Source: Metallosphaera tengchongensis
GTDB lineage: Archaea; Thermoproteota; Thermoprotei_A; Sulfolobales; Sulfolobaceae
Direction: 5' to 3'
NCBI RefSeq assembly: GCF_013343295.1
Contig: NZ_CP049074.1
Coordinates: forward strand, 1,221,501 to 1,285,500
DNA: 64,000 nt
The notes below the pieces were generated by a model. It did not search any database, was not told the origin of the DNA, and worked only from the letters and a program-made list of their open reading frames with translations. Position numbers and translations under genes: made by a program. Numbering within the stretch: position 1 is the stretch's first letter; each line of letters opens with the position of its first letter. This document shows positions 1 to 64,000 of the stretch, piece after piece.

Positions 1-207
1 CTAGCAATAGTTGGCATAATTCTCTTGGCAGTAGGTACAACGACATGGACATATCCGAGAGAAGTTTTCGCAGTAAATGGTATGAATCTAGTGACCGGAA
101 GTACAACGCCCAACTACTTCTTCAACTTCATAGGGCTAGCAATACTACTATTCGGGGTAGGTTCTCTACTGTCTCACGTAGAATTAGGAAGGAGGTCAAA
201 GAGATGA
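1..207 (+). CDS. C-terminal end of a fox-cluster integral membrane protein (partial, 5' end outside window)
   Basis: The frame is open from base 1 and gives 68 residues before the stop. It shows two hydrophobic membrane spans (about residues 1-12 and 35-49) and a short basic tail ending RRSKR. It lies 32 bases upstream of a CbsA-like gene in the same direction. In fox clusters that position is taken by FoxB, a membrane protein of unknown role, or by the oxidase subunit I FoxA. Too little is present to tell which. Coding is well supported; the identity rests on gene order only. Confidence 0.6.
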   Translation, partial: LAIVGIILLAVGTTTWTYPREVFAVNGMNLVTGSTTPNYFFNFIGLAILLFGVGSLLSHVELGRRSKR

Positions 208-239
208 TTTTTATGATTATAGTTTCCGAGGTGAATTAA

Positions 240-1886
240 ATGGCAAACGGAAATAATGTTAAAACTCTCCTCATCTTAGGTTTTATTTTTATGATAGTCC
301 TCGTTGGAGTAGCTTATGGGGCAGACGTCCTCTTAAACGCGGCTTCCAGTGCCTCAAATACAGTAACTGCGTATTACGTTCCTAACGCGCAGTTAAATGA
401 AGGAACTCCAGGAGACGAGGCTTTTTGGGAAACCATCCCGTGGAGCTCAGTCCCTCTTGAACCTACTGTACCGGTACCTAATGGAATATCGGGTCATACA
501 ACGATTGTATACGTTAAGGCTGCATGGACATATGTCCAAGGAGTACCTTACATCTTCGTGCTTATGAAAGCTCCAGTAGTAGGGCAGGAGTCATGGCTAG
601 CTTGTCCCGAGAGAACACCACAGGGACAGCTTTGGCAGCCGTTCACACTAGTGTTACCTGATGGCTGGTACGTGGTGAATGTTTCGTATTCAGCCAGCAA
701 TGAGGGAGTGGCATCAGTTTACACGCTGCCTGCTTCTGAACAAATGGGATATCCACCAGGCCAGGCCCTAACTAACCCAATTACCATATACGTTTACAAC
801 CAGTCTGGTAAGCTGTACGGTCAAATAATGGGGGCCATAGATCCCTATGGGAACCCACTAAACAATGGTAACCCAATTAATATAACTACTATTAATTTAA
901 ACTACAATGGCACACCTGTGACTTCACTATCTCAGTTCCTATCGTTAGGTCTAAATGGTACCACGTGGTTCCAGGATACGTATAATTTGTTCTATCCTGA
1001 GGACACTGCTGGATATGTATCGTTATTTTACAACAACACTTACATGTACCCAGAAAGGTTGGCAATAATGTGGCTACTGGGAGGTGTACCCAATTCTTGG
1101 ACCCAGGTTGCCTATACTCCTCACATGATGCCTGGAACTTCCGGTGCACTTTCCGCAGGACAAGCCGAGTTATGGGTCTTAAATGATAACCCAAGGGCTA
1201 ATAATACACAGGACTCAGGATACCCTGGACCTACATTCTTCAGTAGGACATCCCCGCCAGCATATATTCATCATAGGAGGTACAAGGATCCCCTTAACCT
1301 AGGATATCTACCTAACCAAGGTCTAATAGCTGACCTATATGTTAACGGGTCATCAATTTACTACATAGGAGGAAACTACCAGACTGCCTTCCCATCAATT
1401 GACAACCCTCACATTTCTCCATGGTCAGTAGCTAACGGTAAAGCTAACGTTTCTCAACTTTGGAATCCCTCAGTAGTAGCTACTGGTTTCGACTTCGTTA
1501 ACTCCCCCACAGGTCCCTACATGATTGCAGAGTTCGCGAGGACGTTCACGACTTACGGCGTGTCCGGAGGACAAGGTGAGTCGCACTATCAGATCCAATT
1601 ACAGCCTGGTCAGACCTATCACGTGGCGTTTGCGGTATTCCAGGGAGGCTCTGGAGAGTCTGTAGACTTTAAGGCCATATCCTTCTGGTGGAACCTATAC
1701 ATACAGCCTGACAATCAGAGTTCCATTTCATTCCTACCCTTATTCCTTATTGGTAGTTCTATATTGACTCCTGCTATGGCGTTCATACTACTTAATCCAG
1801 GGATGATGCAAGAAATGTCCCTAAGGCTAGTACCAATAATAAGACAAGTAAGGCAGATTGGAAATGAACAGAGATTTAGGCATTAA
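240..1886 (+). CDS. foxC: CbsA-like cytochrome b558/566 subunit A (FoxC-type), extracytoplasmic heme protein
   Basis: The 548-residue product has an N-terminal membrane segment (about residues 8-28), a long extracytoplasmic domain dense in N-x-S/T sequons, and a C-terminal membrane anchor (about 495-522). This is the layout of the glycosylated mono-heme cytochrome CbsA of Sulfolobales and its fox-cluster relative FoxC. FoxC is thought to take electrons from ferrous iron or a surface carrier and pass them towards the FoxA/H terminal oxidase. The start ATG follows a GAGGTG ribosome site at 229-234. The next gene overlaps its 3' end, so the two are translated together. Heme ligands cannot be assigned by eye. 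The assignment comes from overall architecture and the FoxD/CbsB-like neighbour. Confidence 0.75.
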
Positions 1887-2835
1887 TTTAAATCTTTTTT
1901 CTATCATATATGTTATTTCACTTTTTCTTGAACTATTCTTTAATAGGGAGTTTTTGGCCGGTACCATTCCTATTGGTTTAATTGGAAACGTTCAGGTTAT
2001 TGATAGAATGTTCACTTATCTTTATGTAATTGGTGCCGTAGCTTTTGGTTTGGTACTTATCATGCAACCTATCATATTGGGCATCTCTGCCTATGTAGGG
2101 AACATAAGTAGGACAGGGAAAGCACTGCTTTGGTCTAGTTTATACCTTTCACTTATCCTTGATCTAGTTCACTTGATCGAGGGATATGATAACACCTCAT
2201 TTAACCCTCCTTTAATATTTTCAATAATTTATGTTATTCTGTTGATTTCTACAATTTTAGCAGTAGTCAATTATCTTAAAAAATGGATTGTTTTAGTCGT
2301 GTTGATACCTGATCTCTTGGCTTACTTGACCCTATTAGGCGATTGGTTCTTGCAATTGACAGGGAGTTCGGCCTTCGGGACTATAACCTATGCTGGAGGA
2401 ATTGTAATGCCCTACTTCATAATCATCAGCGGTACGACTTTCATTGTTTACGCTATAAAGAGTGGGATAAACAAAAAGTTACTTTTGCCTTTTCTGGCGT
2501 TGTCTTTACTGGTGGGTTTAATCGTATACTTTAACCTTATACCTGGTTTAGGGCAAATGGTAGGTATCACTTTCCCCTATATATTGGGAATCTTGGGAGT
2601 CAGGGATTGGATGCCCCCTCTTCTCTTCGCTGTGGGCCTTACGGGAGTGGGCTCTGCTTATCTATTATACAAAAAAGATCCTGCAATATCCCTTTCTGTA
2701 TTATCCCTGTTTTCTGGGGCCTTGATATTTGATAGCGTAGACACGACGGTATATTTGTTGATTCCAGTATCTGCAATATCTCTGTTAGCCATACTAAGCT
2801 CTATCCAGAAAAAGGAAGCTGCTTTCAGGCAATAG
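1864..2835 (+). CDS. foxD: CbsB-like polytopic membrane subunit (FoxD-type)
   Basis: The 323-residue product is almost wholly hydrophobic, with about nine membrane helices, no soluble domain and no cysteine motifs. Size and position directly after the CbsA-like gene match CbsB, the membrane partner of cytochrome b558/566, and FoxD of iron oxidisers. It probably anchors the cytochrome and may help quinone or oxidase coupling. ATG 1864 overlaps the end of the upstream gene by 23 bases. A TTG at 1858 is also possible. The overlap implies coupled translation. Function is inferred from gene order and topology. Confidence 0.65.
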
Positions 2836-2891
2836 TCGAAAACCAGTATTTTAAAATCTCAACTGAATTTGGTATAATCTCTAACAACACC

Positions 2892-2930
2892 CTAGAAAGT
2901 GGTTCTATGTTCTAGAAAATGGTTCTATGT
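2892..2930. promoter_or_regulatory. Two tandem 19-bp repeats, each containing the palindrome TAGAA-N5-TTCTA
   Basis: CTAGAAAGTGGTTCTATGT (2892-2910) and CTAGAAAATGGTTCTATGT (2912-2930) differ at one base and repeat with a 20-base period, about two helical turns. Each contains the perfect inverted repeat TAGAA-N5-TTCTA. They lie 50-90 bases upstream of the TATA box at 2981, a normal place for a dimeric activator or regulator to bind. The binding protein is unknown. Confidence 0.55.
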
Positions 2931-2980
2931 GAGTTTTGAAGATCATTGTGACTTCCAGATCTCCTTTAGATCTCAAGAAG

Positions 2981-2990
2981 ATTTATAAAC
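2981..2990 (+). promoter_or_regulatory. TATA box for the 65-aa membrane protein gene
   Basis: ATTTATAAAC predicts transcription starting near 3008-3012, just before ATG 3019, so the message would have almost no leader. A second, weaker ATTATAAAC lies at 2995-3003. Confidence 0.5.
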
Positions 2991-3018
2991 GAGAATTATA
3001 AACATAATATTGATAAAC

Positions 3019-3216
3019 ATGGCAGGAGTAAAGACTGTAAGAAGGGTTCTCGGAGCAGTAATAGCAGCAATTGGAGTAACTGCGTGGGTATCGGACTTGT
3101 TTTTGGTGCAAACGCTACCTTATTCTGAGTTCGCCAATGATTCGTTTGTAGCTATAGTTCCACTATCGGGTGCAGTGTTAGTAGCTGGAGGAACTTTACT
3201 CGGACTATGGAGTTGA
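3019..3216 (+). CDS. Small membrane protein in fox-like cluster, unknown function
   Basis: The product has 65 residues, with a basic N-terminus (KTVRR) and two hydrophobic helices (about 9-29 and 43-63). ATG 3019 is preferred to the upstream TTG 3010 because the TATA box at 2981 places the transcript start at about 3010. The next gene begins 15 bases after the stop, so the two form an operon. In fox clusters small membrane proteins occupy this position (FoxE/FoxF region), but the sequence has no motif that I recognise. Confidence 0.6.
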
Positions 3217-3231
3217 CCGGGTGAAGAGACC

Positions 3232-3837
3232 ATGCCCAAACCAAGTAATATATATCTTTTTCTAGGACTTGCCCTTGTGGTTGCGAGCATTAATCCCTTC
3301 TCTCTTCAGATTTCCTCGTCTCAGGAAGTGGCAAAGTTCTCGTTTGATATGACCCTAGTGTGGGGAGCAGGTCTTATAGGGATATGGCTCGCTAAGGTGA
3401 TATATAGTAAGGGCGGTAGACTCGGGTCGAGCTTTCTAGACTTTAACTATAGGACGAGGGGTCTCTTCCTATCATGGTTGATAGGCGGTTCAATAGTCAC
3501 GTTTTGGTATATACCTGGACCTTTCGCCTTGAGCGTTGTCAGTCCGTCGATAAGGGCGCTTCAATTGATTACCTTTATCATAGCAGGTTTAGTGTCTGGA
3601 ATCGGATGGGACGGTATGCCTAAAGTATGGAAGAGCATAACGATTTTTGCGGTGTTCAGCATGATGGCAACTATGGCAGAGGTGTTTTTAGAAATGGGTA
3701 CATACTACGCTGTGGATGTGTATAGACCGTACTCAGTGTCCCAGTTAGTTGAGACATCGTATTTTCTATTTGCTATGGCTTTCATACCTTCAACTTACTA
3801 TATGGTGAAGATATTAAGGGATCTAGATATATTTTAA
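3232..3837 (+). CDS. Polytopic membrane protein in fox-like cluster, unknown function
   Basis: The 201-residue product has about six membrane helices, a short polar N-terminus and no cysteines or histidine-rich loops that would suggest a redox cofactor. The start ATG has a GGTGAAG ribosome site eight bases upstream. It is co-directional and closely spaced with the 65-aa gene, so both probably form one unit behind the paired palindromes at 2892-2930. A structural role in the iron-oxidation respiratory complex is an inference from position only. Confidence 0.65.
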   Translation: MPKPSNIYLFLGLALVVASINPFSLQISSSQEVAKFSFDMTLVWGAGLIGIWLAKVIYSKGGRLGSSFLDFNYRTRGLFLSWLIGGSIVTFWYIPGPFALSVVSPSIRALQLITFIIAGLVSGIGWDGMPKVWKSITIFAVFSMMATMAEVFLEMGTYYAVDVYRPYSVSQLVETSYFLFAMAFIPSTYYMVKILRDLDIF

Positions 3838-4060
3838 AGTATTTTTCCCGTAATATAATTAAAACGAATGAATCTCAAGTAAAAATTTTATCATTCCTTG
3901 GTTTTGATGAAGTTTCAAGTTCTGCTTAAGTGAAACTTTATTGTCCCTATCTTTTTATCTCCCCGAGTAAGCAAGACAACAGGTATTCGAAGTAGCCTTA
4001 GATCTTGGATTTTTGAAATACACAGTACTGTTACTACCAAATCGGGAACAACGAAAGTTT

Positions 4061-4069
4061 TTTATATTA
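4061..4069 (+). promoter_or_regulatory. TATA box for the 51-aa gene and downstream membrane gene
   Basis: TTTATATTA lies within an A/T-rich stretch 33 bases upstream of ATG 4098. The spacing suggests a leaderless or nearly leaderless transcript. Confidence 0.45.
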
Positions 4070-4097
4070 TTTTATTTATATTCTATCACGATAGAAC

Positions 4098-4253
4098 ATG
4101 GTATTGCTTTTAGAAACCCAGGAGAACTTATACCAAGTAATATTCTTCCTAATGGCTGTGGTCTACCCGATCTGGTACTACATTATCTTGTGGAAGGCAG
4201 AAAAGGATCCCCAGGTGGACATATCCGAGGTTATGAAACAGGAGTCCGCATGA
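4098..4253 (+). CDS. 51-aa single-span membrane protein upstream of the CSCE/CPSC membrane protein
   Basis: An ATG frame of 51 codons gives one strong membrane span (about residues 12-32, ending IWYYIILW) followed by a charged C-terminal tail (KAEKDPQVDISEV). This is the topology of small oxidase or assembly subunits. Its TGA at 4251 runs into a GAGGG ribosome site for the TTG start at 4264, so translation is probably coupled. A TATA box sits 30 bases upstream. A longer overlapping frame (4013-4282) has no hydrophobic or coding character and was discarded. Function unknown. Confidence 0.6.
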   Translation: MVLLLETQENLYQVIFFLMAVVYPIWYYIILWKAEKDPQVDISEVMKQESA

Positions 4254-4263
4254 GGGATTTTTA

Positions 4264-6141
4264 TTGGAAGATAGAAAGCTAACTGATATTTTTCAACTAA
4301 GATTTATAAGATTGATATTTTCAATCACTTTTGTACTATATTTCGTGTTTTATCAGTATGTGGACAGGATACTGTTGTTTCAGGACATTTTATTGCCTCA
4401 AGGTGTCAACATTGTGGTTGACACTTCCCCACCTGTCCCACCAAATCAGATGCCTTATCCCTTATGGGGCCCATTTCTATCTATAACGACGAGATACTTT
4501 GACTGGGCTATGACGCCGTTGTCGTTGAGCATTTCGTTTATCCTCTCCTTCCTTGTGGCATTGAACGTGAGCCTTTACATTTTCCTCTTCTACTCCATAA
4601 GGATGAGTAGTAAACATAAGTTGGCAGCTTCCCTCGGTCTGTTGGCTACCTCCCTGTCCTGCTCATGTGAACTTTTCACTGCCCTGATTGGGGCTACTGT
4701 GTCAAATATCCCCTTTCTAGTATCCATAACCTTCATGAATCTGTTGGGTGAAGCTTTGACCGTTGTTGCAGGTACCATATTGGTAATATCATCTCTGGTC
4801 ATTGCCTCAGAAATAGTCGGAGCTAAGCCCTTTTCATGGATGAGGTGGAAGTTAGGCATCCCAGTAGCTATAATATTTGCACTTACGTTACTTCTCCTTC
4901 CTCAAGGGAAGGAATTCTTCCTCGCCAGACTTGTGATTTCTATTCTAATAGGAGGGATAGTGGGCTACGTCTTGAAAAAGGCAGGAAAAATAGGCAACCC
5001 AGGGAAATACTCTTTTTTTGTCTCTGCAGTAATAGTCTCAATTCTCTTCGTCATGTTTGAGTACTTTAATAGCTTAGAGGCAATTTCACTCTCCATCTTG
5101 TCGGGATTTTTAGGGTATCTAGGTTACATCAATCTAAAACCCTGGAGTAGGCTTGGTCTACTTCATATAATCGGTTGGAGCCTTATTATGCCTGGTCCCA
5201 TTTCCTTAGTTCTAGGTAGTCCAATACCATTCTTTAGCCTCACTGGAGGTAAGGCCATCCTCTTCTGGATTACTGCATGGATATTCGGCACACCCATAGC
5301 GTGGCTTGCAGGTGTTCAGTATCTGCAGTACATACGGGATAACCTGGCAACTTACAGTTCATCTCTGAGGCTTCCACCAACCAGGTACACGGATTATGGC
5401 TACCTAAAGTGGCTAGTGTTAGGTGGACTGGCGGTGTTCTCCCAAATAGCGTTCTTCTCAACCCACTCGAGGTACTTCCTAGACTATAACGGATACGATC
5501 TTCTGTTTTTAGAGACGATGACTCTTTCCTCCACCTTTCTAATGAGCGCTGGACTTGTCGCGATTGGGTATGGAGTATACCTGGCCATTAAGAGGAGATA
5601 CGGTTTCCCAGTTATTAGTAAGAAGCACTTCTTGTTGGCTTCCATCCTGTATGGAATTGTCGAAATGCTTGTGACTAAGATGATGATAATAGCGCCGAAT
5701 GGCTATCCTTATCCACCAGTCCTCGTTTTAGGGTACGGGGAGCCTATGTATGCTCCCGCTGTGACTATTTATGTGCCAGGTATCATTGGGTTTTATCTGT
5801 ATCCAGTCTCTGTACTGGCTTTGGTTTCATCCTCTGCTCTTTCTGGATACATTTGGGCTTTGATATATAATCAGAAACGGAAAAAACTTGGCTCGTTAAC
5901 TGCGTTCAGCCTTCTGACTGCGTGTCCGTCCTGTGGTCTATCTGCGTTAGGGTATGTCATATCTTCTACGGTAGTCGCATCCAGCATAATACTGTCCTTT
6001 TATAGCCAAATAGCGTTTACTATTGCGTCCTTAGCCATCTTGACTGCCCTATTGGTCTACGTTATTCGTACAACCAACTTATCGTGCAAGTTAGATCTTA
6101 CCCAGCCAGTTGAAAGAAAAGGTGATCTTAACCCAAGGTAA
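4264..6141 (+). CDS. Large polytopic membrane protein with CSCE and CPSC motifs, fox-like cluster
   Basis: The 625-residue product has about 14-16 membrane helices. Two cysteine motifs sit at the start of hydrophobic segments: C133-S-C135-E136 and C554-P-S-C557. Their surroundings resemble one another (small and hydroxyl residues before, alternating hydrophobic and small residues after), which suggests two related halves. Paired cysteines in a membrane helix could bind copper or take part in thiol exchange; either would suit a protein that loads metal into the terminal oxidase. The start is TTG 4264, the only start codon after the in-frame stop at 4234, with GAGGG seven bases upstream. I do not know a named family for it. 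Confidence 0.7.
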   Translation: MEDRKLTDIFQLRFIRLIFSITFVLYFVFYQYVDRILLFQDILLPQGVNIVVDTSPPVPPNQMPYPLWGPFLSITTRYFDWAMTPLSLSISFILSFLVALNVSLYIFLFYSIRMSSKHKLAASLGLLATSLSCSCELFTALIGATVSNIPFLVSITFMNLLGEALTVVAGTILVISSLVIASEIVGAKPFSWMRWKLGIPVAIIFALTLLLLPQGKEFFLARLVISILIGGIVGYVLKKAGKIGNPGKYSFFVSAVIVSILFVMFEYFNSLEAISLSILSGFLGYLGYINLKPWSRLGLLHIIGWSLIMPGPISLVLGSPIPFFSLTGGKAILFWITAWIFGTPIAWLAGVQYLQYIRDNLATYSSSLRLPPTRYTDYGYLKWLVLGGLAVFSQIAFFSTHSRYFLDYNGYDLLFLETMTLSSTFLMSAGLVAIGYGVYLAIKRRYGFPVISKKHFLLASILYGIVEMLVTKMMIIAPNGYPYPPVLVLGYGEPMYAPAVTIYVPGIIGFYLYPVSVLALVSSSALSGYIWALIYNQKRKKLGSLTAFSLLTACPSCGLSALGYVISSTVVASSIILSFYSQIAFTIASLAILTALLVYVIRTTNLSCKLDLTQPVERKGDLNPR

Positions 6142-6177
6142 ACGAGGGTTTTCCCTTGTGAAGTTTTTGAGCTATTG

Positions 6178-6186
6178 TTTATAAAC
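6178..6186 (+). promoter_or_regulatory. TATA box fixing the start of the 256-aa membrane protein
   Basis: TTTATAAAC lies 20-28 bases upstream of ATG 6206. ATG 6188 would lie only two bases after the box, so the shorter frame is chosen. Confidence 0.5.
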
Positions 6187-6205
6187 CATGATTTTAAAGT
6201 CCTAT

Positions 6206-6976
6206 ATGGAAAACCTAACGGTCTTAATTGGCTTGGCCTCACTAATGGTTGCGGTCATAGTGGTGCTTCTCTACTACGTCTCTAAAGTGACCACCAAAGT
6301 TGGTACTTTCTTTCTATACTTTGCTTTCTTCATGATGATATTTATGCTTATAGGGGCTTCTGTGTACCTGTTTTCTCCTAGCGAAACGAGTTTGGGAATT
6401 GCAGTGGGAATTAACATGGTGTCAATGATTCTTTTCCTCGGTTATTTCTTTGCTGTTGCGGAGAGACTGACTGATAAAGTGACATTCACTTGGTATCACT
6501 ATTATTCAATCTCCTTGTTGACCGTGATAAATGAGGGGTTAATGGGGCTGACATTTGGGTTGGCCCAATTTGGTGTAGCCCCGTTCTCCTCCCTTGTTTC
6601 CGGGATAAACGAGTCGATAAACAGCTACTGGTTTTTCTACCCAATGATGGCGGAGATGTTATCGTTGTATCTAATTTCGCTTTCCAGAGGGAGATCACGC
6701 ATAGAGCTCTTTCCCTTCATAGGGATCACAGCTTTTCCTCCAGTCATATTTCAGGGGATCCTGATCTGGAAATACTTCTCTATTATAATGGACGTGGGTC
6801 TCTCCTTGTTCGGTATATATTTTAAGGGCAGTTGGCGGTACCTATATATACTTGCTGCAGTGGGTTCTTTGAGCGCCCTCTATCTACCCTGGATATTTGA
6901 CGTGGCTGTGATAGCGGGAATGGTAATGTATTACGTAGGTGTTTTTAGAACTGAAAGACTGTCCGGGATAAGATGA
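6206..6976 (+). CDS. Polytopic membrane protein in fox-like cluster, unknown function
   Basis: The product has 256 residues with about seven or eight membrane helices and short loops. ATG 6206 is preferred to ATG 6188 because of the TATA box at 6178-6186. It has its own promoter and ends eight bases before the 3' end of a convergent operon. There are no cysteine pairs or other cofactor motifs. It lies between oxidase-associated genes and the AAA ATPase operon, so a role in the respiratory cluster is likely, but nothing in the sequence defines it. Confidence 0.65.
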   Translation: MENLTVLIGLASLMVAVIVVLLYYVSKVTTKVGTFFLYFAFFMMIFMLIGASVYLFSPSETSLGIAVGINMVSMILFLGYFFAVAERLTDKVTFTWYHYYSISLLTVINEGLMGLTFGLAQFGVAPFSSLVSGINESINSYWFFYPMMAEMLSLYLISLSRGRSRIELFPFIGITAFPPVIFQGILIWKYFSIIMDVGLSLFGIYFKGSWRYLYILAAVGSLSALYLPWIFDVAVIAGMVMYYVGVFRTERLSGIR

Positions 6977-6984
6977 AGTGCTCA

Positions 6985-7179
6985 TCAGTAATCGAAGTAC
7001 TTCTGGATGTCCTTTATCACAAGACTCAGTAAGACGCCGCAGACTGCCAGATCTACCCCTAGGACACCTATGAAGAGCAAGGTATTTTTAACAAATATTA
7101 TGTCCAGGAAAAGGATTATTGCGAAAAGGATACCTATCTGGATAACATTGACCATTGACCTTAAACCCTCAGTTGGCAT
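6985..7179 (-). CDS. Small two-span membrane protein, third gene of the AAA ATPase operon
   Basis: The 64-residue product has two hydrophobic helices (about 9-31 and 33-56) and a polar C-terminus (KDIQKYFDY). The chosen ATG at 7179 has AGGTGAG three bases upstream; the longer frame from 7206 overlaps the preceding gene and lacks a ribosome site. It follows the 96-aa membrane gene with only five bases between, so both are probably co-transcribed with the ATPase. Function unknown; a membrane adaptor for the ATPase is one possibility. Confidence 0.6.
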   Translation of the reverse strand: MPTEGLRSMVNVIQIGILFAIILFLDIIFVKNTLLFIGVLGVDLAVCGVLLSLVIKDIQKYFDY

Positions 7180-7183
7180 TTTC

Positions 7184-7474
7184 TCACCTAAAGATCTTTC
7201 TGGCAAACAACACTATTAAATACGGTATGGTTTCAATCGAAACGAGAAAGGCTATGGGATCCACGACAAACCCCTCCAGAACTGCAAGAATAATGAAATA
7301 TAGTGTTAACATGAATATAAGTTTTATCTCGGTACTTGTTAGATAAAATAGATCCAACCAAGAAACAAAGTCATTCCACGCTATCCCTAGAACTATCATC
7401 GTGAAAACTCCTGCCATTCCCACGGAGTACACTAGCAATCCCGCTATTGAGAAAATTTCAACTATAGGCACCAC
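7184..7474 (-). CDS. Small membrane protein translationally coupled to the CDC48-type ATPase
   Basis: The product has 96 residues and about three membrane spans (roughly 5-30, 50-68 and 75-90). GTG 7474 lies inside the last codons of the ATPase gene, giving a 17-base overlap that is typical of coupled translation. A GTG one codon later is equally possible. No motif is recognised. The overlap ties its expression to the AAA ATPase and suggests that the two products act together. Confidence 0.6.
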
Positions 7475-9560
7475 CGAGTCTTACTCTCTCCAAAAATGAG
7501 TTATAATAGTTGATCATAGCTTGAGTCACCGTAGGTTTAACTGATCTTATTGAATCAACGAGGTCCTCAAAGGTAATCTTGGAAACTTTATTTTCCTTCA
7601 CCCCTCTTCTTATGGCAAGGAGCACTGCCTTATTTACAACACCCCTTATATCGGCAGGGGTGAAGTTTTCAGAGACTTTAGCTAAGTAAGAGAAATCTAT
7701 TTTCTCATCGAAGGGATGTCTCGTTACCATCTTCTGGAACATCACCTTCCTGGTCTCGTAGTCCGGGGCAGGAACGTAAACCAGCTTCTCTAGCCTTCCA
7801 GGTCTAATGATTGCCGGGTCAATTATATCTGGTCTGTTGGTAGCTGCCATAAAGATTACCCTCTCCTTACGGGTCGCGACTCCGTCCATTTCCGTGAGCA
7901 TTTGGCTCAAAGCCCTATCCGTAACCCTGTTGGGATCTGAACCCCTCACTGTCGCTATTGCATCTATCTCGTCAAAGAAGATCACAGTTGGGGACGCCTG
8001 TCTCGCTCTCTTGAAAACTTCCCTTATTGCTCGCTCCGTTTCCCCTACCCACATGTTCATCAGTTCTGGACCGCTGACTGCTATGAAATTGGCTCCGCTT
8101 TCATGTGCAACGGCCTTAGCTAGCATGGTCTTCCCTGTGCCTGGCGGTCCGTATAGCATTACCCCTGTTGGGATCTCAGCCCTCATTTCATCATAAAGGT
8201 TGGAGTACTTTAGAGGCCACTCAACGACTTCCCTAAGTTCTTGCTTTACCTGGTCCAGCCCTATAATGTCCTCCCACGTTACGTTCGGGATCTCCACTCT
8301 GAACTCCCTTAGTGCTGAGGGCTCAATGTTCTTCATGGCATCCATAAAGTCGGTCATAGTCACTTTCGCTTCTTCTGGGTTGTTCACCCTCCTTAACGCT
8401 CTCATGGTAGCTTCTCTGACGAGAGCCTCAAGATCAGCCCCAACGAAACCGTTGGTCATGGACGCTATCTGTTCAAGGTTAACGTCTTCCGCAAGGGGTA
8501 TCCTCCTAGTATGTATCTTTATGATGTCTAGCCTAGCTCTTTTATCAGGAACGGGAATTTCAATTTCTCGGTCAAACCTTCCTGGTCTTCTCAACGCAGG
8601 GTCAATCGCATTGGGCCTATTGGTTGCACCTATAACTAGTAGACCCCCTCCAGAGGACACCCCGTCCATAAGGGTCAAAAGCTGTGCCACAATCCTCTTG
8701 TCAGCCTCCCCGTTAGTCACGTCTCTATTGGGAGCTATTGCATCTATCTCATCAATAAATACCATTGAGGGGGAGGACTTTTCAGCTTGTTCGAAGATCT
8801 CTCTCAATCTCTTCTCGCTCTCCCCATAGTACTTTGATCCTATTTCTGGCCCACTTATGAAGAAGAAGTTAGCCATTACCGAGTTTGCAAGGGCCTTAGC
8901 TATCAGGGTTTTACCTGTCCCTGGGGGTCCATAGAGGAGTACACCCTTTGGAGGACGAAAGCCAAAAAGTCGCGTGACCTCAGGTTTAAGTAGTGCTATA
9001 TCAATGATCTCTTTAAGGGAAGCTATTTGTTCGGTCAGGCCTCCAATATCGTCCAGTGACACTAGGGGGATATTTTTCTGTGTCTGTTTGATGATCTCAC
9101 CTGTGATCTCTATCTCAGTCTCACCCACTATCATGCCTACTTCCACTCTCGGTTCATAGGAGGCTACGACGAATTCGCCCTGTTTAGTCGAAAGAGGGAT
9201 CCCCCTAGAAACTGGTACACTTCTCAGTTCCAGGTTTAATCTCCTAGTGTCAAACGTCTTTTGAGATGAAGGCGCTAGAACTACGGAGCTCAAAGGGACT
9301 GGTTCTATCTTTCTAACCACGACCTTCTCTCCATTTCTCACACCTATGAACCTTAGAACGTCATCGTGCACTGTAATTCCACCTGTGTTTTCCCTGTCCT
9401 CCTGGACAAGCAGAGGGAACATTTTATTTCCGATGATCGCTATGGTGTCACCGTAACCCAACCCCTTGCCCTTCATTATATCTGGGTCTATGAGACACAC
9501 GTTCCTACTCTTGACTTTTCTTGTCCCACTAAATAACTTAATGAAGAATTCGCTAACCAT
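7458..9560 (-). CDS. CDC48/VAT-family AAA+ ATPase (VCP-like)
   Basis: The 700-residue unfoldase has the standard archaeal layout: an N-terminal substrate domain (about 1-160, double-psi barrel type) and two AAA modules. Module 1 has Walker A 211-218 (GPPGTGKT), Walker B FIDEID 268-273 and pore loop KYYGES. Module 2 has Walker A 471-478, Walker B D530-E531 and pore loop MWVGET. Arginine-finger regions (RRPGRFD; IRPGRLE) are intact, so it should hydrolyse ATP and thread proteins through its pore. It starts an operon with two tiny membrane proteins, opposite in direction to the surrounding fox-like genes. A TATA-like CTTTTTATC at 9592-9602 lies upstream. Its setting suggests turnover or assembly of membrane respiratory proteins; that is inference. 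Confidence 0.9.
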
Positions 9561-10005
9561 CCCTTACCTAAGAAACTATGGGACTTTAGGGATAAAAAGC
9601 TTCATTCAGGGAGTTTTTATGCCCAAAATTAATTGAAAGGACATTGGTCTGCAAAATACGGATTAATCCTGTAAATAAATATCTATTACTAGTTAAAACT
9701 AGGTTTCCTAAACTTTTCCTGAAGGACATATGCTTGTCAAGAGAACTGTATGTTGAATAAGAATAAATAGTAGATCGTTAGTATATAACAGATTCCTCAT
9801 AATTTCCTCATAATTTAAACAGATGACTAAAACTACGTCTAAATATGTTTAAAGATTTGCTAGCTATTTGGAAGAAATTTATAATTATAATTACATTATT
9901 TGTTCTATGAGTTATACAAAGTTTAAATAATTTAATAACAAAGTTACACTAAGTTAACAAATTATAGAAATCTTTTTAAGGGGGGAATACTACAGAGAGA
10001 ACACC
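9561..10005. other. Divergent intergenic region, A/T-rich, with short direct repeats
   Basis: There is no gene-like frame in this 445-base stretch between the AAA ATPase (reverse) and the polyferredoxin (forward). It holds the ATPase promoter (9592-9602), an exact 11-base tandem repeat TTCCTCATAAT at 9793-9814, several scattered CAAAGTT/AAGTT motifs between 9914 and 9965, and a TTTTTAA box at about 9973-9979 that serves the forward genes. Confidence 0.5.
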
Positions 10006-10062
10006 ATGTTGTGTGTAAATATGTTTAATCATGTTAAAATACACATAAAAGTGGTGATATGA
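10006..10062 (+). CDS. Possible 18-codon leader peptide overlapping the polyferredoxin start
   Basis: ATG 10006 opens an 18-codon frame beginning MLCVNMFNH. Its TGA (10060-10062) overlaps the start of the polyferredoxin at ATG 10059 as ATGA. The TTTTTAA box near 9973-9979 predicts transcription starting about 10000-10006, so this would be the first, leaderless frame on the message. It may simply feed ribosomes to the next gene, or sense cysteine supply for an iron-sulfur protein. It could also be chance. Confidence 0.35.
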
Positions 10063-11921
10063 TGCAGAAGATGGAGTACAAGGTTACGGAGAAGGTGAGG
10101 CGATATGAAAGAAAATTTAATTTTTATACTGCACTAGCTACAATCTTCACTGGAATATTTACATGGATTTCCGCTATTTTAAAGCAAGTTTTGATGATAG
10201 AGACAGGAATCCTTCTCTTCACGACCGCTTTAACTATCCTAGCGGTGAATCTTGTCGTGGACATAAAAGTTAAGTCCCACTCCAACTCTTGGGTATACGC
10301 TACTCCACCTAGGGAGATTTTAAAGTCGGCTGACAGGATAGGTAAGGAACTCTGTGAGCATAGACCCTCTCTCCTTGAAGGGAACAACCCCATAAGCAGA
10401 CTGGTGTCCAAGATCTTTAAGAAGAGTTGGGCACATTTTGCTATTATTCTCCCAAGTTTTGTCATTTTCTATGTCGTCATGGCTACAGGTCTAATAGGGT
10501 ATCAGAAGCTAGGTCCAGCGGGAATTTCTCTAGTTAATTTCGCGTCGGATATAAGTTGGCTCTTCTGGTTCCCCCTCCTATGGCTACTGACTTGGTTAGC
10601 AAATGGACGCGCCTGGTGCCAGACCTGTCCCTTCAGCGGGCAAGCGGAGTGGGTTCATAGGCTTCACCCTTGGAAGAAGATGAGCAAGAAACTAGGCCTC
10701 AATCTGAGGTGGCCCATCAAGTACAGTACCATCTTTTATTCAGCGGTAGGTTTCTCGGTTCTAACCTGGATGGAAGAATTCTATGGCATAGGGGGGCCTG
10801 GAGTTCCTGAGCTGACCTCTGTGGTGTTGATATATATAGGAGCGCTGGAGCTCTTCATAAGCTTGCTATTTCAGGATAGAACGTTCTGCAGGACAATCTG
10901 TCCACTCAGCGCCCCACTGGCTGTGACCACCACGATATCTCCATTGGGGACCTTTAGGGCTAAGAACCCGGAAGTATGCAAGGCTTGCACCACTAAGGAC
11001 TGTATGAGGGGCAATGAAAAGTATCACGGTTGCCCGTGGTTTGCCTCCCCAGGCAGCAAAGAGAACTCCCCGATGTGCGGTCTTGCCTCGGACTGCTATA
11101 AGGCTTGCCCACATGAGAACATAGACTGGCAGGTAAAGAGATTCCCATGGTTAAGCGACCTCTCCTCAGGGAAAAAGAGGTTTGACTTTGCGTTAACAGT
11201 TACGTTGCTTACTGGAGTTGTATTATTCCAATTCCTGAACGCCCTTCCAGTTTATTCCATGATCGACGGATTCCTGAATTCAGTGACTGGTTGGGCTAAC
11301 TTCGCCCAGTACCTTGTACCTGGTCTAGGAAAGTTTGGGTATTCCACTGACGGTTATCCCAACCCATTGGACTATTTCGCCATAAACTTGGTTCCTATAA
11401 TTGGAGTAATTTTGGCAGCCAAGTTTGAGGAAAGGAGAGGGGTGCCATTAAAGTGGGGGTTCACTACCATATCATATGCGCTGATCCCTGTGTTTGCAGC
11501 GTCAATCCTAGTGAGAAACCTGCCTAAGTTCCTAGGTGGTTCTCCCCTGATACTAAACGAGATATTAGATCCTACAGGTGCAGGAATGCACAACAGTGCG
11601 ATTTACTCTACCTTCTGGGGGTCATTCCTCCACTCCCTAGGCAACGATCCCCTCCACGCGTCTGCGGCCTGGTGGGTACTCCTGGTCATGGAGGCTGTGA
11701 TGGCTTTTGGGATCTACTTGGGAATAAGAGCGTCTAACATGCTTGCGGAGACTGACGGGGTTAGCAAATGGACGTACTATGCAGTGGTCCTTGGCTTTGG
11801 CGTAACCTTCATGTTGGTCACGTACTGGATGTCGTCTCCTGCGAATCCGGCCCTACCTTTCTATAATCCCTACCTAGGAAACGTGGTTTACAACCCGTTG
11901 CAGGCTTCTCCACCGTTCTGA
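10059..11921 (+). CDS. Membrane-bound polyferredoxin-like iron-sulfur protein (NapH/NosR-like), fox-like cluster
   Basis: The 620-residue product has about ten membrane helices around a cysteine-rich core. Cysteines fall at C187/C190 (CQTCP), C277/C281 (CRTICP), C307/C310/C315/C325 and C340/C346/C350 (ending CYKACPHEN). The first two pairs are the CxxCP and CxxxCP signatures of NapH/NosR/CcoG-like membrane ferredoxins; the rest could hold one or two more [4Fe-4S] clusters. It would carry electrons across or along the membrane, perhaps in the uphill branch from iron to NAD. ATG 10059 or 10062 follows GGTGAT. The ferredoxin-CBS gene begins nine bases later. Similar proteins occur in fox clusters (FoxW-type naming is used, not certain here). 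Confidence 0.85.
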
Positions 11922-11930
11922 GGTGATAGT

Positions 11931-12926
11931 ATGGAACCCATAGTCTTGATTGATGTTGACAGGTGCGTCGGTTGCTACATGTGCCAAAGGGCTTGCGCGC
12001 TAGCCCAATGCATAGAGATAAATGAGTTCACAAGATTTGCTGAGGTAGTCAGACCTGAGGACTGCACAGGTTGTATGGCTTGCGAAAGGGCTTGTCCATA
12101 CAACTGCATTGAGGTACTCAGTGAGGGAGTTGACGTTTCAGCAAGGGCTAAGGTAACGTTGTCGAGAGTGAGGCGGTACATGAATAAGAGGTTGAGGACT
12201 GTCTTCTCAACTACCACGGTTAAGGAGGGGGCCATGATTATGACCAAGGAGAACATAGGCTCACTGCTCATATGGTCGGATAAGCTCAAGATAGCTACAG
12301 AGACTGACATCCTGAACGCCTGGTACACGGGAAAGGAGAATGAGCTACTTGTAGCTTTCTCTCATGAGGCAGTTACGGTAGAGGGTAGAGCTACTGTACA
12401 AGAAGCACTGGAGGTCATGATAAAGAAGGGAATAGGCCATCTTCCAGTTCTGGAAAGAGGGAAACTGGTGGGAATGCTGTCCATAAGGGACGCATTGAGG
12501 GCGTCCTCTGTTACATCGCCAGTTAAGGACCAGGGAATATTTCCCATTAATCCAAACGGGAAGGTGAGGGAATTCGTCAAGACCTGTCCAGTACTCCAGA
12601 ATCCAACCAACGAAAAGGTCTTAGTCACACTCAGGGAGCACGGTCTAAAGGCCCTATTGGTTAGAGATAACGATAGGGTAGGTCTAATTTCCGTGAGAGA
12701 TCTGACCAAGGCCCTCGCCCTAGGAAGGTCGCTAAAGGATCACGCTGAGCCAAGGTGGGTTAAACCCATTTCTGCGGAGGAGTCGATCTCTAAGGCCATT
12801 GCTATTATGATGGAGCATAACATCAGGAACATGCCGGTGATAGACGGAGAAGAATTGAAAATTCTAAGCGTCAAGGAGATAGCTAAACATGCAATCTGGA
12901 TCACTGCCCCTGAGAGAGGGGCATAG
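11931..12926 (+). CDS. Dicluster ferredoxin fused to four CBS domains
   Basis: Residues 1-60 carry two [4Fe-4S] motifs: C12-x2-C15-x2-C18-x3-C22 and C45-x2-C48-x2-C51-x3-C55. Residues about 75-331 form two pairs of CBS modules, which usually bind adenine nucleotides. The whole reads as an electron carrier whose activity answers to ATP/AMP or NAD level. A GGTGAT ribosome site precedes ATG 11931, and the gene lies nine bases after the membrane polyferredoxin, so the two form an operon and probably a complex. Ferredoxin-CBS proteins are known members of fox clusters. The soluble domain is expected on the cytoplasmic side. Confidence 0.85.
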   Translation: MEPIVLIDVDRCVGCYMCQRACALAQCIEINEFTRFAEVVRPEDCTGCMACERACPYNCIEVLSEGVDVSARAKVTLSRVRRYMNKRLRTVFSTTTVKEGAMIMTKENIGSLLIWSDKLKIATETDILNAWYTGKENELLVAFSHEAVTVEGRATVQEALEVMIKKGIGHLPVLERGKLVGMLSIRDALRASSVTSPVKDQGIFPINPNGKVREFVKTCPVLQNPTNEKVLVTLREHGLKALLVRDNDRVGLISVRDLTKALALGRSLKDHAEPRWVKPISAEESISKAIAIMMEHNIRNMPVIDGEELKILSVKEIAKHAIWITAPERGA

Positions 12927-13487
12927 AAAAAGTAGACCTTTTAATTTTAAAGTTACTATATTTTAAACTTATCTAGAAAAATATTTTAAGATATAAAGTT
13001 TTCTCCGTTTACGGATATGACATCTCTATGTCCTTATTGACTGGAGAGTTTCCTGAAGTAACCCTAAAAACCTCCGAGCATCTTCCCGTTAAGCTAATCA
13101 AAAATCCATGATAAAGAGAACGCAAACCTCGCCCTTAGGGCGGGGAGGAGGTCAGATGAAGCTCAAATGTAGACAATCCGATGGAACAGGCCGTCCTTTA
13201 CGGACGTGCTCTTCGCGTTATGGACGTTCATACCTCCTCCAATGGCAGGTGAGATCTTAATCGTTACGCTAACCTTAAGTTATACTCGTCTTGAGATGAC
13301 CTCAAGAGTCCTCAACTATGCACTCCAACTGCTGGGATAACGTCTTTCAGTACAGGATTGTATCTTAGACAAGTTGAATGTTGATATGGAAGGTCCATGA
13401 ACTGGAAGGTAGGGAGAAAGTGCTGGGAGATGGAGGGATATTCCCTCACCCTTTAGGGTAGGGAAAGGATCCAGTGGCGGTATGTCT
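12927..13487. other. Intergenic region of 561 bases with IS debris and hairpins
   Basis: After the ferredoxin-CBS stop there is a T-rich tract, as expected for archaeal termination (CTTTTTAATTTT near 12937). The rest holds no sustained frame. It contains the IS-end-like element at 13110-13155, a small hairpin near 13190 and a near-perfect 25-base hairpin at 13441-13465 (TTCCCTCACCCT / AGGGTAGGGAA) just before the convergent regulator gene. Confidence 0.45.
13110..13155 (+). repeat. Left-end-like remnant of an IS200/IS605-family element with GC hairpin
   Basis: A motif that can be read GATAAAGAGAACGC followed by the hairpin CTCGCCCTTAGGGCGGGGAG and GAGGTCAG closely matches bases 59434-59478, directly upstream of a decayed tnpB. 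No tnpB frame follows here. The hairpin CCGTCC-TTTA-CGGACG lies just downstream at about 13190. This looks like an orphan transposon end. Confidence 0.5.
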
Positions 13488-13820
13488 TTAGGAGACTATT
13501 CCTGTCTGAAAACTCTCTTTGTCTTTGGATTCATATTCCTCCTCTATCATCATTCTGATAGCCTTCCTGAATAATTCGCTTCTTTTCACCTGGGCGGTCG
13601 TCAGGTATTTTTCTATTTTACTATCTAAATCGTCTGGAATCTTCAGTGTCAGAATAGTTAACTCAGAAGAGCTAATCAAATCGTCTATAGGAATGTTCTC
13701 GTCGATGATTCTTTCAACTCTTTTCCTTATTTCCGAGGAAAGAGATGTTTTCCTCCTCCTCACTATTTCCCACGCCTGCTCAGCCAGACTTTTTTCAACC
13801 TTAAATGACCTTACCTTCAT
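13488..13820 (-). CDS. Ribbon-helix-helix regulator with two RHH units in one chain
   Basis: The 110-residue product looks like two ribbon-helix-helix DNA-binding units in series. Unit one (about 2-40) has strand RSFKVE, helix SLAEQAWEIVRRR and helix SLSSEIRKRVERII. Unit two (about 55-95) has strand ILTLKIP, helix DDLDSKIEKYL and helix KRSELFRKAIRMMIEEE. The second is a clear CopG/Arc-type match; the first is weaker. A single chain could then form a pseudo-dimer on DNA. It has no toxin-like partner next to it. It lies between IS debris and the acetamidase gene, and its target is unknown. Confidence 0.7.
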   Translation of the reverse strand: MKVRSFKVEKSLAEQAWEIVRRRKTSLSSEIRKRVERIIDENIPIDDLISSSELTILTLKIPDDLDSKIEKYLTTAQVKRSELFRKAIRMMIEEEYESKDKESFQTGIVS

Positions 13821-14057
13821 TCAGGAAAGTTTTAGTTTTGTAGATAATAAATTTTTGTTTAATTATACAAAGCAAGTTGATATCTTTGAATATTTCTAAG
13901 TATAATTCAAAAAACATATTTGTGTAAAATCTCCATACACGTTAGGGTAAGTCTCTTACTTTGTCCTCCTTCTATTTATCATATTAGTTATAAAATTTTA
14001 CATAAAAACAAGATTCCGTAAGGGGGATGTTATCCAAAAAGCTGAATAACGCACCGA

Positions 14058-15026
14058 TTAGAAGATGCTTAGTTTCCCCCTAAAGTCTTCAGGGAAAATA
14101 TCCTTAGGGAGATATGCCGTTACTATCCAATTTGGCACATCTACGACTTGACTTACCTTCAGATCCACCGCTACGCTGGCCAGCATATATGCTTCCACCG
14201 GGCTCATGAAGCGGGATAAGATCGAGATAATCCCTTTCACTGCTTTTTTGCCTGCCTCCCAAAGGTTATGGTCAATTCCTGGATAGGCGAGATATTCCCT
14301 ATAGTCCGTCTCTTTCACGGAAGGACTCTCAAAGATAGGTTGTTGAAGCCCTTTACCCTTGTGTAGCGTTACTCTCAGGGTTACGTCTATTGGTGCCTCT
14401 ATGGCAGTCCCGCAGACTTCCCCATCTCCCTGAGCCAAATGTGTATCACCTAAAGAAAGGAGTGCTCCCTTAACGAAAACCGGAAGGTAAAGCCTGGACC
14501 CCTTTCCCAAGTGTTTAATGTCCATATTTCCTCCATTTTCCCTTGGAGGTATTGTACTGAACTTACCCGGTGAGGGTAATGCAGTGCCGATGACACCCGG
14601 AAAGGGATAAAGCGGTATCTTAACCGAGGTCACATCTCCAAACTTAGCCTCAGCGTACTCTCTCACTTTCCATATTTTTAAAGCGGGACCGGCTAGGTCT
14701 ATCGGCGTTGTATACTGGTCGTTAGCTAAAAACCCAAAACCTGGTAGCACGCCGGTCCAACCCCACCCCTTATGTTGGAGATCTAAGAACTCGATTTCTA
14801 ACGCGTCGCCTGGTTCCGCATTTTGGATCTCGATAGGTCCTGTAAGGGGGTGGATTCTTGAGAAGTCCAACTTTAGTAAATCTGAGGCTGTGGAACTAGG
14901 AGTAACCTGGCCGTCCGAAGCTTCCTTAGATTCAACCTTAATGACATCTCCTGACTTAATTGAGAAAACTGGTGGGAGAGAGTTGTCCCATTTGTTATGG
15001 GACAGCCTTGAATGGATTGTATACAT
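14058..15026 (-). CDS. Acetamidase/formamidase family amidohydrolase
   Basis: The 322-residue product belongs to the FmdA/AmdA family, which hydrolyses formamide or short amides to ammonia and the acid. Family hallmarks are seen: the N-terminal HNKWD segment, the conserved GPIEIQNAEPGDALEIEF stretch, and a central GDTHLAQGDGEVCGTAIE region that carries active-site residues. Length is normal for the family. ATG 15026 is chosen over 15044 because a TTTTATTT box at about 15049-15056 places the transcript start close to 15026. It probably supplies nitrogen and stands alone, with no transporter beside it. Confidence 0.85.
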   Translation of the reverse strand: MYTIHSRLSHNKWDNSLPPVFSIKSGDVIKVESKEASDGQVTPSSTASDLLKLDFSRIHPLTGPIEIQNAEPGDALEIEFLDLQHKGWGWTGVLPGFGFLANDQYTTPIDLAGPALKIWKVREYAEAKFGDVTSVKIPLYPFPGVIGTALPSPGKFSTIPPRENGGNMDIKHLGKGSRLYLPVFVKGALLSLGDTHLAQGDGEVCGTAIEAPIDVTLRVTLHKGKGLQQPIFESPSVKETDYREYLAYPGIDHNLWEAGKKAVKGIISILSRFMSPVEAYMLASVAVDLKVSQVVDVPNWIVTAYLPKDIFPEDFRGKLSIF

Positions 15027-15217
15027 GATGATAAGAAGAATCACAGGGAAATAAAATCTAGGTTATCCTCGTCCTCCGACAACGTGATTACATCAGTCAA
15101 GTCTCACCTCGTCTCGCCCTATAGGGCAAGACTTACCTAGCTATGCAATGGGATACTACGGAGCAATTCAACGGAAACGTAGCTCTTCTGTTACGTTAGG
15201 AAGTTAGACTCTATCTC
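15027..15217. other. Upstream remnant of the decayed tnpB, including a 22-base palindrome
   Basis: A near-perfect hairpin GTCTCGCCCTA / TAGGGCAAGAC lies at 15111-15132. Bases about 15160-15217 can be read, with frame breaks, as sequence preceding the C-terminal tnpB fragment. No intact gene is present. Confidence 0.4.
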
Positions 15218-15481
15218 ATGCAGTACCGCAGACTACAGTACTGGATTGGATGGCAAGCTAAAAAGCGCGGTCTCAAGGTAATCTACGTCGACCCACACTT
15301 CTCCTTCACCTCATGGCCTAAGTGCGGGAATAAGATGGAAGAAACAGGACATAGGTACCTCAGTTGCCCTTGCGGTTATGAGATCGATCATGACTTCATC
15401 GCAGTCATGAACCTTTATGGGAGGCGTTGTCTGAGCCTCTCGACTGCCCCTCAAATGAGAGATGTAAATCCGAATCGATAA
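15218..15481 (+). pseudogene. tnpB: C-terminal fragment of tnpB (IS200/IS605 OrfB), family A
   Basis: These 87 codons match the TnpB C-terminus: [18 protein letters not shown], a zinc-ribbon region and the tail [13 protein letters not shown] found in Sulfolobus copies. The usual first zinc cysteine pair CPKC reads WPKC, so one ligand is lost. The RuvC-type aspartate region reads YEIDHDFIA, with the aspartate kept. The N-terminal three quarters are absent, so the element is dead. A GAGGAGGAAGTCAG end-like sequence follows at 15500-15517. Confidence 0.85.
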
Positions 15482-15595
15482 GGGGAACCCTTGCTTTTAA
15501 GGTGAGGAGGAAGTCAGAGATTATTTAACAAGTTAGAAGGACATTCGGGCTAGGTTAATTTAAGCCCGTCTAAAATACCAAAAACCGATCGTCTC

Positions 15596-16006
15596 TTAAG
15601 AAACTACGGTGCTAATCTCGGATCCTTGTAATATGACTTGTCCGAGTAGCTCCTCAAGAGGACGCGTGTTTTCGGTGTCGACTACCACGTCAGACGGGGA
15701 GAACACCTCAAAATAACGCCATTGCCTCAAACTCTTGAACTTGACAGCTATAAGCGCGTGACCCTCTAGAGGAAACATGGAGACGAACCTTAAGATCTTG
15801 TCTAACTGGATTGATCTTACCTTAACCTTCCTCTCCCAGGTACTCTTAACCTCTATTGACAGAAGTACACTACCCCTCACTGCAAACACGTCTGGCAAAG
15901 GGTTCCCAGAAGAATTTGAAGTCGGTATCCTCACCGAGTTGTATCCAGCGTTTCTTAGGATGGATACCAACTCTCTCTCAGCGTTCCTACCTACATCCTT
16001 ATTCAT
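15596..16006 (-). CDS. hje: Holliday junction endonuclease Hje
   Basis: This 136-residue archaeal resolvase cuts four-way DNA junctions. The start MNKDVGRNAERELVSIL, followed by VRIPTSNSSGNPLPD, matches Hje of Sulfolobus closely. Catalytic residues of the fold are present: Glu in AERE, Asp in PLPD, and Glu-x-Lys in SIEVKS. ATG 16006 is chosen from that alignment; the frame extends 17 codons further but into the preceding permease gene. It follows the ABC permease by 43 bases on the same strand, though a functional link is unlikely. Hje differs from the housekeeping Hjc, which should be elsewhere in the genome. Confidence 0.9.
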   Translation of the reverse strand: MNKDVGRNAERELVSILRNAGYNSVRIPTSNSSGNPLPDVFAVRGSVLLSIEVKSTWERKVKVRSIQLDKILRFVSMFPLEGHALIAVKFKSLRQWRYFEVFSPSDVVVDTENTRPLEELLGQVILQGSEISTVVS

Positions 16007-16049
16007 GAGTAAATCTGAGTGCGGAATAGCAAATAAGGGAGAGGGCACT

Positions 16050-17699
16050 TCACACAAACTTCACACCGCTCCGCTGATCCTCCCTCAATATCCTGTCCAC
16101 CGTTACGAGGGTTATTATCATCACTGGGAGGGCTGCTACCAAGGCTGAGGAGGCGAGAAGTCCCCAGTTCAACGACTGATCTCCTATAGCGTCTAAAGCG
16201 TAGACCGTGATTGTGAGAGCTCCCTCAGGAGGAAACCCCATGTTGAAGGGGGTATTGGCGAATATTAGAGGATAGAAGAGCAGGTGCCAGTTAAAGACAA
16301 AGGAAAGGAGAAATACCGTGAAGAGGGTCCCCTTAGAGAGGGGGAAAACTATCCTAGTGAGCTTTCTTCTTATGCCAAAGACCTGCGCTGCATCCTCGTA
16401 TGCCCTTGGGAAGTCCAGATAGTAATTGTAAAATATCCAAGTAGCGAAGGTCGCCGTGAATATTGGGGTGGATAGGATCAGGGCCCACCAGGTGTTAATT
16501 AATTTTATTGAGGAAAAAAGAATGTATAGAGGAATTATAAACGATGCTGCAGGTAAAGAATAAAGGTAAATCGAGAGAAACAAAATCCAACTCATACCTT
16601 TCCTAGCAGACTCATAGGACGCAGGTAATGAGAGTAAAACTGTCATGATAGAGGCTGATATACCTACGACCGCGCTCGTCACCAGATAAGGCACCGACCC
16701 AGAGAGTGCAGACACGAAGTAATTGGCAGTAAGGCCCGTGGGGAATAGAATTGGTGGGGAGTGGAAATCTAGACTTGCGTTTCTGAAGGCCACCAGGAGC
16801 ATCCAATAAACGGGGAAGTCTAAAAGGAATATTACAACTCCTGTTAAGCCCAACACTAATGCCTTGAAGGCTTTGTCATGGATCTTTATCTCGAAGGACG
16901 GGAGGTACTTTTTCCTCCTGGACCTGAACAGGAATATCAATGTCAATGACGGGAGAGTAGCCATTAACCCTAGTATTGCAGCTACAACTTCTCCTCCAGA
17001 GAAGTTCCCGCTCAGGAAAATTTCATCGAACACTAAGAGGGGTAGCGTTGTGGAGGAATACCCAGGGCCCCCCTGTGTCATTACGTAAGGAAGGTCGAAG
17101 TTCCCCATGGCTAGGACAAATTGGAGTAGAAACGAGATCCAAAACGCCTTTCCCACCATCGGTATGGCTATCTTACTGTAGTATTGAGATAGGGATAAGC
17201 CATCCATTAGGGAAGCCTCCTTTATCTCCTTACCAATGGACTTCAGGGAAGAGACTATGACTAAAAAGGAGACGGGGATGGATGACCAAACGCTCACTCC
17301 GGTAACAGCCCAAATGGAAGTACTGCTCAAGTAAAGCGGGTCAAAGGGGACGTGGAACAAGTAGGAGAACCAGCCGTACTTGCCGTAGAGGCTAATGGTC
17401 CATATCAGGGCTGAGGAAGTGAAGGGTATGGTGTAAGGTAACATAACCAGAAGGGAGGTAAATCTTGACCCCTTCCTCATTATATCAACGGAGACACCTA
17501 AAAGTAAACCTATGAGTGACGAGAGTAGGGCCGTAAAAATAGCGAAAATCAGGGTATTGACTATTATTTCATATACCGGAATTAACCTAAAAATAGAGAA
17601 CGCAGTCTTAAGGTTGACCCCCAGGAGGAAGAATGCGCCGAAAAAGGGAATAACTCCAAATAGCGTAACGTAAGTCAAGTATGGGAGATTGTACTTCAT
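16050..17699 (-). CDS. Fused ABC transporter permease (two MalF/MalG-like halves in one chain)
   Basis: The 549-residue product has about 12 membrane helices and two copies of the EAA loop that docks on the ATPase: EASLMDGLSLSQYYSKIAIP in the first half and EDAAQVFGIRRKLTRIVFP in the second. Carbohydrate importers normally encode these halves as separate proteins, so this is a gene fusion. ATG 17699 overlaps the stop of the ATPase gene as ATGA; a TTG three codons upstream is less likely. It is the last transport gene of a binding protein-ATPase-permease operon. Confidence 0.85.
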   Translation of the reverse strand: MKYNLPYLTYVTLFGVIPFFGAFFLLGVNLKTAFSIFRLIPVYEIIVNTLIFAIFTALLSSLIGLLLGVSVDIMRKGSRFTSLLVMLPYTIPFTSSALIWTISLYGKYGWFSYLFHVPFDPLYLSSTSIWAVTGVSVWSSIPVSFLVIVSSLKSIGKEIKEASLMDGLSLSQYYSKIAIPMVGKAFWISFLLQFVLAMGNFDLPYVMTQGGPGYSSTTLPLLVFDEIFLSGNFSGGEVVAAILGLMATLPSLTLIFLFRSRRKKYLPSFEIKIHDKAFKALVLGLTGVVIFLLDFPVYWMLLVAFRNASLDFHSPPILFPTGLTANYFVSALSGSVPYLVTSAVVGISASIMTVLLSLPASYESARKGMSWILFLSIYLYSLPAASFIIPLYILFSSIKLINTWWALILSTPIFTATFATWIFYNYYLDFPRAYEDAAQVFGIRRKLTRIVFPLSKGTLFTVFLLSFVFNWHLLFYPLIFANTPFNMGFPPEGALTITVYALDAIGDQSLNWGLLASSALVAALPVMIITLVTVDRILREDQRSGVKFV

Positions 17700-18649
17700 G
17701 AGTTCCAAGGCCCCGAAATTTTTTTGAATTTGAACCTAATTTCTTGCCCAATTTTTAATCTCTTGTGGTGGAAGGCCCTTATCTCCTCGTCGGCGAAGTA
17801 GACGTAAACGAGGTATCTGTCACCCCAGAATTCCACATCAGTAATTTGACCCTTTAGATCACCATCTCCTATTTCCACGTCCTCTGGTCTTACCCCTATC
17901 TTACCCTCAAGACCTACGATCTTGCCGTCTATTATGGATGTGGGTGGATTCCCGAAAAATGAGGCCACGAATTCGCTCTCAGCGTTAGAGTAAACCTCTT
18001 CTGGAGTTCCGACCTGGATTATTTTCCCGTTGTTCATGACGGCAACCCTGTCTGCTAAGGCCATGGCCTCGATCTGGTCGTGGGTCACGTAAAGTGTAGT
18101 CACGTTATTCTCCCTCTGCACTTCTCTGATTAACTTCCTAGCGGAAATCCTCTGAATGGCGTCGAGGTTGGAAAGAGGCTCATCCATAAGGAAGACCCTA
18201 GGTCTCTTTATCAATGCCCTAGCTAGGGCAGCTCTTTGTTGTTGTCCCCCTGACAGCTCTGAAGGGTACCTCCCCAATAAGGCATCTATCTTTAGTCTAC
18301 TAGACAGTTCCTCAACTCTTCTTAGAATTTCCCTCTTGTCTAACTGATTTTCCACAGGCATAACTATGTTCTCTAACACGGTCTTGTGAGGATAAAGGGC
18401 GTAATTTTGGAACACCATTGCCACCTCCCTTTTATGGGGAGGCACCTCCGTAACGTCCCTTCCTTCCAACAGTATGTTCCCTGAGTCTACCCTTTCAAGT
18501 CCTGCTACAGCTCTCAACAGGGTAGTCTTACCTGATCCAGATGGTCCTAAGATCACAAAAAATTCTCCCTTTTCTATTTTCAGGTTTATCTGGTCCAGGG
18601 CTTTCAACTTATCATACTGCTTGGTAACTGATCTGAGCTCTACGCTCAA
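17696..18649 (-). CDS. ABC transporter ATP-binding protein, MalK/CUT1-like
   Basis: The 317-residue ATPase has Walker A (GPSGSGKTT), Q-loop (VFQNYALYP), signature LSGGQQQR, Walker B (VFLMDEP) and the switch histidine (YVTHDQ). The C-terminal TOBE region holds VRPEDVEIG, as in MalK-type subunits of sugar importers. The start is probably TTG 18649, directly after the TGA of the binding-protein gene (GCCTGAGC-TTG); a longer frame from ATG 18688 would overlap that gene by 37 bases. It energises import of the solute captured by the upstream binding protein. Confidence 0.9.
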   Translation of the reverse strand: MSVELRSVTKQYDKLKALDQINLKIEKGEFFVILGPSGSGKTTLLRAVAGLERVDSGNILLEGRDVTEVPPHKREVAMVFQNYALYPHKTVLENIVMPVENQLDKREILRRVEELSSRLKIDALLGRYPSELSGGQQQRAALARALIKRPRVFLMDEPLSNLDAIQRISARKLIREVQRENNVTTLYVTHDQIEAMALADRVAVMNNGKIIQVGTPEEVYSNAESEFVASFFGNPPTSIIDGKIVGLEGKIGVRPEDVEIGDGDLKGQITDVEFWGDRYLVYVYFADEEIRAFHHKRLKIGQEIRFKFKKISGPWNS

Positions 18650-18651
18650 GC

Positions 18652-20106
18652 TCAGGCACCATAGTAACTTTCGACTGAGGTCATCCACTGTTCAGCAGCT
18701 GTCTGTAGGACCTGAGTAGCGTTTGTGTTCTGCCCAGTTAGGTAGTTATATACCTGGCTGTTGAAGTCGCTTATTAGGGAGATGTAGGTTGGGGGTATAT
18801 TCGGTGGATTAGCCCACGCATTTAACGCAGCGTGATAAGTTGCGTTCAACCATTCCCTTTGGTAAGGCGGAATTGATCCGTTATTTATCAGGTCCTGGAA
18901 TGCCTGTTGGCTTGCAGGGAATTTGCCGAACTTCAGGAATCCTAACTCCTGGATCTGGGGTGAAACCAGGAACTGTAGGAACTGCTCTGCAATTTGGGGA
19001 TGAGTTGAATACTGACTGACACCTAGGAAATCTGTTCCAGTTTCTGCATATCCACCAGGGAGAGGAGAGAGGGAGATGTCCTGAGCCACGGAGGAGTTGA
19101 GATATGAAAGTTGACTGGTAAAGAGGAACGCTCCTGCAGATTGTGGAACAAATTCTGGGAGATTATCGTAGCTTATCTGCAGCTGCGAAGGGGACGGTTC
19201 GTACTTAACTAGGTTGGCATAGGTCGCCAATGCCATAGCCCCAGCGGTGGAGTTGAAGGATGTGACAGGGAACTTCATTCCGTTTGGTATGAACCCCGTG
19301 AACATAATGTTGAAGCCAGGTACTCCTCCAGTGGTACTTCCTGATACGGAGCTGTCCCTGGCGTAATACCAGCCGTATACAGCAGGGAAGGCGTCTATTA
19401 TCCCGTGTGATACGTGGTCGTCTATCAGAAACCCGTATTGAGTAACGTGATTGGAAGTCAGGAACTGATCAGCCATTATAACGTCAGTCCAGTTCTGCCA
19501 TGTCAGCGGGTTGAACGAGACGTGGTATTGGCTCTGAAACTCTTGGGCTAAGGTTTGATTATAGAAAATGGAATTCCTAAAGGCCATAAGGTACACTGCT
19601 GTCTCGTAAACTACACCCACAGTTTCCTCCTTCCCAGTGCTCACGTTATAGATTACTCCTCCGAAGTCCTCTTGAGGTCCTATCAGCCCGGACAGGTTGA
19701 AGTCATTGAGAGGTAAAAGGTAAGGAGAAACCCTTTGGGCTGAAGTCGATGTGAAACCTATGATATCATACTGGGTGGAGTGGGCCTCAAGCGCTGTTAA
19801 TTCCTTATTAATATATTCGCTAAATGGAAACTGAATCACTTGGACGTATACGTTTGGATGTTCCTCGTGAAATAACTGACCTGCATATTGAATAAATTGA
19901 GCAGATTGACCTGAGAAGGTGACAACGGTAATGGTTACATTCGACGTTGTGGGAGGAACCGTAGAGGTTGTAGTGTTTGTGGGACTTGTGACATTTGAGG
20001 GAGTGGAGGTGTGCGGACGCTGGTTTAGTTCAATGACAGTAACTGCAGCAATGATTATTACTACAACTACGACTACTCCTACTATCTTACCAGAAATGCC
20101 TTTCAT
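18652..20106 (-). CDS. Membrane-anchored solute-binding protein, MalE-like (sugar ABC importer)
   Basis: The 484-residue product has an N-terminal hydrophobic anchor (about 7-26), a Ser/Thr/Pro-rich linker (about 30-56) and a family 1 extracellular solute-binding fold beginning near TITVVTFSG. Many N-x-S/T sites point to glycosylation outside the cell. An anchored protein with this linker is the archaeal form of a periplasmic binding protein. It heads the operon; a CTTTTTAAT box at about 20131-20139 gives a leaderless start at ATG 20106. The neighbouring MalK-like ATPase suggests a carbohydrate. The exact sugar is not readable, and none of the known ara, glc, tre or mal sets is matched with certainty. 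Confidence 0.85.
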   Translation of the reverse strand: MKGISGKIVGVVVVVVIIIAAVTVIELNQRPHTSTPSNVTSPTNTTTSTVPPTTSNVTITVVTFSGQSAQFIQYAGQLFHEEHPNVYVQVIQFPFSEYINKELTALEAHSTQYDIIGFTSTSAQRVSPYLLPLNDFNLSGLIGPQEDFGGVIYNVSTGKEETVGVVYETAVYLMAFRNSIFYNQTLAQEFQSQYHVSFNPLTWQNWTDVIMADQFLTSNHVTQYGFLIDDHVSHGIIDAFPAVYGWYYARDSSVSGSTTGGVPGFNIMFTGFIPNGMKFPVTSFNSTAGAMALATYANLVKYEPSPSQLQISYDNLPEFVPQSAGAFLFTSQLSYLNSSVAQDISLSPLPGGYAETGTDFLGVSQYSTHPQIAEQFLQFLVSPQIQELGFLKFGKFPASQQAFQDLINNGSIPPYQREWLNATYHAALNAWANPPNIPPTYISLISDFNSQVYNYLTGQNTNATQVLQTAAEQWMTSVESYYGA

Positions 20107-20370
20107 GGGAGAAATAAATCATCCTGAGATTAAAAAGCTGGCAGTTTTCCTTAAAATTGATACCCAATAATTTAAAATTATATTGAAATCTACCAAGGAT
20201 ATGGAACCGTCATCGAGGAATTTCATGCTAAAATATGTTTGTATGTGTCAATCTTTCTATGGGATTTGTTGAGTACCCATAATTTAAACAAATTAGTAAA
20301 GTCTTATGTCCATTCAGGAAGCTACGAAACATTCGGGAAGCGAGGAAAAAGGTTAACTTACGAACTTAGA

Positions 20371-20748
20371 TCACTTTTCACTGGTCAGCAATGTAAGGGT
20401 GACTACAACTATCAATATAATGTCTAATACAAATGTACCAAGAACAAAAGAGTTTATCGCTGGTAACGGCTTTCCCAGTATTGGTGCAGGGTATATCCTC
20501 GACTCAGTCAAAAGTAAGTAGTTGATCCAAGTTAAGATCAGGGTAGGGATATAAAGTAATCTAAGCCCTATTAACAAAATTGCACCTCCCACTAGAAATA
20601 GCACAGCATCTAAAATGAAAAAATAGCTCACAAGTGGTAGAAATTTAATGAGCGTTGTAGACAAGTAAAAGTGAATGATGGCCCATATCACCATTAGGGC
20701 TCCACCTAGGAACCTCAATGGCTTATGTATACTGGATACGTTGCTCAT
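20371..20748 (-). CDS. Small four-span membrane protein, unknown function
   Basis: The 125-residue product has four membrane helices (roughly 12-30, 36-62, 64-80 and 98-120). ATG 20748 lies about 25 bases from a TATTTATA box near 20770, which supports a leaderless message. It stands between the sugar transporter operon and the Ser/Gly-rich protein, both with their own promoters. No family is recognised. Confidence 0.6.
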   Translation of the reverse strand: MSNVSSIHKPLRFLGGALMVIWAIIHFYLSTTLIKFLPLVSYFFILDAVLFLVGGAILLIGLRLLYIPTLILTWINYLLLTESRIYPAPILGKPLPAINSFVLGTFVLDIILIVVVTLTLLTSEK

Positions 20749-20886
20749 AAACAGAGTTTCACGAGATCTATAAATATACTTTTTCCCAAATGCTCTTTAA
20801 TTCTAAGAGAGTATATTATTATTAATTTATTTTCATTAACATAAAAAATAACTGACAAAACTTAAAAATAGGAAAGGGACTAGGTG

Positions 20887-21132
20887 TTATCCCCACGTGT
20901 AGCCTCCAGAGGAACCAGAACTTCCGCTAGAGGAGGAACCAGATGAGCTCGAACTACTGGAACTGCTCGAGGTGTTTGATGTCCCGCTAGAGTAAGAACT
21001 CGTATGAGTATTCGTTGAGGTTGTAATTGAAGAGTGATGAGCGAGCGCCATTCCCATAAAAGTCCCTCCAATTATAAGTACAAGGACTGTTAGAGCCAAA
21101 ACGCCTATCTTAATCCCAGAAAGCTTTACCAC
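20887..21132 (-). CDS. Small membrane-anchored Ser/Gly-rich surface peptide
   Basis: The 81-residue product has a single hydrophobic span (about 9-31) followed by about 48 residues of nearly pure Ser, Thr and Gly, ending GGYTWG. GTG 21132 has a GGTGA ribosome site eight bases upstream. Such tails usually lie outside the cell and may be O-glycosylated or act as a spacer. The repeated AGC/AGT/TCC codons make the gene prone to slippage, so length may vary between strains. Function unknown. Confidence 0.55.
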   Translation of the reverse strand: MVKLSGIKIGVLALTVLVLIIGGTFMGMALAHHSSITTSTNTHTSSYSSGTSNTSSSSSSSSSSGSSSSGSSGSSGGYTWG

Positions 21133-21365
21133 TTAATTTCACCATTAATGTAACTTATTTAGCGATATTTTATACTTTTACCCAAATCCACTTCACTGGA
21201 GAAGCCCTTTACTTAAGCTGGTACTATTGAATTTAGTTTTGGAATTGGATATGCTGGCTGTCTTTTTAAGTGATGTACGGGTGAGTTATCCTGTGGCCGT
21301 GGTAAGCAGTTTCAGTGAGACTATTAAGTATATATAACTCCGTACTGACATTTTTGTAAAATGCC

Positions 21366-21565
21366 GGATGTGGGTATATATCCCGAAAGGCTTGCATATG
21401 GACAGCCCAAGATGTGCGGGTTCCACTTAGACCACACCTCGTCTAGGTAGGTTAGGGTTACCGGTAATGGGGCGGAGGAGGGTGAAGGAAAACCCGCTTG
21501 ACTCCCGTGAAGCCCAGGGGGTGAGGGTTGATATCAAGTATGAGATCCGATGAAACCGAAACCCC
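21366..21565 (+). pseudogene. tnpB: 3' remnant of tnpB, family B
   Basis: A broken reading of the TnpB tail can be followed: a CGFHLD-like zinc-ribbon end, then GRRRVKENPLDSREAQGVR and VDIK at about 21500-21537. The same tail appears at 60050-60140 and, reversed, at 51210-51290. Stops and frame changes are present and nothing N-terminal survives. Confidence 0.6.
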
Positions 21566-21591
21566 GCATTGTTGTCAATCTTAGATTCCAT

Positions 21592-21619
21592 CTGACCTCC
21601 TCCTCATCCTAAAGGATGG
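21592..21619 (-). repeat. IS-end-like hairpin (reverse orientation)
   Basis: Read on the minus strand this is CCATCCTTTAGGATG followed by AGGAGGAGGTCAG, the same hairpin-plus-GAGGAGGTCAG pattern seen at 13127, 22537, 37499 and 59452. It lies just beyond the tnpB tail at 21366-21565. Confidence 0.5.
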
Positions 21620-21778
21620 ATCCTGTCTTCTCCTTGTCGTTGTATCAATAATAATTGTACATCTTTCTTGGAATATCTCTAAAACTGGAAGGGTGAAGAA
21701 CAATATCTGTATTAGTTTTCGTATTTTCATGAGAAAACTTATGGTGAATTTTTAAATTTGCTTCACTTAGTATAATAT

Positions 21779-22513
21779 ATGTTTTTGATAGAGTTCTTGG
21801 GGCTTAAGGGAGGGGTGGGAAGGTCTACCTTGTCTGCTCTTTTGGCACTTGGATTGGCTGAGAAGGGTATGAGGGTATCTCTAATAGATTTGGATCCATT
21901 GGGTTATAGTTCCCACCTTTTGGGAGTAAGGGAACCAAATCTGTCCCATAATTCTACGGAGGAAATACAGTTTCAAGGGGAAATAAACGTAGGGAGGGGT
22001 AGTGTGAATGTGTTGAAAATCTTCGGTCATGTGGGACTATGGAATTTGCTCAAGAGTCTTCCCAGAGAAGAAATTCAGCAAAGGCTCGAACATTATCTGA
22101 AGGTAACTAAGAACACAAAGTACGTAATAACCGATAAGTCACAATTTACTGGAAATACGAAAATAGTTCAGGATATTATAACTGAATCATTAAATCAATT
22201 TACAAAGAAGAGACTTTACATTACCGACTCCAACAGCATCAACTTGGAGTTAACAGCGAAATTAGTTAACGAGGACATCGACCCCTTTGGCGTTATTATT
22301 AACATGGTTCCTCCTTTTCCATCAGCGATGGAAAAAGCAAGGGAAGTCGCTTCTCTTTTTAAAGGATTAGTAGTAGTAAATCCCTTTATTGAATCCTTGT
22401 TTAATGTAGATTCCCTATCAACGGATCTTATCCCTGTTACTATTCGCAAATTGATTGGATTTTTAGATAGTCCCGCCCCTGATCTCCTAGTAATAATGCC
22501 CGATATGGAGTAG
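21779..22513 (+). CDS. ParA/MinD-like P-loop ATPase with altered Walker lysine
   Basis: The 244-residue product starts with a deviant Walker A motif, K10-G-G-V-G-R15-S-T. In ParA/MinD/Soj proteins the motif is KGGxGK[ST]; the signature lysine K10 is kept but the phosphate-binding lysine is Arg15 here. The Walker A' region is present as LIDLDPLG. The later part is less conserved. It has no ParB-like or centromere-like partner next to it. ATG 21779 is about 25 bases after a TTTTTAAAT box at 21750-21758, so the message is leaderless. It may be a weak ATPase or a nucleotide-bound switch. Partner unknown. Confidence 0.75.
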   Translation: MFLIEFLGLKGGVGRSTLSALLALGLAEKGMRVSLIDLDPLGYSSHLLGVREPNLSHNSTEEIQFQGEINVGRGSVNVLKIFGHVGLWNLLKSLPREEIQQRLEHYLKVTKNTKYVITDKSQFTGNTKIVQDIITESLNQFTKKRLYITDSNSINLELTAKLVNEDIDPFGVIINMVPPFPSAMEKAREVASLFKGLVVVNPFIESLFNVDSLSTDLIPVTIRKLIGFLDSPAPDLLVIMPDME

Positions 22514-22536
22514 AGCCGTGATAAAATAACGGTAGA

Positions 22537-22561
22537 CTTCGTGGGACGGAGAGGAGGTCAG
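22537..22561 (+). repeat. Degenerate IS-end-like GAGGAGGTCAG element
   Basis: CTTCGTGGGACGGAGAGGAGGTCAG resembles the right half of the IS-end hairpins elsewhere in the window, but its stem is broken. It follows the ParA-like gene stop by 24 bases. Confidence 0.35.
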
Positions 22562-22724
22562 AAAAATGGTCAAAGCTAACCATCTAGGGTTAAGAGTAGG
22601 GTCAACTTTAAGAAACGTATAAGTGGACCATTAGAACTATCCTTAATGACTAGAACATACTACAAATTCCTAGCAAGGCTAGACAACCGGAAAGAATACT
22701 TACCTCTCTTGGTAACATTAATAT

Positions 22725-23528
22725 ATGCAAATATGTGACAAGAAAGTTTCGAAGATAGGTTTCGGTACGTGGAAAATAGGTGGAGGTTACTGGAGTTCAG
22801 ATTCAACTCGAGACCAATACTGGGTGGATCTTCTCAAATATGTCGTGGAAAAGGGTATAAACGCCTTTGATACAGCAGAGATGTATGGTGGAGGGCACAC
22901 CGAAGAACTAGTGGGTAGAGCCTTGAAAGATTATGATCAGGAGGAAGTTTTTGTGATTACTAAGGTATGGAACAATCATCTCTCATACGACGATGTTCTC
23001 AAATCCGCAAAGGCAAGTTTAAGGAGGTTAGGGCTGAAGTACATAGACCTCTATCTCATTCACTGGCCTTCCCCCTCTGTACCGTTGAGGGAGACCATAA
23101 GGGCAATGGAAAAGCTTGTGGACGAAGGGGTTGTCAGATGTATAGGGGTAAGTAACTTTAACGTTACCTTGGTTCAAGAAGCCATGGAATCCACTTCTAA
23201 GTATCAAATTATGGCAGACGAAATAGAGTACAGCTACGTGAAGAGGGATCCGGAGGAGGAACTTTTGCCTTATCTTGAGAAGAACAATATTAACGCAATA
23301 GCCTATTCACCGTTGGGGCGAGGCGAGATAACTAAGGTAAAGCCTTTATTGGAGATCTCTAGCAAGTACAAAGTTTCCACAATCCAAGTGGGCCTTAACT
23401 ACGTTTCGAGAAGGGCATTGCCAATACCTAAGGCCTCAACGAAATCTCACGTTGATGATATAGCAGGGGCTCTCAAGTGGGACCTTACGGATGAGGATTA
23501 CAAGTTTTTAGTTAATTTGGAGATATAG
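22725..23528 (+). CDS. Aldo-keto reductase
   Basis: This 267-residue NADPH-dependent carbonyl reductase or alcohol dehydrogenase has a TIM-barrel fold. The catalytic tetrad is complete: D49, Y54, K80 and H113, in FDTAEMYG, TKVW and LIHWPSP. The cofactor-binding end has GVSNF and IPKAS. Length is near the family minimum, as in other archaeal members. ATG 22725 lies in AATATATG with no clear ribosome site. It is monocistronic, with T-rich sequence and a direct repeat after the stop. The substrate cannot be inferred from position. Confidence 0.9.
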   Translation: MQICDKKVSKIGFGTWKIGGGYWSSDSTRDQYWVDLLKYVVEKGINAFDTAEMYGGGHTEELVGRALKDYDQEEVFVITKVWNNHLSYDDVLKSAKASLRRLGLKYIDLYLIHWPSPSVPLRETIRAMEKLVDEGVVRCIGVSNFNVTLVQEAMESTSKYQIMADEIEYSYVKRDPEEELLPYLEKNNINAIAYSPLGRGEITKVKPLLEISSKYKVSTIQVGLNYVSRRALPIPKASTKSHVDDIAGALKWDLTDEDYKFLVNLEI

Positions 23529-23549
23529 AAAAAAAGTAATTGAATCAAA

Positions 23550-23585
23550 TTCATTATATTGTCTGAATATTGTTCATTATATTGT
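23550..23585. repeat. 13-bp direct repeat downstream of the aldo-keto reductase
   Basis: TTCATTATATTGT occurs at 23550-23562 and again at 23573-23585, a period of 23 bases. It lies between two convergent genes, so a role in 3' end formation is possible. Confidence 0.5.
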
Positions 23586-23746
23586 TTGCATATTATCTAC
23601 AAGTCGTCTCAGATAATCTTGTTTTAACTGTCAATCGACACGAATAAGCAGTTCTAGTTGACACTATACAGGTCAATCCCTGGGGAAACAACTAGAGTGG
23701 ATCTACAGAGACGGAAAAACCTCTTAAAAACTTTCCACTTTATAAA

Positions 23747-24667
23747 TCAAGCCTTTAGGGCCTGTTCGAGCTGTTTCAGGTTCTCTTTGTAAACCTCGTA
23801 GAAGTCCTTCATGGCAGCGTTCAAGTGCCATCTGTCCTTCTCATCAAGGAGGCTCTCAAGAGATGGACCTATGCTGGCCCCGACCACTGTGGGGGCACTC
23901 ACGTGTATTATCTCTCCCTCATATTCCTTGGGAGTAGCTATGCTCATTACCCTGTTCTCCCCAAGAGAGACTGACTTAATGATGTCAGCAATTATAGTTC
24001 CGGGACCCCAGGTAGTCCCTCCAATTACCCTTATGATTTCACCTGGGATCTTCTTGACGTAGTCGCTTACCTCATCCTTATTCAGGTTGTATTTCTCCAC
24101 AGGTTCTCGGTTCACCTTTACGGTGCTCCAAAGTACAACAGCGTCCTCTCCGTGCTCCCCGCCAACAAAACCATCCACCCGGGTAACAGGTACCTTCAAT
24201 TTTTTAGCGATAAAGGATCTCATTCTCATGGTCTCCACTTGGTCGCCCGCACTTATGGTAAACTGTTTAGAGAACTTCATGAAGACTGAAGCCATCATGT
24301 CCACCGGGTTTGCCACCATTAGGTAGATTGCTCCAGGGTTCTTCTGTGGTAACTTCTGGGCTAGATCCATCATTATTTTGGCGTTGTCCACGAAGAGGTC
24401 TCTCCTACTCATCCCTGGCTTTCTAGGTTTTCCAGCCGATATCACTACCATATCCATTCCAGCTACGTCGTCAAGGGAGTTAGTTCCGAGCACCTCAATC
24501 TTAATCCCTTTGGTGGCGAAAGCGTGCCTAAGCTCATGTTCGTACTTCTCTGGAAGTTCTGGAATAATATCATAAATTATAGCTTCGTCCACAGCACCAC
24601 TAACCATGGCAGAATAAGCGATTGTCTGTCCTATTTTTCCAGCTCCTATAAAACCTACCTTGCTCAT
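23747..24667 (-). CDS. mdh: Malate dehydrogenase
   Basis: This 306-residue LDH/MDH-family enzyme interconverts malate and oxaloacetate in the citric acid cycle and the 3-hydroxypropionate/4-hydroxybutyrate carbon cycle context. It has the N-terminal dinucleotide motif GAGKIG, an acidic residue at the end of strand two (YDIIP) that favours NAD, and the MDH-type substrate loop RKPGMSRRD, whose arginines bind the dicarboxylate. The catalytic histidine lies in GGEHGED. It has its own promoter (24695-24705) with an inverted repeat between promoter and start. Confidence 0.92.
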
Positions 24668-24671
24668 TCTT

Positions 24672-24688
24672 TCACATGATTAATGTGA
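24672..24688. promoter_or_regulatory. Inverted repeat TCACAT-N5-ATGTGA at the mdh transcription start
   Basis: The six-base arms are perfect (24672-24677 and 24683-24688). The repeat lies between the mdh TATA box (TTTTATAAAAA, 24695-24705, minus strand) and ATG 24667, over the expected transcript start. A repressor bound here would block initiation. No regulator gene is adjacent. Confidence 0.5.
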
Positions 24689-24747
24689 TATTACTTTTAT
24701 AAAAACTTACGGTCTTAAGTATATATGATAATAGTAAAGTCTAGAGT

Positions 24748-24930
24748 GTGAGGAACCTCATGCAATTCGATAATGTAGATTTTGAGACACCATATCTCTC
24801 AGGTTACACATTTTTAAGAAATGGAAAAATATGCTGGTTATTTTTATTTCTCTTTTCGGAGATCATAGCTATCATATCCTTAGTTTCTAATGGAATGAGT
24901 TTAGGAACACAAGACTCAACTCTCATATAA
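24748..24930 (+). CDS. Possible small membrane protein (60 aa), divergent from mdh
   Basis: GTG 24748 opens a 60-codon frame with one hydrophobic span (about residues 28-45). An AGTATATATG box at 24717-24726 would start transcription within a few bases of this GTG. An internal ATG lies at 24760. The support is only promoter spacing and the hydrophobic segment, so the gene may not be real. Confidence 0.35.
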   Translation: MRNLMQFDNVDFETPYLSGYTFLRNGKICWLFLFLFSEIIAIISLVSNGMSLGTQDSTLI

Positions 24931-25098
24931 TTCTACTGATATCTTAAGTTTAATTAAAAATTTTAATTAATAAATCTCCCTAATATAAAACCATGGACGT
25001 TTCCTTAAAGTGTTATATTCAATTTCTGCAGAAAACTTAGTTTACCATCCAAACCTTCTGATAAGATTTTAATAGTTGTCCTCAAATTGTCTCTCACC

Positions 25099-26613
25099 AT
25101 GAGACAAAATTTAGCCCCATTGCTATTATTTGTAATAATATTTTCAATAATACCTATATCCACCATAGGTTCATTAGCATCAAGTTCTAAACCTAACTAC
25201 TTCAACGTCACCTTCGTCGAACAGGGGCTTCCCTCTGGAACTTCCTGGTCGGTCAACTTCAACGGTACTGTGAAAAACTCGACAAGTAACGAAATCACAT
25301 TCAGTGTCCAGGGCCCATCGTACCTTCATTATTCCATTCCCGATGTGGGAAAACTTATTCCTACCCCCTCCTCAGGTTACGTCTTCGTTAATTCCTCCAC
25401 AACGGTAAACGTCAGTTTCTCTCCACCTTTCGTTAAGATAGTCCTAGGAAAGCCTGAGGCAAAACTTCAGAGCACTGGACAGGTGGTGAGTGAACTTCAA
25501 ACAGGTCAAACCTACGAGGTTGGAGTGGAGATCCAGAATCAGGGAAATACAAATACCCTAGTGACGGTCAATGAGACCATAATACTTAACGGAAGATCAG
25601 TCACATCAGTCACACCTTTAGAGGGATTAGCGGCTGGAGCTTCAACATTCTTGGGTTTTCAATGGACCCCTTCGCAGAACGGGGTTTACGACTTCCAAGT
25701 GACGGTTTCAGCAACGCCGAACATCACGGAATCTGCTTCATCATATCTTTACGTTGGCCAAACTCCTACAACTGTAACAAGTTATAACGTCACCTTCGTC
25801 GAACAGGGGCTTCCCTCTGGAACTTCCTGGTCGGTCAACTTCAACGGTACTCTTAAGAGTTCTCAATCAAACCAAATAACATTCCAGGCGAAGAATGGTA
25901 CGTATAACTACGAAATAGGTAACGTAAGTTACGCCTCTAGGGGTATCCTAGGTTACGTTCCATCTTTGCAAGCGGGAAAGGTCACCGTAAATGGCTCCTC
26001 AGTGAAGGTTACGGTTAACTTCCTATCTCTTATCTTCAACCCCACCCTTACCTTGTCATTAGTTAACTCCACAAAGCCGACCCAGATATTCGGAAACACG
26101 TCCTATGAGCTGTCAGTCAACGTAACCAATTTAGGTAATTCGTCGGGGCACGGCTACCTCCTTATTTTGGCGAAGCAGGGGAACTCAACCTTAATTAATA
26201 AGGCTTACAACTTTAGCTTAGGTGTCAAAGCGACTAAGAGCTTTGTACTCCCCTTGGAGGTTACCAGCGCCCAAAACGTTGTAATCACGGCATATAGTTA
26301 CGCTCAGACCCCATCGGGTAACGTTCCTATCAACTCTACCTCAATCACGTTAACTGTACTACCTAAGGTAACCTCAGTTTCTACAGGAACCTCCAGCACA
26401 ACTAACACCTCTACGTCTCCGCCAACCACTCATAGTAATACGACGACTACAACTACATCTCCCAATACCACTACAACTACGACCCCTCCAACCTCTAACG
26501 TCACCGTCACACCTTCCCCCAAATCCAGCAATTTCAGTGTATACCTAGTGCTAGGGATAGTAGTGGTAATAGTTGTAATTGCTTTGGTAGTAGTTCTTTT
26601 AAGAAGAAAATAA
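25099..26613 (+). CDS. Cell-surface protein with duplicated domain, Ser/Thr-rich stalk and C-terminal anchor
   Basis: The 504-residue product has a signal peptide (about 1-25) and alternating beta-sandwich-like segments. The stretch NVTFVEQGLPSGTSWSVNF occurs twice, near residues 36 and 230. Each copy is followed by a segment of the kind seen in archaeal CARDB-like adhesion domains (VEIQNQGNTNTLVTV; VNVTNLGNSSGHG). The C-terminus has a Thr/Ser/Pro stalk, a membrane helix and RRK. Many N-glycosylation sites are visible. ATG 25099 lies 25-30 bases after TTTTAATA. It probably acts in adhesion or binding outside the S-layer; ligand unknown. Confidence 0.75.
   Translation: MRQNLAPLLLFVIIFSIIPISTIGSLASSSKPNYFNVTFVEQGLPSGTSWSVNFNGTVKNSTSNEITFSVQGPSYLHYSIPDVGKLIPTPSSGYVFVNSSTTVNVSFSPPFVKIVLGKPEAKLQSTGQVVSELQTGQTYEVGVEIQNQGNTNTLVTVNETIILNGRSVTSVTPLEGLAAGASTFLGFQWTPSQNGVYDFQVTVSATPNITESASSYLYVGQTPTTVTSYNVTFVEQGLPSGTSWSVNFNGTLKSSQSNQITFQAKNGTYNYEIGNVSYASRGILGYVPSLQAGKVTVNGSSVKVTVNFLSLIFNPTLTLSLVNSTKPTQIFGNTSYELSVNVTNLGNSSGHGYLLILAKQGNSTLINKAYNFSLGVKATKSFVLPLEVTSAQNVVITAYSYAQTPSGNVPINSTSITLTVLPKVTSVSTGTSSTTNTSTSPPTTHSNTTTTTTSPNTTTTTTPPTSNVTVTPSPKSSNFSVYLVLGIVVVIVVIALVVVLLRRK
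25204..25269 (+). repeat. 66-bp exact direct repeat, copy 1
   Basis: This stretch is identical base for base with 25786-25851. It encodes the same 22 residues in the surface protein (NVTFVEQGLPSG to FNGT). Confidence 0.9.
25786..25851 (+). repeat. 66-bp exact direct repeat, copy 2
   Basis: Identical with 25204-25269, 582 bases apart and in the same frame. Flanking sequence diverges at once on both sides. Confidence 0.9.
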
Positions 26614-26670
26614 TTTTTCTCTATAAAAATTGAAGCTAATCTTTTAAACTATCATGATGTTTTCGTTTTT

Positions 26671-27858
26671 ATGAAATTAAATTTCATAGGTTCGTATCTC
26701 TCTTGGGTCATGGACTCCTATGATCTCGGCGCAGTGGTTATCACGGCAGCTATTCTAGAGAAAGTTTTCTACCCTACCTTAGGACTTCTCGGTGCAGTGC
26801 TTCCTGTGGTGTTTACTGTGGCAGCTAGACCTCTAGGGGCATTCCTCTTCGGACTACTCGCTGACTTGAGAGGGAGGAAAAAGGCGTTAGTTTTCACTGT
26901 ACTAGGCTACTCCCTCTCCATTGGGATCACGGGACTCGTCCCTCCATACGCTCAAATCGGGATAGTCGCACCAGTCCTTATCTCCATGTTAAGGGTTATC
27001 CAAGGAATATTCATAGGCGGGGATGTATCTAGCTCCTTCACCCTCGCCATGGAGAGCGTATCCAGAAGGAGAGGGTTGTTCTCTGGACTTATGCAGTCTG
27101 GAACGCTCCTGGGTTTCGTGTTAGTGGATTTGCTCTTCACTTCCCTAGCAAAATCCCCTTCGTTTTTCCAGTACACATGGAGGTACATTTACTTCACGGG
27201 TGTAATTCCTGCTGTGTTGGCTTTGTTGATAAGGGCTAAGATGACCGAGTCAAAGGTTTACCTAGAGGCTGAGAAGGATTATCCAACTAAAGGTCTTCAG
27301 CCCATATGGCAGACCATATTGGTCATGATAGGATTCTGGGTAATTATATACGCAGGACCTCAGTTCATACCTGTCTATCTAGGGCAGGTCCTGAAGTTAC
27401 CTCCTGCAACCTACGGTTTCCTTGCCCTCATTATGAACGTGGTTGGAATACCGACCATGATAATATCGGGTCTCGCATCCGACCTTCTGGGAAGGAAGAC
27501 CTTAGGAGTTATTGGGGTACTGGTTGCCTTCCTGACTGCGCTCTGGTTTTATTCATTTGGAACACCGTCGATAGGATCCATGATAGCTTTCGGAATAGGC
27601 ATGAACGTGGCATCTTCCATATCCCCTGCATACCTGGCGGAGAGGTTTAAGACGTTTAGCAGAGCTACAGGAGTAGGTTCGTCCTATAACGGTGCGTTCC
27701 TAGTTGCAGGCTTCACTCAGCTCTTCATTTCCGGGCTCTCGGCTTTCACTTCGACCTCTCACTCTGCCATTATCGTGGTTGGAGCTGGAGCTTTAGTAGC
27801 AGGAGTAGGACTGCTAGCCGGTCCAGAGACCCTAAGACTGTCATACCTGAAGGTATGA
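26671..27858 (+). CDS. MFS transporter (metabolite:H+ symporter-like)
   Basis: The 395-residue product has about 12 membrane helices. The loop 2-3 signature is [11 protein letters not shown], and the symmetrical loop 8-9 motif is [11 protein letters not shown]. The first helix has WVMDSYDLG, as in sugar/metabolite porters that begin with a WxxDxxD signature. ATG 26671 lies about 25 bases after TTTTAAAC, so the message is leaderless. The DUF4382-like lipid-anchored or membrane-anchored gene follows 39 bases later. The substrate is probably an organic acid or sugar; nothing nearby narrows it. Confidence 0.85.
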
Positions 27859-27897
27859 TTTTTTTAACCAAGATGGATATAACTATCTGATGGTAAA

Positions 27898-28377
27898 ATG
27901 AAAACGTGGCTAATCGCCGTAGCTGTGGTTGTATTGGTAATAGTCGGATATTTCGGCTACGTTTACCTCAACACCGGACCGGTATCCGTGTACGTCCAGG
28001 ACGCTCCCTCAGGCTTTGCAGTTTATCTTACCGTATCGTCCATTATGCTTCATCAGGTCAACGGGTCTTGGATCACCGTATCCAATAAAACCGTAACCTT
28101 TCAGCTTAGCTCAAACCTGACCCAACTTGTATCTGCTAGGGTGCCTGCAGGGAAGTATAACGAGATTTTCTTGGTGATTAAGAACGCCTCAGTATCTCTG
28201 TCTGGATATTCCGTCACAGTTCCAAGTAACGTTCTTAAGATACACTTCATTTCAGATAAAGACCTAGTGGTAGCCTCCAACTTGAACGCGCAAGTTATAA
28301 TCAGCTTCCCGCACGTTTCCCTGTCAGCAGGTTCTTTAATAATATCTCCGTCTATCACGGCTGAGGCTATAGGATAA
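27898..28377 (+). CDS. DUF4382-like membrane-anchored extracellular protein
   Basis: The 159-residue product has an N-terminal membrane anchor (about 5-25) and one beta-rich domain. It shows the features of DUF4382: the early strand VYVQDAP, the VYLTVSSIMLHQVNGSW stretch, and the middle VPAGKYNEIFLVI segment. These domains are found on archaeal and bacterial surfaces with unknown ligands. Seven N-x-S/T sites are seen. It has a T-rich promoter-like stretch in the 39-base gap after the MFS gene. Confidence 0.65.
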   Translation: MKTWLIAVAVVVLVIVGYFGYVYLNTGPVSVYVQDAPSGFAVYLTVSSIMLHQVNGSWITVSNKTVTFQLSSNLTQLVSARVPAGKYNEIFLVIKNASVSLSGYSVTVPSNVLKIHFISDKDLVVASNLNAQVIISFPHVSLSAGSLIISPSITAEAIG

Positions 28378-28479
28378 GCCGTCAAGGATAAGATTTTTCC
28401 ACATAAGTTTTTCTTAAATAAAAATATAAAAATTAAATTAAAACGAAGGATTCAAGTAGAGTCATGAGAAAACTCAAAC

Positions 28480-28836
28480 TCAGTATCTCCTACGCTCGTC
28501 TTCAACTACTTTGTTTGAGATGTTGTTTTGAGTGTTGACCTCGAAGGTTCCCTGAGTTTCTACCATCTTTCCTGTTCTTCCTAGAGATAACCTCATGGAA
28601 CCTCTATGTACTGAGACAAATCCATCCTCTATTGCGAATACCTTACCTTGAGTTACCTTATTTATGTTGGAATCCCACACGCTCATTAAAACGCAACCCG
28701 TCTCGTCTCCGACTAGGACGTCTACAACCTGATGAGAGGATCCGTCCTTCCCAATCACTTGTCTTTTCTCTCCTAGACTAATTACCTTTACTGTTACGTC
28801 AGCCCTCTTCCTGGGCATTAGATCTTTTACTTTCAA
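28480..28836 (-). CDS. OB-fold single-stranded DNA-binding protein paralogue (SSB/RPA-like)
   Basis: The 118-residue product starts KVKDLMPRKRADVTVKV and has VGDETGCVLMSVWD and KVFAIEDGFVSVHRGSMRLSLG, the pattern of the Sulfolobus SSB OB-fold. It lacks the Gly/Arg-rich flexible acidic tail that SSB uses to recruit partners. TTG 28836 fits an AACTATATG-type box at 28850-28858 and keeps the conserved KVKDL segment; ATG 28818 would remove it. It is probably a second nucleic-acid-binding OB protein rather than the main SSB. Confidence 0.75.
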   Translation of the reverse strand: MKVKDLMPRKRADVTVKVISLGEKRQVIGKDGSSHQVVDVLVGDETGCVLMSVWDSNINKVTQGKVFAIEDGFVSVHRGSMRLSLGRTGKMVETQGTFEVNTQNNISNKVVEDERRRY

Positions 28837-28977
28837 TTTTTGTATACCTAACTATATGTAGGCATACTTCATATTAAATCCTTCTGAAATAATTGCAGGA
28901 AAAATATTTGCCACTAGTTAAAAGATATAAGTCAATATTCTATATTCATGAAACACTGGTTCGGGTGGGGTCGGGTC

Positions 28978-29736
28978 CTACTTGAAGAGAGCAGCTAGCA
29001 TGCTTACTCCTCCCCATGGTACATCATACCCTAGTACCTCCACCTCTGAGGGGTTAGAGAAACCGAGCACGGCGTAAAGAGGGTTCAATAACCCTTCAGG
29101 TTGAGCCTCGATCCATTCCTTTCTTCTCGGGAGAGTCATCAACTCGTCAATCCTTTTCTCCTTTAGCAACTCTATGAGAATCTGGTCAAACCTTGAAGGC
29201 CTGGGCTTTACCCCTAGGTAAATACCGTCTAGTCTATGGGTAGGTGATCCGGTACCAAGCATAATGGCCTTCCTCCCACTTACAGCTTTCGATATGGCCC
29301 TTCCTAACGCTACGTGTTCCTCAGGGGTTCCATCAGTAATGGAGATGGTAATCACTTTGACACCGGGAAACATGAAACTTAGGGGGATCCAAGCGCCGTG
29401 GTCTAGGCCCCACGAGGTATCGGGCTCCATCTCAATACCCTCGTTTCTTCCTTGCCTTATGATCTCATTCGCCAGCTCTACATCGTTCTCCGCTGAGTAG
29501 CAGAACTTGTAAAGTTCATCAGGAAAACCGTAATAATCCTGGATGCATTCTAGTTTACCCTGAACCTCGACTAGGTGTTTCCCGTTCCACGAAATGAAGT
29601 GTGGGCTTAAGGTAATCACAACTTCTGGGGAGTACTCTCTTCTCACCCTATCCCCTATCTGCGTCATTAATTTCTTCCATGGTATATCCTCGACTAAAAT
29701 TGTGGGGGATCCGTGAGAGACGAATAGTCCAATCAT
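28978..29736 (-). CDS. LigB-type extradiol dioxygenase family protein (DODA/YgiD-like)
   Basis: The 252-residue product has the class III ring-cleavage dioxygenase fold. Metal-binding and catalytic histidines are seen in FVSHGSP (H8), LSPHF, GLDHGAWIPL and GSPTHRL. This is the pattern of DOPA 4,5-dioxygenase-like enzymes, which open catechols next to the hydroxyls with non-heme iron or zinc. Length is typical. It stands alone between the SSB paralogue and a DsrE-like gene; no other aromatic degradation genes are adjacent, so its substrate is unknown. Confidence 0.82.
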   Translation of the reverse strand: MIGLFVSHGSPTILVEDIPWKKLMTQIGDRVRREYSPEVVITLSPHFISWNGKHLVEVQGKLECIQDYYGFPDELYKFCYSAENDVELANEIIRQGRNEGIEMEPDTSWGLDHGAWIPLSFMFPGVKVITISITDGTPEEHVALGRAISKAVSGRKAIMLGTGSPTHRLDGIYLGVKPRPSRFDQILIELLKEKRIDELMTLPRRKEWIEAQPEGLLNPLYAVLGFSNPSEVEVLGYDVPWGGVSMLAALFK

Positions 29737-29840
29737 TAAACTCGCTTTAATAGATAAAGCTGTTTTATAAATTATTATGCTTTTCCGTGTCCATCTTGCT
29801 AAGAAAGAGTTAAAATTATATGAGAGTAGTGGAGTGAGCC

Positions 29841-30170
29841 ATGAAGGTAGTATTCCTTGTAATGTCAGGAGACGATAAGTTAGGTCTAGCGCTCAGAATG
29901 GCCTATAACTCAGTTAAGAACAAGAGATATGACGATCTTAAGATGCTCTTCTTCGGTCCTAGTCAAAAGAGCATAACGGGACTCCAAGGAGATCTCAAGA
30001 ACATGTTTGAGGAGCTCCTTAAGAACGGGACTGTGGACTCCGCATGTGTGGGCGTAGCTGAAAACATGGGGATCAAGGATACGCTGTTACAGATGGGGCT
30101 AAGGCTAACTCCAATGGGGGAGACGTTATCCAAGTACGTGAACCAGGGATATGAAGTAATAACTTTCTAA
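29841..30170 (+). CDS. DsrE-like small protein
   Basis: The 109-residue product has an alpha/beta DsrE/DsrF-like look: an opening strand MKVVFLVMSGDD, a helix containing ALRMAYNSVK, KMLFFGPSQK, and a final YEVITF. It has a single cysteine (SACVGV), not at the sulfur-carrier position of DsrE, so it may not carry sulfur. GGAGTGAG precedes ATG 29841. Its 3' end overlaps the convergent NRAMP-like gene by four bases. Confidence 0.65.
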   Translation: MKVVFLVMSGDDKLGLALRMAYNSVKNKRYDDLKMLFFGPSQKSITGLQGDLKNMFEELLKNGTVDSACVGVAENMGIKDTLLQMGLRLTPMGETLSKYVNQGYEVITF

Positions 30171-31369
30171 AGGAGAGAGAGAACCCCAAACAAAACTACC
30201 GAACTAAGGCAAATCCAATATATTATTTTTTCGTAGGTTCTGTTTCTCAACTCCCCCATTATTTTCTCGCTAGAAGAAAGGAGGCCAAGTATAACGCCTG
30301 GGCCTATGAGTGTGAACACGAAGAACACTAGCAGGTTTAGAATTACGTTTGTTAATGATGCAATAGGTACAGTAGATATGAGAACGGCAGCAGGCAAGCT
30401 CTCAAAGAGATAAACCAAGATCGTTTTATCTTTGCTTATTCCCAAGGCTTCCACTATACCCCACGCGCTTCCTAGAGATATGACTACCAAGGCAAGGAAG
30501 GCCGAGGATACGAGTCCAACGCTAAAAAATACAGGGGAAAGGGATCCAGCCACTGAATCCAACGCCTTTGTCAACGACTCTGGGGACAAGAAGTTAGTGC
30601 TAGGATCGACGCCAGCCATAGCCATCTCTACTATTACCATGAGTGCCTCAGTCGCTATGGCACCAAGCGCGGTCTCCATCCTTATCCTTTTCATCGCCTC
30701 CCTTTTTGAGATCAAATTCTTGATAGAAGAGAATTTAATTGCCGTAGCCGATGCCTGAAAGAATAACATGAAGGGCATTACCACTGCCCCAACGTTAGCT
30801 GCTACCAGAAAAAGGAAATTTTTGGACGCAGATACTTCCAGAACAGGATAGTCCCTCAAGCCCACGTGTGCTAGGACCAAGCCATAACCGATTATAAGGA
30901 GCAATGACATGAGAAGTAGTGGCTTTTCAGCATGTTCGTATTTCCTGGTGACTATCAAGCCCATATGAAGTAGGAAAACTAGGGGGACTGAGACTAGTGG
31001 GGAAATCCCAAAGACCGCTAATCCAACTGCAGCTCCAGCGTACTCTACAGCGTATGTTAGGGCGTCAGTCAGAGCCATGGGTAAAGCCATAAGAGAGGCT
31101 AATCCCTTAGAGTAATTCTCCCTAATCACGTCCCCTAGTCCTCTTCCAGTGGCTACCCCGATTCTCCCTGCTGCTTCCTGAATAAAGTAGAGTGGGACAG
31201 ACAAAAGGAGGAGAAAAATCACAAGGGAGTACTTGAGCAAAGCTCCAGTCTCAGCTGCACCTATGGTACTAGAGGCGTCCATGTCGGCCATCATCACTAG
31301 CCATGCGGGACCGAACAACAGTAAGGCATTTTTAAATCTACGAAAATCCGTAATTGATTTACGCCGCAT
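30167..31369 (-). CDS. NRAMP-like divalent metal transporter with altered metal-site motifs
   Basis: The 400-residue product has about 11 membrane helices arranged as in NRAMP (MntH) carriers. The helix 1 motif, normally DPGN, reads D31-A-S-S (in ADMDASSTIG). The helix 6 motif, normally MPH, reads M198-P199-F200. The metal-binding aspartate and methionine are kept, but the asparagine and the proton-linked histidine are not. The cargo may therefore differ from Mn2+/Fe2+, or proton coupling may be lost. A perfect inverted repeat spans the start codon, and a CTTTTTATTA box at 31395-31404 suggests a leaderless message. Tight metal control seems likely. Confidence 0.8.
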   Translation of the reverse strand: MRRKSITDFRRFKNALLLFGPAWLVMMADMDASSTIGAAETGALLKYSLVIFLLLLSVPLYFIQEAAGRIGVATGRGLGDVIRENYSKGLASLMALPMALTDALTYAVEYAGAAVGLAVFGISPLVSVPLVFLLHMGLIVTRKYEHAEKPLLLMSLLLIIGYGLVLAHVGLRDYPVLEVSASKNFLFLVAANVGAVVMPFMLFFQASATAIKFSSIKNLISKREAMKRIRMETALGAIATEALMVIVEMAMAGVDPSTNFLSPESLTKALDSVAGSLSPVFFSVGLVSSAFLALVVISLGSAWGIVEALGISKDKTILVYLFESLPAAVLISTVPIASLTNVILNLLVFFVFTLIGPGVILGLLSSSEKIMGELRNRTYEKIIYWICLSSVVLFGVLSLL

Positions 31370-31377
31370 CGTAAATC
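31356..31377. promoter_or_regulatory. Perfect 8-bp inverted repeat over the NRAMP-like start codon
   Basis: GATTTACG (31356-31363) and CGTAAATC (31370-31377) flank six bases that include the start codon of the transporter on the minus strand (31367-31369). The predicted transcript start falls inside it. This is the position and form expected for a DtxR/MntR-type metal repressor operator. Confidence 0.65.
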
Positions 31378-31534
31378 TAGATTGTCTTTAATTAATAAAA
31401 AGTTTTCCCTAACTTTTTAGGTGAAGGGTGATAAAAATGACAGACCTCAGGACTCGGAGGACGTTAGAGTGTGTGGATATGGTTGGCAGACCCCCCAGAG
31501 CATTTGGGGGAGACAGTCGCTTGTTAGGCATTTC

Positions 31535-32308
31535 TTAAACTTGTGGGCTAGACGTGTTAGTCCTCTTTTTCAACTCAGAGTATGTTATGATTTGACCTAC
31601 AATTAGAAAGACTCCCAATAATACTTGGAGGGGAAGAGCAACTAGTCCTACAAGGGTAACGACTGAGGCTATTAGTAAAGTCCTTCTATTTCTCTCGCGT
31701 GACAGCCTAATCAGTCCTAAGGCGATGCTGAAACTACCGACCAGATATACTAAATAACCAACGTCAATCAGGGCAATAAGGAAAAGATTTTTAGAAATTG
31801 TATCAGACGGTGCCACGTTGGCTTGATATAACCCTACCCCAGATAACATTAGTAGAAATCCAGGAAGGAGAAAGATTGACATAATGGATGAATTCTTATA
31901 TCTCCTATCCAGTAACCTGAAACCTAAAGAGTAGCTCCCTATACCTAAACCTATTAAAACAACTGCCACAAAGCCGAAAAGGTTCTCCACTACGAAGTTA
32001 GTAGGTATAAAGGTCAAAAGGAGGAGAGTAACTCCAAGGGCTAGATACATGGCACCGTTGCTTAGTCTGAGATAAGACTCATCACCCCTATTGACCACCG
32101 TACTTTCCTCTTCCGTCAGTTGAACACTTGGTGGAACAAGGGGATACTTACATCTTTCACAGATCGAGGAACCGGAGGGGTTCTCGAAACCGCACCTGGG
32201 ACACTTTTCCAGTGGGAAGGGTGTGGAAGGACTCAAAGGATACCTACATCTCTCGCAGAAGAAGGCGTTATCTTGATTCTCGAAACCGCACCGGGGACAC
32301 TTCTTCAC
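31535..32308 (-). CDS. Double zinc-ribbon membrane protein
   Basis: The 257-residue product starts with two nearly identical zinc ribbons (CPRCGFEN...CERC at residues 4-21 and 35-53), each with four cysteines to bind zinc. They are followed by five membrane helices (about 85-245). The N-terminal ribbons would lie in the cytoplasm. Base sequence in the two ribbons is also close, which points to recent duplication. GTG 32308 is the only start before the first CPRC. It follows the ABC transporter and a small membrane gene on the same strand but after 70 bases. Function unknown. Confidence 0.7.
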   Translation of the reverse strand: MKKCPRCGFENQDNAFFCERCRYPLSPSTPFPLEKCPRCGFENPSGSSICERCKYPLVPPSVQLTEEESTVVNRGDESYLRLSNGAMYLALGVTLLLLTFIPTNFVVENLFGFVAVVLIGLGIGSYSLGFRLLDRRYKNSSIMSIFLLPGFLLMLSGVGLYQANVAPSDTISKNLFLIALIDVGYLVYLVGSFSIALGLIRLSRERNRRTLLIASVVTLVGLVALPLQVLLGVFLIVGQIITYSELKKRTNTSSPQV

Positions 32309-32378
32309 AGTTAACCATCTAAAACATGTCTATTAAGCATTGTCTAAGGGGGAGAGGGCTCAGAACTTAAAATGCATA

Positions 32379-32897
32379 TTATTCAATTCCCTCTAGTTTC
32401 CAACCGTACTCTTTCATTAGAGTTTCTTTTCCTAAGGCCACCCATTTGTAAAACTTCCTTATTCTTCTTCTAGTTGTCCTCTCTATCCAAAGCTGAAGGA
32501 CAACTTCACATATGTTTGATAGAGGCCACGCCATAACGAAAGCCATGGTTAAGCTGAGCCAGGGCAGAGGTGGCATGAATTCAGCCAGAATCATTGGAGT
32601 AGCTATGAGCGAGATAACTACGAACAAGGACCGGTTTGCTTCCCTCCTATTCGTCCTATACTTGGGCTCAAATTCTATGATTCCCCTTTCCTTCAGCTCC
32701 TTCAGATTTCTCACCATTTTCCACTCTCGGAACAGGAGGATAGATAATGAAAGTGGGATAATAATTAGGAACAAAGGAAAAAATGAGATTATAGCAATAA
32801 GTGATCCTAACACGAGGAAAATTGAGGATATTATGACCTCCCTCTTGGTTGCTAGAGGTCTCTCCTCAGTATAGGAAGCATGCGACGTCGTGGTCAT
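32379..32897 (-). CDS. Membrane protein overlapping the last peptide-ABC gene
   Basis: The 172-residue product has two hydrophobic hairpins (about 22-58 and 92-128) and a basic tail. ATG 32897 lies inside the end of the DppF-like gene, giving a 32-base overlap that suggests coupled translation and so membership of the transporter operon. The tail ending ALGKETLMKEYGWKLEGIE is cytoplasmic by charge. No family is recognised. Confidence 0.6.
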   Translation of the reverse strand: MTTTSHASYTEERPLATKREVIISSIFLVLGSLIAIISFFPLFLIIIPLSLSILLFREWKMVRNLKELKERGIIEFEPKYRTNRREANRSLFVVISLIATPMILAEFMPPLPWLSLTMAFVMAWPLSNICEVVLQLWIERTTRRRIRKFYKWVALGKETLMKEYGWKLEGIE

Positions 32898-33807
32898 TGG
32901 AAACGCCTCGAAGTTCAGGTTCCTTTTCTCTGCAGGAATTCATTGCGAAGGGGCACCTGGGGTAATATTTGCAACCTTTTCCATTATAGGGCTCAGCGTC
33001 TTCCTTCACCTTTACCGAGAAGAGTGACGCTCTCCCAGCTGGATCTGGAATGGGAACTGCTGAGATTAGAGCCTTCGTGTATGGGTGGAGCGGTTTATCT
33101 AAAAGGGTATCTGCGTTACCTGCCTCAATTACCTTACCTTGGTACATGACGTATATTCTATCTGCAACATACCCTATTGTAGATATATCGTGGGTTATCA
33201 TGAGAATGCTCTTTCCACGCTCTTCCTTCAATTTCAGGAAGATGTCCAGGACTCCGGCCCTTATGGACATGTCAAGCATGGACACTGGCTCGTCTGCCAC
33301 AATGAAACTGGGATCCAAAACTAGGGCTCTTGCAATTGCTACTCTCTGAAGTTGACCTCCTGACAGTTGGTTTGGAAGGGAACTTGCGTACTCCTCTTCG
33401 GGAGTTAGACCCACGTCTCTTAGGGCCTGCATGACCTTCTGGCGCTCTTCCTCCTTACTCTCAACTAGTCCTTGAACCCTCAACCCTTCAGCTACAATAT
33501 CGTAGACTTTCAATCTGATATCCACCGCCTCATATGGGTTCTGGTAGATTATCTGGTTCTGTCTTCTGAACTCCTTTTCCTCCTTTCCTCTCAACTTGAA
33601 TACGTTCTTCCCGTTCCATAGCACTTCGCCCGAAGTCGGTCTCTGAAGGTTCAGAATGGTTCTTCCAAGAGTCGTCTTTCCGCTTCCGGACTCACCAACT
33701 AGGCCCACAATCTCCCTTTCCTTTACGTTCACGTTCACTCCGTCTAACGCTTTCACCAAGACGTCCCTGGACTTGAAATACACCTTAAGGTCTCTGGTCT
33801 CTATCAT
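32866..33807 (-). CDS. dppF: Peptide-type ABC transporter ATPase, DppF/OppF-like
   Basis: The 313-residue ATPase has Walker A (GESGSGKTT), signature LSGGQLQR, Walker B (FIVADEP) and switch histidine (MITHDIS). The C-terminal oligopeptide-transporter extension carries a cysteine cluster (GCKYYPRCPFAMNSC) that in this family binds an iron-sulfur cluster. It overlaps the preceding DppD-like gene by four bases. It would pair with DppD to drive solute import. Confidence 0.9.
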   Translation of the reverse strand: MIETRDLKVYFKSRDVLVKALDGVNVNVKEREIVGLVGESGSGKTTLGRTILNLQRPTSGEVLWNGKNVFKLRGKEEKEFRRQNQIIYQNPYEAVDIRLKVYDIVAEGLRVQGLVESKEEERQKVMQALRDVGLTPEEEYASSLPNQLSGGQLQRVAIARALVLDPSFIVADEPVSMLDMSIRAGVLDIFLKLKEERGKSILMITHDISTIGYVADRIYVMYQGKVIEAGNADTLLDKPLHPYTKALISAVPIPDPAGRASLFSVKVKEDAEPYNGKGCKYYPRCPFAMNSCREKEPELRGVSNDHDVACFLY

Positions 33808-34799
33808 TTCTTATTCACCGCGTGGCATGCAACGTAATGGAACCCCTCAATCCTGGTGAACTCAGGCTCCCTTTCGTTGCATATGGGCATGGCGAGTGGG
33901 CATCTTGGAGCAAACCTGCAACCTTTAGGAGGATCTTCCAGATCTGGTGGGAAGCCTGGTATTGCTACCAGTTTCTTTTGTTTCCTTAACCTTAAGTCTG
34001 GTATAGCCTTAATTAGAAGTTGCGTATACGGATGCAAAGGGTTGCTGAAAACCTTCTCCACATCCCCGAATTCCACCAACTTCCCAGCGTACATGACTGC
34101 GATGCTGTCGCTTACGTTTGCAAGAAGTGAGAGGTCATGGGTAACGAACATCATGCTGAATTTCCTAGTCTCCTGCAGGTTCTTCATGAGCTCGATTATC
34201 TTTGCCTGAGTGATTACATCTAGAGCTGTGGTAGCTTCGTCCGAAACTATCATGGACGGGTTGAGCAGCAGAGCCATGGCGATAACAACTCTCTGTCTCT
34301 GCCCTCCGGACAGCTCATGTGGAAACATTTCTGCCTTCTCCTGTGGGACTCCAACGTTCTCTAGAGCCTGGTAAATCCTCTCTGTGGCTTCAGCCTTAGA
34401 TATCTCCTCATGTGCTAATATGGTCTCCAGCATTTGATCCTTTATCCTGTAGACCGGGTCCAAGACGTCCATTGAGGCTTGTGGGATGTACGCCATCTCT
34501 TTCCAGACTACTGTCTTCTTGAAAGTCTTCATGTCCATGTTGAGTAGGTTCTGTCCCTTGAACCTAACCTCTCCGCCCATGATCTGGGCATTCCTTGGCA
34601 TGACCCTAAAGATAGCAGTCACAAGGGTTGATTTACCGCAACCAGATTCCCCAGCAACCCCTAGGACTTTTGCTCTATCCAAGAAGAGGGACACATCGTC
34701 CACTGCCTTCACGTATCCGGTCTTAGTCCTGTAATAGGTCTTAAGGGAATCCACTTGAAGTAAGGTATCCGTTGATTCCTCGAAAATCATCTTATTCAC
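33804..34799 (-). CDS. dppD: Peptide-type ABC transporter ATPase, DppD/OppD-like
   Basis: The 331-residue ATPase has Walker A (GESGCGKST), signature LSGGQRQR, Walker B (MIVSDEAT) and switch histidine (FVTHDLS). The C-terminal extension has CRFAPRCPLAMPIC, the cysteine pattern of oligopeptide-importer ATPases. It overlaps the permease gene by eight bases and DppF by four. Substrate could be peptides or, as for some Sulfolobales Opp-type systems, oligosaccharides. Confidence 0.9.
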   Translation of the reverse strand: MNKMIFEESTDTLLQVDSLKTYYRTKTGYVKAVDDVSLFLDRAKVLGVAGESGCGKSTLVTAIFRVMPRNAQIMGGEVRFKGQNLLNMDMKTFKKTVVWKEMAYIPQASMDVLDPVYRIKDQMLETILAHEEISKAEATERIYQALENVGVPQEKAEMFPHELSGGQRQRVVIAMALLLNPSMIVSDEATTALDVITQAKIIELMKNLQETRKFSMMFVTHDLSLLANVSDSIAVMYAGKLVEFGDVEKVFSNPLHPYTQLLIKAIPDLRLRKQKKLVAIPGFPPDLEDPPKGCRFAPRCPLAMPICNEREPEFTRIEGFHYVACHAVNKK

Positions 34800-36195
34800 C
34801 TCTAAGTTTGTAGGGACTTAACACGTCCAGCATGGCAGTTCCGAAGTAATAGAAAGCTGTGCTTAGGAGGATTATCCCTATTCCTGGAGGGAGAACCCAC
34901 CACCAGGCGAACCCGTTTACGAAGGAGATATTGTTGGTTGCAAAGCCCAACATGTTCCCCCAGGTGGGGAAGTTGATGATTCCTAGACCTAGGAAATCAA
35001 GCCCTGACTCTGCCAATATTACTCCAGGGACATCGTACGCCAGTTGCGCGAAGAGAATGCCCATAAGATTAGGTACTATGTGCCTGAAGAGGATCCTGAA
35101 CTTTCCCTCCCCCAAGGCTCTGGAAGCTTCAACGAATGTTCTGTTCCTCAGTGATAAGGTTTGACCACGGATTATCTTTGCAGTGCCTGGCCACGAGAGA
35201 AAGGATATGATGAGCAAGATTATCAGCGCTTTATTCACGTTAACTATTACGCCAGTGGCGTCAAATATACTAATAAGGACAATCAGTAAAGGCAAACCCG
35301 GAATGAGGAGGAAAAAGTCCGTCAAGGCATTTAGGGTAAGGTCCGTGAATCCACCTATATACCCAGCAAGCAAACCTATTATTAAACCTATTCCAATAAT
35401 TAGGGCTGAGGCAACCAAGGAAAGGTAAAGATCGAACCTGGCCCCGTATATGAACTCTGAGAAGACGCTACCTCCATTATCATCTGTTCCGAGCCTGCCG
35501 TAGGCAAAACCCAGTGAGCTAAATTGAGGGTTAGATATCAGGAAGGTCTCCTTGGAGTTACCAGTGTTTTGGAAGGAGACAACCAGGTAATATAGCCCCG
35601 GCTTAGGAAGGGCAGCAGATGGGAACTCATAGGAAGCCAAGGGCTGATCTTGGAATGGGAGGGAGTTCACATATGGCGAATTGCTTGGGTTTATTGATTC
35701 CGAATTGAACATCACATGGTTTACTGTACCTGGCTTCACTTGCACAGTAGGAGTAATAGGTATGGGTGAAAGGGTCATTATGTTCAGGTTGTTTAGGTAA
35801 AGGTTTACGTTAAATCCAGTGGTATCTGGGGCGAGTAAGTTGAACGAAATGATTACGTTGTATGGATGGGACCAGTTCCACTTGATAGGGAAGGAGACGT
35901 TTTCAGTACCTCCTGGAGGGACTACAACCCTGATATACGTGGAGTTTACTTCATTCCCTCCAGAGCCAGTTAGTGTAAGATGAACGTTGGGTGGCAAAGA
36001 CCTGTATTGGGGGAAGAGTGTAGCCCACGATGGGACAGCATACGGTGCTGCCACAAATTGTTGTGAAATAGAATAGGGGTTGTTGTAAGAGGTCAGGATG
36101 GGTGCCGCTAAGGCCAATATGACGAAAAAGGCTATAACAACCACAGAAAAGATAAAACTCTTCCTAGACAGAAGATCCGTCACTACCTTATTCAT
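34792..36195 (-). CDS. dppC: Peptide-type ABC transporter permease, DppC-like with large external insert
   Basis: The 467-residue permease has a first membrane helix (about 15-35), then an extracytoplasmic domain of about 170 residues (to about 215), then five helices with the EAA loop (EASRALGEGKFRILFRHIVPN). Bacterial DppC is about 300 residues. The insert is beta-rich (PPGGTENVSFPIKW) and shared by Sulfolobales importers of this type; it may help receive the substrate or dock the binding protein. It overlaps DppB by four bases. Confidence 0.85.
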   Translation of the reverse strand: MNKVVTDLLSRKSFIFSVVVIAFFVILALAAPILTSYNNPYSISQQFVAAPYAVPSWATLFPQYRSLPPNVHLTLTGSGGNEVNSTYIRVVVPPGGTENVSFPIKWNWSHPYNVIISFNLLAPDTTGFNVNLYLNNLNIMTLSPIPITPTVQVKPGTVNHVMFNSESINPSNSPYVNSLPFQDQPLASYEFPSAALPKPGLYYLVVSFQNTGNSKETFLISNPQFSSLGFAYGRLGTDDNGGSVFSEFIYGARFDLYLSLVASALIIGIGLIIGLLAGYIGGFTDLTLNALTDFFLLIPGLPLLIVLISIFDATGVIVNVNKALIILLIISFLSWPGTAKIIRGQTLSLRNRTFVEASRALGEGKFRILFRHIVPNLMGILFAQLAYDVPGVILAESGLDFLGLGIINFPTWGNMLGFATNNISFVNGFAWWWVLPPGIGIILLSTAFYYFGTAMLDVLSPYKLRGE

Positions 36196-37205
36196 TCGTA
36201 TTTCACCCTAGGATCGATAAGGGGGTAAACTAGATCTAACGCGAGTAGGATGACTACCGCGAACAGACTTATGATGTAGAAATCTCCCCCAAGTAAGGGT
36301 ACGTCAAGGTTCTCAGAAGCCCTAACAAGTAACCTCCCCAATCCTGGGATATTGAACACATCCTCTATGAAAACGACCCCCGCAAAGAGGAAAGCAATGT
36401 CTATTCCCACCCTTGTGACTACTGGTATTATGGCGTTCCTTGTAATATGCTTATATAGAATGTTTCTATCGTCGATCCCTCTTGCCCTCAAATAATTAAC
36501 GAAGTTACTCCCCATGAGCTCTATTCCGTTGTTTCTAAAAAGGATGTTTCTGACTCCGTAGCTTATTACCGTAATGAATAGAATGGGCAGAGTGAGGAAC
36601 TTCAACAGGTCTACCCAGTAAACTACACCTTGAAGAGGATGACCGTTATTTGTAATAGCTTCGCCTAGGTTTGTGGGGAAAATCTTAAAGTAGAATCCAA
36701 AGAAGTATAGTACTATCTCCCCAAGCCAGAACGCTGGTATAAAATACGTCATTATTGAGGTAAAGCTAACAACGCTATCACCTATCTTCCCTTGCCTAGA
36801 AATGGAGTAAAGTCCCAAGACTACAGCTAAAATTGAACTTAAGATTAAGCTTGGTATAACTAACAAGGCTGTAACTGGGAACCTTTGCTCCACTAGAGTA
36901 ATTACAGGTTCCTGATAACTCATGGATATACCCAGGTGGAAAGTCAGGAGAGATTTAATGTATATGAAGAACCTCTCCGGGAGAGGAAGGTTCAACCCAA
37001 ACTGAGCATCCAAAGCCTGGACAAGCTCGCTTCTGGGTAGACCCTTATATGTGAGGGGAACGTAGAGCTCAGCCGGATTAATGCCATATAAGGTGGGAAG
37101 TACTTGGAAAATTGCGAAATTGAAAACTAATATACCGAATAGGAGCACTAGTCTCTCAGCGATTCTCTTTATCAAGTATCTTGCCAATCCCATAACTATC
37201 AACAT
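36192..37205 (-). CDS. dppB: Peptide-type ABC transporter permease, DppB-like
   Basis: The 337-residue permease has six membrane helices, the DppB/OppB N-terminus (RYLIKRIAERLVLLFG) and the EAA-like loop (YLRARGIDDRNILYKHITRNA). The chosen ATG is 37205; ATG 37193 (MGLARYL) is also reasonable. It is the first gene of the operon dppB-C-D-F, all overlapping. The divergent promoter region also serves a surface protein gene. Confidence 0.87.
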   Translation of the reverse strand: MLIVMGLARYLIKRIAERLVLLFGILVFNFAIFQVLPTLYGINPAELYVPLTYKGLPRSELVQALDAQFGLNLPLPERFFIYIKSLLTFHLGISMSYQEPVITLVEQRFPVTALLVIPSLILSSILAVVLGLYSISRQGKIGDSVVSFTSIMTYFIPAFWLGEIVLYFFGFYFKIFPTNLGEAITNNGHPLQGVVYWVDLLKFLTLPILFITVISYGVRNILFRNNGIELMGSNFVNYLRARGIDDRNILYKHITRNAIIPVVTRVGIDIAFLFAGVVFIEDVFNIPGLGRLLVRASENLDVPLLGGDFYIISLFAVVILLALDLVYPLIDPRVKYE

Positions 37206-37578
37206 TATACTAATGACAATCAGTTCAAAAAAACTTTATGTAGTAATGTTCTCTTGTTTGTTTGAAATGTTAATAATATCCCTGTTTCTTGTTTAAACAT
37301 TCCATCAGTGCTTGATCCAAGACTGGAAAAAGTACAAGGGTCGAATGTAATTAACACGAGGACTATTCAAATACTTGAAAAGTTGTCCTAGACATGGTAT
37401 ATTATTTCTGTGAGGTTTAAAATTAGTTTTTTACAAATAAAGGCAAAATTCTCTGTGAGATCTAGAATTAAGATTCATAAGGATTTATAAGGGGAAAGCC
37501 TCGTTACTCACGGCGGGGACGGAGTCAGTTCGGACAAACTCTATATAACCGAGCTGAAATAACTAGAGTCATACAGAA
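37206..37578. other. Divergent promoter region with a decayed IS-end element
   Basis: This stretch of 373 bases has no gene. A degenerate copy of the IS-end motif lies at 37499-37528 (CCTCGTTACTCACGGCGGGG followed by ACGGAGTCAG). TCTATATAAC at about 37543-37552 is the likely promoter for the gene at 37579. Confidence 0.45.
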
Positions 37579-38748
37579 ATGAAGGGTACAAGGAAAGGGG
37601 AGAAGTCAAAGGTCACTAAGTGGAGGATCCTTACTATTGCGTTGGCACTACTACTTATTTTCGCTGGGACTGAGCTATTCTACATTCACGTTAAATCTGG
37701 ACCAGTTACAATCGAAGTAAAAGGGGTTTCAACAATTAATCAAATAGTCGCAGTAAATAACAATACGTTGGCTTTTGTAGGTGACCTTAAGCAGGGCAAC
37801 ACTTACCGTGGTGTTTTAGGGGAGTTCTTTCTAGGTAATTTATCTTATGTTCTCTTTAATTTGGGGAACTATTTTACGAACGGCTCAGTGTATTCAATAG
37901 CTTATAACGGATCAGCTTTCCTGTTAGGCGGGGCACAGTACTTCAAGGTAGGTAACGCAAGCGTCCTAGTACCAGAGACAATTCTTTATAATGATAATAA
38001 AATAATTAACTTGACTAGTCTTATCCCAAACATCTACACCCCAGGTCAGGTCTTCTCTGTTTCGTGGCAGAGGGATTTCTGGCTCATCGGAGGCAGTTCC
38101 TTAGTCATACAGGGATCGAGTAAGTTCCAGATCCCATTTCTGATTAAGGTGTTCCCTAACCTTAACGTGTCAGACGTAACTTCGAACCTACCCTCTTATT
38201 TCTATCAACCGCTTAGCGTGGGATCAGGGATCTTCACCATCTCCTCGGATGGAGGAAGTTCATTCATTGGGGGAACCCACTTGTTTAACTATACAATAGC
38301 CCTATACGATGGGGAGTCCTTCATTAGCTATCCTGAAGGTTTAGGAGGGATTATTGCATCATCCTTCTCGCCAGCAGGTTGGATCTTTGGGGGCTTTACA
38401 TACTCTCTCAACGACACGCAGATAACCCTAACCCTCCTTGGGGTTTTAAACGGATCAAAAGTTCAATTAATTACCTTAAAATATGAAGTCGGTATAGTTA
38501 ATTCAATAACTTACGCGGATGGGAAGTACGTTATTTCCCTGAGGATTCCGGTAATAAATAACTTCACCGAATCATCATCAGAGGAAGGGATAGTTCTCTC
38601 TGGTAGTAATTTAAATGCTCTTAATCCCATATATACTGCGACAAATACAAGTATAAACTCTCTCCTTGTAGTAGGCAACCATATAGTGGGCGCCGGTTAT
38701 GTGTACTCCAGCCAAAGACAGGCAATTATTTTGGTTCTAGAGCACTAA
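37579..38748 (+). CDS. Membrane-anchored extracellular protein, probably beta-propeller-like
   Basis: The 389-residue product has a basic N-terminus, one signal anchor (about 15-35) and a long beta-rich ectodomain. Repeating GG-bounded strands occur (SFLLGGAQYF, FWLIGGSSL, SFIGGTHLF, WIFGGFTY), about 45-55 residues apart, in the style of a propeller. About 13 N-glycosylation sites are seen. It lies between the transporter operon and the binding protein, so it may help capture or process the substrate on the surface. No enzymatic motif is visible. Confidence 0.65.
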   Translation: MKGTRKGEKSKVTKWRILTIALALLLIFAGTELFYIHVKSGPVTIEVKGVSTINQIVAVNNNTLAFVGDLKQGNTYRGVLGEFFLGNLSYVLFNLGNYFTNGSVYSIAYNGSAFLLGGAQYFKVGNASVLVPETILYNDNKIINLTSLIPNIYTPGQVFSVSWQRDFWLIGGSSLVIQGSSKFQIPFLIKVFPNLNVSDVTSNLPSYFYQPLSVGSGIFTISSDGGSSFIGGTHLFNYTIALYDGESFISYPEGLGGIIASSFSPAGWIFGGFTYSLNDTQITLTLLGVLNGSKVQLITLKYEVGIVNSITYADGKYVISLRIPVINNFTESSSEEGIVLSGSNLNALNPIYTATNTSINSLLVVGNHIVGAGYVYSSQRQAIILVLEH

Positions 38749-39193
38749 ATTTTCAAGAGAAATAATTTATATAAGGATACTTTAGAGTTGTGAATGTACT
38801 CTGACGGGTAGAAAAGTTAGTTGAAATTGCTGAGAGTCCGGTTCCTCTCTGAAGACTTTACCCTGCTTTAAGGCTTTGAGGCAGTAAAATAAATAAATTT
38901 CGTAATATATTCTTTCTTGTCTAAGATTCAGTAATATTTCATAATAAAGAGCGGACATTCCATGAGGGAACTCTCACCTCTCTTAACTTTATTGGGGTTT
39001 GAATGGTTTAGTTGAAAAACAATGTTTATGTTATCTTAAGTTTACTCTCTAATTCAAAGATCAAAAGTTATCTTGCTAAAGTACGCTAATACATTCTTTT
39101 AATTCTATTAAAAGAACTTCATTAAGTGATAGTTCAGTTATGAAAAAGTTTAAATTCTATATCGCTCCCCATTATAAACGGAGAGATGTATAT
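38749..39193. other. Intergenic region upstream of the binding-protein gene
   Basis: This stretch of 445 bases has no convincing gene. It is A/T-rich with a less A/T-rich patch at about 38790-38880. Two possible promoters serve the binding protein: TTTTAATT near 39096 and ATTATAAAC at 39171-39179. An ATG at 39140 opens the same frame as the binding-protein gene. Confidence 0.4.
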
Positions 39194-41473
39194 ATGAGAA
39201 GAATACTCATTTTGATAAGCCTTCTTCTGGTAATTGCAATGTTTATCGCAGTACCGGTTGAGGTATCGAGCTTCGCTATAGCCAACTTCGATACTCCAGT
39301 GCTCACACCATCACAGGCTATATACAACGAACCCTGGGTAGGAACCATAGTATATACCTACGCCTACAGTACCCATACAGATGAGTTTAACGCTCTCCTA
39401 GCAGGCAAGGTAGACTTCATAAGTCTAACCCATATCTCAGAGATAAATGAGCTTAAGCACGCCCCCTATAACCAGACTGCCTTCCTAGCAATAGCTCCTC
39501 AGGAGAGCTTCGGGCAAGTGGTCTTCGCCTTTGGTAACAACCTGACCTCTAACATTTACTTCAGGTACGCCATAAGCTCTCTCATTAACCCCGAGAACGT
39601 CACCTCTTACGTACTGGACAATGGAGTTCTAGGGGTAGACGAGCCCTACTTCGTAAACCCCTCCCTCCAGGTCTACCAACAATGGTTCAATCCTCAAGTT
39701 GAGTCCTTCTACCAACAGTACGAGTCCTATAACCTAACTAGAGCAGTGATGTACCTAGAGATGGTGCCTGGAGTAACCCACCAGAACGGGCAGTGGTTCT
39801 ATCAAGGAAAACCATTGAAGTTGACCTTCTACTACACTTTCCCACCCAACACGTTGAAGAGGTTTGCTGACCTTCTAGCTAGCTCAGCAGCGGCAATAAA
39901 CCTCTCTATAACCCCAGTATCTGAAACCTTCGCTACTCTAATAACCCAGGCTACTACTCCTCCATTTAATGGATTTAACCTTACGACCTTCGGATGGATC
40001 AACTTAGGGCCTTTCCCCAACTCCTGGATGAATGGAATTTACACATCCCCTGGGAACACTGGAGGCTTCTCCAACTCAACTATAGATCAGGTCCTACAGA
40101 ACGCCCTAAACTCACCGACCTTATCCCAAGAGATAAACTACACTAAACAGGCCGAGTACCTTTTACAACAGCAGGAACCCTACGTGGTTTACACTTGGAG
40201 CAACGGTATTCAGGCTGTGTACCTTCCAAACTGGGCCAACTATATATACCTTGAGTCTGGAACCCCAGAGTACGCCATAAACATCATGGACGTTCATCCA
40301 ACAAACCAGGCCTTAAATGGGACGTTCATATTCTCATCGATATCGAGCGACCAACCTAGGCACATAAACATATACGCCAGCACTTCCCTCTACGCGTTCA
40401 ACACCCTAGACGATATGTACGACTCCCTTGGAATATCCCCCTTAAATAACCCGACCCAAGTCATGCCATGGGTAGCCTCTTCCTGGACCGTCCAGAAGCC
40501 AGTGACCATGACCTTGCCCAATGGAGACAGGATCGTGAACGGTTCAGTCATCACCGTGAACCTGGTGCACAACGATACCTGGATAGACGGTGTGCCCCTA
40601 ACTGCCTATGACGTTAACTTCACTGTCTGGTACTATGACCTCCCTGGAATGATGGGGACAAACACCTTTGATGGAGTTACGTTAAACTACACTTACCTAG
40701 CCAATCAAGGTTTCATAAACACCGACCTCTTCGGTACTATCCCGTCCCTGGTCTGGACTAACGTTACAAACCCCTATCAAATAGTGTTCTACCTCAACTC
40801 GTCCTCTTACGTTAATGAGTACTTAGTCCTCACTGAGTACCCCATAATGCCAGCCCACGTCATTGCCCCAGTAAACGTGGTCACGTTATACCACTCCACT
40901 TTAGCCCCGGAGATATCCTCAGGTCCTTACATGTTCTCAAGTTACAACAGTGAGGCTAAGACAGTAACAGTTACGTATAACCCATACTACTTCAGGATTA
41001 ACCCGTTGATATTCCTAAAGAACGTGACTGCGGGTCAGCCTTACAACTTTACTGCTACCTTCCAGTACTACACCTGGGACAACTCGACCTCCTCCCTTGT
41101 ACCCAACCCAGTTAACGGTACCGCTATGATGTGGCTGAAGTACCTAAACGTATCTGGGGAAAGCTACGGAAACGCTACCATGCCAGTTCCCATGAAGATG
41201 GTATCTCCAGGGAATTACATGGGGACCATTAACACCACGGGTCTTAAGCCAGGGATATATGAGATAGTCAGTAAGGTAACCTGGAATAACGGGACGAGAG
41301 AGCTGTACTCCTATGGCTCTCTAAACGTAACTGCAAAGGTCACGCCACCGACTACGACTCCTCCGACCACGGTGACCACGTCTACGTCTTCCACCACAAT
41401 TGAGGTAGTAGCTGGAGTAATTGTAGTAATTGTCATAATAGCTGTGGCTGTAATCCTACTCAGGAGAAGGTGA
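39194..41473 (+). CDS. Peptide-type ABC solute-binding protein (SBP family 5) with C-terminal anchor
   Basis: The product has about 759 residues: a signal peptide (MRRILILISLLLVIAMF), a family 5 binding fold (opening TPVLTPSQAIYNEP), a beta domain (about 610-710), a Thr/Pro linker and a C-terminal membrane helix followed by RRR. C-terminal anchoring is typical of the Dpp/Opp-type binders of Sulfolobales. The ATG at 39140 would add 18 polar residues ahead of the signal peptide; ATG 39194 is preferred because the signal then begins at Met and GGAGA lies upstream, but this is not certain. It lies 2 kb from, and divergent to, dppB-C-D-F and is the likely binding protein for that importer. Confidence 0.88.
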   Translation: MRRILILISLLLVIAMFIAVPVEVSSFAIANFDTPVLTPSQAIYNEPWVGTIVYTYAYSTHTDEFNALLAGKVDFISLTHISEINELKHAPYNQTAFLAIAPQESFGQVVFAFGNNLTSNIYFRYAISSLINPENVTSYVLDNGVLGVDEPYFVNPSLQVYQQWFNPQVESFYQQYESYNLTRAVMYLEMVPGVTHQNGQWFYQGKPLKLTFYYTFPPNTLKRFADLLASSAAAINLSITPVSETFATLITQATTPPFNGFNLTTFGWINLGPFPNSWMNGIYTSPGNTGGFSNSTIDQVLQNALNSPTLSQEINYTKQAEYLLQQQEPYVVYTWSNGIQAVYLPNWANYIYLESGTPEYAINIMDVHPTNQALNGTFIFSSISSDQPRHINIYASTSLYAFNTLDDMYDSLGISPLNNPTQVMPWVASSWTVQKPVTMTLPNGDRIVNGSVITVNLVHNDTWIDGVPLTAYDVNFTVWYYDLPGMMGTNTFDGVTLNYTYLANQGFINTDLFGTIPSLVWTNVTNPYQIVFYLNSSSYVNEYLVLTEYPIMPAHVIAPVNVVTLYHSTLAPEISSGPYMFSSYNSEAKTVTVTYNPYYFRINPLIFLKNVTAGQPYNFTATFQYYTWDNSTSSLVPNPVNGTAMMWLKYLNVSGESYGNATMPVPMKMVSPGNYMGTINTTGLKPGIYEIVSKVTWNNGTRELYSYGSLNVTAKVTPPTTTPPTTVTTSTSSTTIEVVAGVIVVIVIIAVAVILLRRR

Positions 41474-41500
41474 ACAGCTTTTTTTAAAAAAGGGATGATT

Positions 41501-41526
41501 AACCTCACCCTTATGGAAAAGAGGTT
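41501..41526. terminator. Hairpin and T-rich tracts between convergent genes
   Basis: AACCTC (41501-41506) and GAGGTT (41521-41526) are perfect inverted arms, preceded by a T7 run (41479-41485) and followed by TTTTCTTTTT. The convergent binding-protein and peptidase genes end on either side. Confidence 0.45.
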
Positions 41527-41545
41527 AGTTTTCTTTTTCCCCGTC

Positions 41546-43153
41546 CTAGCAATGCTTTAGTATGAAATCCACTGTCCTGATGATGGAGTCCTTTAGGTTT
41601 TCCCTTTTGTAGAACCCGTGTCCCTCGTTCTCATAAATCTTATACTCAACACTTTTCCCCAACTCTCTCATCTTTTGCACTATTTGGAGGGTCTCGGAGG
41701 CTGGACACCTAGGATCGTTCTCCCCTGCGAGTATTAAGAGAGGAGATTTCACGTTCTGAACAAAAAATATTGGAGATCTATCATGTAGAAGTCTTTCGTC
41801 GTTACCTATTTTGACTTCGTCGTACTGTTTAAGGACTTCCCTTTCAGTCTCCTTCTCGGTAAACCAGTTCACGAATGGCACAACTGCCACAGCGGAGCAC
41901 CACCTCTCCGGGAACTTAGTGACAGCCATCATGGTGAGATACCCCCCGTAACTAGCTCCCGTTATAGCCACCCTTTTTACGTTTAGTACATTTGAAGCCT
42001 CAACTACGTCTATTAAGTCCCCTCCACCCAAATCCCTATCATTTAGGTGATTGAACCTCCTTCCCCTTCCAGTGGAACCTCTGTAATTTGGGCAAATGAC
42101 CTTTAACCCCTCATCCAACAAAATCTGTATTTCGGCTGAGTAAACGTTGAGGCACTCGTAGTCAGGTCCTCCATGAACGTACACTACCCCTCTCTCTTCC
42201 TCACCCCTCTGATAAAGGAGCGCGTCTATCTCTTCGCCCTGAGACTTGTACGTCACCCTTGTCGGTTTGACAAAACTTCCTTTGACGTTCCTCATCGAAT
42301 CTGTAATCCTCTCTAGGGTGACGCTGAGCCTGTAGAGGTCGTAGCTCCTCTCGTGATTGGAGTAAAGAAAGTAAAGATCACCGTCCTCCTTTAGGTCAGT
42401 CGGAAAACCTTCGCTCAAGATTTCTTTGTCGTCTATGACCAAGCTCACGTTTCCCTTAGTGTTAACAGTATAAACTAACTTGTTCTTCCAAAACATTGCG
42501 CTTAACTTGTCATGATTATCCACCTTGAGCCAAGTGACGGAGTGATCTCTCAGCGACAACGTACCTATGTCCGCATACCCCCTAAAATTGCTCAAGAAAA
42601 GCATTTGATCTCCCCAAAAACAGTCCTTGGAACCTGGGAACTCTTCGCTATTCCTATAGGAAAGCTTGAACTCCTCCCCTGAACTATTATCGATCACGGT
42701 TAGATCGTTGTCGTAGATTCCCTGCGAGTAGGCAACCCACCTCCCCATGGGGGAGACGCAATAGTCCATTACTGGGAGGTCTCCCTTACTGACTTGGGTT
42801 ATCTCTCCTCCGTCGTAGAAATATAGGTGGATTGTCCTCTTGTCCCTGTTGGATAGGAAGTAGAATTTATCCTCACCTAAGAAGAAGGGATCCATGTTAT
42901 CATATCCGTCCGAGAGTATAGGGTGAACCTTATCCTCAACAATGTAGATTGACCTAACCTCTGACCCTCCTCTGTCGGCTACCACAGCTAGCCTAGATCC
43001 AACCCAGTGTACCGATTCAGGTTCCTCAATTTCCACCTTACCAACGCCATATATGTAAACGGTTGGAGTTTCTTCCAGGACCACGTAGGCTATCCTGCCG
43101 TTCTTTACATCAAAATCTAAGACAGGTTCATGATTTAAATAAGAAGTGTTCAT
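41546..43153 (-). CDS. S9-family serine peptidase (acylaminoacyl-peptidase/prolyl oligopeptidase-like)
   Basis: The 535-residue product has a beta-propeller-like N-terminal half (about 1-300) that gates access and an alpha/beta-hydrolase C-terminal half. The catalytic serine is Ser401 in GASYGG. The aspartate lies in AGENDPRCP and the histidine in NEGHGFYK. This family clips short peptides or acyl-amino acids from peptide ends inside the cell. Length is short for S9 but normal for archaeal S9C members. It converges on the peptide-type binding protein, which suggests that imported peptides are its substrate. Confidence 0.87.
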   Translation of the reverse strand: MNTSYLNHEPVLDFDVKNGRIAYVVLEETPTVYIYGVGKVEIEEPESVHWVGSRLAVVADRGGSEVRSIYIVEDKVHPILSDGYDNMDPFFLGEDKFYFLSNRDKRTIHLYFYDGGEITQVSKGDLPVMDYCVSPMGRWVAYSQGIYDNDLTVIDNSSGEEFKLSYRNSEEFPGSKDCFWGDQMLFLSNFRGYADIGTLSLRDHSVTWLKVDNHDKLSAMFWKNKLVYTVNTKGNVSLVIDDKEILSEGFPTDLKEDGDLYFLYSNHERSYDLYRLSVTLERITDSMRNVKGSFVKPTRVTYKSQGEEIDALLYQRGEEERGVVYVHGGPDYECLNVYSAEIQILLDEGLKVICPNYRGSTGRGRRFNHLNDRDLGGGDLIDVVEASNVLNVKRVAITGASYGGYLTMMAVTKFPERWCSAVAVVPFVNWFTEKETEREVLKQYDEVKIGNDERLLHDRSPIFFVQNVKSPLLILAGENDPRCPASETLQIVQKMRELGKSVEYKIYENEGHGFYKRENLKDSIIRTVDFILKHC

Positions 43154-43300
43154 GGTAAGGGATTCGGATCACATGATATTAAAGGAATCCTTCAGGGATA
43201 GACTTTTGAAGATCTTAGGTACCTCTCCCAGTACATTCGAGTAAAGACCTTGTGTCTGCGCACTTCAAGCTTTTATACATCAACGATCCTCAAGTGCGTA

Positions 43301-44290
43301 ATGAAGGCGTTAGTATTTGAGAAGAGTGGGCTAGAAAGCTTAGAACTAAGGGAGGTCCCAAATCCCAGTGTAGGGGACACAGATGTCAGGATAGCTGTGA
43401 AGATGGCATCCGTTAACCCCGTGGACATCATGTCAGTCGAATCCCTCAAGGTATACCCGATCCCGCACATACCAGGGTCAGAGTTCTTCGGTGTCGTCGA
43501 GGAGGTTGGTAAGAAAGTTTCACATGTGTCCCCAGGAGATAGGGTGGCAGTCTACACAAGGCTTTTCGACGGTACTTGTAGGTCTTGTTTGCGTGGGGAT
43601 CAGACCTACTGTAAAGCCGGTAAAAGAATAGGGGTAGAGAGTCAGGGAGGTTACGCTGAGGAAATCGTGGTACCGGGGACTAACGTGGTAAGGTCAGACC
43701 TTCCAGATGAAATCCTAGCAAGCCTGCCTATAGCTATGCTTACTCCATATCACGCGCTCAAGAGTGCTGGCGTTAGTAGCTCAGACGTGGTGGTAGTAGT
43801 TGGGGCCTCTGGAAATACTGGGATGTTCGCAGTCCAGTTGGGAAAACTTTTGGGGGCAACGGTCATAGCCATAAGCGCAAAGCCTTGGGTTAAGGAGCTC
43901 GGTGCAGATTATGTACTTGACTACCAGGAGGCTGAGGAAGCGGTAAGGGAGATAACTTTTGGGGATATGGCTTCAGTTGTGGTTAACTCCCTAGGTGGAA
44001 AGTATTGGGATTTGAGTCTAAGACTGCTAGGCAATCACGGTAGACTGGTTACCTTCGGTTCCTTGACAGGAGGAAACGTTAACTTAAACATCAACGATAT
44101 TTACCTAAAGCACGCCTCAATCATAGGTACCAACAGGGGGAGCATGGGGGATCTCATGGAACTCTTAAAAATCGCTGGGAAGCTGCAGGTAAGGACTTGG
44201 AAGGTATTTCCTTTGGAGCAGGGCAGGTTCGCCATGGAGCAGTTTAAGTCCAGCGATAGGAAAGGCAGAATATTTATAAGAATTAACTAG
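43301..44290 (+). CDS. MDR-superfamily alcohol dehydrogenase/quinone reductase-like
   Basis: The 329-residue product is a zinc-type medium-chain dehydrogenase/reductase. It has the N-terminal catalytic domain with a partial structural-zinc loop GTCRSCLRGDQTYC (three of four usual cysteines) and the NAD(P)-binding VVGASGNTGMFAVQLGKLLG. It resembles acryloyl-CoA reductase-type and quinone reductase-type archaeal enzymes; the precise substrate is not clear. ATG 43301 is chosen over an upstream frame start because a CTTTTATAC box at 43269-43277 places the transcript start there. Confidence 0.82.
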   Translation: MKALVFEKSGLESLELREVPNPSVGDTDVRIAVKMASVNPVDIMSVESLKVYPIPHIPGSEFFGVVEEVGKKVSHVSPGDRVAVYTRLFDGTCRSCLRGDQTYCKAGKRIGVESQGGYAEEIVVPGTNVVRSDLPDEILASLPIAMLTPYHALKSAGVSSSDVVVVVGASGNTGMFAVQLGKLLGATVIAISAKPWVKELGADYVLDYQEAEEAVREITFGDMASVVVNSLGGKYWDLSLRLLGNHGRLVTFGSLTGGNVNLNINDIYLKHASIIGTNRGSMGDLMELLKIAGKLQVRTWKVFPLEQGRFAMEQFKSSDRKGRIFIRIN

Positions 44291-44427
44291 GGGATATCAC
44301 GGAAAGCAGTTCACCATCACGCGATCGTCCTCGTCCCCTGAATCTTTTTAACGTTCATGTCCTATGGGACGTTAAATGTTAATTTAAATTTTCCACTTAT
44401 TTTTAAAATTCCTTGTTTGTGTCAGGT

Positions 44428-45765
44428 ATGCGTTGCGGCTTCATTTTCCGAAGAGATTTGAGACTGGAGGACAATACCTGTCTATCGAGGGCCCTAGATG
44501 AGTGCGAAGAGGTTATCCCTCTATTCATTCTAGACCCAAGGCAGGTTGAAAATAACCCCTACAAGTCTCCTTTCGCCCTGGGTTTCATGCTGGATACACT
44601 TTTGGAGCTTAATGAGCGACTTGAGCAGATGGGATCGAAGCTCCACGTAATTAAGGGAGTAGCTGAGGAGGTGGTCAAAGACCTGAGCTTAGATAAGATC
44701 TACGTCAACGAGGACTACACACCCTTCAGTGTAATGAGGGATGCGAAGATTGCCAAAGTCAAGAGGCTCGTTTCCTGTGAGGATCTTCTCCTGACTCCCA
44801 AGGAGTTCTTTGTGAGGAAGGGCAAACCCTACTCCGTATTTACCCATTTCTATAACGATGCGAGGAAGCTACAAGTGAGGGAACCTATCAGTTTCACCAA
44901 GAACTTTGGGACGATGCCTTTACCGGGTGTGGAACTTCTCGATGAAGTGAAGGACGTCAAAAGAGGGACCTTAGCGGGGGGTCGTAAGGAAGGTTTACGA
45001 CAATTAGAAAGGGCCAAGAAGGTCGATTACTCCCTCAGGAACTTCCCAGCTTCCCCTGGGACCACGAGACTATCGCCCTACCTGAAATTTGGTGTTCTTT
45101 CAGTTAGAGAGGTATATCATGGGGTGAGTAATGAGGAAATAAGGAGGCAACTCTACTGGAGGGACTTCTACACCCTTATTGCACATTACAACCCACATGT
45201 CTTTGGAAACTCCTATAAAAGGGAGTTTAATTGTATAAAATGGGAGAATAACGAGGAAAAATTTAAACTTTGGAGCGAGGGGAGAACCGGTTATCCTATT
45301 GTGGACGCAGGGATGAGAGAGCTCAACTCAACCGGTTTCATGCATAACAGGACGAGGATGATTACTGCCTCCTTTTTAGTTAAGGTTTTACATATCGATT
45401 GGAGATGGGGAGAGAGGTACTTCGCCACCAGGCTAGTGGACTTTGACCCCAGCGTAAATAACGGAAACTGGCAATGGGTAGCTTCAACAGGTACCGACTA
45501 CATGTTCAGGAACTTCAATCCTTGGATACAGCAAAGGAAGTTCGATCCAGAGGCAGAGTACATAAGGACATGGGTACCTGAACTTGAAAAAGAGCCAACC
45601 ATGGTAATACATGAAATCTATAAGTATAAGGTTCCAGGCTACCCATCTCCTATTGTTGACTACGCTGAGGAAGTTAGGAGAGCTAGGTTACTATATGAAG
45701 AGTCCTTAGCTCTATGCCAGGGTAAGTCAATAGAAACATACATCTCTAGAGAGAGCGGACAGTAG
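44428..45765 (+). CDS. phr: DNA photolyase (cryptochrome/photolyase family)
   Basis: The 445-residue enzyme uses blue light to split pyrimidine dimers. The N-terminal antenna domain begins CGFIFRRDLRLEDN. The FAD domain has RRQLYWRDFY, GRTGYPIVDAGMRELN, HNRTRM and VNNGNWQWVASTGTD, all family signatures. Length is normal for class I CPD photolyases. ATG 44428 is about 25 bases after TTTTTAAAA, so the message is leaderless; the TTG at 44413 is less likely. It suggests a lifestyle exposed to light. Confidence 0.92.
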   Translation: MRCGFIFRRDLRLEDNTCLSRALDECEEVIPLFILDPRQVENNPYKSPFALGFMLDTLLELNERLEQMGSKLHVIKGVAEEVVKDLSLDKIYVNEDYTPFSVMRDAKIAKVKRLVSCEDLLLTPKEFFVRKGKPYSVFTHFYNDARKLQVREPISFTKNFGTMPLPGVELLDEVKDVKRGTLAGGRKEGLRQLERAKKVDYSLRNFPASPGTTRLSPYLKFGVLSVREVYHGVSNEEIRRQLYWRDFYTLIAHYNPHVFGNSYKREFNCIKWENNEEKFKLWSEGRTGYPIVDAGMRELNSTGFMHNRTRMITASFLVKVLHIDWRWGERYFATRLVDFDPSVNNGNWQWVASTGTDYMFRNFNPWIQQRKFDPEAEYIRTWVPELEKEPTMVIHEIYKYKVPGYPSPIVDYAEEVRRARLLYEESLALCQGKSIETYISRESGQ

Positions 45766-45949
45766 CGTGTGGAGATTTCCACGTTATGATGGCTAGGAAA
45801 ATCAAGAATGTTTTAAAATTATGAATCCTTTCTACCAAATTGACAATTTATATAAACGTTTCTAAGAAGAACTCTATAACTATTTTGAGGAAAGCCTAGC
45901 CCTTTGTGGCAGGGATCGAAAGCATTTAAACGCCCTTCTCTACCCTAAT

Positions 45950-46185
45950 GTTACTGGAAGGAAGGTTAAAAAGTGGGGACGTCAGAGCTACAGTTATGAG
46001 GATCTCCCCTTCCCCGCCTCTCAGCCCAATCTTGTTGAAAGGTACTCACATGGGACTTGAGGAACTCTAAGAGAGTATCTACCGCCTAGAGTTGTCCGAG
46101 ACTACTATAGGGACGCTATAGCTAAGTGTAAATCATGGTTCAAGAAGCCTAAAAGCGGTAGGTACTCAACAGTTTTCAGCTGAGC
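45950..46185 (+). pseudogene. tnpB: N-terminal remnant of tnpB with frameshifts
   Basis: Two frames together resemble the N-terminus of IS200/IS605 TnpB. One reads VMRISPSPPLSPILLKGTHMG, the opening strand; after a frame change a second reads LPPRVVRDYYRDAIAKCKSW and then KKPKSGRYSTV (about 46080-46183). The start and the whole catalytic part are absent. The matching C-terminal end is seen at 15218, but as a separate element. Confidence 0.6.
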
Positions 46186-46283
46186 AATTTCAATATATCT
46201 AATTCATCCGACGAACTGAAAATAAAATTCGCTATCTAGAGAATACTGAAAAGATTTATATAACAAGAGAGTGACGTTAATTC

Positions 46284-46538
46284 GTGTCTCTGATTATTAG
46301 GTTGAACCGGGCAACGTCCAGAGCCTTGGTTTTCCTCATTGGGCTCTCGTTAAGGCTGTTATCCCTTCATCAGTTTGCGTTCCTACTTATCCCCTTTTTG
46401 TTTGAGACCGACGCCAGTTCTATTTTTCTCACAAACTTAGCAATGATTCCTCTGGCTTTCCTTCTCCTTATCGCCTCGGCAATAGTTTACCTGATCAGGA
46501 GGTCATGGATTCGACGCCCTCGCCCTTTCGTAGGCTAA
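46284..46538 (+). CDS. Small membrane protein, unknown function
   Basis: The 84-residue product has two or three membrane spans (about 14-40 and 50-70) and an Arg/Pro-rich C-terminus (RRSWIRRPRPF). GTG 46284 lies about 25 bases after ATTTATATA, giving a leaderless message. Its end overlaps the convergent FAD-linked oxidase gene by 36 bases. No family is recognised. Confidence 0.5.
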   Translation: MSLIIRLNRATSRALVFLIGLSLRLLSLHQFAFLLIPFLFETDASSIFLTNLAMIPLAFLLLIASAIVYLIRRSWIRRPRPFVG

Positions 46539-47843
46539 TTCGACGTACTTCCCTGGGTTCATTATACCGTTTGGATCAATCAGCCTTTTGATATCCCTCA
46601 TTATTTCCAGGACCTTAAGCCCGTTGTGGAGCTTCAGTTGCTCTCCCATGAGTCCAGCCTTCTGTACGCCAATCCCATGCTCTCCGGAGACCGAACCACC
46701 CAATTCGATGGCGATTTTCCCGACTTCCTCAAAAATGACATCGGCGACCTCCTTATCTCTTACCAGGATATTTGGGTGTAAGTTTCCGTCGCCAATGTGG
46801 GCAATCACAGGCATTTTAACTTTGTATTTGGCTTCCAGTTCATTAATTCTCTCTATGGCTTCCGCAAGTTTAGATACTGGGACAACTATGTCCTCAACGT
46901 ACATCTCCTTTGAAATAGCCTTGAGTGCTAAGGCCGACTGAGCTCTCAGGGAGTACATCCTTTCCCACTCCTCCCTTGAGAGGACAGTGAAGTCTGCACC
47001 CCACTTCTTTAGTATCTCCTTCATGGCTTCCGCGTCTTCACTTTGTAGACGTAACAGGAGCAAACCTCCCTCCGATTCTTTCAATCTAGCGTCTAGAGCA
47101 CTGTTTAGGGCCTTTACTACCTCGTTGTCGATGTACTCGGAAATTTCAGGTAGTACACCGCCCCTCCTCATGTCCTGGATTATCCCAGCAGTGGATTTTA
47201 GGTCGGGGACGAAAGCAATTATGGCCGTTAGGTTCTCCTTCGGTAAGGGTGTTATCCTCAGCCATATTTCCGTTATTATACCGAGAGTTCCCTCACTTCC
47301 CGTGAAAAGGTGTACTAAATCATATCCAGCCCTATTTTTTCTAAAAGGTTCTCCGATCCTAACAGCTTCCCCAGTAGGTAGCACCACCCTCAGGGCTAGG
47401 ACCCAGTCCCTAAACGTACCGTACCTCACTCCCCTCATACCTCCTGATGAGTTTGATACAGCCCCTCCCACGGAACATAGGAAGAAGGACGCGGGATCAG
47501 GAGGCAGGAAGAAGTTCCTTTCCATTAACTTTTTATTAAGGTACTCCAGGTTCACGCCTGGCTGAACTCTAACGTACCAGTCCACATCGTTAATCTCTAT
47601 TATGTTGGACATATACTTCATGTCAATCAAAATACATCCCTGGCAGGCAACAGCGCCAGTGAGGCTAGTCCCTGCACCCCAAGGCACTATTGGGATACCT
47701 TTAAGTCTGGCGTAGTTAACTATCTTTATTACATCGTCCTCATTTTTGGGGTAAACTACTGCTAAAGGCTCTACCTTGAAGTTTACGAAGTCTTCCCTAG
47801 TTTCCTTGGAGACTTCTAATCCCAATTTTTCCAGGTCGTCCAT
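46503..47843 (-). CDS. FAD-linked oxidase (glycolate oxidase GlcD / D-lactate dehydrogenase-like)
   Basis: The 446-residue flavoenzyme has the PCMH FAD-binding domain (IPIVPWGAGTSLTGAVACQGCILIDM) and the C-terminal vanillyl-alcohol-oxidase-type domain with HIGDGNLHPN and SGEHGIG. It oxidises 2-hydroxyacids such as glycolate or D-lactate to the oxo acid. No iron-sulfur partner subunit (GlcF) is adjacent. ATG 47843 is chosen because GGTTATTAAC at about 47866-47875 predicts the transcript start there; a TTG lies three codons upstream. Confidence 0.88.
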   Translation of the reverse strand: MDDLEKLGLEVSKETREDFVNFKVEPLAVVYPKNEDDVIKIVNYARLKGIPIVPWGAGTSLTGAVACQGCILIDMKYMSNIIEINDVDWYVRVQPGVNLEYLNKKLMERNFFLPPDPASFFLCSVGGAVSNSSGGMRGVRYGTFRDWVLALRVVLPTGEAVRIGEPFRKNRAGYDLVHLFTGSEGTLGIITEIWLRITPLPKENLTAIIAFVPDLKSTAGIIQDMRRGGVLPEISEYIDNEVVKALNSALDARLKESEGGLLLLRLQSEDAEAMKEILKKWGADFTVLSREEWERMYSLRAQSALALKAISKEMYVEDIVVPVSKLAEAIERINELEAKYKVKMPVIAHIGDGNLHPNILVRDKEVADVIFEEVGKIAIELGGSVSGEHGIGVQKAGLMGEQLKLHNGLKVLEIMRDIKRLIDPNGIMNPGKYVELAYERARASNP

Positions 47844-47945
47844 AGATAACAAGTTTGAGAAGCGTTAATAACCTTGAACCCTGTAGATCACTTTCTTAAA
47901 GTGTTCTAAAATAATAGATATTATGCTAGGATACATCAAGGATTC

Positions 47946-48884
47946 ATGAAGTTTCTTCTGGTAGGGTTAGGGTTCATATCCACTCACGTTGCACTGGAGC
48001 TGTCGAGGGATCAGAGCGTAACAGTAACTTTCAATAGCGTAAATCCCGTGAAAGAGGAGTACTTGGCACTCATAAAGTCCAAGGCTAACGCGGTAAAGGC
48101 TAATCCCCTAAGTGAGGAGATGGGGAAGCTAATCAAGGAACACGACGTTGTGGTCAATTTTGTCGGAGAGATCTCAGGGGGTGAGGATAAGCTTAGGACA
48201 GCGAACATAGAAATACCAAAAACGTTGGCTAAGAGATCCTTTGAGGAAGGGAAGATGTTTGTTCACCTCAGCGGGGCGACCTCCACTGGTATTACCGGAA
48301 AAAACGTAAGGGAGGAAACGGAGCACTGCAAGGGAGCGCAACCGAAGACTCCCTTTGAAAGGTCAAAATGTGAGGGAGAGAGAGCCGTAATGAGTGAGGC
48401 CCTCGAAAGGGATGGTAGTGTAGCCATCCTTAGACCTACACTAGTCTACGGAAGATATGCAGTTCACGTCCAGTTTGTGACCATGTACAAGCTCGCGAAA
48501 AGGAGGATAATTCCGGATCTTAACCTAAACATGGCTACTGTTAACGCATGGTCCATTGGGAGAGTAATACGGACACTAGGCGAGAAGATGCCCAGAAGGG
48601 TCATCGTTTATGCCTCAGAGTGCGGTAGCGTCAAGGTTTCAGACTTCTTTAGACTTATGGCCAAGAGATTAGGTGGAGGGATTAGTATACCGGTCCCTGT
48701 GGGTCTAGCTAAGGCTTTTTTACCTTCAGAGATAAGGAGTCTTCTCCGTTACGCTGGGACAACATACGACTGTACGGCTTTCAGGGAACTTGGGGGCGGT
48801 GAGACGTTCGACTCAGAGGAAGTTGAAATGAACGCTGAGTTCCTAAAGCTGTTAGACCATAAAGGTAAGCTGATACCTACGTGA
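47946..48884 (+). CDS. Atypical SDR-family protein (NDUFA9/epimerase-like) lacking the catalytic tyrosine
   Basis: The 312-residue product has an extended/atypical SDR fold: the dinucleotide motif reads G7-L-G9-F-I-S12, with the third glycine replaced, and the active-site YxxxK reads F137-E-R-S-K141. The lysine and HLSGATSTG are kept, but without the tyrosine ordinary dehydrogenase or epimerase chemistry is unlikely. Such proteins resemble complex I assembly factor NDUFA9, which binds NADPH structurally. ATG 47946 follows at 103 bases from the divergent FAD oxidase. Confidence 0.72.
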   Translation: MKFLLVGLGFISTHVALELSRDQSVTVTFNSVNPVKEEYLALIKSKANAVKANPLSEEMGKLIKEHDVVVNFVGEISGGEDKLRTANIEIPKTLAKRSFEEGKMFVHLSGATSTGITGKNVREETEHCKGAQPKTPFERSKCEGERAVMSEALERDGSVAILRPTLVYGRYAVHVQFVTMYKLAKRRIIPDLNLNMATVNAWSIGRVIRTLGEKMPRRVIVYASECGSVKVSDFFRLMAKRLGGGISIPVPVGLAKAFLPSEIRSLLRYAGTTYDCTAFRELGGGETFDSEEVEMNAEFLKLLDHKGKLIPT

Positions 48885-48921
48885 AGTTTATGTGGTAAAC
48901 AAGACCCTTAAGGCGAACTTT

Positions 48922-49599
48922 TTAGTAATTTCTGAGCATTAGAAGGGTCAGGATCGCCGTATAGGGGATAACAAACAAGTTCAATATGGGTATCAAGGAT
49001 AAAAGTGCACCTAGTAAAACTAATAGAGAAGAGATACCATCTCTAGAAAAGGCCCTAGTGTACCAGTCTATAGCGCCTCCCAGTCCGATCCTGCTCCCCA
49101 CTACTATGGAAGAGCTAACTATGTACACTAAGATGAGCAGGAGACCCTCAATGAAGAAAGAATAGGGCACACCGAACGACGAGAGTAGACCGAAAACCAA
49201 ACCAGTGACTAACAAGGTTGGTGAAAAAACCTGTAGGGTATTCAATGTACTGTTCCAGGCCAGTGACAGGTCAGGAATATTCCCCATGATGGCGCTCCCA
49301 GATTCGAACGCCTCTATTAAGATGAGCAGAGAATAAATTGAACCTGATATGAATCCTATTACAAATAGGACTATCTTTACAGCCAAGGGGGATAGTCCAA
49401 AAGAAATTAAGGCAGACGAAATGCCCCCTAAGACGAATCCTATCAAAATTGCAACAACTAGAGCAATGATTACCGGGATAATCATACCTAGGTTCTTGAT
49501 AAAAAAGTCAAAGGCTTGGAGATAGAGGGGTCTGCTGTTATACGTTGGCCACCCACCATATCCAAAATTGAAGTTTTTAGACGCTTTTGGAAATTTCAT
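48922..49599 (-). CDS. Polytopic membrane protein, unknown function
   Basis: The 225-residue product has a polar, aromatic N-terminus (KNFNFGYGGWPTYNSR) followed by five or six membrane helices, and resembles archaeal proteins with GYxY repeats next to a membrane bundle. It is monocistronic and no domain is certain. Cytoplasmic N-terminus by charge. Confidence 0.6.
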   Translation of the reverse strand: MKFPKASKNFNFGYGGWPTYNSRPLYLQAFDFFIKNLGMIIPVIIALVVAILIGFVLGGISSALISFGLSPLAVKIVLFVIGFISGSIYSLLILIEAFESGSAIMGNIPDLSLAWNSTLNTLQVFSPTLLVTGLVFGLLSSFGVPYSFFIEGLLLILVYIVSSSIVVGSRIGLGGAIDWYTRAFSRDGISSLLVLLGALLSLIPILNLFVIPYTAILTLLMLRNY

Positions 49600-49767
49600 T
49601 TCACTCGGCTAATGGAATTACACGATTTTATTTTTTCTCCGGTTGAGCTATCTGGTTATTAATTAGAGGGGATTTTCCCACGACTTGCTCTATCTAATGT
49701 ATAAAGGCAGAACATCTCTTCGAGGGCTATACTTAAAAACGTCCCAAGTCTCAGTAGATTCATCTAG

Positions 49768-50412
49768 TTACAGGAATCTTTTCACTAGGTTTTCAAACTC
49801 GTCGTATTTGTCCATCTTCATAACCCCCAAGGTGGTAACTCTGGGCAAGTCCACTATCATTTTCTTATTGGCTTGGACTGGTAACCTAGATGCTATGTAT
49901 TCAGCAGTCCCCTGAGGGTCCTCCTTCATAAGATCTATCCCTTCTGAGTATGCTCTGACGAACTCCTCATGGTTTGCCAGGATGCTTGCCCCGCAACTCC
50001 CTGGGACGTTAAGCAACTCCTCGAAAGTCTTTCCTCTGCCAAACGGTGCCGGTACCACAACGGACTCAACTTGTCTTTGGTTGAGGAGTTCCATCAGCTT
50101 TTGCATATCTTCAGCGTAGACTATCTCACCGTTTATTCCCTTTTTATGGAAAAGTGCCTTGGTCAAGACGTCTGCAGCGCTTCCCCTTCTCCATACGCCT
50201 ATCTTTCTTCCAACGTCGGGGGAAACTACCATAAGTCCCTTGATTGTGATATAGTCAATTCTCACTCCTCTCTTTACCAAGGATACTGTTGAATCTAAAA
50301 TGACATCTGCCTTTCCTTCCTTTCCAAAGTCAATGGTGATGTCCTTATATTTTGAACTCGCAGCTACCATAGGATAGGACACAGGTCCAGGTGCAGCTAT
50401 TACGTTTAACAT
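49768..50412 (-). CDS. Soluble periplasmic-binding-protein-like domain protein (DUF3834-like)
   Basis: The 214-residue product starts LNVIAAPGPVSYPMV and has ADVILDSTVSLVKRG and IGVWRRGSAADVLTKALF, the pattern of type 2 solute-binding folds. It has no signal peptide or anchor, so it should act in the cytoplasm as a ligand sensor or pseudo-binding protein. A 21-base stretch of frame upstream to ATG 50430 is possible, but a TTAAATATT box at 50444-50452 favours ATG 50412. The family name is from memory and not certain. Confidence 0.6.
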   Translation of the reverse strand: MLNVIAAPGPVSYPMVAASSKYKDITIDFGKEGKADVILDSTVSLVKRGVRIDYITIKGLMVVSPDVGRKIGVWRRGSAADVLTKALFHKKGINGEIVYAEDMQKLMELLNQRQVESVVVPAPFGRGKTFEELLNVPGSCGASILANHEEFVRAYSEGIDLMKEDPQGTAEYIASRLPVQANKKMIVDLPRVTTLGVMKMDKYDEFENLVKRFL

Positions 50413-50563
50413 GCTTTCACTAGGTAACATAGATACCCATCGCTTAAATATTTGTTCAAAACAGTTCAGACCGCGGTAGATTTCGAGAAGATAAGCACGG
50501 TTGAATCGTTAAGGGAATAGTTAGATAGTTAGTTTTTTATTTTTTAAGTATCCCTTAAACCTC

Positions 50564-51130
50564 ATGGATCTAAAACAAATCCTAACTCCAAATAACTCTG
50601 TGCTTGTTGTGTGGGACGTTCAAAAAGGACTGGTGAAAAACATATTCAATAAGGAGGAATTTAGCAAAGCCCTAGAGAGGGTAATAACTACAGCGAGGAA
50701 AAGTAAGATACCGATAGTTTACACAAAGATCACTCCTTTCCCATCTGGATTTGAGCCATATAACTCTAGGGTGACTGAGAGGAGGTTCACGTTCACGCAG
50801 GAGGATCTAGAGCTTTACGTCAACCCTGAGGTTGGCACCAAGGGTTCTGAGATAGTTTTACCCAAGAACACTTGGAGCATTTTCGTGGGGACTAACTTTG
50901 AATTGCTCCTTAGGAACTCCGGCAGGAACGTCATTATCTTCTCTGGTATAGCGACTGAGATCGGTGTGGAATCTAGCGCCAGACATGCCTTTGCGTTGGG
51001 ATTTTTGCCAGTAATAGTGAGGGACGCAGTTTCATCCTACAATAAGGAAGGTCATCAGAGGTCCCTGGAAAACATGAAGGACTTCTTCCCAGTCCTCTCC
51101 TCAGAGGAGATAGAGAGGTTATTATCCTAA
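50564..51130 (+). CDS. Isochorismatase-like hydrolase fold with catalytic cysteine replaced by glycine
   Basis: The 188-residue product has the cysteine-hydrolase fold: D18 in VVWDVQ, K101 in LPKNTWSIF, and the nucleophile loop GIATEIGVESSARHA. In active relatives (nicotinamidase, isochorismatase) the loop is TxxCVxxT; here the position is G134. Asp and Lys are kept, so ligand binding may continue while classic thiol chemistry should not. ATG 50564 follows a T-rich stretch. Confidence 0.78.
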   Translation: MDLKQILTPNNSVLVVWDVQKGLVKNIFNKEEFSKALERVITTARKSKIPIVYTKITPFPSGFEPYNSRVTERRFTFTQEDLELYVNPEVGTKGSEIVLPKNTWSIFVGTNFELLLRNSGRNVIIFSGIATEIGVESSARHAFALGFLPVIVRDAVSSYNKEGHQRSLENMKDFFPVLSSEEIERLLS

Positions 51131-51169
51131 TTTTTAAATTAGTTTTAGAGATATTCTTGATATATTTTG

Positions 51170-51376
51170 TAAGGGTTCGGGTTTAGTTGGTTTCCATGAT
51201 TTGGCATTGATCCTCAACCCTTGGGCTTCACGGGAGTTAAGGAAACTACTTCCTCTGTCCCCCGTCCCTTAGCGTAACCCCAACCTACTATGTGGGTAAA
51301 CTCGGACATCTCTGGTCAGGTTACCTTGTCCCTCTCAGGATATAAGCCCACATCTGAGGCAGGTGTTTACACTTAG
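51170..51376 (-). pseudogene. tnpB: 3' remnant of tnpB, family B (reverse strand)
   Basis: Read on the minus strand the end of the TnpB zinc region and tail can be followed: CLRCGLIS-like triplets, then VGVTLRDG and LNSREAQGLRI. It matches the tails at 21366-21565 and 60000-60140, with stops and frame breaks. Nothing 5' of it survives. Confidence 0.55.
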
Positions 51377-51406
51377 TTTTTATCATCTACAGTATCGCAT
51401 TACATT

Positions 51407-51446
51407 ATATAACTATGTAACTCAACATATAACTATGTAACTCAAC
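51407..51446. repeat. Exact tandem repeat, two 20-bp units
   Basis: ATATAACTATGTAACTCAAC occurs at 51407-51426 and again at 51427-51446, exactly adjacent. It lies about 200 bases upstream of the gene at 51653. Confidence 0.8.
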
Positions 51447-51652
51447 GAGTTCGCTGAAACTGTTGACCACGGCCTTTGTCCGTTGTGATACGTTAATTTT
51501 GGGAGTTCGAACAGTTGTACCTTAATCTGAGATCATATGACATGAGACCCAGTCGTTTGGGATTTTTTAGAGAATGCTAGAGTGTTTTCGAAGTAGGCTC
51601 ATTCCCTAGCCTTAAGTAAAAGATTATATTTTGTAAGGGAATACTGAATACC

Positions 51653-52585
51653 ATGTATGTGTATAGCATTGACCAGTCATCATCAAATATGGTAAGGTCT
51701 GTAGGAAGAAAAGCTGCTTATCTCGGCGAGCTTACGAGGTTGGGGATAAGGATACCATGGGGGTTCGTCATTACGAGGTCTGCCTTCAGAAGGTTCATGG
51801 ACATAGCTAAGGACACTGTAAGCGACGCATTGAAAGGGGTCAATTTGGACGATCCGCGTGACCTGTCGAGGAGGTACGAGAGAATTAAGGAGATAATGAC
51901 CCAAATTGATCTTCCCATGGATATATCCCTTGAGATAGACCAGCACGTGAGAGAAATCTCCACAGATTTCGTTGCTGTTAGACCCACTTTCACCTCAGGA
52001 ATATCCGGACCTAGCTTTGCAGGGGAGGTCGACTCTTTCCTCTACGTAAATAAGGCCGACATTCCCTTTTTCCTGAAGCAAGCTTGGGCGAACTATTTCA
52101 GTCCCAAGGCCTTGGCCTATAGAGTGGCTAGGGGGGACTCCATAGACATAGCGGTCTTAATTCAAGAGATGGTGGATCCGGACTCTGCAGGCACAGTTTT
52201 CACCATTCACCCAGTGACAGGCAACCCTAACTGGGTAGTCATAGAGTCATCTTGGGGGCTAGGTCAGGTAGTCACTAGGGGTCTTGTCACTCCAGACAGA
52301 TTCACATTACCAAAGAGGGATAGAATCATAGCGGAGAGGTACATTGGGAACAAGCACCTGATGCTTAGGTTTGACCCGAGCTATAGGGGTATAAGGGAAA
52401 TTCCGCTTGGTGGTAAAGCACTTGAGCCCAGTTTAGAAGATGAAAAGGTAATCGAGCTGGCAAACCTAGCAATAAGAATAGAGGAGCACTTTGGGAAACA
52501 CGTCAACCTCGAATGGGCTTTGCAGGATAGGAAGCTATACATTCTGGAGGTAAGGGGAATTAAGACCATGTGGGAGGACATCTGA
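51653..52585 (+). CDS. Free-standing PEP synthase/PPDK N-terminal (ATP-grasp) domain
   Basis: The 310-residue product covers only the nucleotide-binding domain of PEP synthase (pfam PPDK_N). It keeps GRKAAYLGELTRLGIRIPWGFVIT, the GPSFAGEVDSFLYV loop, the VLIQEMV(D)P strand and LEWALQDRKLYILEVR. The phosphohistidine swivel and PEP-binding domains are absent. ATG 51653 follows a GATTATATTT box by about 25 bases. It may activate another substrate with ATP, as in phenylphosphate synthase subunit B, or pair with a separately encoded C-terminal half. None is in the window. Confidence 0.78.
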   Translation: MYVYSIDQSSSNMVRSVGRKAAYLGELTRLGIRIPWGFVITRSAFRRFMDIAKDTVSDALKGVNLDDPRDLSRRYERIKEIMTQIDLPMDISLEIDQHVREISTDFVAVRPTFTSGISGPSFAGEVDSFLYVNKADIPFFLKQAWANYFSPKALAYRVARGDSIDIAVLIQEMVDPDSAGTVFTIHPVTGNPNWVVIESSWGLGQVVTRGLVTPDRFTLPKRDRIIAERYIGNKHLMLRFDPSYRGIREIPLGGKALEPSLEDEKVIELANLAIRIEEHFGKHVNLEWALQDRKLYILEVRGIKTMWEDI

Positions 52586-52707
52586 TAATTTTGAGTGTTA
52601 TATCTAGAATCCAGGAATATGGAGAAGTTGGGAGATTGACGTTAATTCGGCCCTGGATTAGGGCATGGGGATCCGGGCTCTCTAATTTAAACTGAACGGG
52701 TCTGGGC

Positions 52708-52748
52708 AACTTATCTTAACCTATACCTAACTTATCTTAACCATACCT
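52708..52748. repeat. Tandem ~20-bp repeat upstream of the TPP-enzyme gene
   Basis: AACTTATCTTAACCTATACCT (52708-52728) and AACTTATCTTAACCATACCT (52729-52748) differ by one inserted base and are adjacent. They end 56 bases before ATG 52805. Confidence 0.75.
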
Positions 52749-52804
52749 GAAATGTTCTTTAGATATAGGACAGAACTTAACTATTTGTTAATTACAGATA
52801 ATCC

Positions 52805-54421
52805 ATGGAGCGAAAGGCTTTCAGTTCCGTCGCGAGGGCTATTTTGGCCACGCTGGAGAAGGAGGGTATTGAGAAAGTTTTTATCGTTTCGGGAACCGAC
52901 TACGCCGCTTTCATTGAGGAGAAGGTTAAGGATAACTCACTCCCCGAGTTTATTCTAGTCCCTCACGAAATCACCGCTTCGTCCATGGCTCTGGGTTACT
53001 CCCTTGCTGGAAAATTGGGAGTGGTCGCAGTCCATACTGTACCAGGGACTTTAAACTCCCTGGGTGTAGTTAGCAACGCTTTCACGAGCAGGATTCCACT
53101 GCTAGTCTTGGCCGGTAGGTCTCCCTATACAGAGGAGGGAAACAGCGCGAGCAGGAACCTCAGGATACACTGGACTCAGGAAGCGAGGGACCAAGGCGAG
53201 TTGGGGAGACAATACTTCAAGTATGACTTTGAGATTAGGGATCCGAGTCAGACTCTGGTGGCCGTAAAGAGAGCTTTACAGATAGCCTTGAGTGAACCGA
53301 GAGGGCCAACTTACCTTGAAGTCCCCAGGGAGGTTAGCGTCAAGGAGTGTGAAGGAAAGTTCCTGAATATGGACCCATACGAACCGGGCCCGTCAAGGAA
53401 GCAGCTACAGAGGGTAGAGGAGCTCCTGAGAGAGGCAGAGAGGCCTGCTATCATCACTTGGAGAGCCGGAAGGAGAAAGGAGTGGTTTGATGCCCTAAAG
53501 GAGTTTGCTGAGAGAATAGGTTCACCAGTAGTTAACTACGTGGGGGAAGTATCTAATTACCCCTCCAAGGGCGAGATGGCGTTAGACAAGTTAGACCTAA
53601 GGGAGCCTGACCTCCTGTTGGTCATAGAATCTGAGGTCCCGTGGATACCAAAGAGGGTTAATGTGGAGGCCCCCGTAGTGAGGATAGATGTGGAGCCAGC
53701 GTACTCTTACATTCCCTACTACGGATTCCCATGTCACGTATGTCTGCAATCGACTCCTTTAGCTTTAAGGGAAATCCTGGTTACACCTAAGGACAGCTGG
53801 AGGGAGGAGGTAAGGGAGAGAGTCCTGAAACAAAGGGAGGAGAAACAGAGGGAGTTGGAGAAGCTAGAGACGCAGTCCAAGATACATCCCAGGTTGCTCT
53901 CCAAGTATGTTTCAGAGTTTAAGGCAATAGTAGTTAACGAGTACCCCTTTAATCCCAGATATGGCGAATTCTCCTTTGGGGAATACTTCGGGGACTTATC
54001 TGCAGGTTATCTGGGTTGGGCACTGGGTGCGGGACTGGGAATAAAGATGGCAACCAATAGAGATGTGATCATAACTACAGGTGATGGGTCTTTCATCTTT
54101 GGAGTCCCTGAAGCCTTTTACTATGCAGCCAAATCCTACTCACTTCCCACAATGGTAGTCATTTTCGACAACGAGGGGTGGTTGGCATCAGCAGAGGCTG
54201 TAGAGGAGGTCTACCCGGAGGGTCTAGCTAAAGCCAAAAAGTACTTCCCTGGGGCCGACTTTAAGAGATACAATATAGGGGAGACGGTGAAAGCTTTCGG
54301 GGGATTCTATAGACTAGTTGAGACCCCAGATGAGGCAAAGAAGGGTCTCGAAGATGGATGGAGACGAGTGAAAATGGGGGACATAGCCGTGATCCAGGCA
54401 ATAGTGGAGAGGGCTAGATAA
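52805..54421 (+). CDS. Thiamine-diphosphate-dependent enzyme (acetolactate synthase/benzoylformate decarboxylase-like)
   Basis: The 538-residue product has the three-domain TPP fold. The catalytic glutamate is E55 in PHEITASS. The C-terminal TPP/Mg motif is GDGSFIFGVPEAFYYAAKS through N-EGW, as in decarboxylases and acetolactate synthases. Similarity is spread over several subfamilies (benzoylformate, sulfopyruvate and indolepyruvate decarboxylases), so the substrate is not known. It is followed at 89 bases by an MFS transporter and a small helical protein, perhaps one pathway unit for a 2-oxo acid. Confidence 0.82.
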   Translation: MERKAFSSVARAILATLEKEGIEKVFIVSGTDYAAFIEEKVKDNSLPEFILVPHEITASSMALGYSLAGKLGVVAVHTVPGTLNSLGVVSNAFTSRIPLLVLAGRSPYTEEGNSASRNLRIHWTQEARDQGELGRQYFKYDFEIRDPSQTLVAVKRALQIALSEPRGPTYLEVPREVSVKECEGKFLNMDPYEPGPSRKQLQRVEELLREAERPAIITWRAGRRKEWFDALKEFAERIGSPVVNYVGEVSNYPSKGEMALDKLDLREPDLLLVIESEVPWIPKRVNVEAPVVRIDVEPAYSYIPYYGFPCHVCLQSTPLALREILVTPKDSWREEVRERVLKQREEKQRELEKLETQSKIHPRLLSKYVSEFKAIVVNEYPFNPRYGEFSFGEYFGDLSAGYLGWALGAGLGIKMATNRDVIITTGDGSFIFGVPEAFYYAAKSYSLPTMVVIFDNEGWLASAEAVEEVYPEGLAKAKKYFPGADFKRYNIGETVKAFGGFYRLVETPDEAKKGLEDGWRRVKMGDIAVIQAIVERAR

Positions 54422-54510
54422 CCTTTGCCTCGTTATCCATTAGTAATTTCGTCACCAAAATGAAGGTTGTAAATACTAAGATTTTTTAACTGTTAGTAAA
54501 TACTATTATT

Positions 54511-55863
54511 ATGCCTTCGCTGACGTGGAGAAACGTAATAGTGGCAGGAATGGGTGTGTTCACAGACGGATATAATCTTTACTCAATATCCCTCACTTCA
54601 TTTTTCATCCCCTCATCTTTCAAGTTTTCAAGCGGAGAGCTGGGACTTTTGGTGGCAGGGTCCTACTTCGGTGCAGCTTTTGCTGCGTTGATCTTTGGCG
54701 CGTTAGCCGATAGGCTTGGAAGGAAAGGGATTTATGGTTTTGACGTCGCTATCATGTCTCTCGGTGCAGTCCTACAAGCCTTCTCCCAGTCCTACTTAGA
54801 GCTCCTGCTTTCAAGGCTTATCCTAGGGATAGGTATAGGGGCTGATTACGTTCTTTCCCCAGTGATAGTAGCTGAGAACTCCAGCGGAAAGAATAGAGGT
54901 AAGATGATGGTAATCACGTTTGCAGTAATGTGGGGGCTTGGGGCGGTCTTAGCGGCCTTTGTAGAGCAACTTACCCTATTGGCCAATCTTCCTCCGTCTT
55001 TGATCTGGAGGATAGTCTTAGGTGTCGGAGCTATACCTGCAATATCAGTGTTTTTCCTGAGGAGGAGGATCTATGAGACCGTTATGTTCGTATCGAGGGT
55101 CAAGCCTGAACACATTGACAGTGAGAAGATAGAGAGGGAGCTGGGAAAGCCTCTCGTTAAAGCTAAGGACACTTCATCTTTCATGAGTAGGCTAAGGTCT
55201 TCTGCAATTTTCATTGTAGCTGCCTCACTGCTTTGGCTACTATACGATATGTATTCCTCCACGTTCGCTATCTATGGTCCAATAACCATCGCTTCCAATC
55301 TAGGTATGACGCCCATAGAGTTCACTTACGTCGCCCAATTCTTTGCTGGAATTCCAGGGCAAATACTCTGCATCCTCCTCATAGATAAGATAGGAAGGAG
55401 ACCACTAATAGTTTTAGGATACGCTGGAGTTGCAGCCTGGCTGTTGGCGTACTCTCTATTGTTGGCCGACCCTAGGATATTTGGGTTGTCTTCAACCCAT
55501 TTGAACACGTCCAGTCTAGTGGGTGAGGCTGCGGTGTTGGGGTTCTCGTTCTACATGCTTAATTATTTCTTCTCAGCTATAGGCCCAGCCTCCATTATAG
55601 GCTCAGCCATGGTAACACCGGAGTTAGTGCCCACCAAGGTTAGGGCAACGTCCCAGTCCATAAGTGTAGCTGTGGATAGGTTATCTGCTGCCTTGAACAT
55701 AACGGCCTTCCCTCTCCTTCTCGCTCACTTCGGTCTAGCTGCAATGGTTGGACTATATTCTGGTATAGCTCTTTTGTCCAGCCTCATTACCCTGTTCGTA
55801 ATACCTGAGTCAAGAGGAAGGGAACTGGAAGAGTTAAGCAAGGAGGGCCAGGCGCAGAAATGA
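54511..55863 (+). CDS. MFS transporter, organic acid/phosphate symporter-like
   Basis: The 450-residue product has 12 membrane helices with [11 protein letters not shown] in loop 2-3 and [11 protein letters not shown] in loop 8-9. The region [17 protein letters not shown] resembles metabolite:H+ and phosphate:H+ symporters. ATG 54511 is about 25 bases after GATTTTTTAAC. It lies between the TPP enzyme and a 107-residue gene only five bases away. It could bring in the carboxylic acid that the TPP enzyme decarboxylates. Confidence 0.85.
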
Positions 55864-55867
55864 TTAA

Positions 55868-56191
55868 ATGGCTTTCCACGATTATCTACTTTTTATGGAA
55901 CCGTTTTACTTCAAAAGTTATGAGAAGGTAATAGGAAAGGCGAGTGACGTGAACGAGCTGGAGAGGGAGATGGGGAGGTTAGTGAGAGAGGATCCAGCAT
56001 GTGTGGAGTGGCATTTGAAACAAGGACATCTAGTGAACTGGCTTAACTACATTGGGGAGAGAGGTTTAGCGGAGATGTTGAAAGGGGTTAGTAACCCTAA
56101 GGAGGCCCTGTCAAGGATCGTAGAATATAGGGCAATGACCCCAAGGAGGGAACAAAGGAGGAAGGGTAGGAGTAAAAAATTCAATATCTGA
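55868..56191 (+). CDS. Small helical protein, DUF5752-like
   Basis: The 107-residue product is mostly helical, with HDYLLFMEPFYFKSYEKVIG, CVEWHLKQGHLVNWLNYIGERGLAEML and a very basic tail (RREQRRKGRSKKFNI). The W..H...G....WL pattern resembles small archaeal proteins of DUF5752. It begins five bases after the MFS gene, so it is co-transcribed. The basic end could bind nucleic acid. It overlaps the convergent wrbA-like gene by 11 bases. Confidence 0.55.
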   Translation: MAFHDYLLFMEPFYFKSYEKVIGKASDVNELEREMGRLVREDPACVEWHLKQGHLVNWLNYIGERGLAEMLKGVSNPKEALSRIVEYRAMTPRREQRRKGRSKKFNI

Positions 56192-56780
56192 GTTTTCTAG
56201 CTACCTCAGTCAGTCTTTTACCCATAAACCTAGCTATGGTTCTTTCAGCCTCATCCAACTCTTTTAGACTTCCAAGATGGCTGGGTCCGTAAGGGGATCC
56301 ACCAGTAGTGGACGTAAACAACTCCTTTATTCCATAGCCTAGGGGAACAATTATCATGCCGTGATGGTAAGCATATGTGCTCATGGTCAATATGGTCGTC
56401 TCGTGTCCTCCGTGAATTGTCCCAGCCTCAGTGAAGAAACCTACTGGTTTACCATATAGAGCACCCTTCAACCAGAGATCCCTAGTCTGATCCAAGAAAA
56501 ACTTGAGCTGGCCTGTGATGTTCCCATACCTAGTTGGTGAACCCATAGCTATACCGTCTGCCCACTCCAGGTCTTCAAATCTGGCTTCTGGGATTTTCTC
56601 GACCTTGGACATATCAACGTTGAACTTAGCTACTACCTCTTTGGGGAAGAGCTCTGGGACTCTAACTACCTTAGTTTCGGCTCCTTCACCTCTCGCCCCT
56701 TCTGCGATTTCTAGAGCTAGATCAACTATTGTCCCGTACCCGTAGAACAGGACTAGGATTTTGGGTTTAGGAGATGACAT
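56181..56780 (-). CDS. wrbA: WrbA-type NAD(P)H:quinone oxidoreductase
   Basis: The 199-residue flavodoxin-like protein has the FMN-binding loop SPTRYGNITGQLKFFLDQT and the WrbA-specific GYGIKELFTSTTGGSPYG region. It reduces quinones by two electrons and guards against oxidative stress. The first phosphate loop reads FYGYGTIVDLA instead of the usual YSxxGxTxxLA, so FMN phosphate binding there may be slightly altered. ATG 56780 is the only start before the first strand. Confidence 0.88.
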   Translation of the reverse strand: MSSPKPKILVLFYGYGTIVDLALEIAEGARGEGAETKVVRVPELFPKEVVAKFNVDMSKVEKIPEARFEDLEWADGIAMGSPTRYGNITGQLKFFLDQTRDLWLKGALYGKPVGFFTEAGTIHGGHETTILTMSTYAYHHGMIIVPLGYGIKELFTSTTGGSPYGPSHLGSLKELDEAERTIARFMGKRLTEVARKLRY

Positions 56781-57036
56781 AGGACTCTACTAAATGAGCT
56801 TCATTTAAAAAGTTAATCAGCTTTATCTTTTTAATTAACTCTCTAGACTAGGACTGGTTGACCCTCAACATAAATACAGTAAGGATGGAGCGTCGTTACG
56901 TCCAGCAAGTTACGATATGTCATGCGGGGCCTGTCCTTCATTAATAAAAGGACGACAAAACTACCTTACTAGGACAGGGGCATGCCAGATCCTATCAGCC
57001 CTAACACGTTTTGAAGCCACAAGTTTCCCTGGTAGG

Positions 57037-58224
57037 TCACTCAGTAATAGGGACTTGACCTGTAACTGCTTTATCTACCTTCCTGAAAAACTTGAAGTAC
57101 AGGAACGAGTTAGCCACAGTAGCCACAAAAGAGACCTCAAATGGAATTGCTACAGACACTGCGTGCATGATATATCCAGATAACGTAGTGGAAGCAGCGG
57201 AGGGTATTAGTCTCCCGGCCTGATTTGCCCCAGATGCCGTGGCTCTTCTGCTCTCACCTATTAAGTTCATCATTAAAGCTTGCTGGGCTGGTAAAGAGAT
57301 AATCCTGAGAGGAGTGAAGATTACGTAATCCACTGCGGCCAGAGCCGGTATCCCTAAGAAGGGAAAGGTCAATACTAGGAAGGCTGATATGACCCTCGTA
57401 GTGATGATTAACCTGACGAAACCTAACTTTTCTGTCAGGACTGGAGTAGCGAACATGAGCGTAGCGGAGATTACTCCCCCTAAAGAGATCAATTCCCCTA
57501 TGGCGGACTGGGGTAGTTTGTATGTCTCGCTGAATATTATGGGAATGAAGGGCACTATAAGTCCTTGGGAGACGCCGTTAAGCACCCCGGTTATGGTGAA
57601 TTTTCTTATCGTGTCGTTATCCCTCTTGGTTACCTCGGGGGAAGCCCTCTTAATAGGCTTGAAAGATTCCTTTACTGGTAGGACAATGAAGGCAGAGATA
57701 GCTGAGATTGCCAATGCGATCTCAAATATTAACTTGTAACTTGATATGAACGATAGCAGGGCTCCACCAGCACCAGCGTAACTCGACATTATGGTAAACA
57801 AGGAGAACACCTTGGTCCTATCCTTAGGGGGGACCTTCTCAGTAAGGAGGGCGGTCTGCATTGGAGCTACTGCAGCTCCCACTCCACCACCTACAAGACC
57901 GCCAGCTATCCCGAAACCTCCCAACGCTGAGGAGAGGAGAAGCAGAAAGAAGTTGGACGTTGTAATTAGTATGAGTACAGAAAGGGGAAGAAACGTGAGG
58001 GTTAGCAACAATATCCTTTTCCTTCCATATCTGTCGGAGTAGAAACCTAAGATAAGCGTAAGGAGTGGGGTTATAAAGGCCCCAGTTCCGAAAAGTATAC
58101 CGACATCAAACAGGGAAAGGTGAAGTCCGTGTACGTAATAAAGCCCAACTATCACTGCCAAAACTCCTGCAGAAACGCTACGGGATATTCTGGAGGTCAT
58201 GAGAAAAACGACGTCTCTATTCAT
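57037..58224 (-). CDS. MFS transporter, drug/efflux-like
   Basis: The product has about 395 residues and 12 membrane helices with the loop 2-3 motif GFYSDRYGRKRIL. A further Gly-rich helix (GGFGIAGGLVGGGVG) is typical of multidrug exporters. ATG 58224 is favoured by a TTAAATATTTT box at 58248-58258; ATG 58233 and an upstream frame to 58302 are alternatives. The region 56781-57036 after its end has no gene. Substrate unknown. Confidence 0.8.
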   Translation of the reverse strand: MNRDVVFLMTSRISRSVSAGVLAVIVGLYYVHGLHLSLFDVGILFGTGAFITPLLTLILGFYSDRYGRKRILLLTLTFLPLSVLILITTSNFFLLLLSSALGGFGIAGGLVGGGVGAAVAPMQTALLTEKVPPKDRTKVFSLFTIMSSYAGAGGALLSFISSYKLIFEIALAISAISAFIVLPVKESFKPIKRASPEVTKRDNDTIRKFTITGVLNGVSQGLIVPFIPIIFSETYKLPQSAIGELISLGGVISATLMFATPVLTEKLGFVRLIITTRVISAFLVLTFPFLGIPALAAVDYVIFTPLRIISLPAQQALMMNLIGESRRATASGANQAGRLIPSAASTTLSGYIMHAVSVAIPFEVSFVATVANSFLYFKFFRKVDKAVTGQVPITE

Positions 58225-58361
58225 ACTCTCCATTGGGTGCAACACATTAAATATTTTATTATTAACTGTCAAAGCAACTCTTAAAACTACAGTAGAGACC
58301 AAACATTGTTTCTGTATAAGACGAAAGAATTTATTTACGGATTAACGTCTAATCCTAATCA

Positions 58362-58973
58362 ATGAAATATTATTGGTTCCTGCTAATAGCCTTCATCCTG
58401 GTCGGGGTAGGAGTGAAGGCGGTGTCAGAACCTAATGTCCCACTTAATGTTTATTTGTTCAAATTAATTAATTACCATCAAATTAGTTTTTTAAATCCAG
58501 TTATGGTGTTTCTATCAAAATATGGGAGGGAGTACGTATGGATTCCGCTGACTGCAATACTCCTAGTATTCAGGAAGACTAGGCGTATAGCAATTACTTT
58601 GGCTGCCTCCTTCATTTTAGCTATAATAGTGGGTGAAGCTAGCAAGTACGCCTTTGCCCAGGGAAGACCATTCCTTTACGTGAGCCCGGACTACACTTTA
58701 GTACCTAAACCCTCGGATTACAGCTTCCCTTCAGGTCACGCCCTAATAGTAAGCGACGGAGCCATCGTGTTAGCTAAGATGGCTCCGAAGTGGTTATGGA
58801 TAATTATGTTGATCGAAGCTCTATTGGTCTCGTACTCTAGGGTATATGTCGGGGTCCATTGGCCTGTAGATGTCTTTGCAGGCTGGTTAATAGGTGGGTG
58901 GACGTCGTTATTCACGGTGGACTTAGAGAGAAGGGGGACCTTAGCCTTCGTGGAGAAGCTCCTCAAGGCTTAG
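58362..58973 (+). CDS. PAP2-family membrane phosphatase
   Basis: The 203-residue product has five or six membrane helices and the complete three-part catalytic motif of the PAP2 superfamily: [14 protein letters not shown] in SFPSGHAL, and [12 protein letters not shown]. These enzymes remove phosphate from lipid or isoprenoid phosphates at the membrane surface, such as dolichyl or undecaprenyl phosphate analogues in glycosylation. ATG 58362 is about 27 bases after GAATTTATT, so the message is leaderless. Confidence 0.88.
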
Positions 58974-59070
58974 CTGGACCAGCTATTGTGTTGTTTTATA
59001 ATTGAAGACAGTTTCGTACTTTGAGGCGAGTAGGTCGGGGGACGTCAAGAGGACGAGTAACCTGTCTCCC

Positions 59071-59125
59071 GTAGTATCAAGGCTGCAAATCCTTGGCAGC
59101 AGATGGATTTGAATACCTTGACTAC
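59071..59125. ncRNA. Long imperfect inverted repeat able to form a strong RNA or DNA hairpin
   Basis: GTAGTATCAAGG-CTG-CAAATCC (59071-59092) pairs with GGATTTG-AATA-CCTTGACTAC (59105-59125): 7 + 5 + 5 paired bases with one small internal loop and a bulge, and a 12-base loop. It lies between the PAP2 gene and the 96-residue gene, and its right arm ends 20 bases before the GTG there. It could be a structured leader, a terminator for the PAP2 transcript or a small RNA. Confidence 0.4.
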
Positions 59126-59145
59126 TGCATTTATTACGTGGGATT

Positions 59146-59436
59146 GTGAACCTCATTGAAAAGGCAAGGAGAATGAGGGAAATTGGAGATGAATACGAGA
59201 ATCTTTTGAACGAGATGCTTAACGCGCTATTTAAGGTAATACCCAACTGTGTTGCCCTCAACATGGACGATTCCCTTATGCCGATCTACGCGGTCTCAGC
59301 ATTGAAGACGGAGGGTCTTCTCGCCTTCCCTTACTCCTGCAACGGGAAACCAGGCTATGTAGTAATAAGAATAGATGGTGAGTTAGTGTTTGAGGACATG
59401 AACGGCAACGTCACGGAGATGGGAAAGATTTCATGA
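59146..59436 (+). CDS. Small conserved-looking hypothetical protein
   Basis: The 96-residue product has an N-terminal helix (ARRMREIGDEYENLLNEMLNALF) followed by a beta-rich part (GYVVIRIDGELVFEDMNG), the look of a two-layer alpha/beta domain of the sort often seen in regulator or roadblock-like proteins. GTG 59146 is used; ATG 59173 after AAGGAG is also possible. It is followed by tnpB debris. No function can be given. Confidence 0.5.
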   Translation: MNLIEKARRMREIGDEYENLLNEMLNALFKVIPNCVALNMDDSLMPIYAVSALKTEGLLAFPYSCNGKPGYVVIRIDGELVFEDMNGNVTEMGKIS

Positions 59437-59478
59437 TAGAGGAACGCTAAACCTCGCCCTTCAGGGCGTGAGGAGGTT
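59434..59478 (+). repeat. Left-end-like hairpin of the decayed family B tnpB element
   Basis: GATAGAGGAACGC, then the hairpin CCTCGCCCTTCAGGGCGTGAGG, then AGGT. It matches 13110-13155 closely and lies directly upstream of the tnpB remnant. Confidence 0.6.
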
Positions 59479-59505
59479 TTTAAACTCTTTTACCTCGCTT
59501 TTGCC

Positions 59506-60165
59506 TATGGAACTCCCTTCCGGTCAACTTAAAGGCCATGAGGAGCGGGAGCCGATCTCCCCCGCAACACCGGAGGGGAGCGTCAGAACCGTAACTGTCA
59601 GGCTTTCCCCTAGTGGAGCGCAGCAAAGAAAACTGAGGAAGTTGGCAGACGCATCAGCGAGGCTATACAACGAGGTAAACTGCTAGAGCAGGCAACAGTC
59701 CTTAAAGGACAAGAGAGTAGACCTCAAGGTCACTTGGGACAAGTCTAGAAGAAGTACAAGGAGATACTTGGAGTTAACGCTCAAGCTGTATTACAGAAGA
59801 ACAACGAAGCGTGGTCGTCTTTCTTCTCAATATTGAAGAATAAAGATAGCCTGCCTTCCTTCATTCAGCACATTTCACCACCGGGCTAGAAAGACAAGGG
59901 AAGGAGGAAGCTAATCCTCGTAGTTAGATAAGACCTTTGTCTGTGAGAGGTGTGGTTTCAGGCTAGATAGGCAGTTAAACTCTTCCCTGAACATCTACCT
60001 GAGAATGTGCAGGTTCCCCCAGATGGACTCCACCCCGTCTAAGTGGGTTGGGGTTAACCCCTCTAATAAGGAGTATGAAGGCGGAAGTCCCGCTTGAACC
60101 CCGTGAAGCCCAAGGGATGGGGGTTGATATCAAAATAGGTGAGAACAGAAGAAATCCAAAACCCC
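59506..60165 (+). pseudogene. tnpB: Decayed tnpB of an IS200/IS605-family element, family B
   Basis: The N-terminus is intact for about 60 codons (VRTVTVRLSPSGAQQRKLRK, then LADASARLYNEVN). It then hits a stop at 59684. Frame-shifted sequence continues as KYKEILGVNAQAVLQKNNEAW and SSFFSILKN, then a run to LILVVR, after which most of the RuvC core is deleted. It resumes at the zinc ribbon FVCERCGFRLDRQLNSSLNIYLRM, and ends with the family B tail. The final conserved aspartate region survives, but the gene cannot give a working protein. It is the most complete copy in the window. Confidence 0.85.
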
Positions 60166-60359
60166 TTTTCATTTATAAAAGTCAGATAATATACGCTAAA
60201 GACTTTGAGTAACGATGGAGATATTCAGAGAGTAGTCTTATCTCATCCCTCTACTAAGTGAGACCGTTTTAATGACATGAACTCTTACTCTTCTATTAAT
60301 TACAACCCTACATAGCACATTTCGACAAAGTATAAGTATAACTACGTTTCAAGATAAAC

Positions 60360-60896
60360 ATGGATCTTAGAATATTTATGGCCTTGCTCATAGTGCTTAT
60401 CGTTGTTTCAACCTTTTCAATTTACCTAGTCCTAAGGGATTTGACTACCCAGCAAAAAGTACCTTATATATCCCCCTCAACTATAGACCAAAAATTAGGA
60501 GGACAGTGGAGGCTTGATGTCGTCGAGAACCTGAAGTATCCTGACACGATTAATCCACCTAACGAAATACTATCCCTTCTAGAGAATAGCTCTGAGAGCG
60601 CGTTCTTCATACTTTATGTGGGGGATGAGTCCAACCTATCCATGTTCATCTATAAGTATCAAAATTCCAGTTCCCTCTCTAAACTTGTCCTGACGATTCA
60701 GCAAATCTACAACAAGTTAGGTTGGAGAACGCAGGATCTAAACGGTTCAATCACGGGTTTCACTGTTCAGTCAAACGATTCCCAGTTCCTCTATGGTGCC
60801 TATCATAACTACGTTGTGGTGGTTTATCTCAATGGGGTTGTGTACCCAAATGAAAGCGTGGAAGTCGCAAACCTCGAAAGTCATGTCCTGACGTGA
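60360..60896 (+). CDS. Membrane-anchored extracytoplasmic protein, unknown function
   Basis: The 178-residue product has one N-terminal membrane anchor (about 4-25) followed by a soluble alpha/beta-like ectodomain with five N-x-S/T sites. ATG 60360 lies about 25 bases after GTATAAGTATAAC, so the message is leaderless. No domain is recognised. It stands alone after the IS debris. Confidence 0.6.
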   Translation: MDLRIFMALLIVLIVVSTFSIYLVLRDLTTQQKVPYISPSTIDQKLGGQWRLDVVENLKYPDTINPPNEILSLLENSSESAFFILYVGDESNLSMFIYKYQNSSSLSKLVLTIQQIYNKLGWRTQDLNGSITGFTVQSNDSQFLYGAYHNYVVVVYLNGVVYPNESVEVANLESHVLT

Positions 60897-61122
60897 AGAG
60901 ATGTTTTCCCTTTTCCATGCATTTTGAGACTAAAAGTTAGGGCATGGACTTGGGCATTCCGTGTATCTACATTGAGGGGGTAAGCGAATCTGTTACCATT
61001 TTGCCCTGGGGACTATGAACTTCCAACTAGGTCCGAGAACCTGTCTAGACACGGTTAGAAACTGAAGTTTGGAAAAAGGTTTCTAAAAACCAAGATTCCT
61101 TGCCTAAAAGGTGTACTTGCCC

Positions 61123-62106
61123 TCATATTGGGATAGAGGGTTTAAGGTAAAACACGTGTCCCATACCCTTTACCTTATCGAGATTCCTCAGTGCCTCTTC
61201 GTTCCAATACCTTTCCCCACTGAAGTCCAACATAGTGGCGTACACTTTATCGCCCTCAACTAAGCTTACAAGTAACCAACCTCTCCCAATTGAGGCTGAG
61301 GTTACTACAGTTAACCCATCAAAATTAAGATAGCTTTCTGACAGTCCATTCACAGGAACCTGTTTCACTATCCTATCAAAGGTCACGTACAGGTACGCAA
61401 TGAAGCCCGTGTCCTTTATTAACTCGGCGAGTCTCTCCCTCTCCGAGAGCGAGCTAGCGTATAGGGAGTGTACTACAGGGTTCCCCAGCTTTAACATGAT
61501 GAAGGAGACGTAATCCCCCATGTTGAATATCTCGTACTTACAATTCATCAACTTCGCGACTTCCGGCAGAGTTACGTTTACAGCAGCAGGGTGATCCACC
61601 AGAACTTCCAACTCCTCTCCGGGTCTCATTTTCATCAGTTCTTTCTTTGAGGCTATCTCGGGGACAGGACACTGTTCTCCCCTCACGTCTAAAACTTTCC
61701 TAACTAGAGGTTTCATAATTGAAATGAGAGCCTGAGGGTACTGTGCTTTATTACTCTGCCCATTACATATAGCCTCACCGTATTCTCTCAGGTTCTTTGT
61801 GATAGACTCCTCTATGGACGAAGCGACCATCTCATTCGTTGAGTTCACTTCGACTTCAACCTTGATGCTCGGACCTTCCTTAAAGTCAATCTTAACTAGG
61901 AACCTCCCATTTTCTTCTAAAATTTCTATGGATCTCTCGCTCAACCTTACTAGGACTGGAAAAGCTAGTTTCCCGAGTTTCAATTTCCCTGAGTAGCCCC
62001 AATTCAGCCTTCTAAGGTCGTGAAGAAGGTAAAGCCTGTGATACTTCTCTAAACTCATTAGGGGTTTAAAGTCCTTGGCACCAATTAAAACAACTTCAGA
62101 TTGCAC
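61123..62106 (-). CDS. TusA-domain protein with extra N- and C-terminal domains
   Basis: The 327-residue product has a TusA/SirA-like sulfur-carrier domain in the middle (about 137-208), with the conserved cysteine C146 in LDVRGEQCPVPE. TusA normally is an 80-residue free protein. Here it is flanked by about 135 residues that look like a beta-rich ligand-binding fold (VRLSERSIEILEENGRFLV) and about 110 residues C-terminal of unknown fold. It may bring a persulfide from C146 to a bound partner. GTG 62106 is about 25 bases after CTTTATATAT, a leaderless message. Confidence 0.75.
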   Translation of the reverse strand: MQSEVVLIGAKDFKPLMSLEKYHRLYLLHDLRRLNWGYSGKLKLGKLAFPVLVRLSERSIEILEENGRFLVKIDFKEGPSIKVEVEVNSTNEMVASSIEESITKNLREYGEAICNGQSNKAQYPQALISIMKPLVRKVLDVRGEQCPVPEIASKKELMKMRPGEELEVLVDHPAAVNVTLPEVAKLMNCKYEIFNMGDYVSFIMLKLGNPVVHSLYASSLSERERLAELIKDTGFIAYLYVTFDRIVKQVPVNGLSESYLNFDGLTVVTSASIGRGWLLVSLVEGDKVYATMLDFSGERYWNEEALRNLDKVKGMGHVFYLKPSIPI

Positions 62107-62604
62107 ATTATTTATTAATTCCCAGAATATATAAAGATTAATTTATAGCATATCTTCACATATGATACTTATGGGTTCAGGGTTACGTCTGCTAGATGGG
62201 AGAAGATCACAGTACCATAGCTAGAATTTGTGACTACAATCGCGTCCCTCTCCTTTTCCTCGTAACGATGTAAATAGGACAGGCACGTTTACGGAATTTC
62301 AATGAAGTAACTCTAACGTCCTCGGAGCCCACAAGTCTTCTATATCATCTCTAAATGGGAGCTAAGCCCTGCAATAGGCACGGGATTGAACGAGACATCC
62401 AGAGCCTTCCACGTGAAGCTGAACTCATCCATCAAAACTAGCAGATGGGCAGCCCATTGGGACAAACTAACCTCTTCACCCTAAAGGGTGTGCATTCCTT
62501 ATTTTCTGACGACTAAGTTTAATGAGAAATGAATATATATTCATATTTATACAAGATATCCAAAAGATTTATAGATTAGCAAAAAGAGATTTATTTGAGA
62601 TGAA
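62107..62604. other. Intergenic region with IS-like hairpin and an AT palindrome
   Basis: This stretch of 498 bases has no sustained frame. It holds the TATA box for the TusA-domain gene (about 62128-62137), a perfect small hairpin CACCCT-AA-AGGGTG at 62477-62490 that resembles the IS-end stems elsewhere in the window, the AT palindrome at 62529-62544, and a GATTTATAG box at 62567-62575 for the next gene. Confidence 0.45.
62529..62544. promoter_or_regulatory. Perfect 16-bp palindrome upstream of the 122-aa/DsrE operon
   Basis: ATGAATATATATTCAT reads identically on both strands. It lies about 25 bases upstream of the GATTTATAG box at 62567-62575, where an activator or dimeric regulator would bind. 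Confidence 0.5.
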
Positions 62605-62973
62605 ATGGTAAAGGTTGACGAATGTGGTTGTGTTGTGAACAGGATATACGCCTCAGACTACCTTTCAAAAAGGCTTTACACACTTAAGGGAAGGGGTTTC
62701 TCTCTCGTGAAGAGGGTTGAGTTGGATAATGAAAGATGGTTTGAGATTTACCGCAAAGGTAACGAGATTAGGTACAAGTCCTCAGAGTGCCCATTGGTTA
62801 TCATAGGACTGGAGGCTTTATTGGAGGCATGGGAAGACGGGAAGCTTAAACAGGGTAACTGGGTTGACGTTCTCAGGAACGTCAAGGGCCTACAACTCAA
62901 TACAGTCTTAGAGAAGCTAGGGGCATCTCTCATGGAGGTGTTGTCTCACGAGGAAGGTCGCTTATATAGTTGA
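62605..62973 (+). CDS. Hypothetical protein upstream of DsrE-like gene
   Basis: The 122-residue product has no membrane span. It has an early CGC pair (DECGCVVN) and a further cysteine (SSECPLV), followed by two helices (ALLEAWEDGKL; LNTVLEKLGASLMEVLS). ATG 62605 fits a GATTTATAG box 30 bases upstream. The 3' end overlaps the DsrE-like frame by 26 bases and carries its ribosome site, so the two are coupled. Its link with sulfur relay is inferred only from the neighbours. Confidence 0.6.
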   Translation: MVKVDECGCVVNRIYASDYLSKRLYTLKGRGFSLVKRVELDNERWFEIYRKGNEIRYKSSECPLVIIGLEALLEAWEDGKLKQGNWVDVLRNVKGLQLNTVLEKLGASLMEVLSHEEGRLYS

Positions 62974-63274
62974 GTCCAACCTAGGATCCTACATTCTTGG
63001 ACAGATGATAGTCCCTCAGCTTGAGGAGGGAAGGCATGGAGTGGAGGTTGTAGGAATGTTCTTTATTCATGACAACGTATACGTACCCATGAGAGGGAAC
63101 CCTCTAGGGGAAAGGTTACAGAAGCTCAGCGATAAAATCTATCTCCAGGCATGCGATCAATGCGTTTATATGAGGAACCTTGCCGATAGGTTAATCCCTT
63201 CTTGTAGGATAGGTTGTTTTCCCGATTTCTACAAGGAGGTAGCTGATAAGACAGATATGATAATAACTATTTAA
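62948..63274 (+). CDS. DsrE-like sulfur relay protein, start apparently ACG
   Basis: The 108-residue product has the DsrE-family look: RKVAYIVESNLGSYILGQ opens the first strand and helix, then MIVPQLEEGRHGVEVVGMFFIHDNVY, and a C-terminal cysteine region CDQCVYM and CRIGCFPDF. The frame is open from 62921 and contains no ATG, GTG or TTG until ATG 63005, which would cut off the first strand. ACG 62948 lies seven bases after a perfect GGAGGTG ribosome site and gives the expected N-terminus. It overlaps the previous gene. Either ACG is used or the start has mutated. Confidence 0.65.
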   Translation, partial: TRKVAYIVESNLGSYILGQMIVPQLEEGRHGVEVVGMFFIHDNVYVPMRGNPLGERLQKLSDKIYLQACDQCVYMRNLADRLIPSCRIGCFPDFYKEVADKTDMIITI

Positions 63275-63356
63275 TTAAGAATAATGTAAAGGATAGAAAA
63301 TACTTATAAATAAATTAGTTTTAAAAAGTTACGTTCTAAAGAGGAGACGGAAGTGT

Positions 63357-64000
63357 ATGAACTATAAGGTATTATTAATAGTAGGTATTGTGGTCATACT
63401 TCTAGTGGGAATAGGAGCTGCTTACATTATGATGAAAAGCTCAACTTCTCCATCGAGCACGAGTACAACCACCACTACGACCCCAACCAGTAGCAGTAAC
63501 ACTACCTCAACGAGCACTAGTACTCCAAATAACAATTTCTACTTTCTGGCACTTACCCAGAAGGGGATAGCTCAAGTTCTGAATCCGTTTAGCTCTAGCC
63601 AAAACTTCCTTGGATTCACAAGGGTAGTCAACATCTCCACAAGCGTCCCGACCCAGGTCTACTACTGGGAGGAAGTTGAGGGAGGAGCTAATATGAAAGT
63701 ACTATTCATGCCCCTGAATAATGGTACTGTTTTCGTTATAAATACTACTACCTTTAAGGTCGTTAAGACCTTGGAAGTTGGGTCATCCGTGGGGTTCATC
63801 GGCGTTTCTATTTCTCCAAACGGACAGTATGCAGCTATAGCTGACGGTCCTTCAGGGGTTTTGGAGGTGATCAATACTCAGACCCTTCAGACGGTTTGGT
63901 CTCAGAAATTTGTTTCTCCGACAACAGGAAAAACTTACTATCCCTGCGACGTTAGATGGACTCCTGATGGATCGTCTTTGGTCGTCCCCATGAGGTTCAA
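63357..64000 (+). CDS. Surface beta-propeller protein (partial, 3' end outside window)
   Basis: The frame is open to the window end with 214 codons. It has a membrane anchor (about 4-25), a Ser/Thr/Pro linker (about 28-58), then a YVTN-like beta-propeller: [61 protein letters not shown]. Such domains resemble archaeal surface-layer and nitrite-reductase-type propellers. GAGGAGACGG precedes ATG 63357. Function is not readable from the part seen. Confidence 0.75.

Follow-up and report, generated by a model that had tools for sequence, protein, structure and literature searches.

Two copies of the palindrome TAGAA-N5-TTCTA stand in tandem between foxD and foxE in the fox iron-oxidation cluster of Metallosphaera tengchongensis, and it is an even call whether, in the foxE promoter, they serve as a lineage-specific operator for a regulator of fox, which may be the protein termed REG here. 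The pair was noticed in a stretch of 64,000 nucleotides (the window; contig NZ_CP049074.1, positions 1,221,501 to 1,285,500). Unit 1 (CTAGAAAGTGGTTCTATGT) occupies window positions 2892-2910 on the + strand with an exact TAGAA-N5-TTCTA core at 2893-2907. Unit 2 (CTAGAAAATGGTTCTATGT), at 2912-2930 on the same strand with its core exact at 2913-2927, is a tandem duplicate of unit 1. Repeat finders place the repeat, with its period of 20 bp, at 2892-2930 and reveal a single G-to-A change, located in the spacer, so that both palindrome arms are unchanged in both duplicates. The pair begins 89 bp and ends 54 bp before the TATA-like box of the foxE promoter (TTTATAAA, 2982-2989, +), a region conserved in four congeners. 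The preliminary description of paired, near-identical units with a 20-bp period, lying 50-90 bases before a TATA box, was therefore correct in structure and position.

The window starts inside the fox cluster of a single-contig genome of 2,176,897 bp. Upstream of the palindromes are foxC (240-1886), which has a weak CbsA match, and, directly adjacent, foxD (1858-2835, +), with orthologs 57-61% identical in the four fox-bearing congeners. Downstream are foxE (3019-3216, +; 65 aa, ATG at 3019), whose fox-cluster orthologs in congeners are 82-85% identical, and foxF (3232-3837, +; 201 aa), a DUF1404 protein with a Pfam match of 3.4e-45. Beyond foxF are a 625-aa membrane protein, foxG, and foxH, and just beyond the window edge are foxA, two small genes, REG, and foxB. 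The fox gene names were assigned by order and similarity, with no curated annotation behind them, and the gene order agrees with that published for the genus, foxA-A'-I-B-C-D-E-F-J-G-H (PMC7325606). Immediately before the 625-aa gene is a conserved 51-aa membrane-protein ORF (MVLLLETQENLYQVIFFLMAVVYPIWYYIILWKAEKDPQ..., 4098-4253, +), which is smaller than the usual ORF cut-offs; comparable small ORFs precede the 625-aa gene in other fox clusters. The window genome (G000) was compared with four fox-bearing congeners (G001-G004, of which G004 is M. javensis) and a fox-poor one (G005), which we take to be M. cuprina. Loss of several fox subunits has been reported for M. cuprina (PMC7325606). Outside the order, contig JAMDBQ010000018.1, binned as Candidatus Marsarchaeota, carries a foxA-foxB-foxC-foxD run in which A, B, and C are 54-68% identical. 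This suggests that iron oxidation of the fox type, or transfer of its genes, extends beyond Sulfolobales, unless the contig was wrongly binned.

An alternative to the operator, which we regard as quite possible, is that a 5-bp dyad arose by chance in a fast-evolving spacer and was doubled not long ago through replication slippage. One duplication would then have given the pair, its 20-bp period, and the apparent stacking on one face of the helix as by-products. The duplication itself is real, since a 19-bp tandem repeat appeared in 0 of 2000 shuffles of the foxD-foxE intergenic region. However, duplication of one dyad is enough to produce a second one with this period and phasing, so that these features are not independent evidence. 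A single dyad is easily obtained by chance: a 5-bp dyad with a spacer of 5 occurred in 27% of dinucleotide shuffles of this region, and in 72% when spacers of 3-7 were allowed.

Pattern searches of the genome also favor the chance explanation. In 2.18 Mb there are 10 matches to the bare motif, compared with 6 to its reversed control and an expectation of 3.9 under independence, a density near chance; 5 of the 10 fall in open frames longer than 100 codons. Taken alone, the pair says little about function. The match at genome position 1220160 lies inside the REG coding sequence and was taken as chance. The extended unit was found nowhere else in the window genome, nor was the paired arrangement, even with three mismatches, and a mobile-element origin of the pair was rejected on the uniqueness of the extended unit. 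Other fox promoters of this genome hold no exact match, and a de novo dyad search of 35 fox promoters, with one mismatch allowed, showed no enrichment of a TAGAA-type dyad. The palindromes were also considered as an RNA element, and this was discarded, as Rfam gave no match at window positions 1-16000, in the REG-region locus, or at two other loci.

Comparison of the congeners likewise agrees with a chance dyad. Orthologous foxD-foxE spacers, located via the FoxD orthologs of G001-G004, are about 300-960 bp long in these genomes (64 bp in one other genus). The palindromes are absent from this spacer in all four, and only the core promoter with its TATA region (ATTTATAAA..AGAAT..) is common to the spacers of the congeners. 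Fox noncoding DNA of three of the four congeners contains no exact copy, apart from a repeated sequence of G002. That genome has 27 TAGAA-type sites, mostly copies of one repeated sequence that is present also in G016 and is unrelated to the window pair. The preliminary description had named random density elsewhere and lost conservation in close relatives as grounds against a binding site; given the near-chance count of the bare motif and its absence from the orthologous spacers, this is largely what was found.

What keeps a functional operator ahead of chance is a copy of the palindrome at REG in M. javensis. There, CTAGAAAGTGTTTCTAT lies about 80 bp before the REG start codon and is identical to unit 1 of the window at 16 of 17 positions. 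It was found by side-by-side reading of all fox promoters in the five fox-bearing species, with the motif already fixed. The likeness ends at the edges of the palindrome, as it would for a binding site. In the six genomes of the genus, CTAGAAANNGNTTCTAT has no exact match other than the two window units and the M. javensis site, whereas about 0.15-0.19 matches would be expected (scaled from seven one-mismatch matches). In a reversed control, 1 of 2932 17-mers reached 16/17 in the fox noncoding DNA of relatives, about 3e-4 per 17-mer, and the other 17-mers of the window genome that match this DNA at 16/17 or better are in apparently orthologous promoter or coding stretches. A near-identical, non-orthologous copy at a fox-linked gene is thus improbable if the dyad arose by chance. 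The copy appears to be fair support for an operator, yet it is a single match, and the palindrome is present in two of the five fox-bearing Metallosphaera species. The earlier proposal of a regulator binding site hence survives in part: the copy at REG speaks for it, whereas the near-chance density and the lack of orthologous conservation speak against it. A family-wide TAGAAANTGNTTCTA regulon was rejected, because the inspected matches outside fox in 31 family genomes were mostly coding or IS-like and the few intergenic ones had no shared context.

That the preliminary description assigned no regulator to the cluster reflects where the window was cut. The gene REG (genome 1220011-1220529), which plausibly encodes a regulator, lies 1 kb outside the window and begins about 1.5 kb upstream of it. 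It encodes a winged-helix-like protein of 172 aa with four conserved cysteines, Cys2 and a CxxC-x5-C group. Orthologs that are 43-53% identical occur near fox in G001-G004, and hence in 5/5 fox-bearing Metallosphaera examined, and G005 has REG paralogs only. Among 25 members of the family, Cys2 is nearly invariant and Cys114, Cys117, and Cys123 (Cys114-x2-Cys117-x5-Cys123) are invariant. An S[KR]SY[YF]Y helix, which reads like the recognition helix of a winged-helix protein, is common to these members. In several genera, paralogs adjoin cbsA-cbsB-like clusters, and in a further genus the neighbor is a bd-oxidase-like gene; these neighbors were identified by tblastn or by eye only. REG apparently belongs to an undescribed, Sulfolobaceae-centred family that neighbors fox, cbs, and other respiratory clusters. 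No Pfam, NCBIfam, or significant PDB match was obtained for REG. Its weak profile match to the MutY Fe-S loop, which has the same cysteine spacing, is not significant (E 1.4), and its AlphaFold model (pLDDT 49, no PDB fold match) was built from two sequences only and is uninformative. REG is a putative regulator, and the four cysteines make iron or redox sensing no more than plausible. No regulator of an archaeal fox cluster was found in the literature searched, and earlier work on regulation may exist.

If the pair is an operator, one regulator dimer would bind each palindrome, and the two dimers, sharing one face of the DNA and separated by about two turns of the helix, would bind cooperatively. 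We infer such binding, and the effect on foxE could be activation or repression. An archaeal upstream activator could act from a site at this distance, 54-89 bp upstream of the TATA box. The fox-linked REG would be the most plausible binder, and the palindrome before REG in M. javensis would imply autoregulation in that species.

REG is put forward as the binder of the palindromes only tentatively. A recognition helix as well conserved as that of REG predicts a conserved operator, and the palindrome is not conserved. At REG-paralog loci, the TAGAA motif is not enriched (10 matches versus 14 in the control). In addition, a noncoding element of about 115 bp (TTAACRGGGYTTRAAGAT...) was located from genome position 1219448 onward, about 2 kb before the window; it consists of TTAACRGGGYTTRAAGATWTTTTA, then the TATA-like AAGTTTT, and then GACTGTTTTCACTGATT. 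All five fox-bearing Metallosphaera genomes contain the combination of ATTAACRGGGYTTRAAGATWTTTTA, a TATA-like box, and then GACTGTTTTCACTGATT in exactly one copy, each time in the fox region close to REG, and it is absent from 21/21 other genomes. Judged by these genomes, this element is far better conserved than the palindrome pair, which lowers the standing of REG as the palindrome binder. Because its orientation relative to the neighboring genes varies, the element may represent either a regulatory site or an independent small RNA gene; it gave no match in Rfam. Should REG use a single operator in every species, the ATTAACRGGGYTTRAAGATWTTTTA element is a better candidate than the palindromes. 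A broader proposal is that REG founds an undescribed cysteine-containing (Fe-S or thiol redox) winged-helix family accompanying the respiratory clusters of Sulfolobaceae, that its fox member controls iron oxidation, and that TAGAA-N5-TTCTA is the operator of this member in at least two Metallosphaera species. Taken as a whole, this proposal is unlikely.

Either explanation of the pair has practical consequences. If the palindromes or the TTAACRGGGYTTRAAGAT... element are operators and REG is the protein that binds them, control of iron oxidation relevant to biomining becomes directly testable. If a chance dyad was doubled by slippage, the case calls for caution, since tandem duplication can make a weak palindrome resemble a strong "paired operator".

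Operators of archaeal Lrp/AsnC proteins are a useful comparison. They typically comprise semi-palindromic sites in clusters, with a center-to-center spacing of two or three helical turns (PMC2995911). The 20-bp spacing of the fox pair agrees with this one-face arrangement, and the pair could serve a regulator of the Lrp/AsnC type whose gene lies in another part of the genome, with cooperating dimers two turns apart. We consider this improbable, because a fox-linked Lrp gene was not found at this locus, the TAGAA/TTCTA arms differ as far as can be checked and match no verifiable Lrp consensus, and the bare motif is near chance genome-wide. A further DNA-binding candidate, also passed over when the cluster was said to have no assigned regulator, is a ribbon-helix-helix-like protein encoded inside the window downstream of foxH (13488-13820, -; 110 aa). 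Its single chain may combine two ribbon-helix-helix halves, the fold being read from the sequence only. Its gene lies near fox in the window genome, G001, G003, and G004, but the fox-poor G005 also has it, in G002 it is separated from fox, and nothing ties the protein to TAGAA-N5-TTCTA, which makes it a very improbable owner of the operator.

The HHC box (Leyn 2015) resembles the fox palindromes in being a motif proposed as regulatory before energy- or carbon-metabolism genes of Metallosphaera. It was proposed upstream of 3-hydroxypropionate/4-hydroxybutyrate genes (cited in PMC12529230 and PMC5461723), and binding of AbfR1 to it is disputed. Conserved blocks at the abfD and pccB promoters of six species (TACTAAACTTTAAAAACTTTAAA and TAAAAATTTTAAG, respectively) are not TAGAA-N5-TTCTA. 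Judged from these promoter blocks, the fox palindromes are thus unlikely to be HHC boxes. Among the abfD upstream regions, only that of the window genome contains TAGAATCTGTTCTA, about 100 bp before the gene; its arms are those of the fox palindromes, its spacer is 4 long, and it is probably due to chance.

Finally, the candidate regulator itself can be compared with winged-helix regulators that sense redox state through Fe-S clusters or thiols. Like them, REG is small and winged-helix-like, and carries a conserved cysteine set that would be able to hold a cluster. It differs from them in having no family match, and it apparently represents a Sulfolobaceae-centred family of its own.
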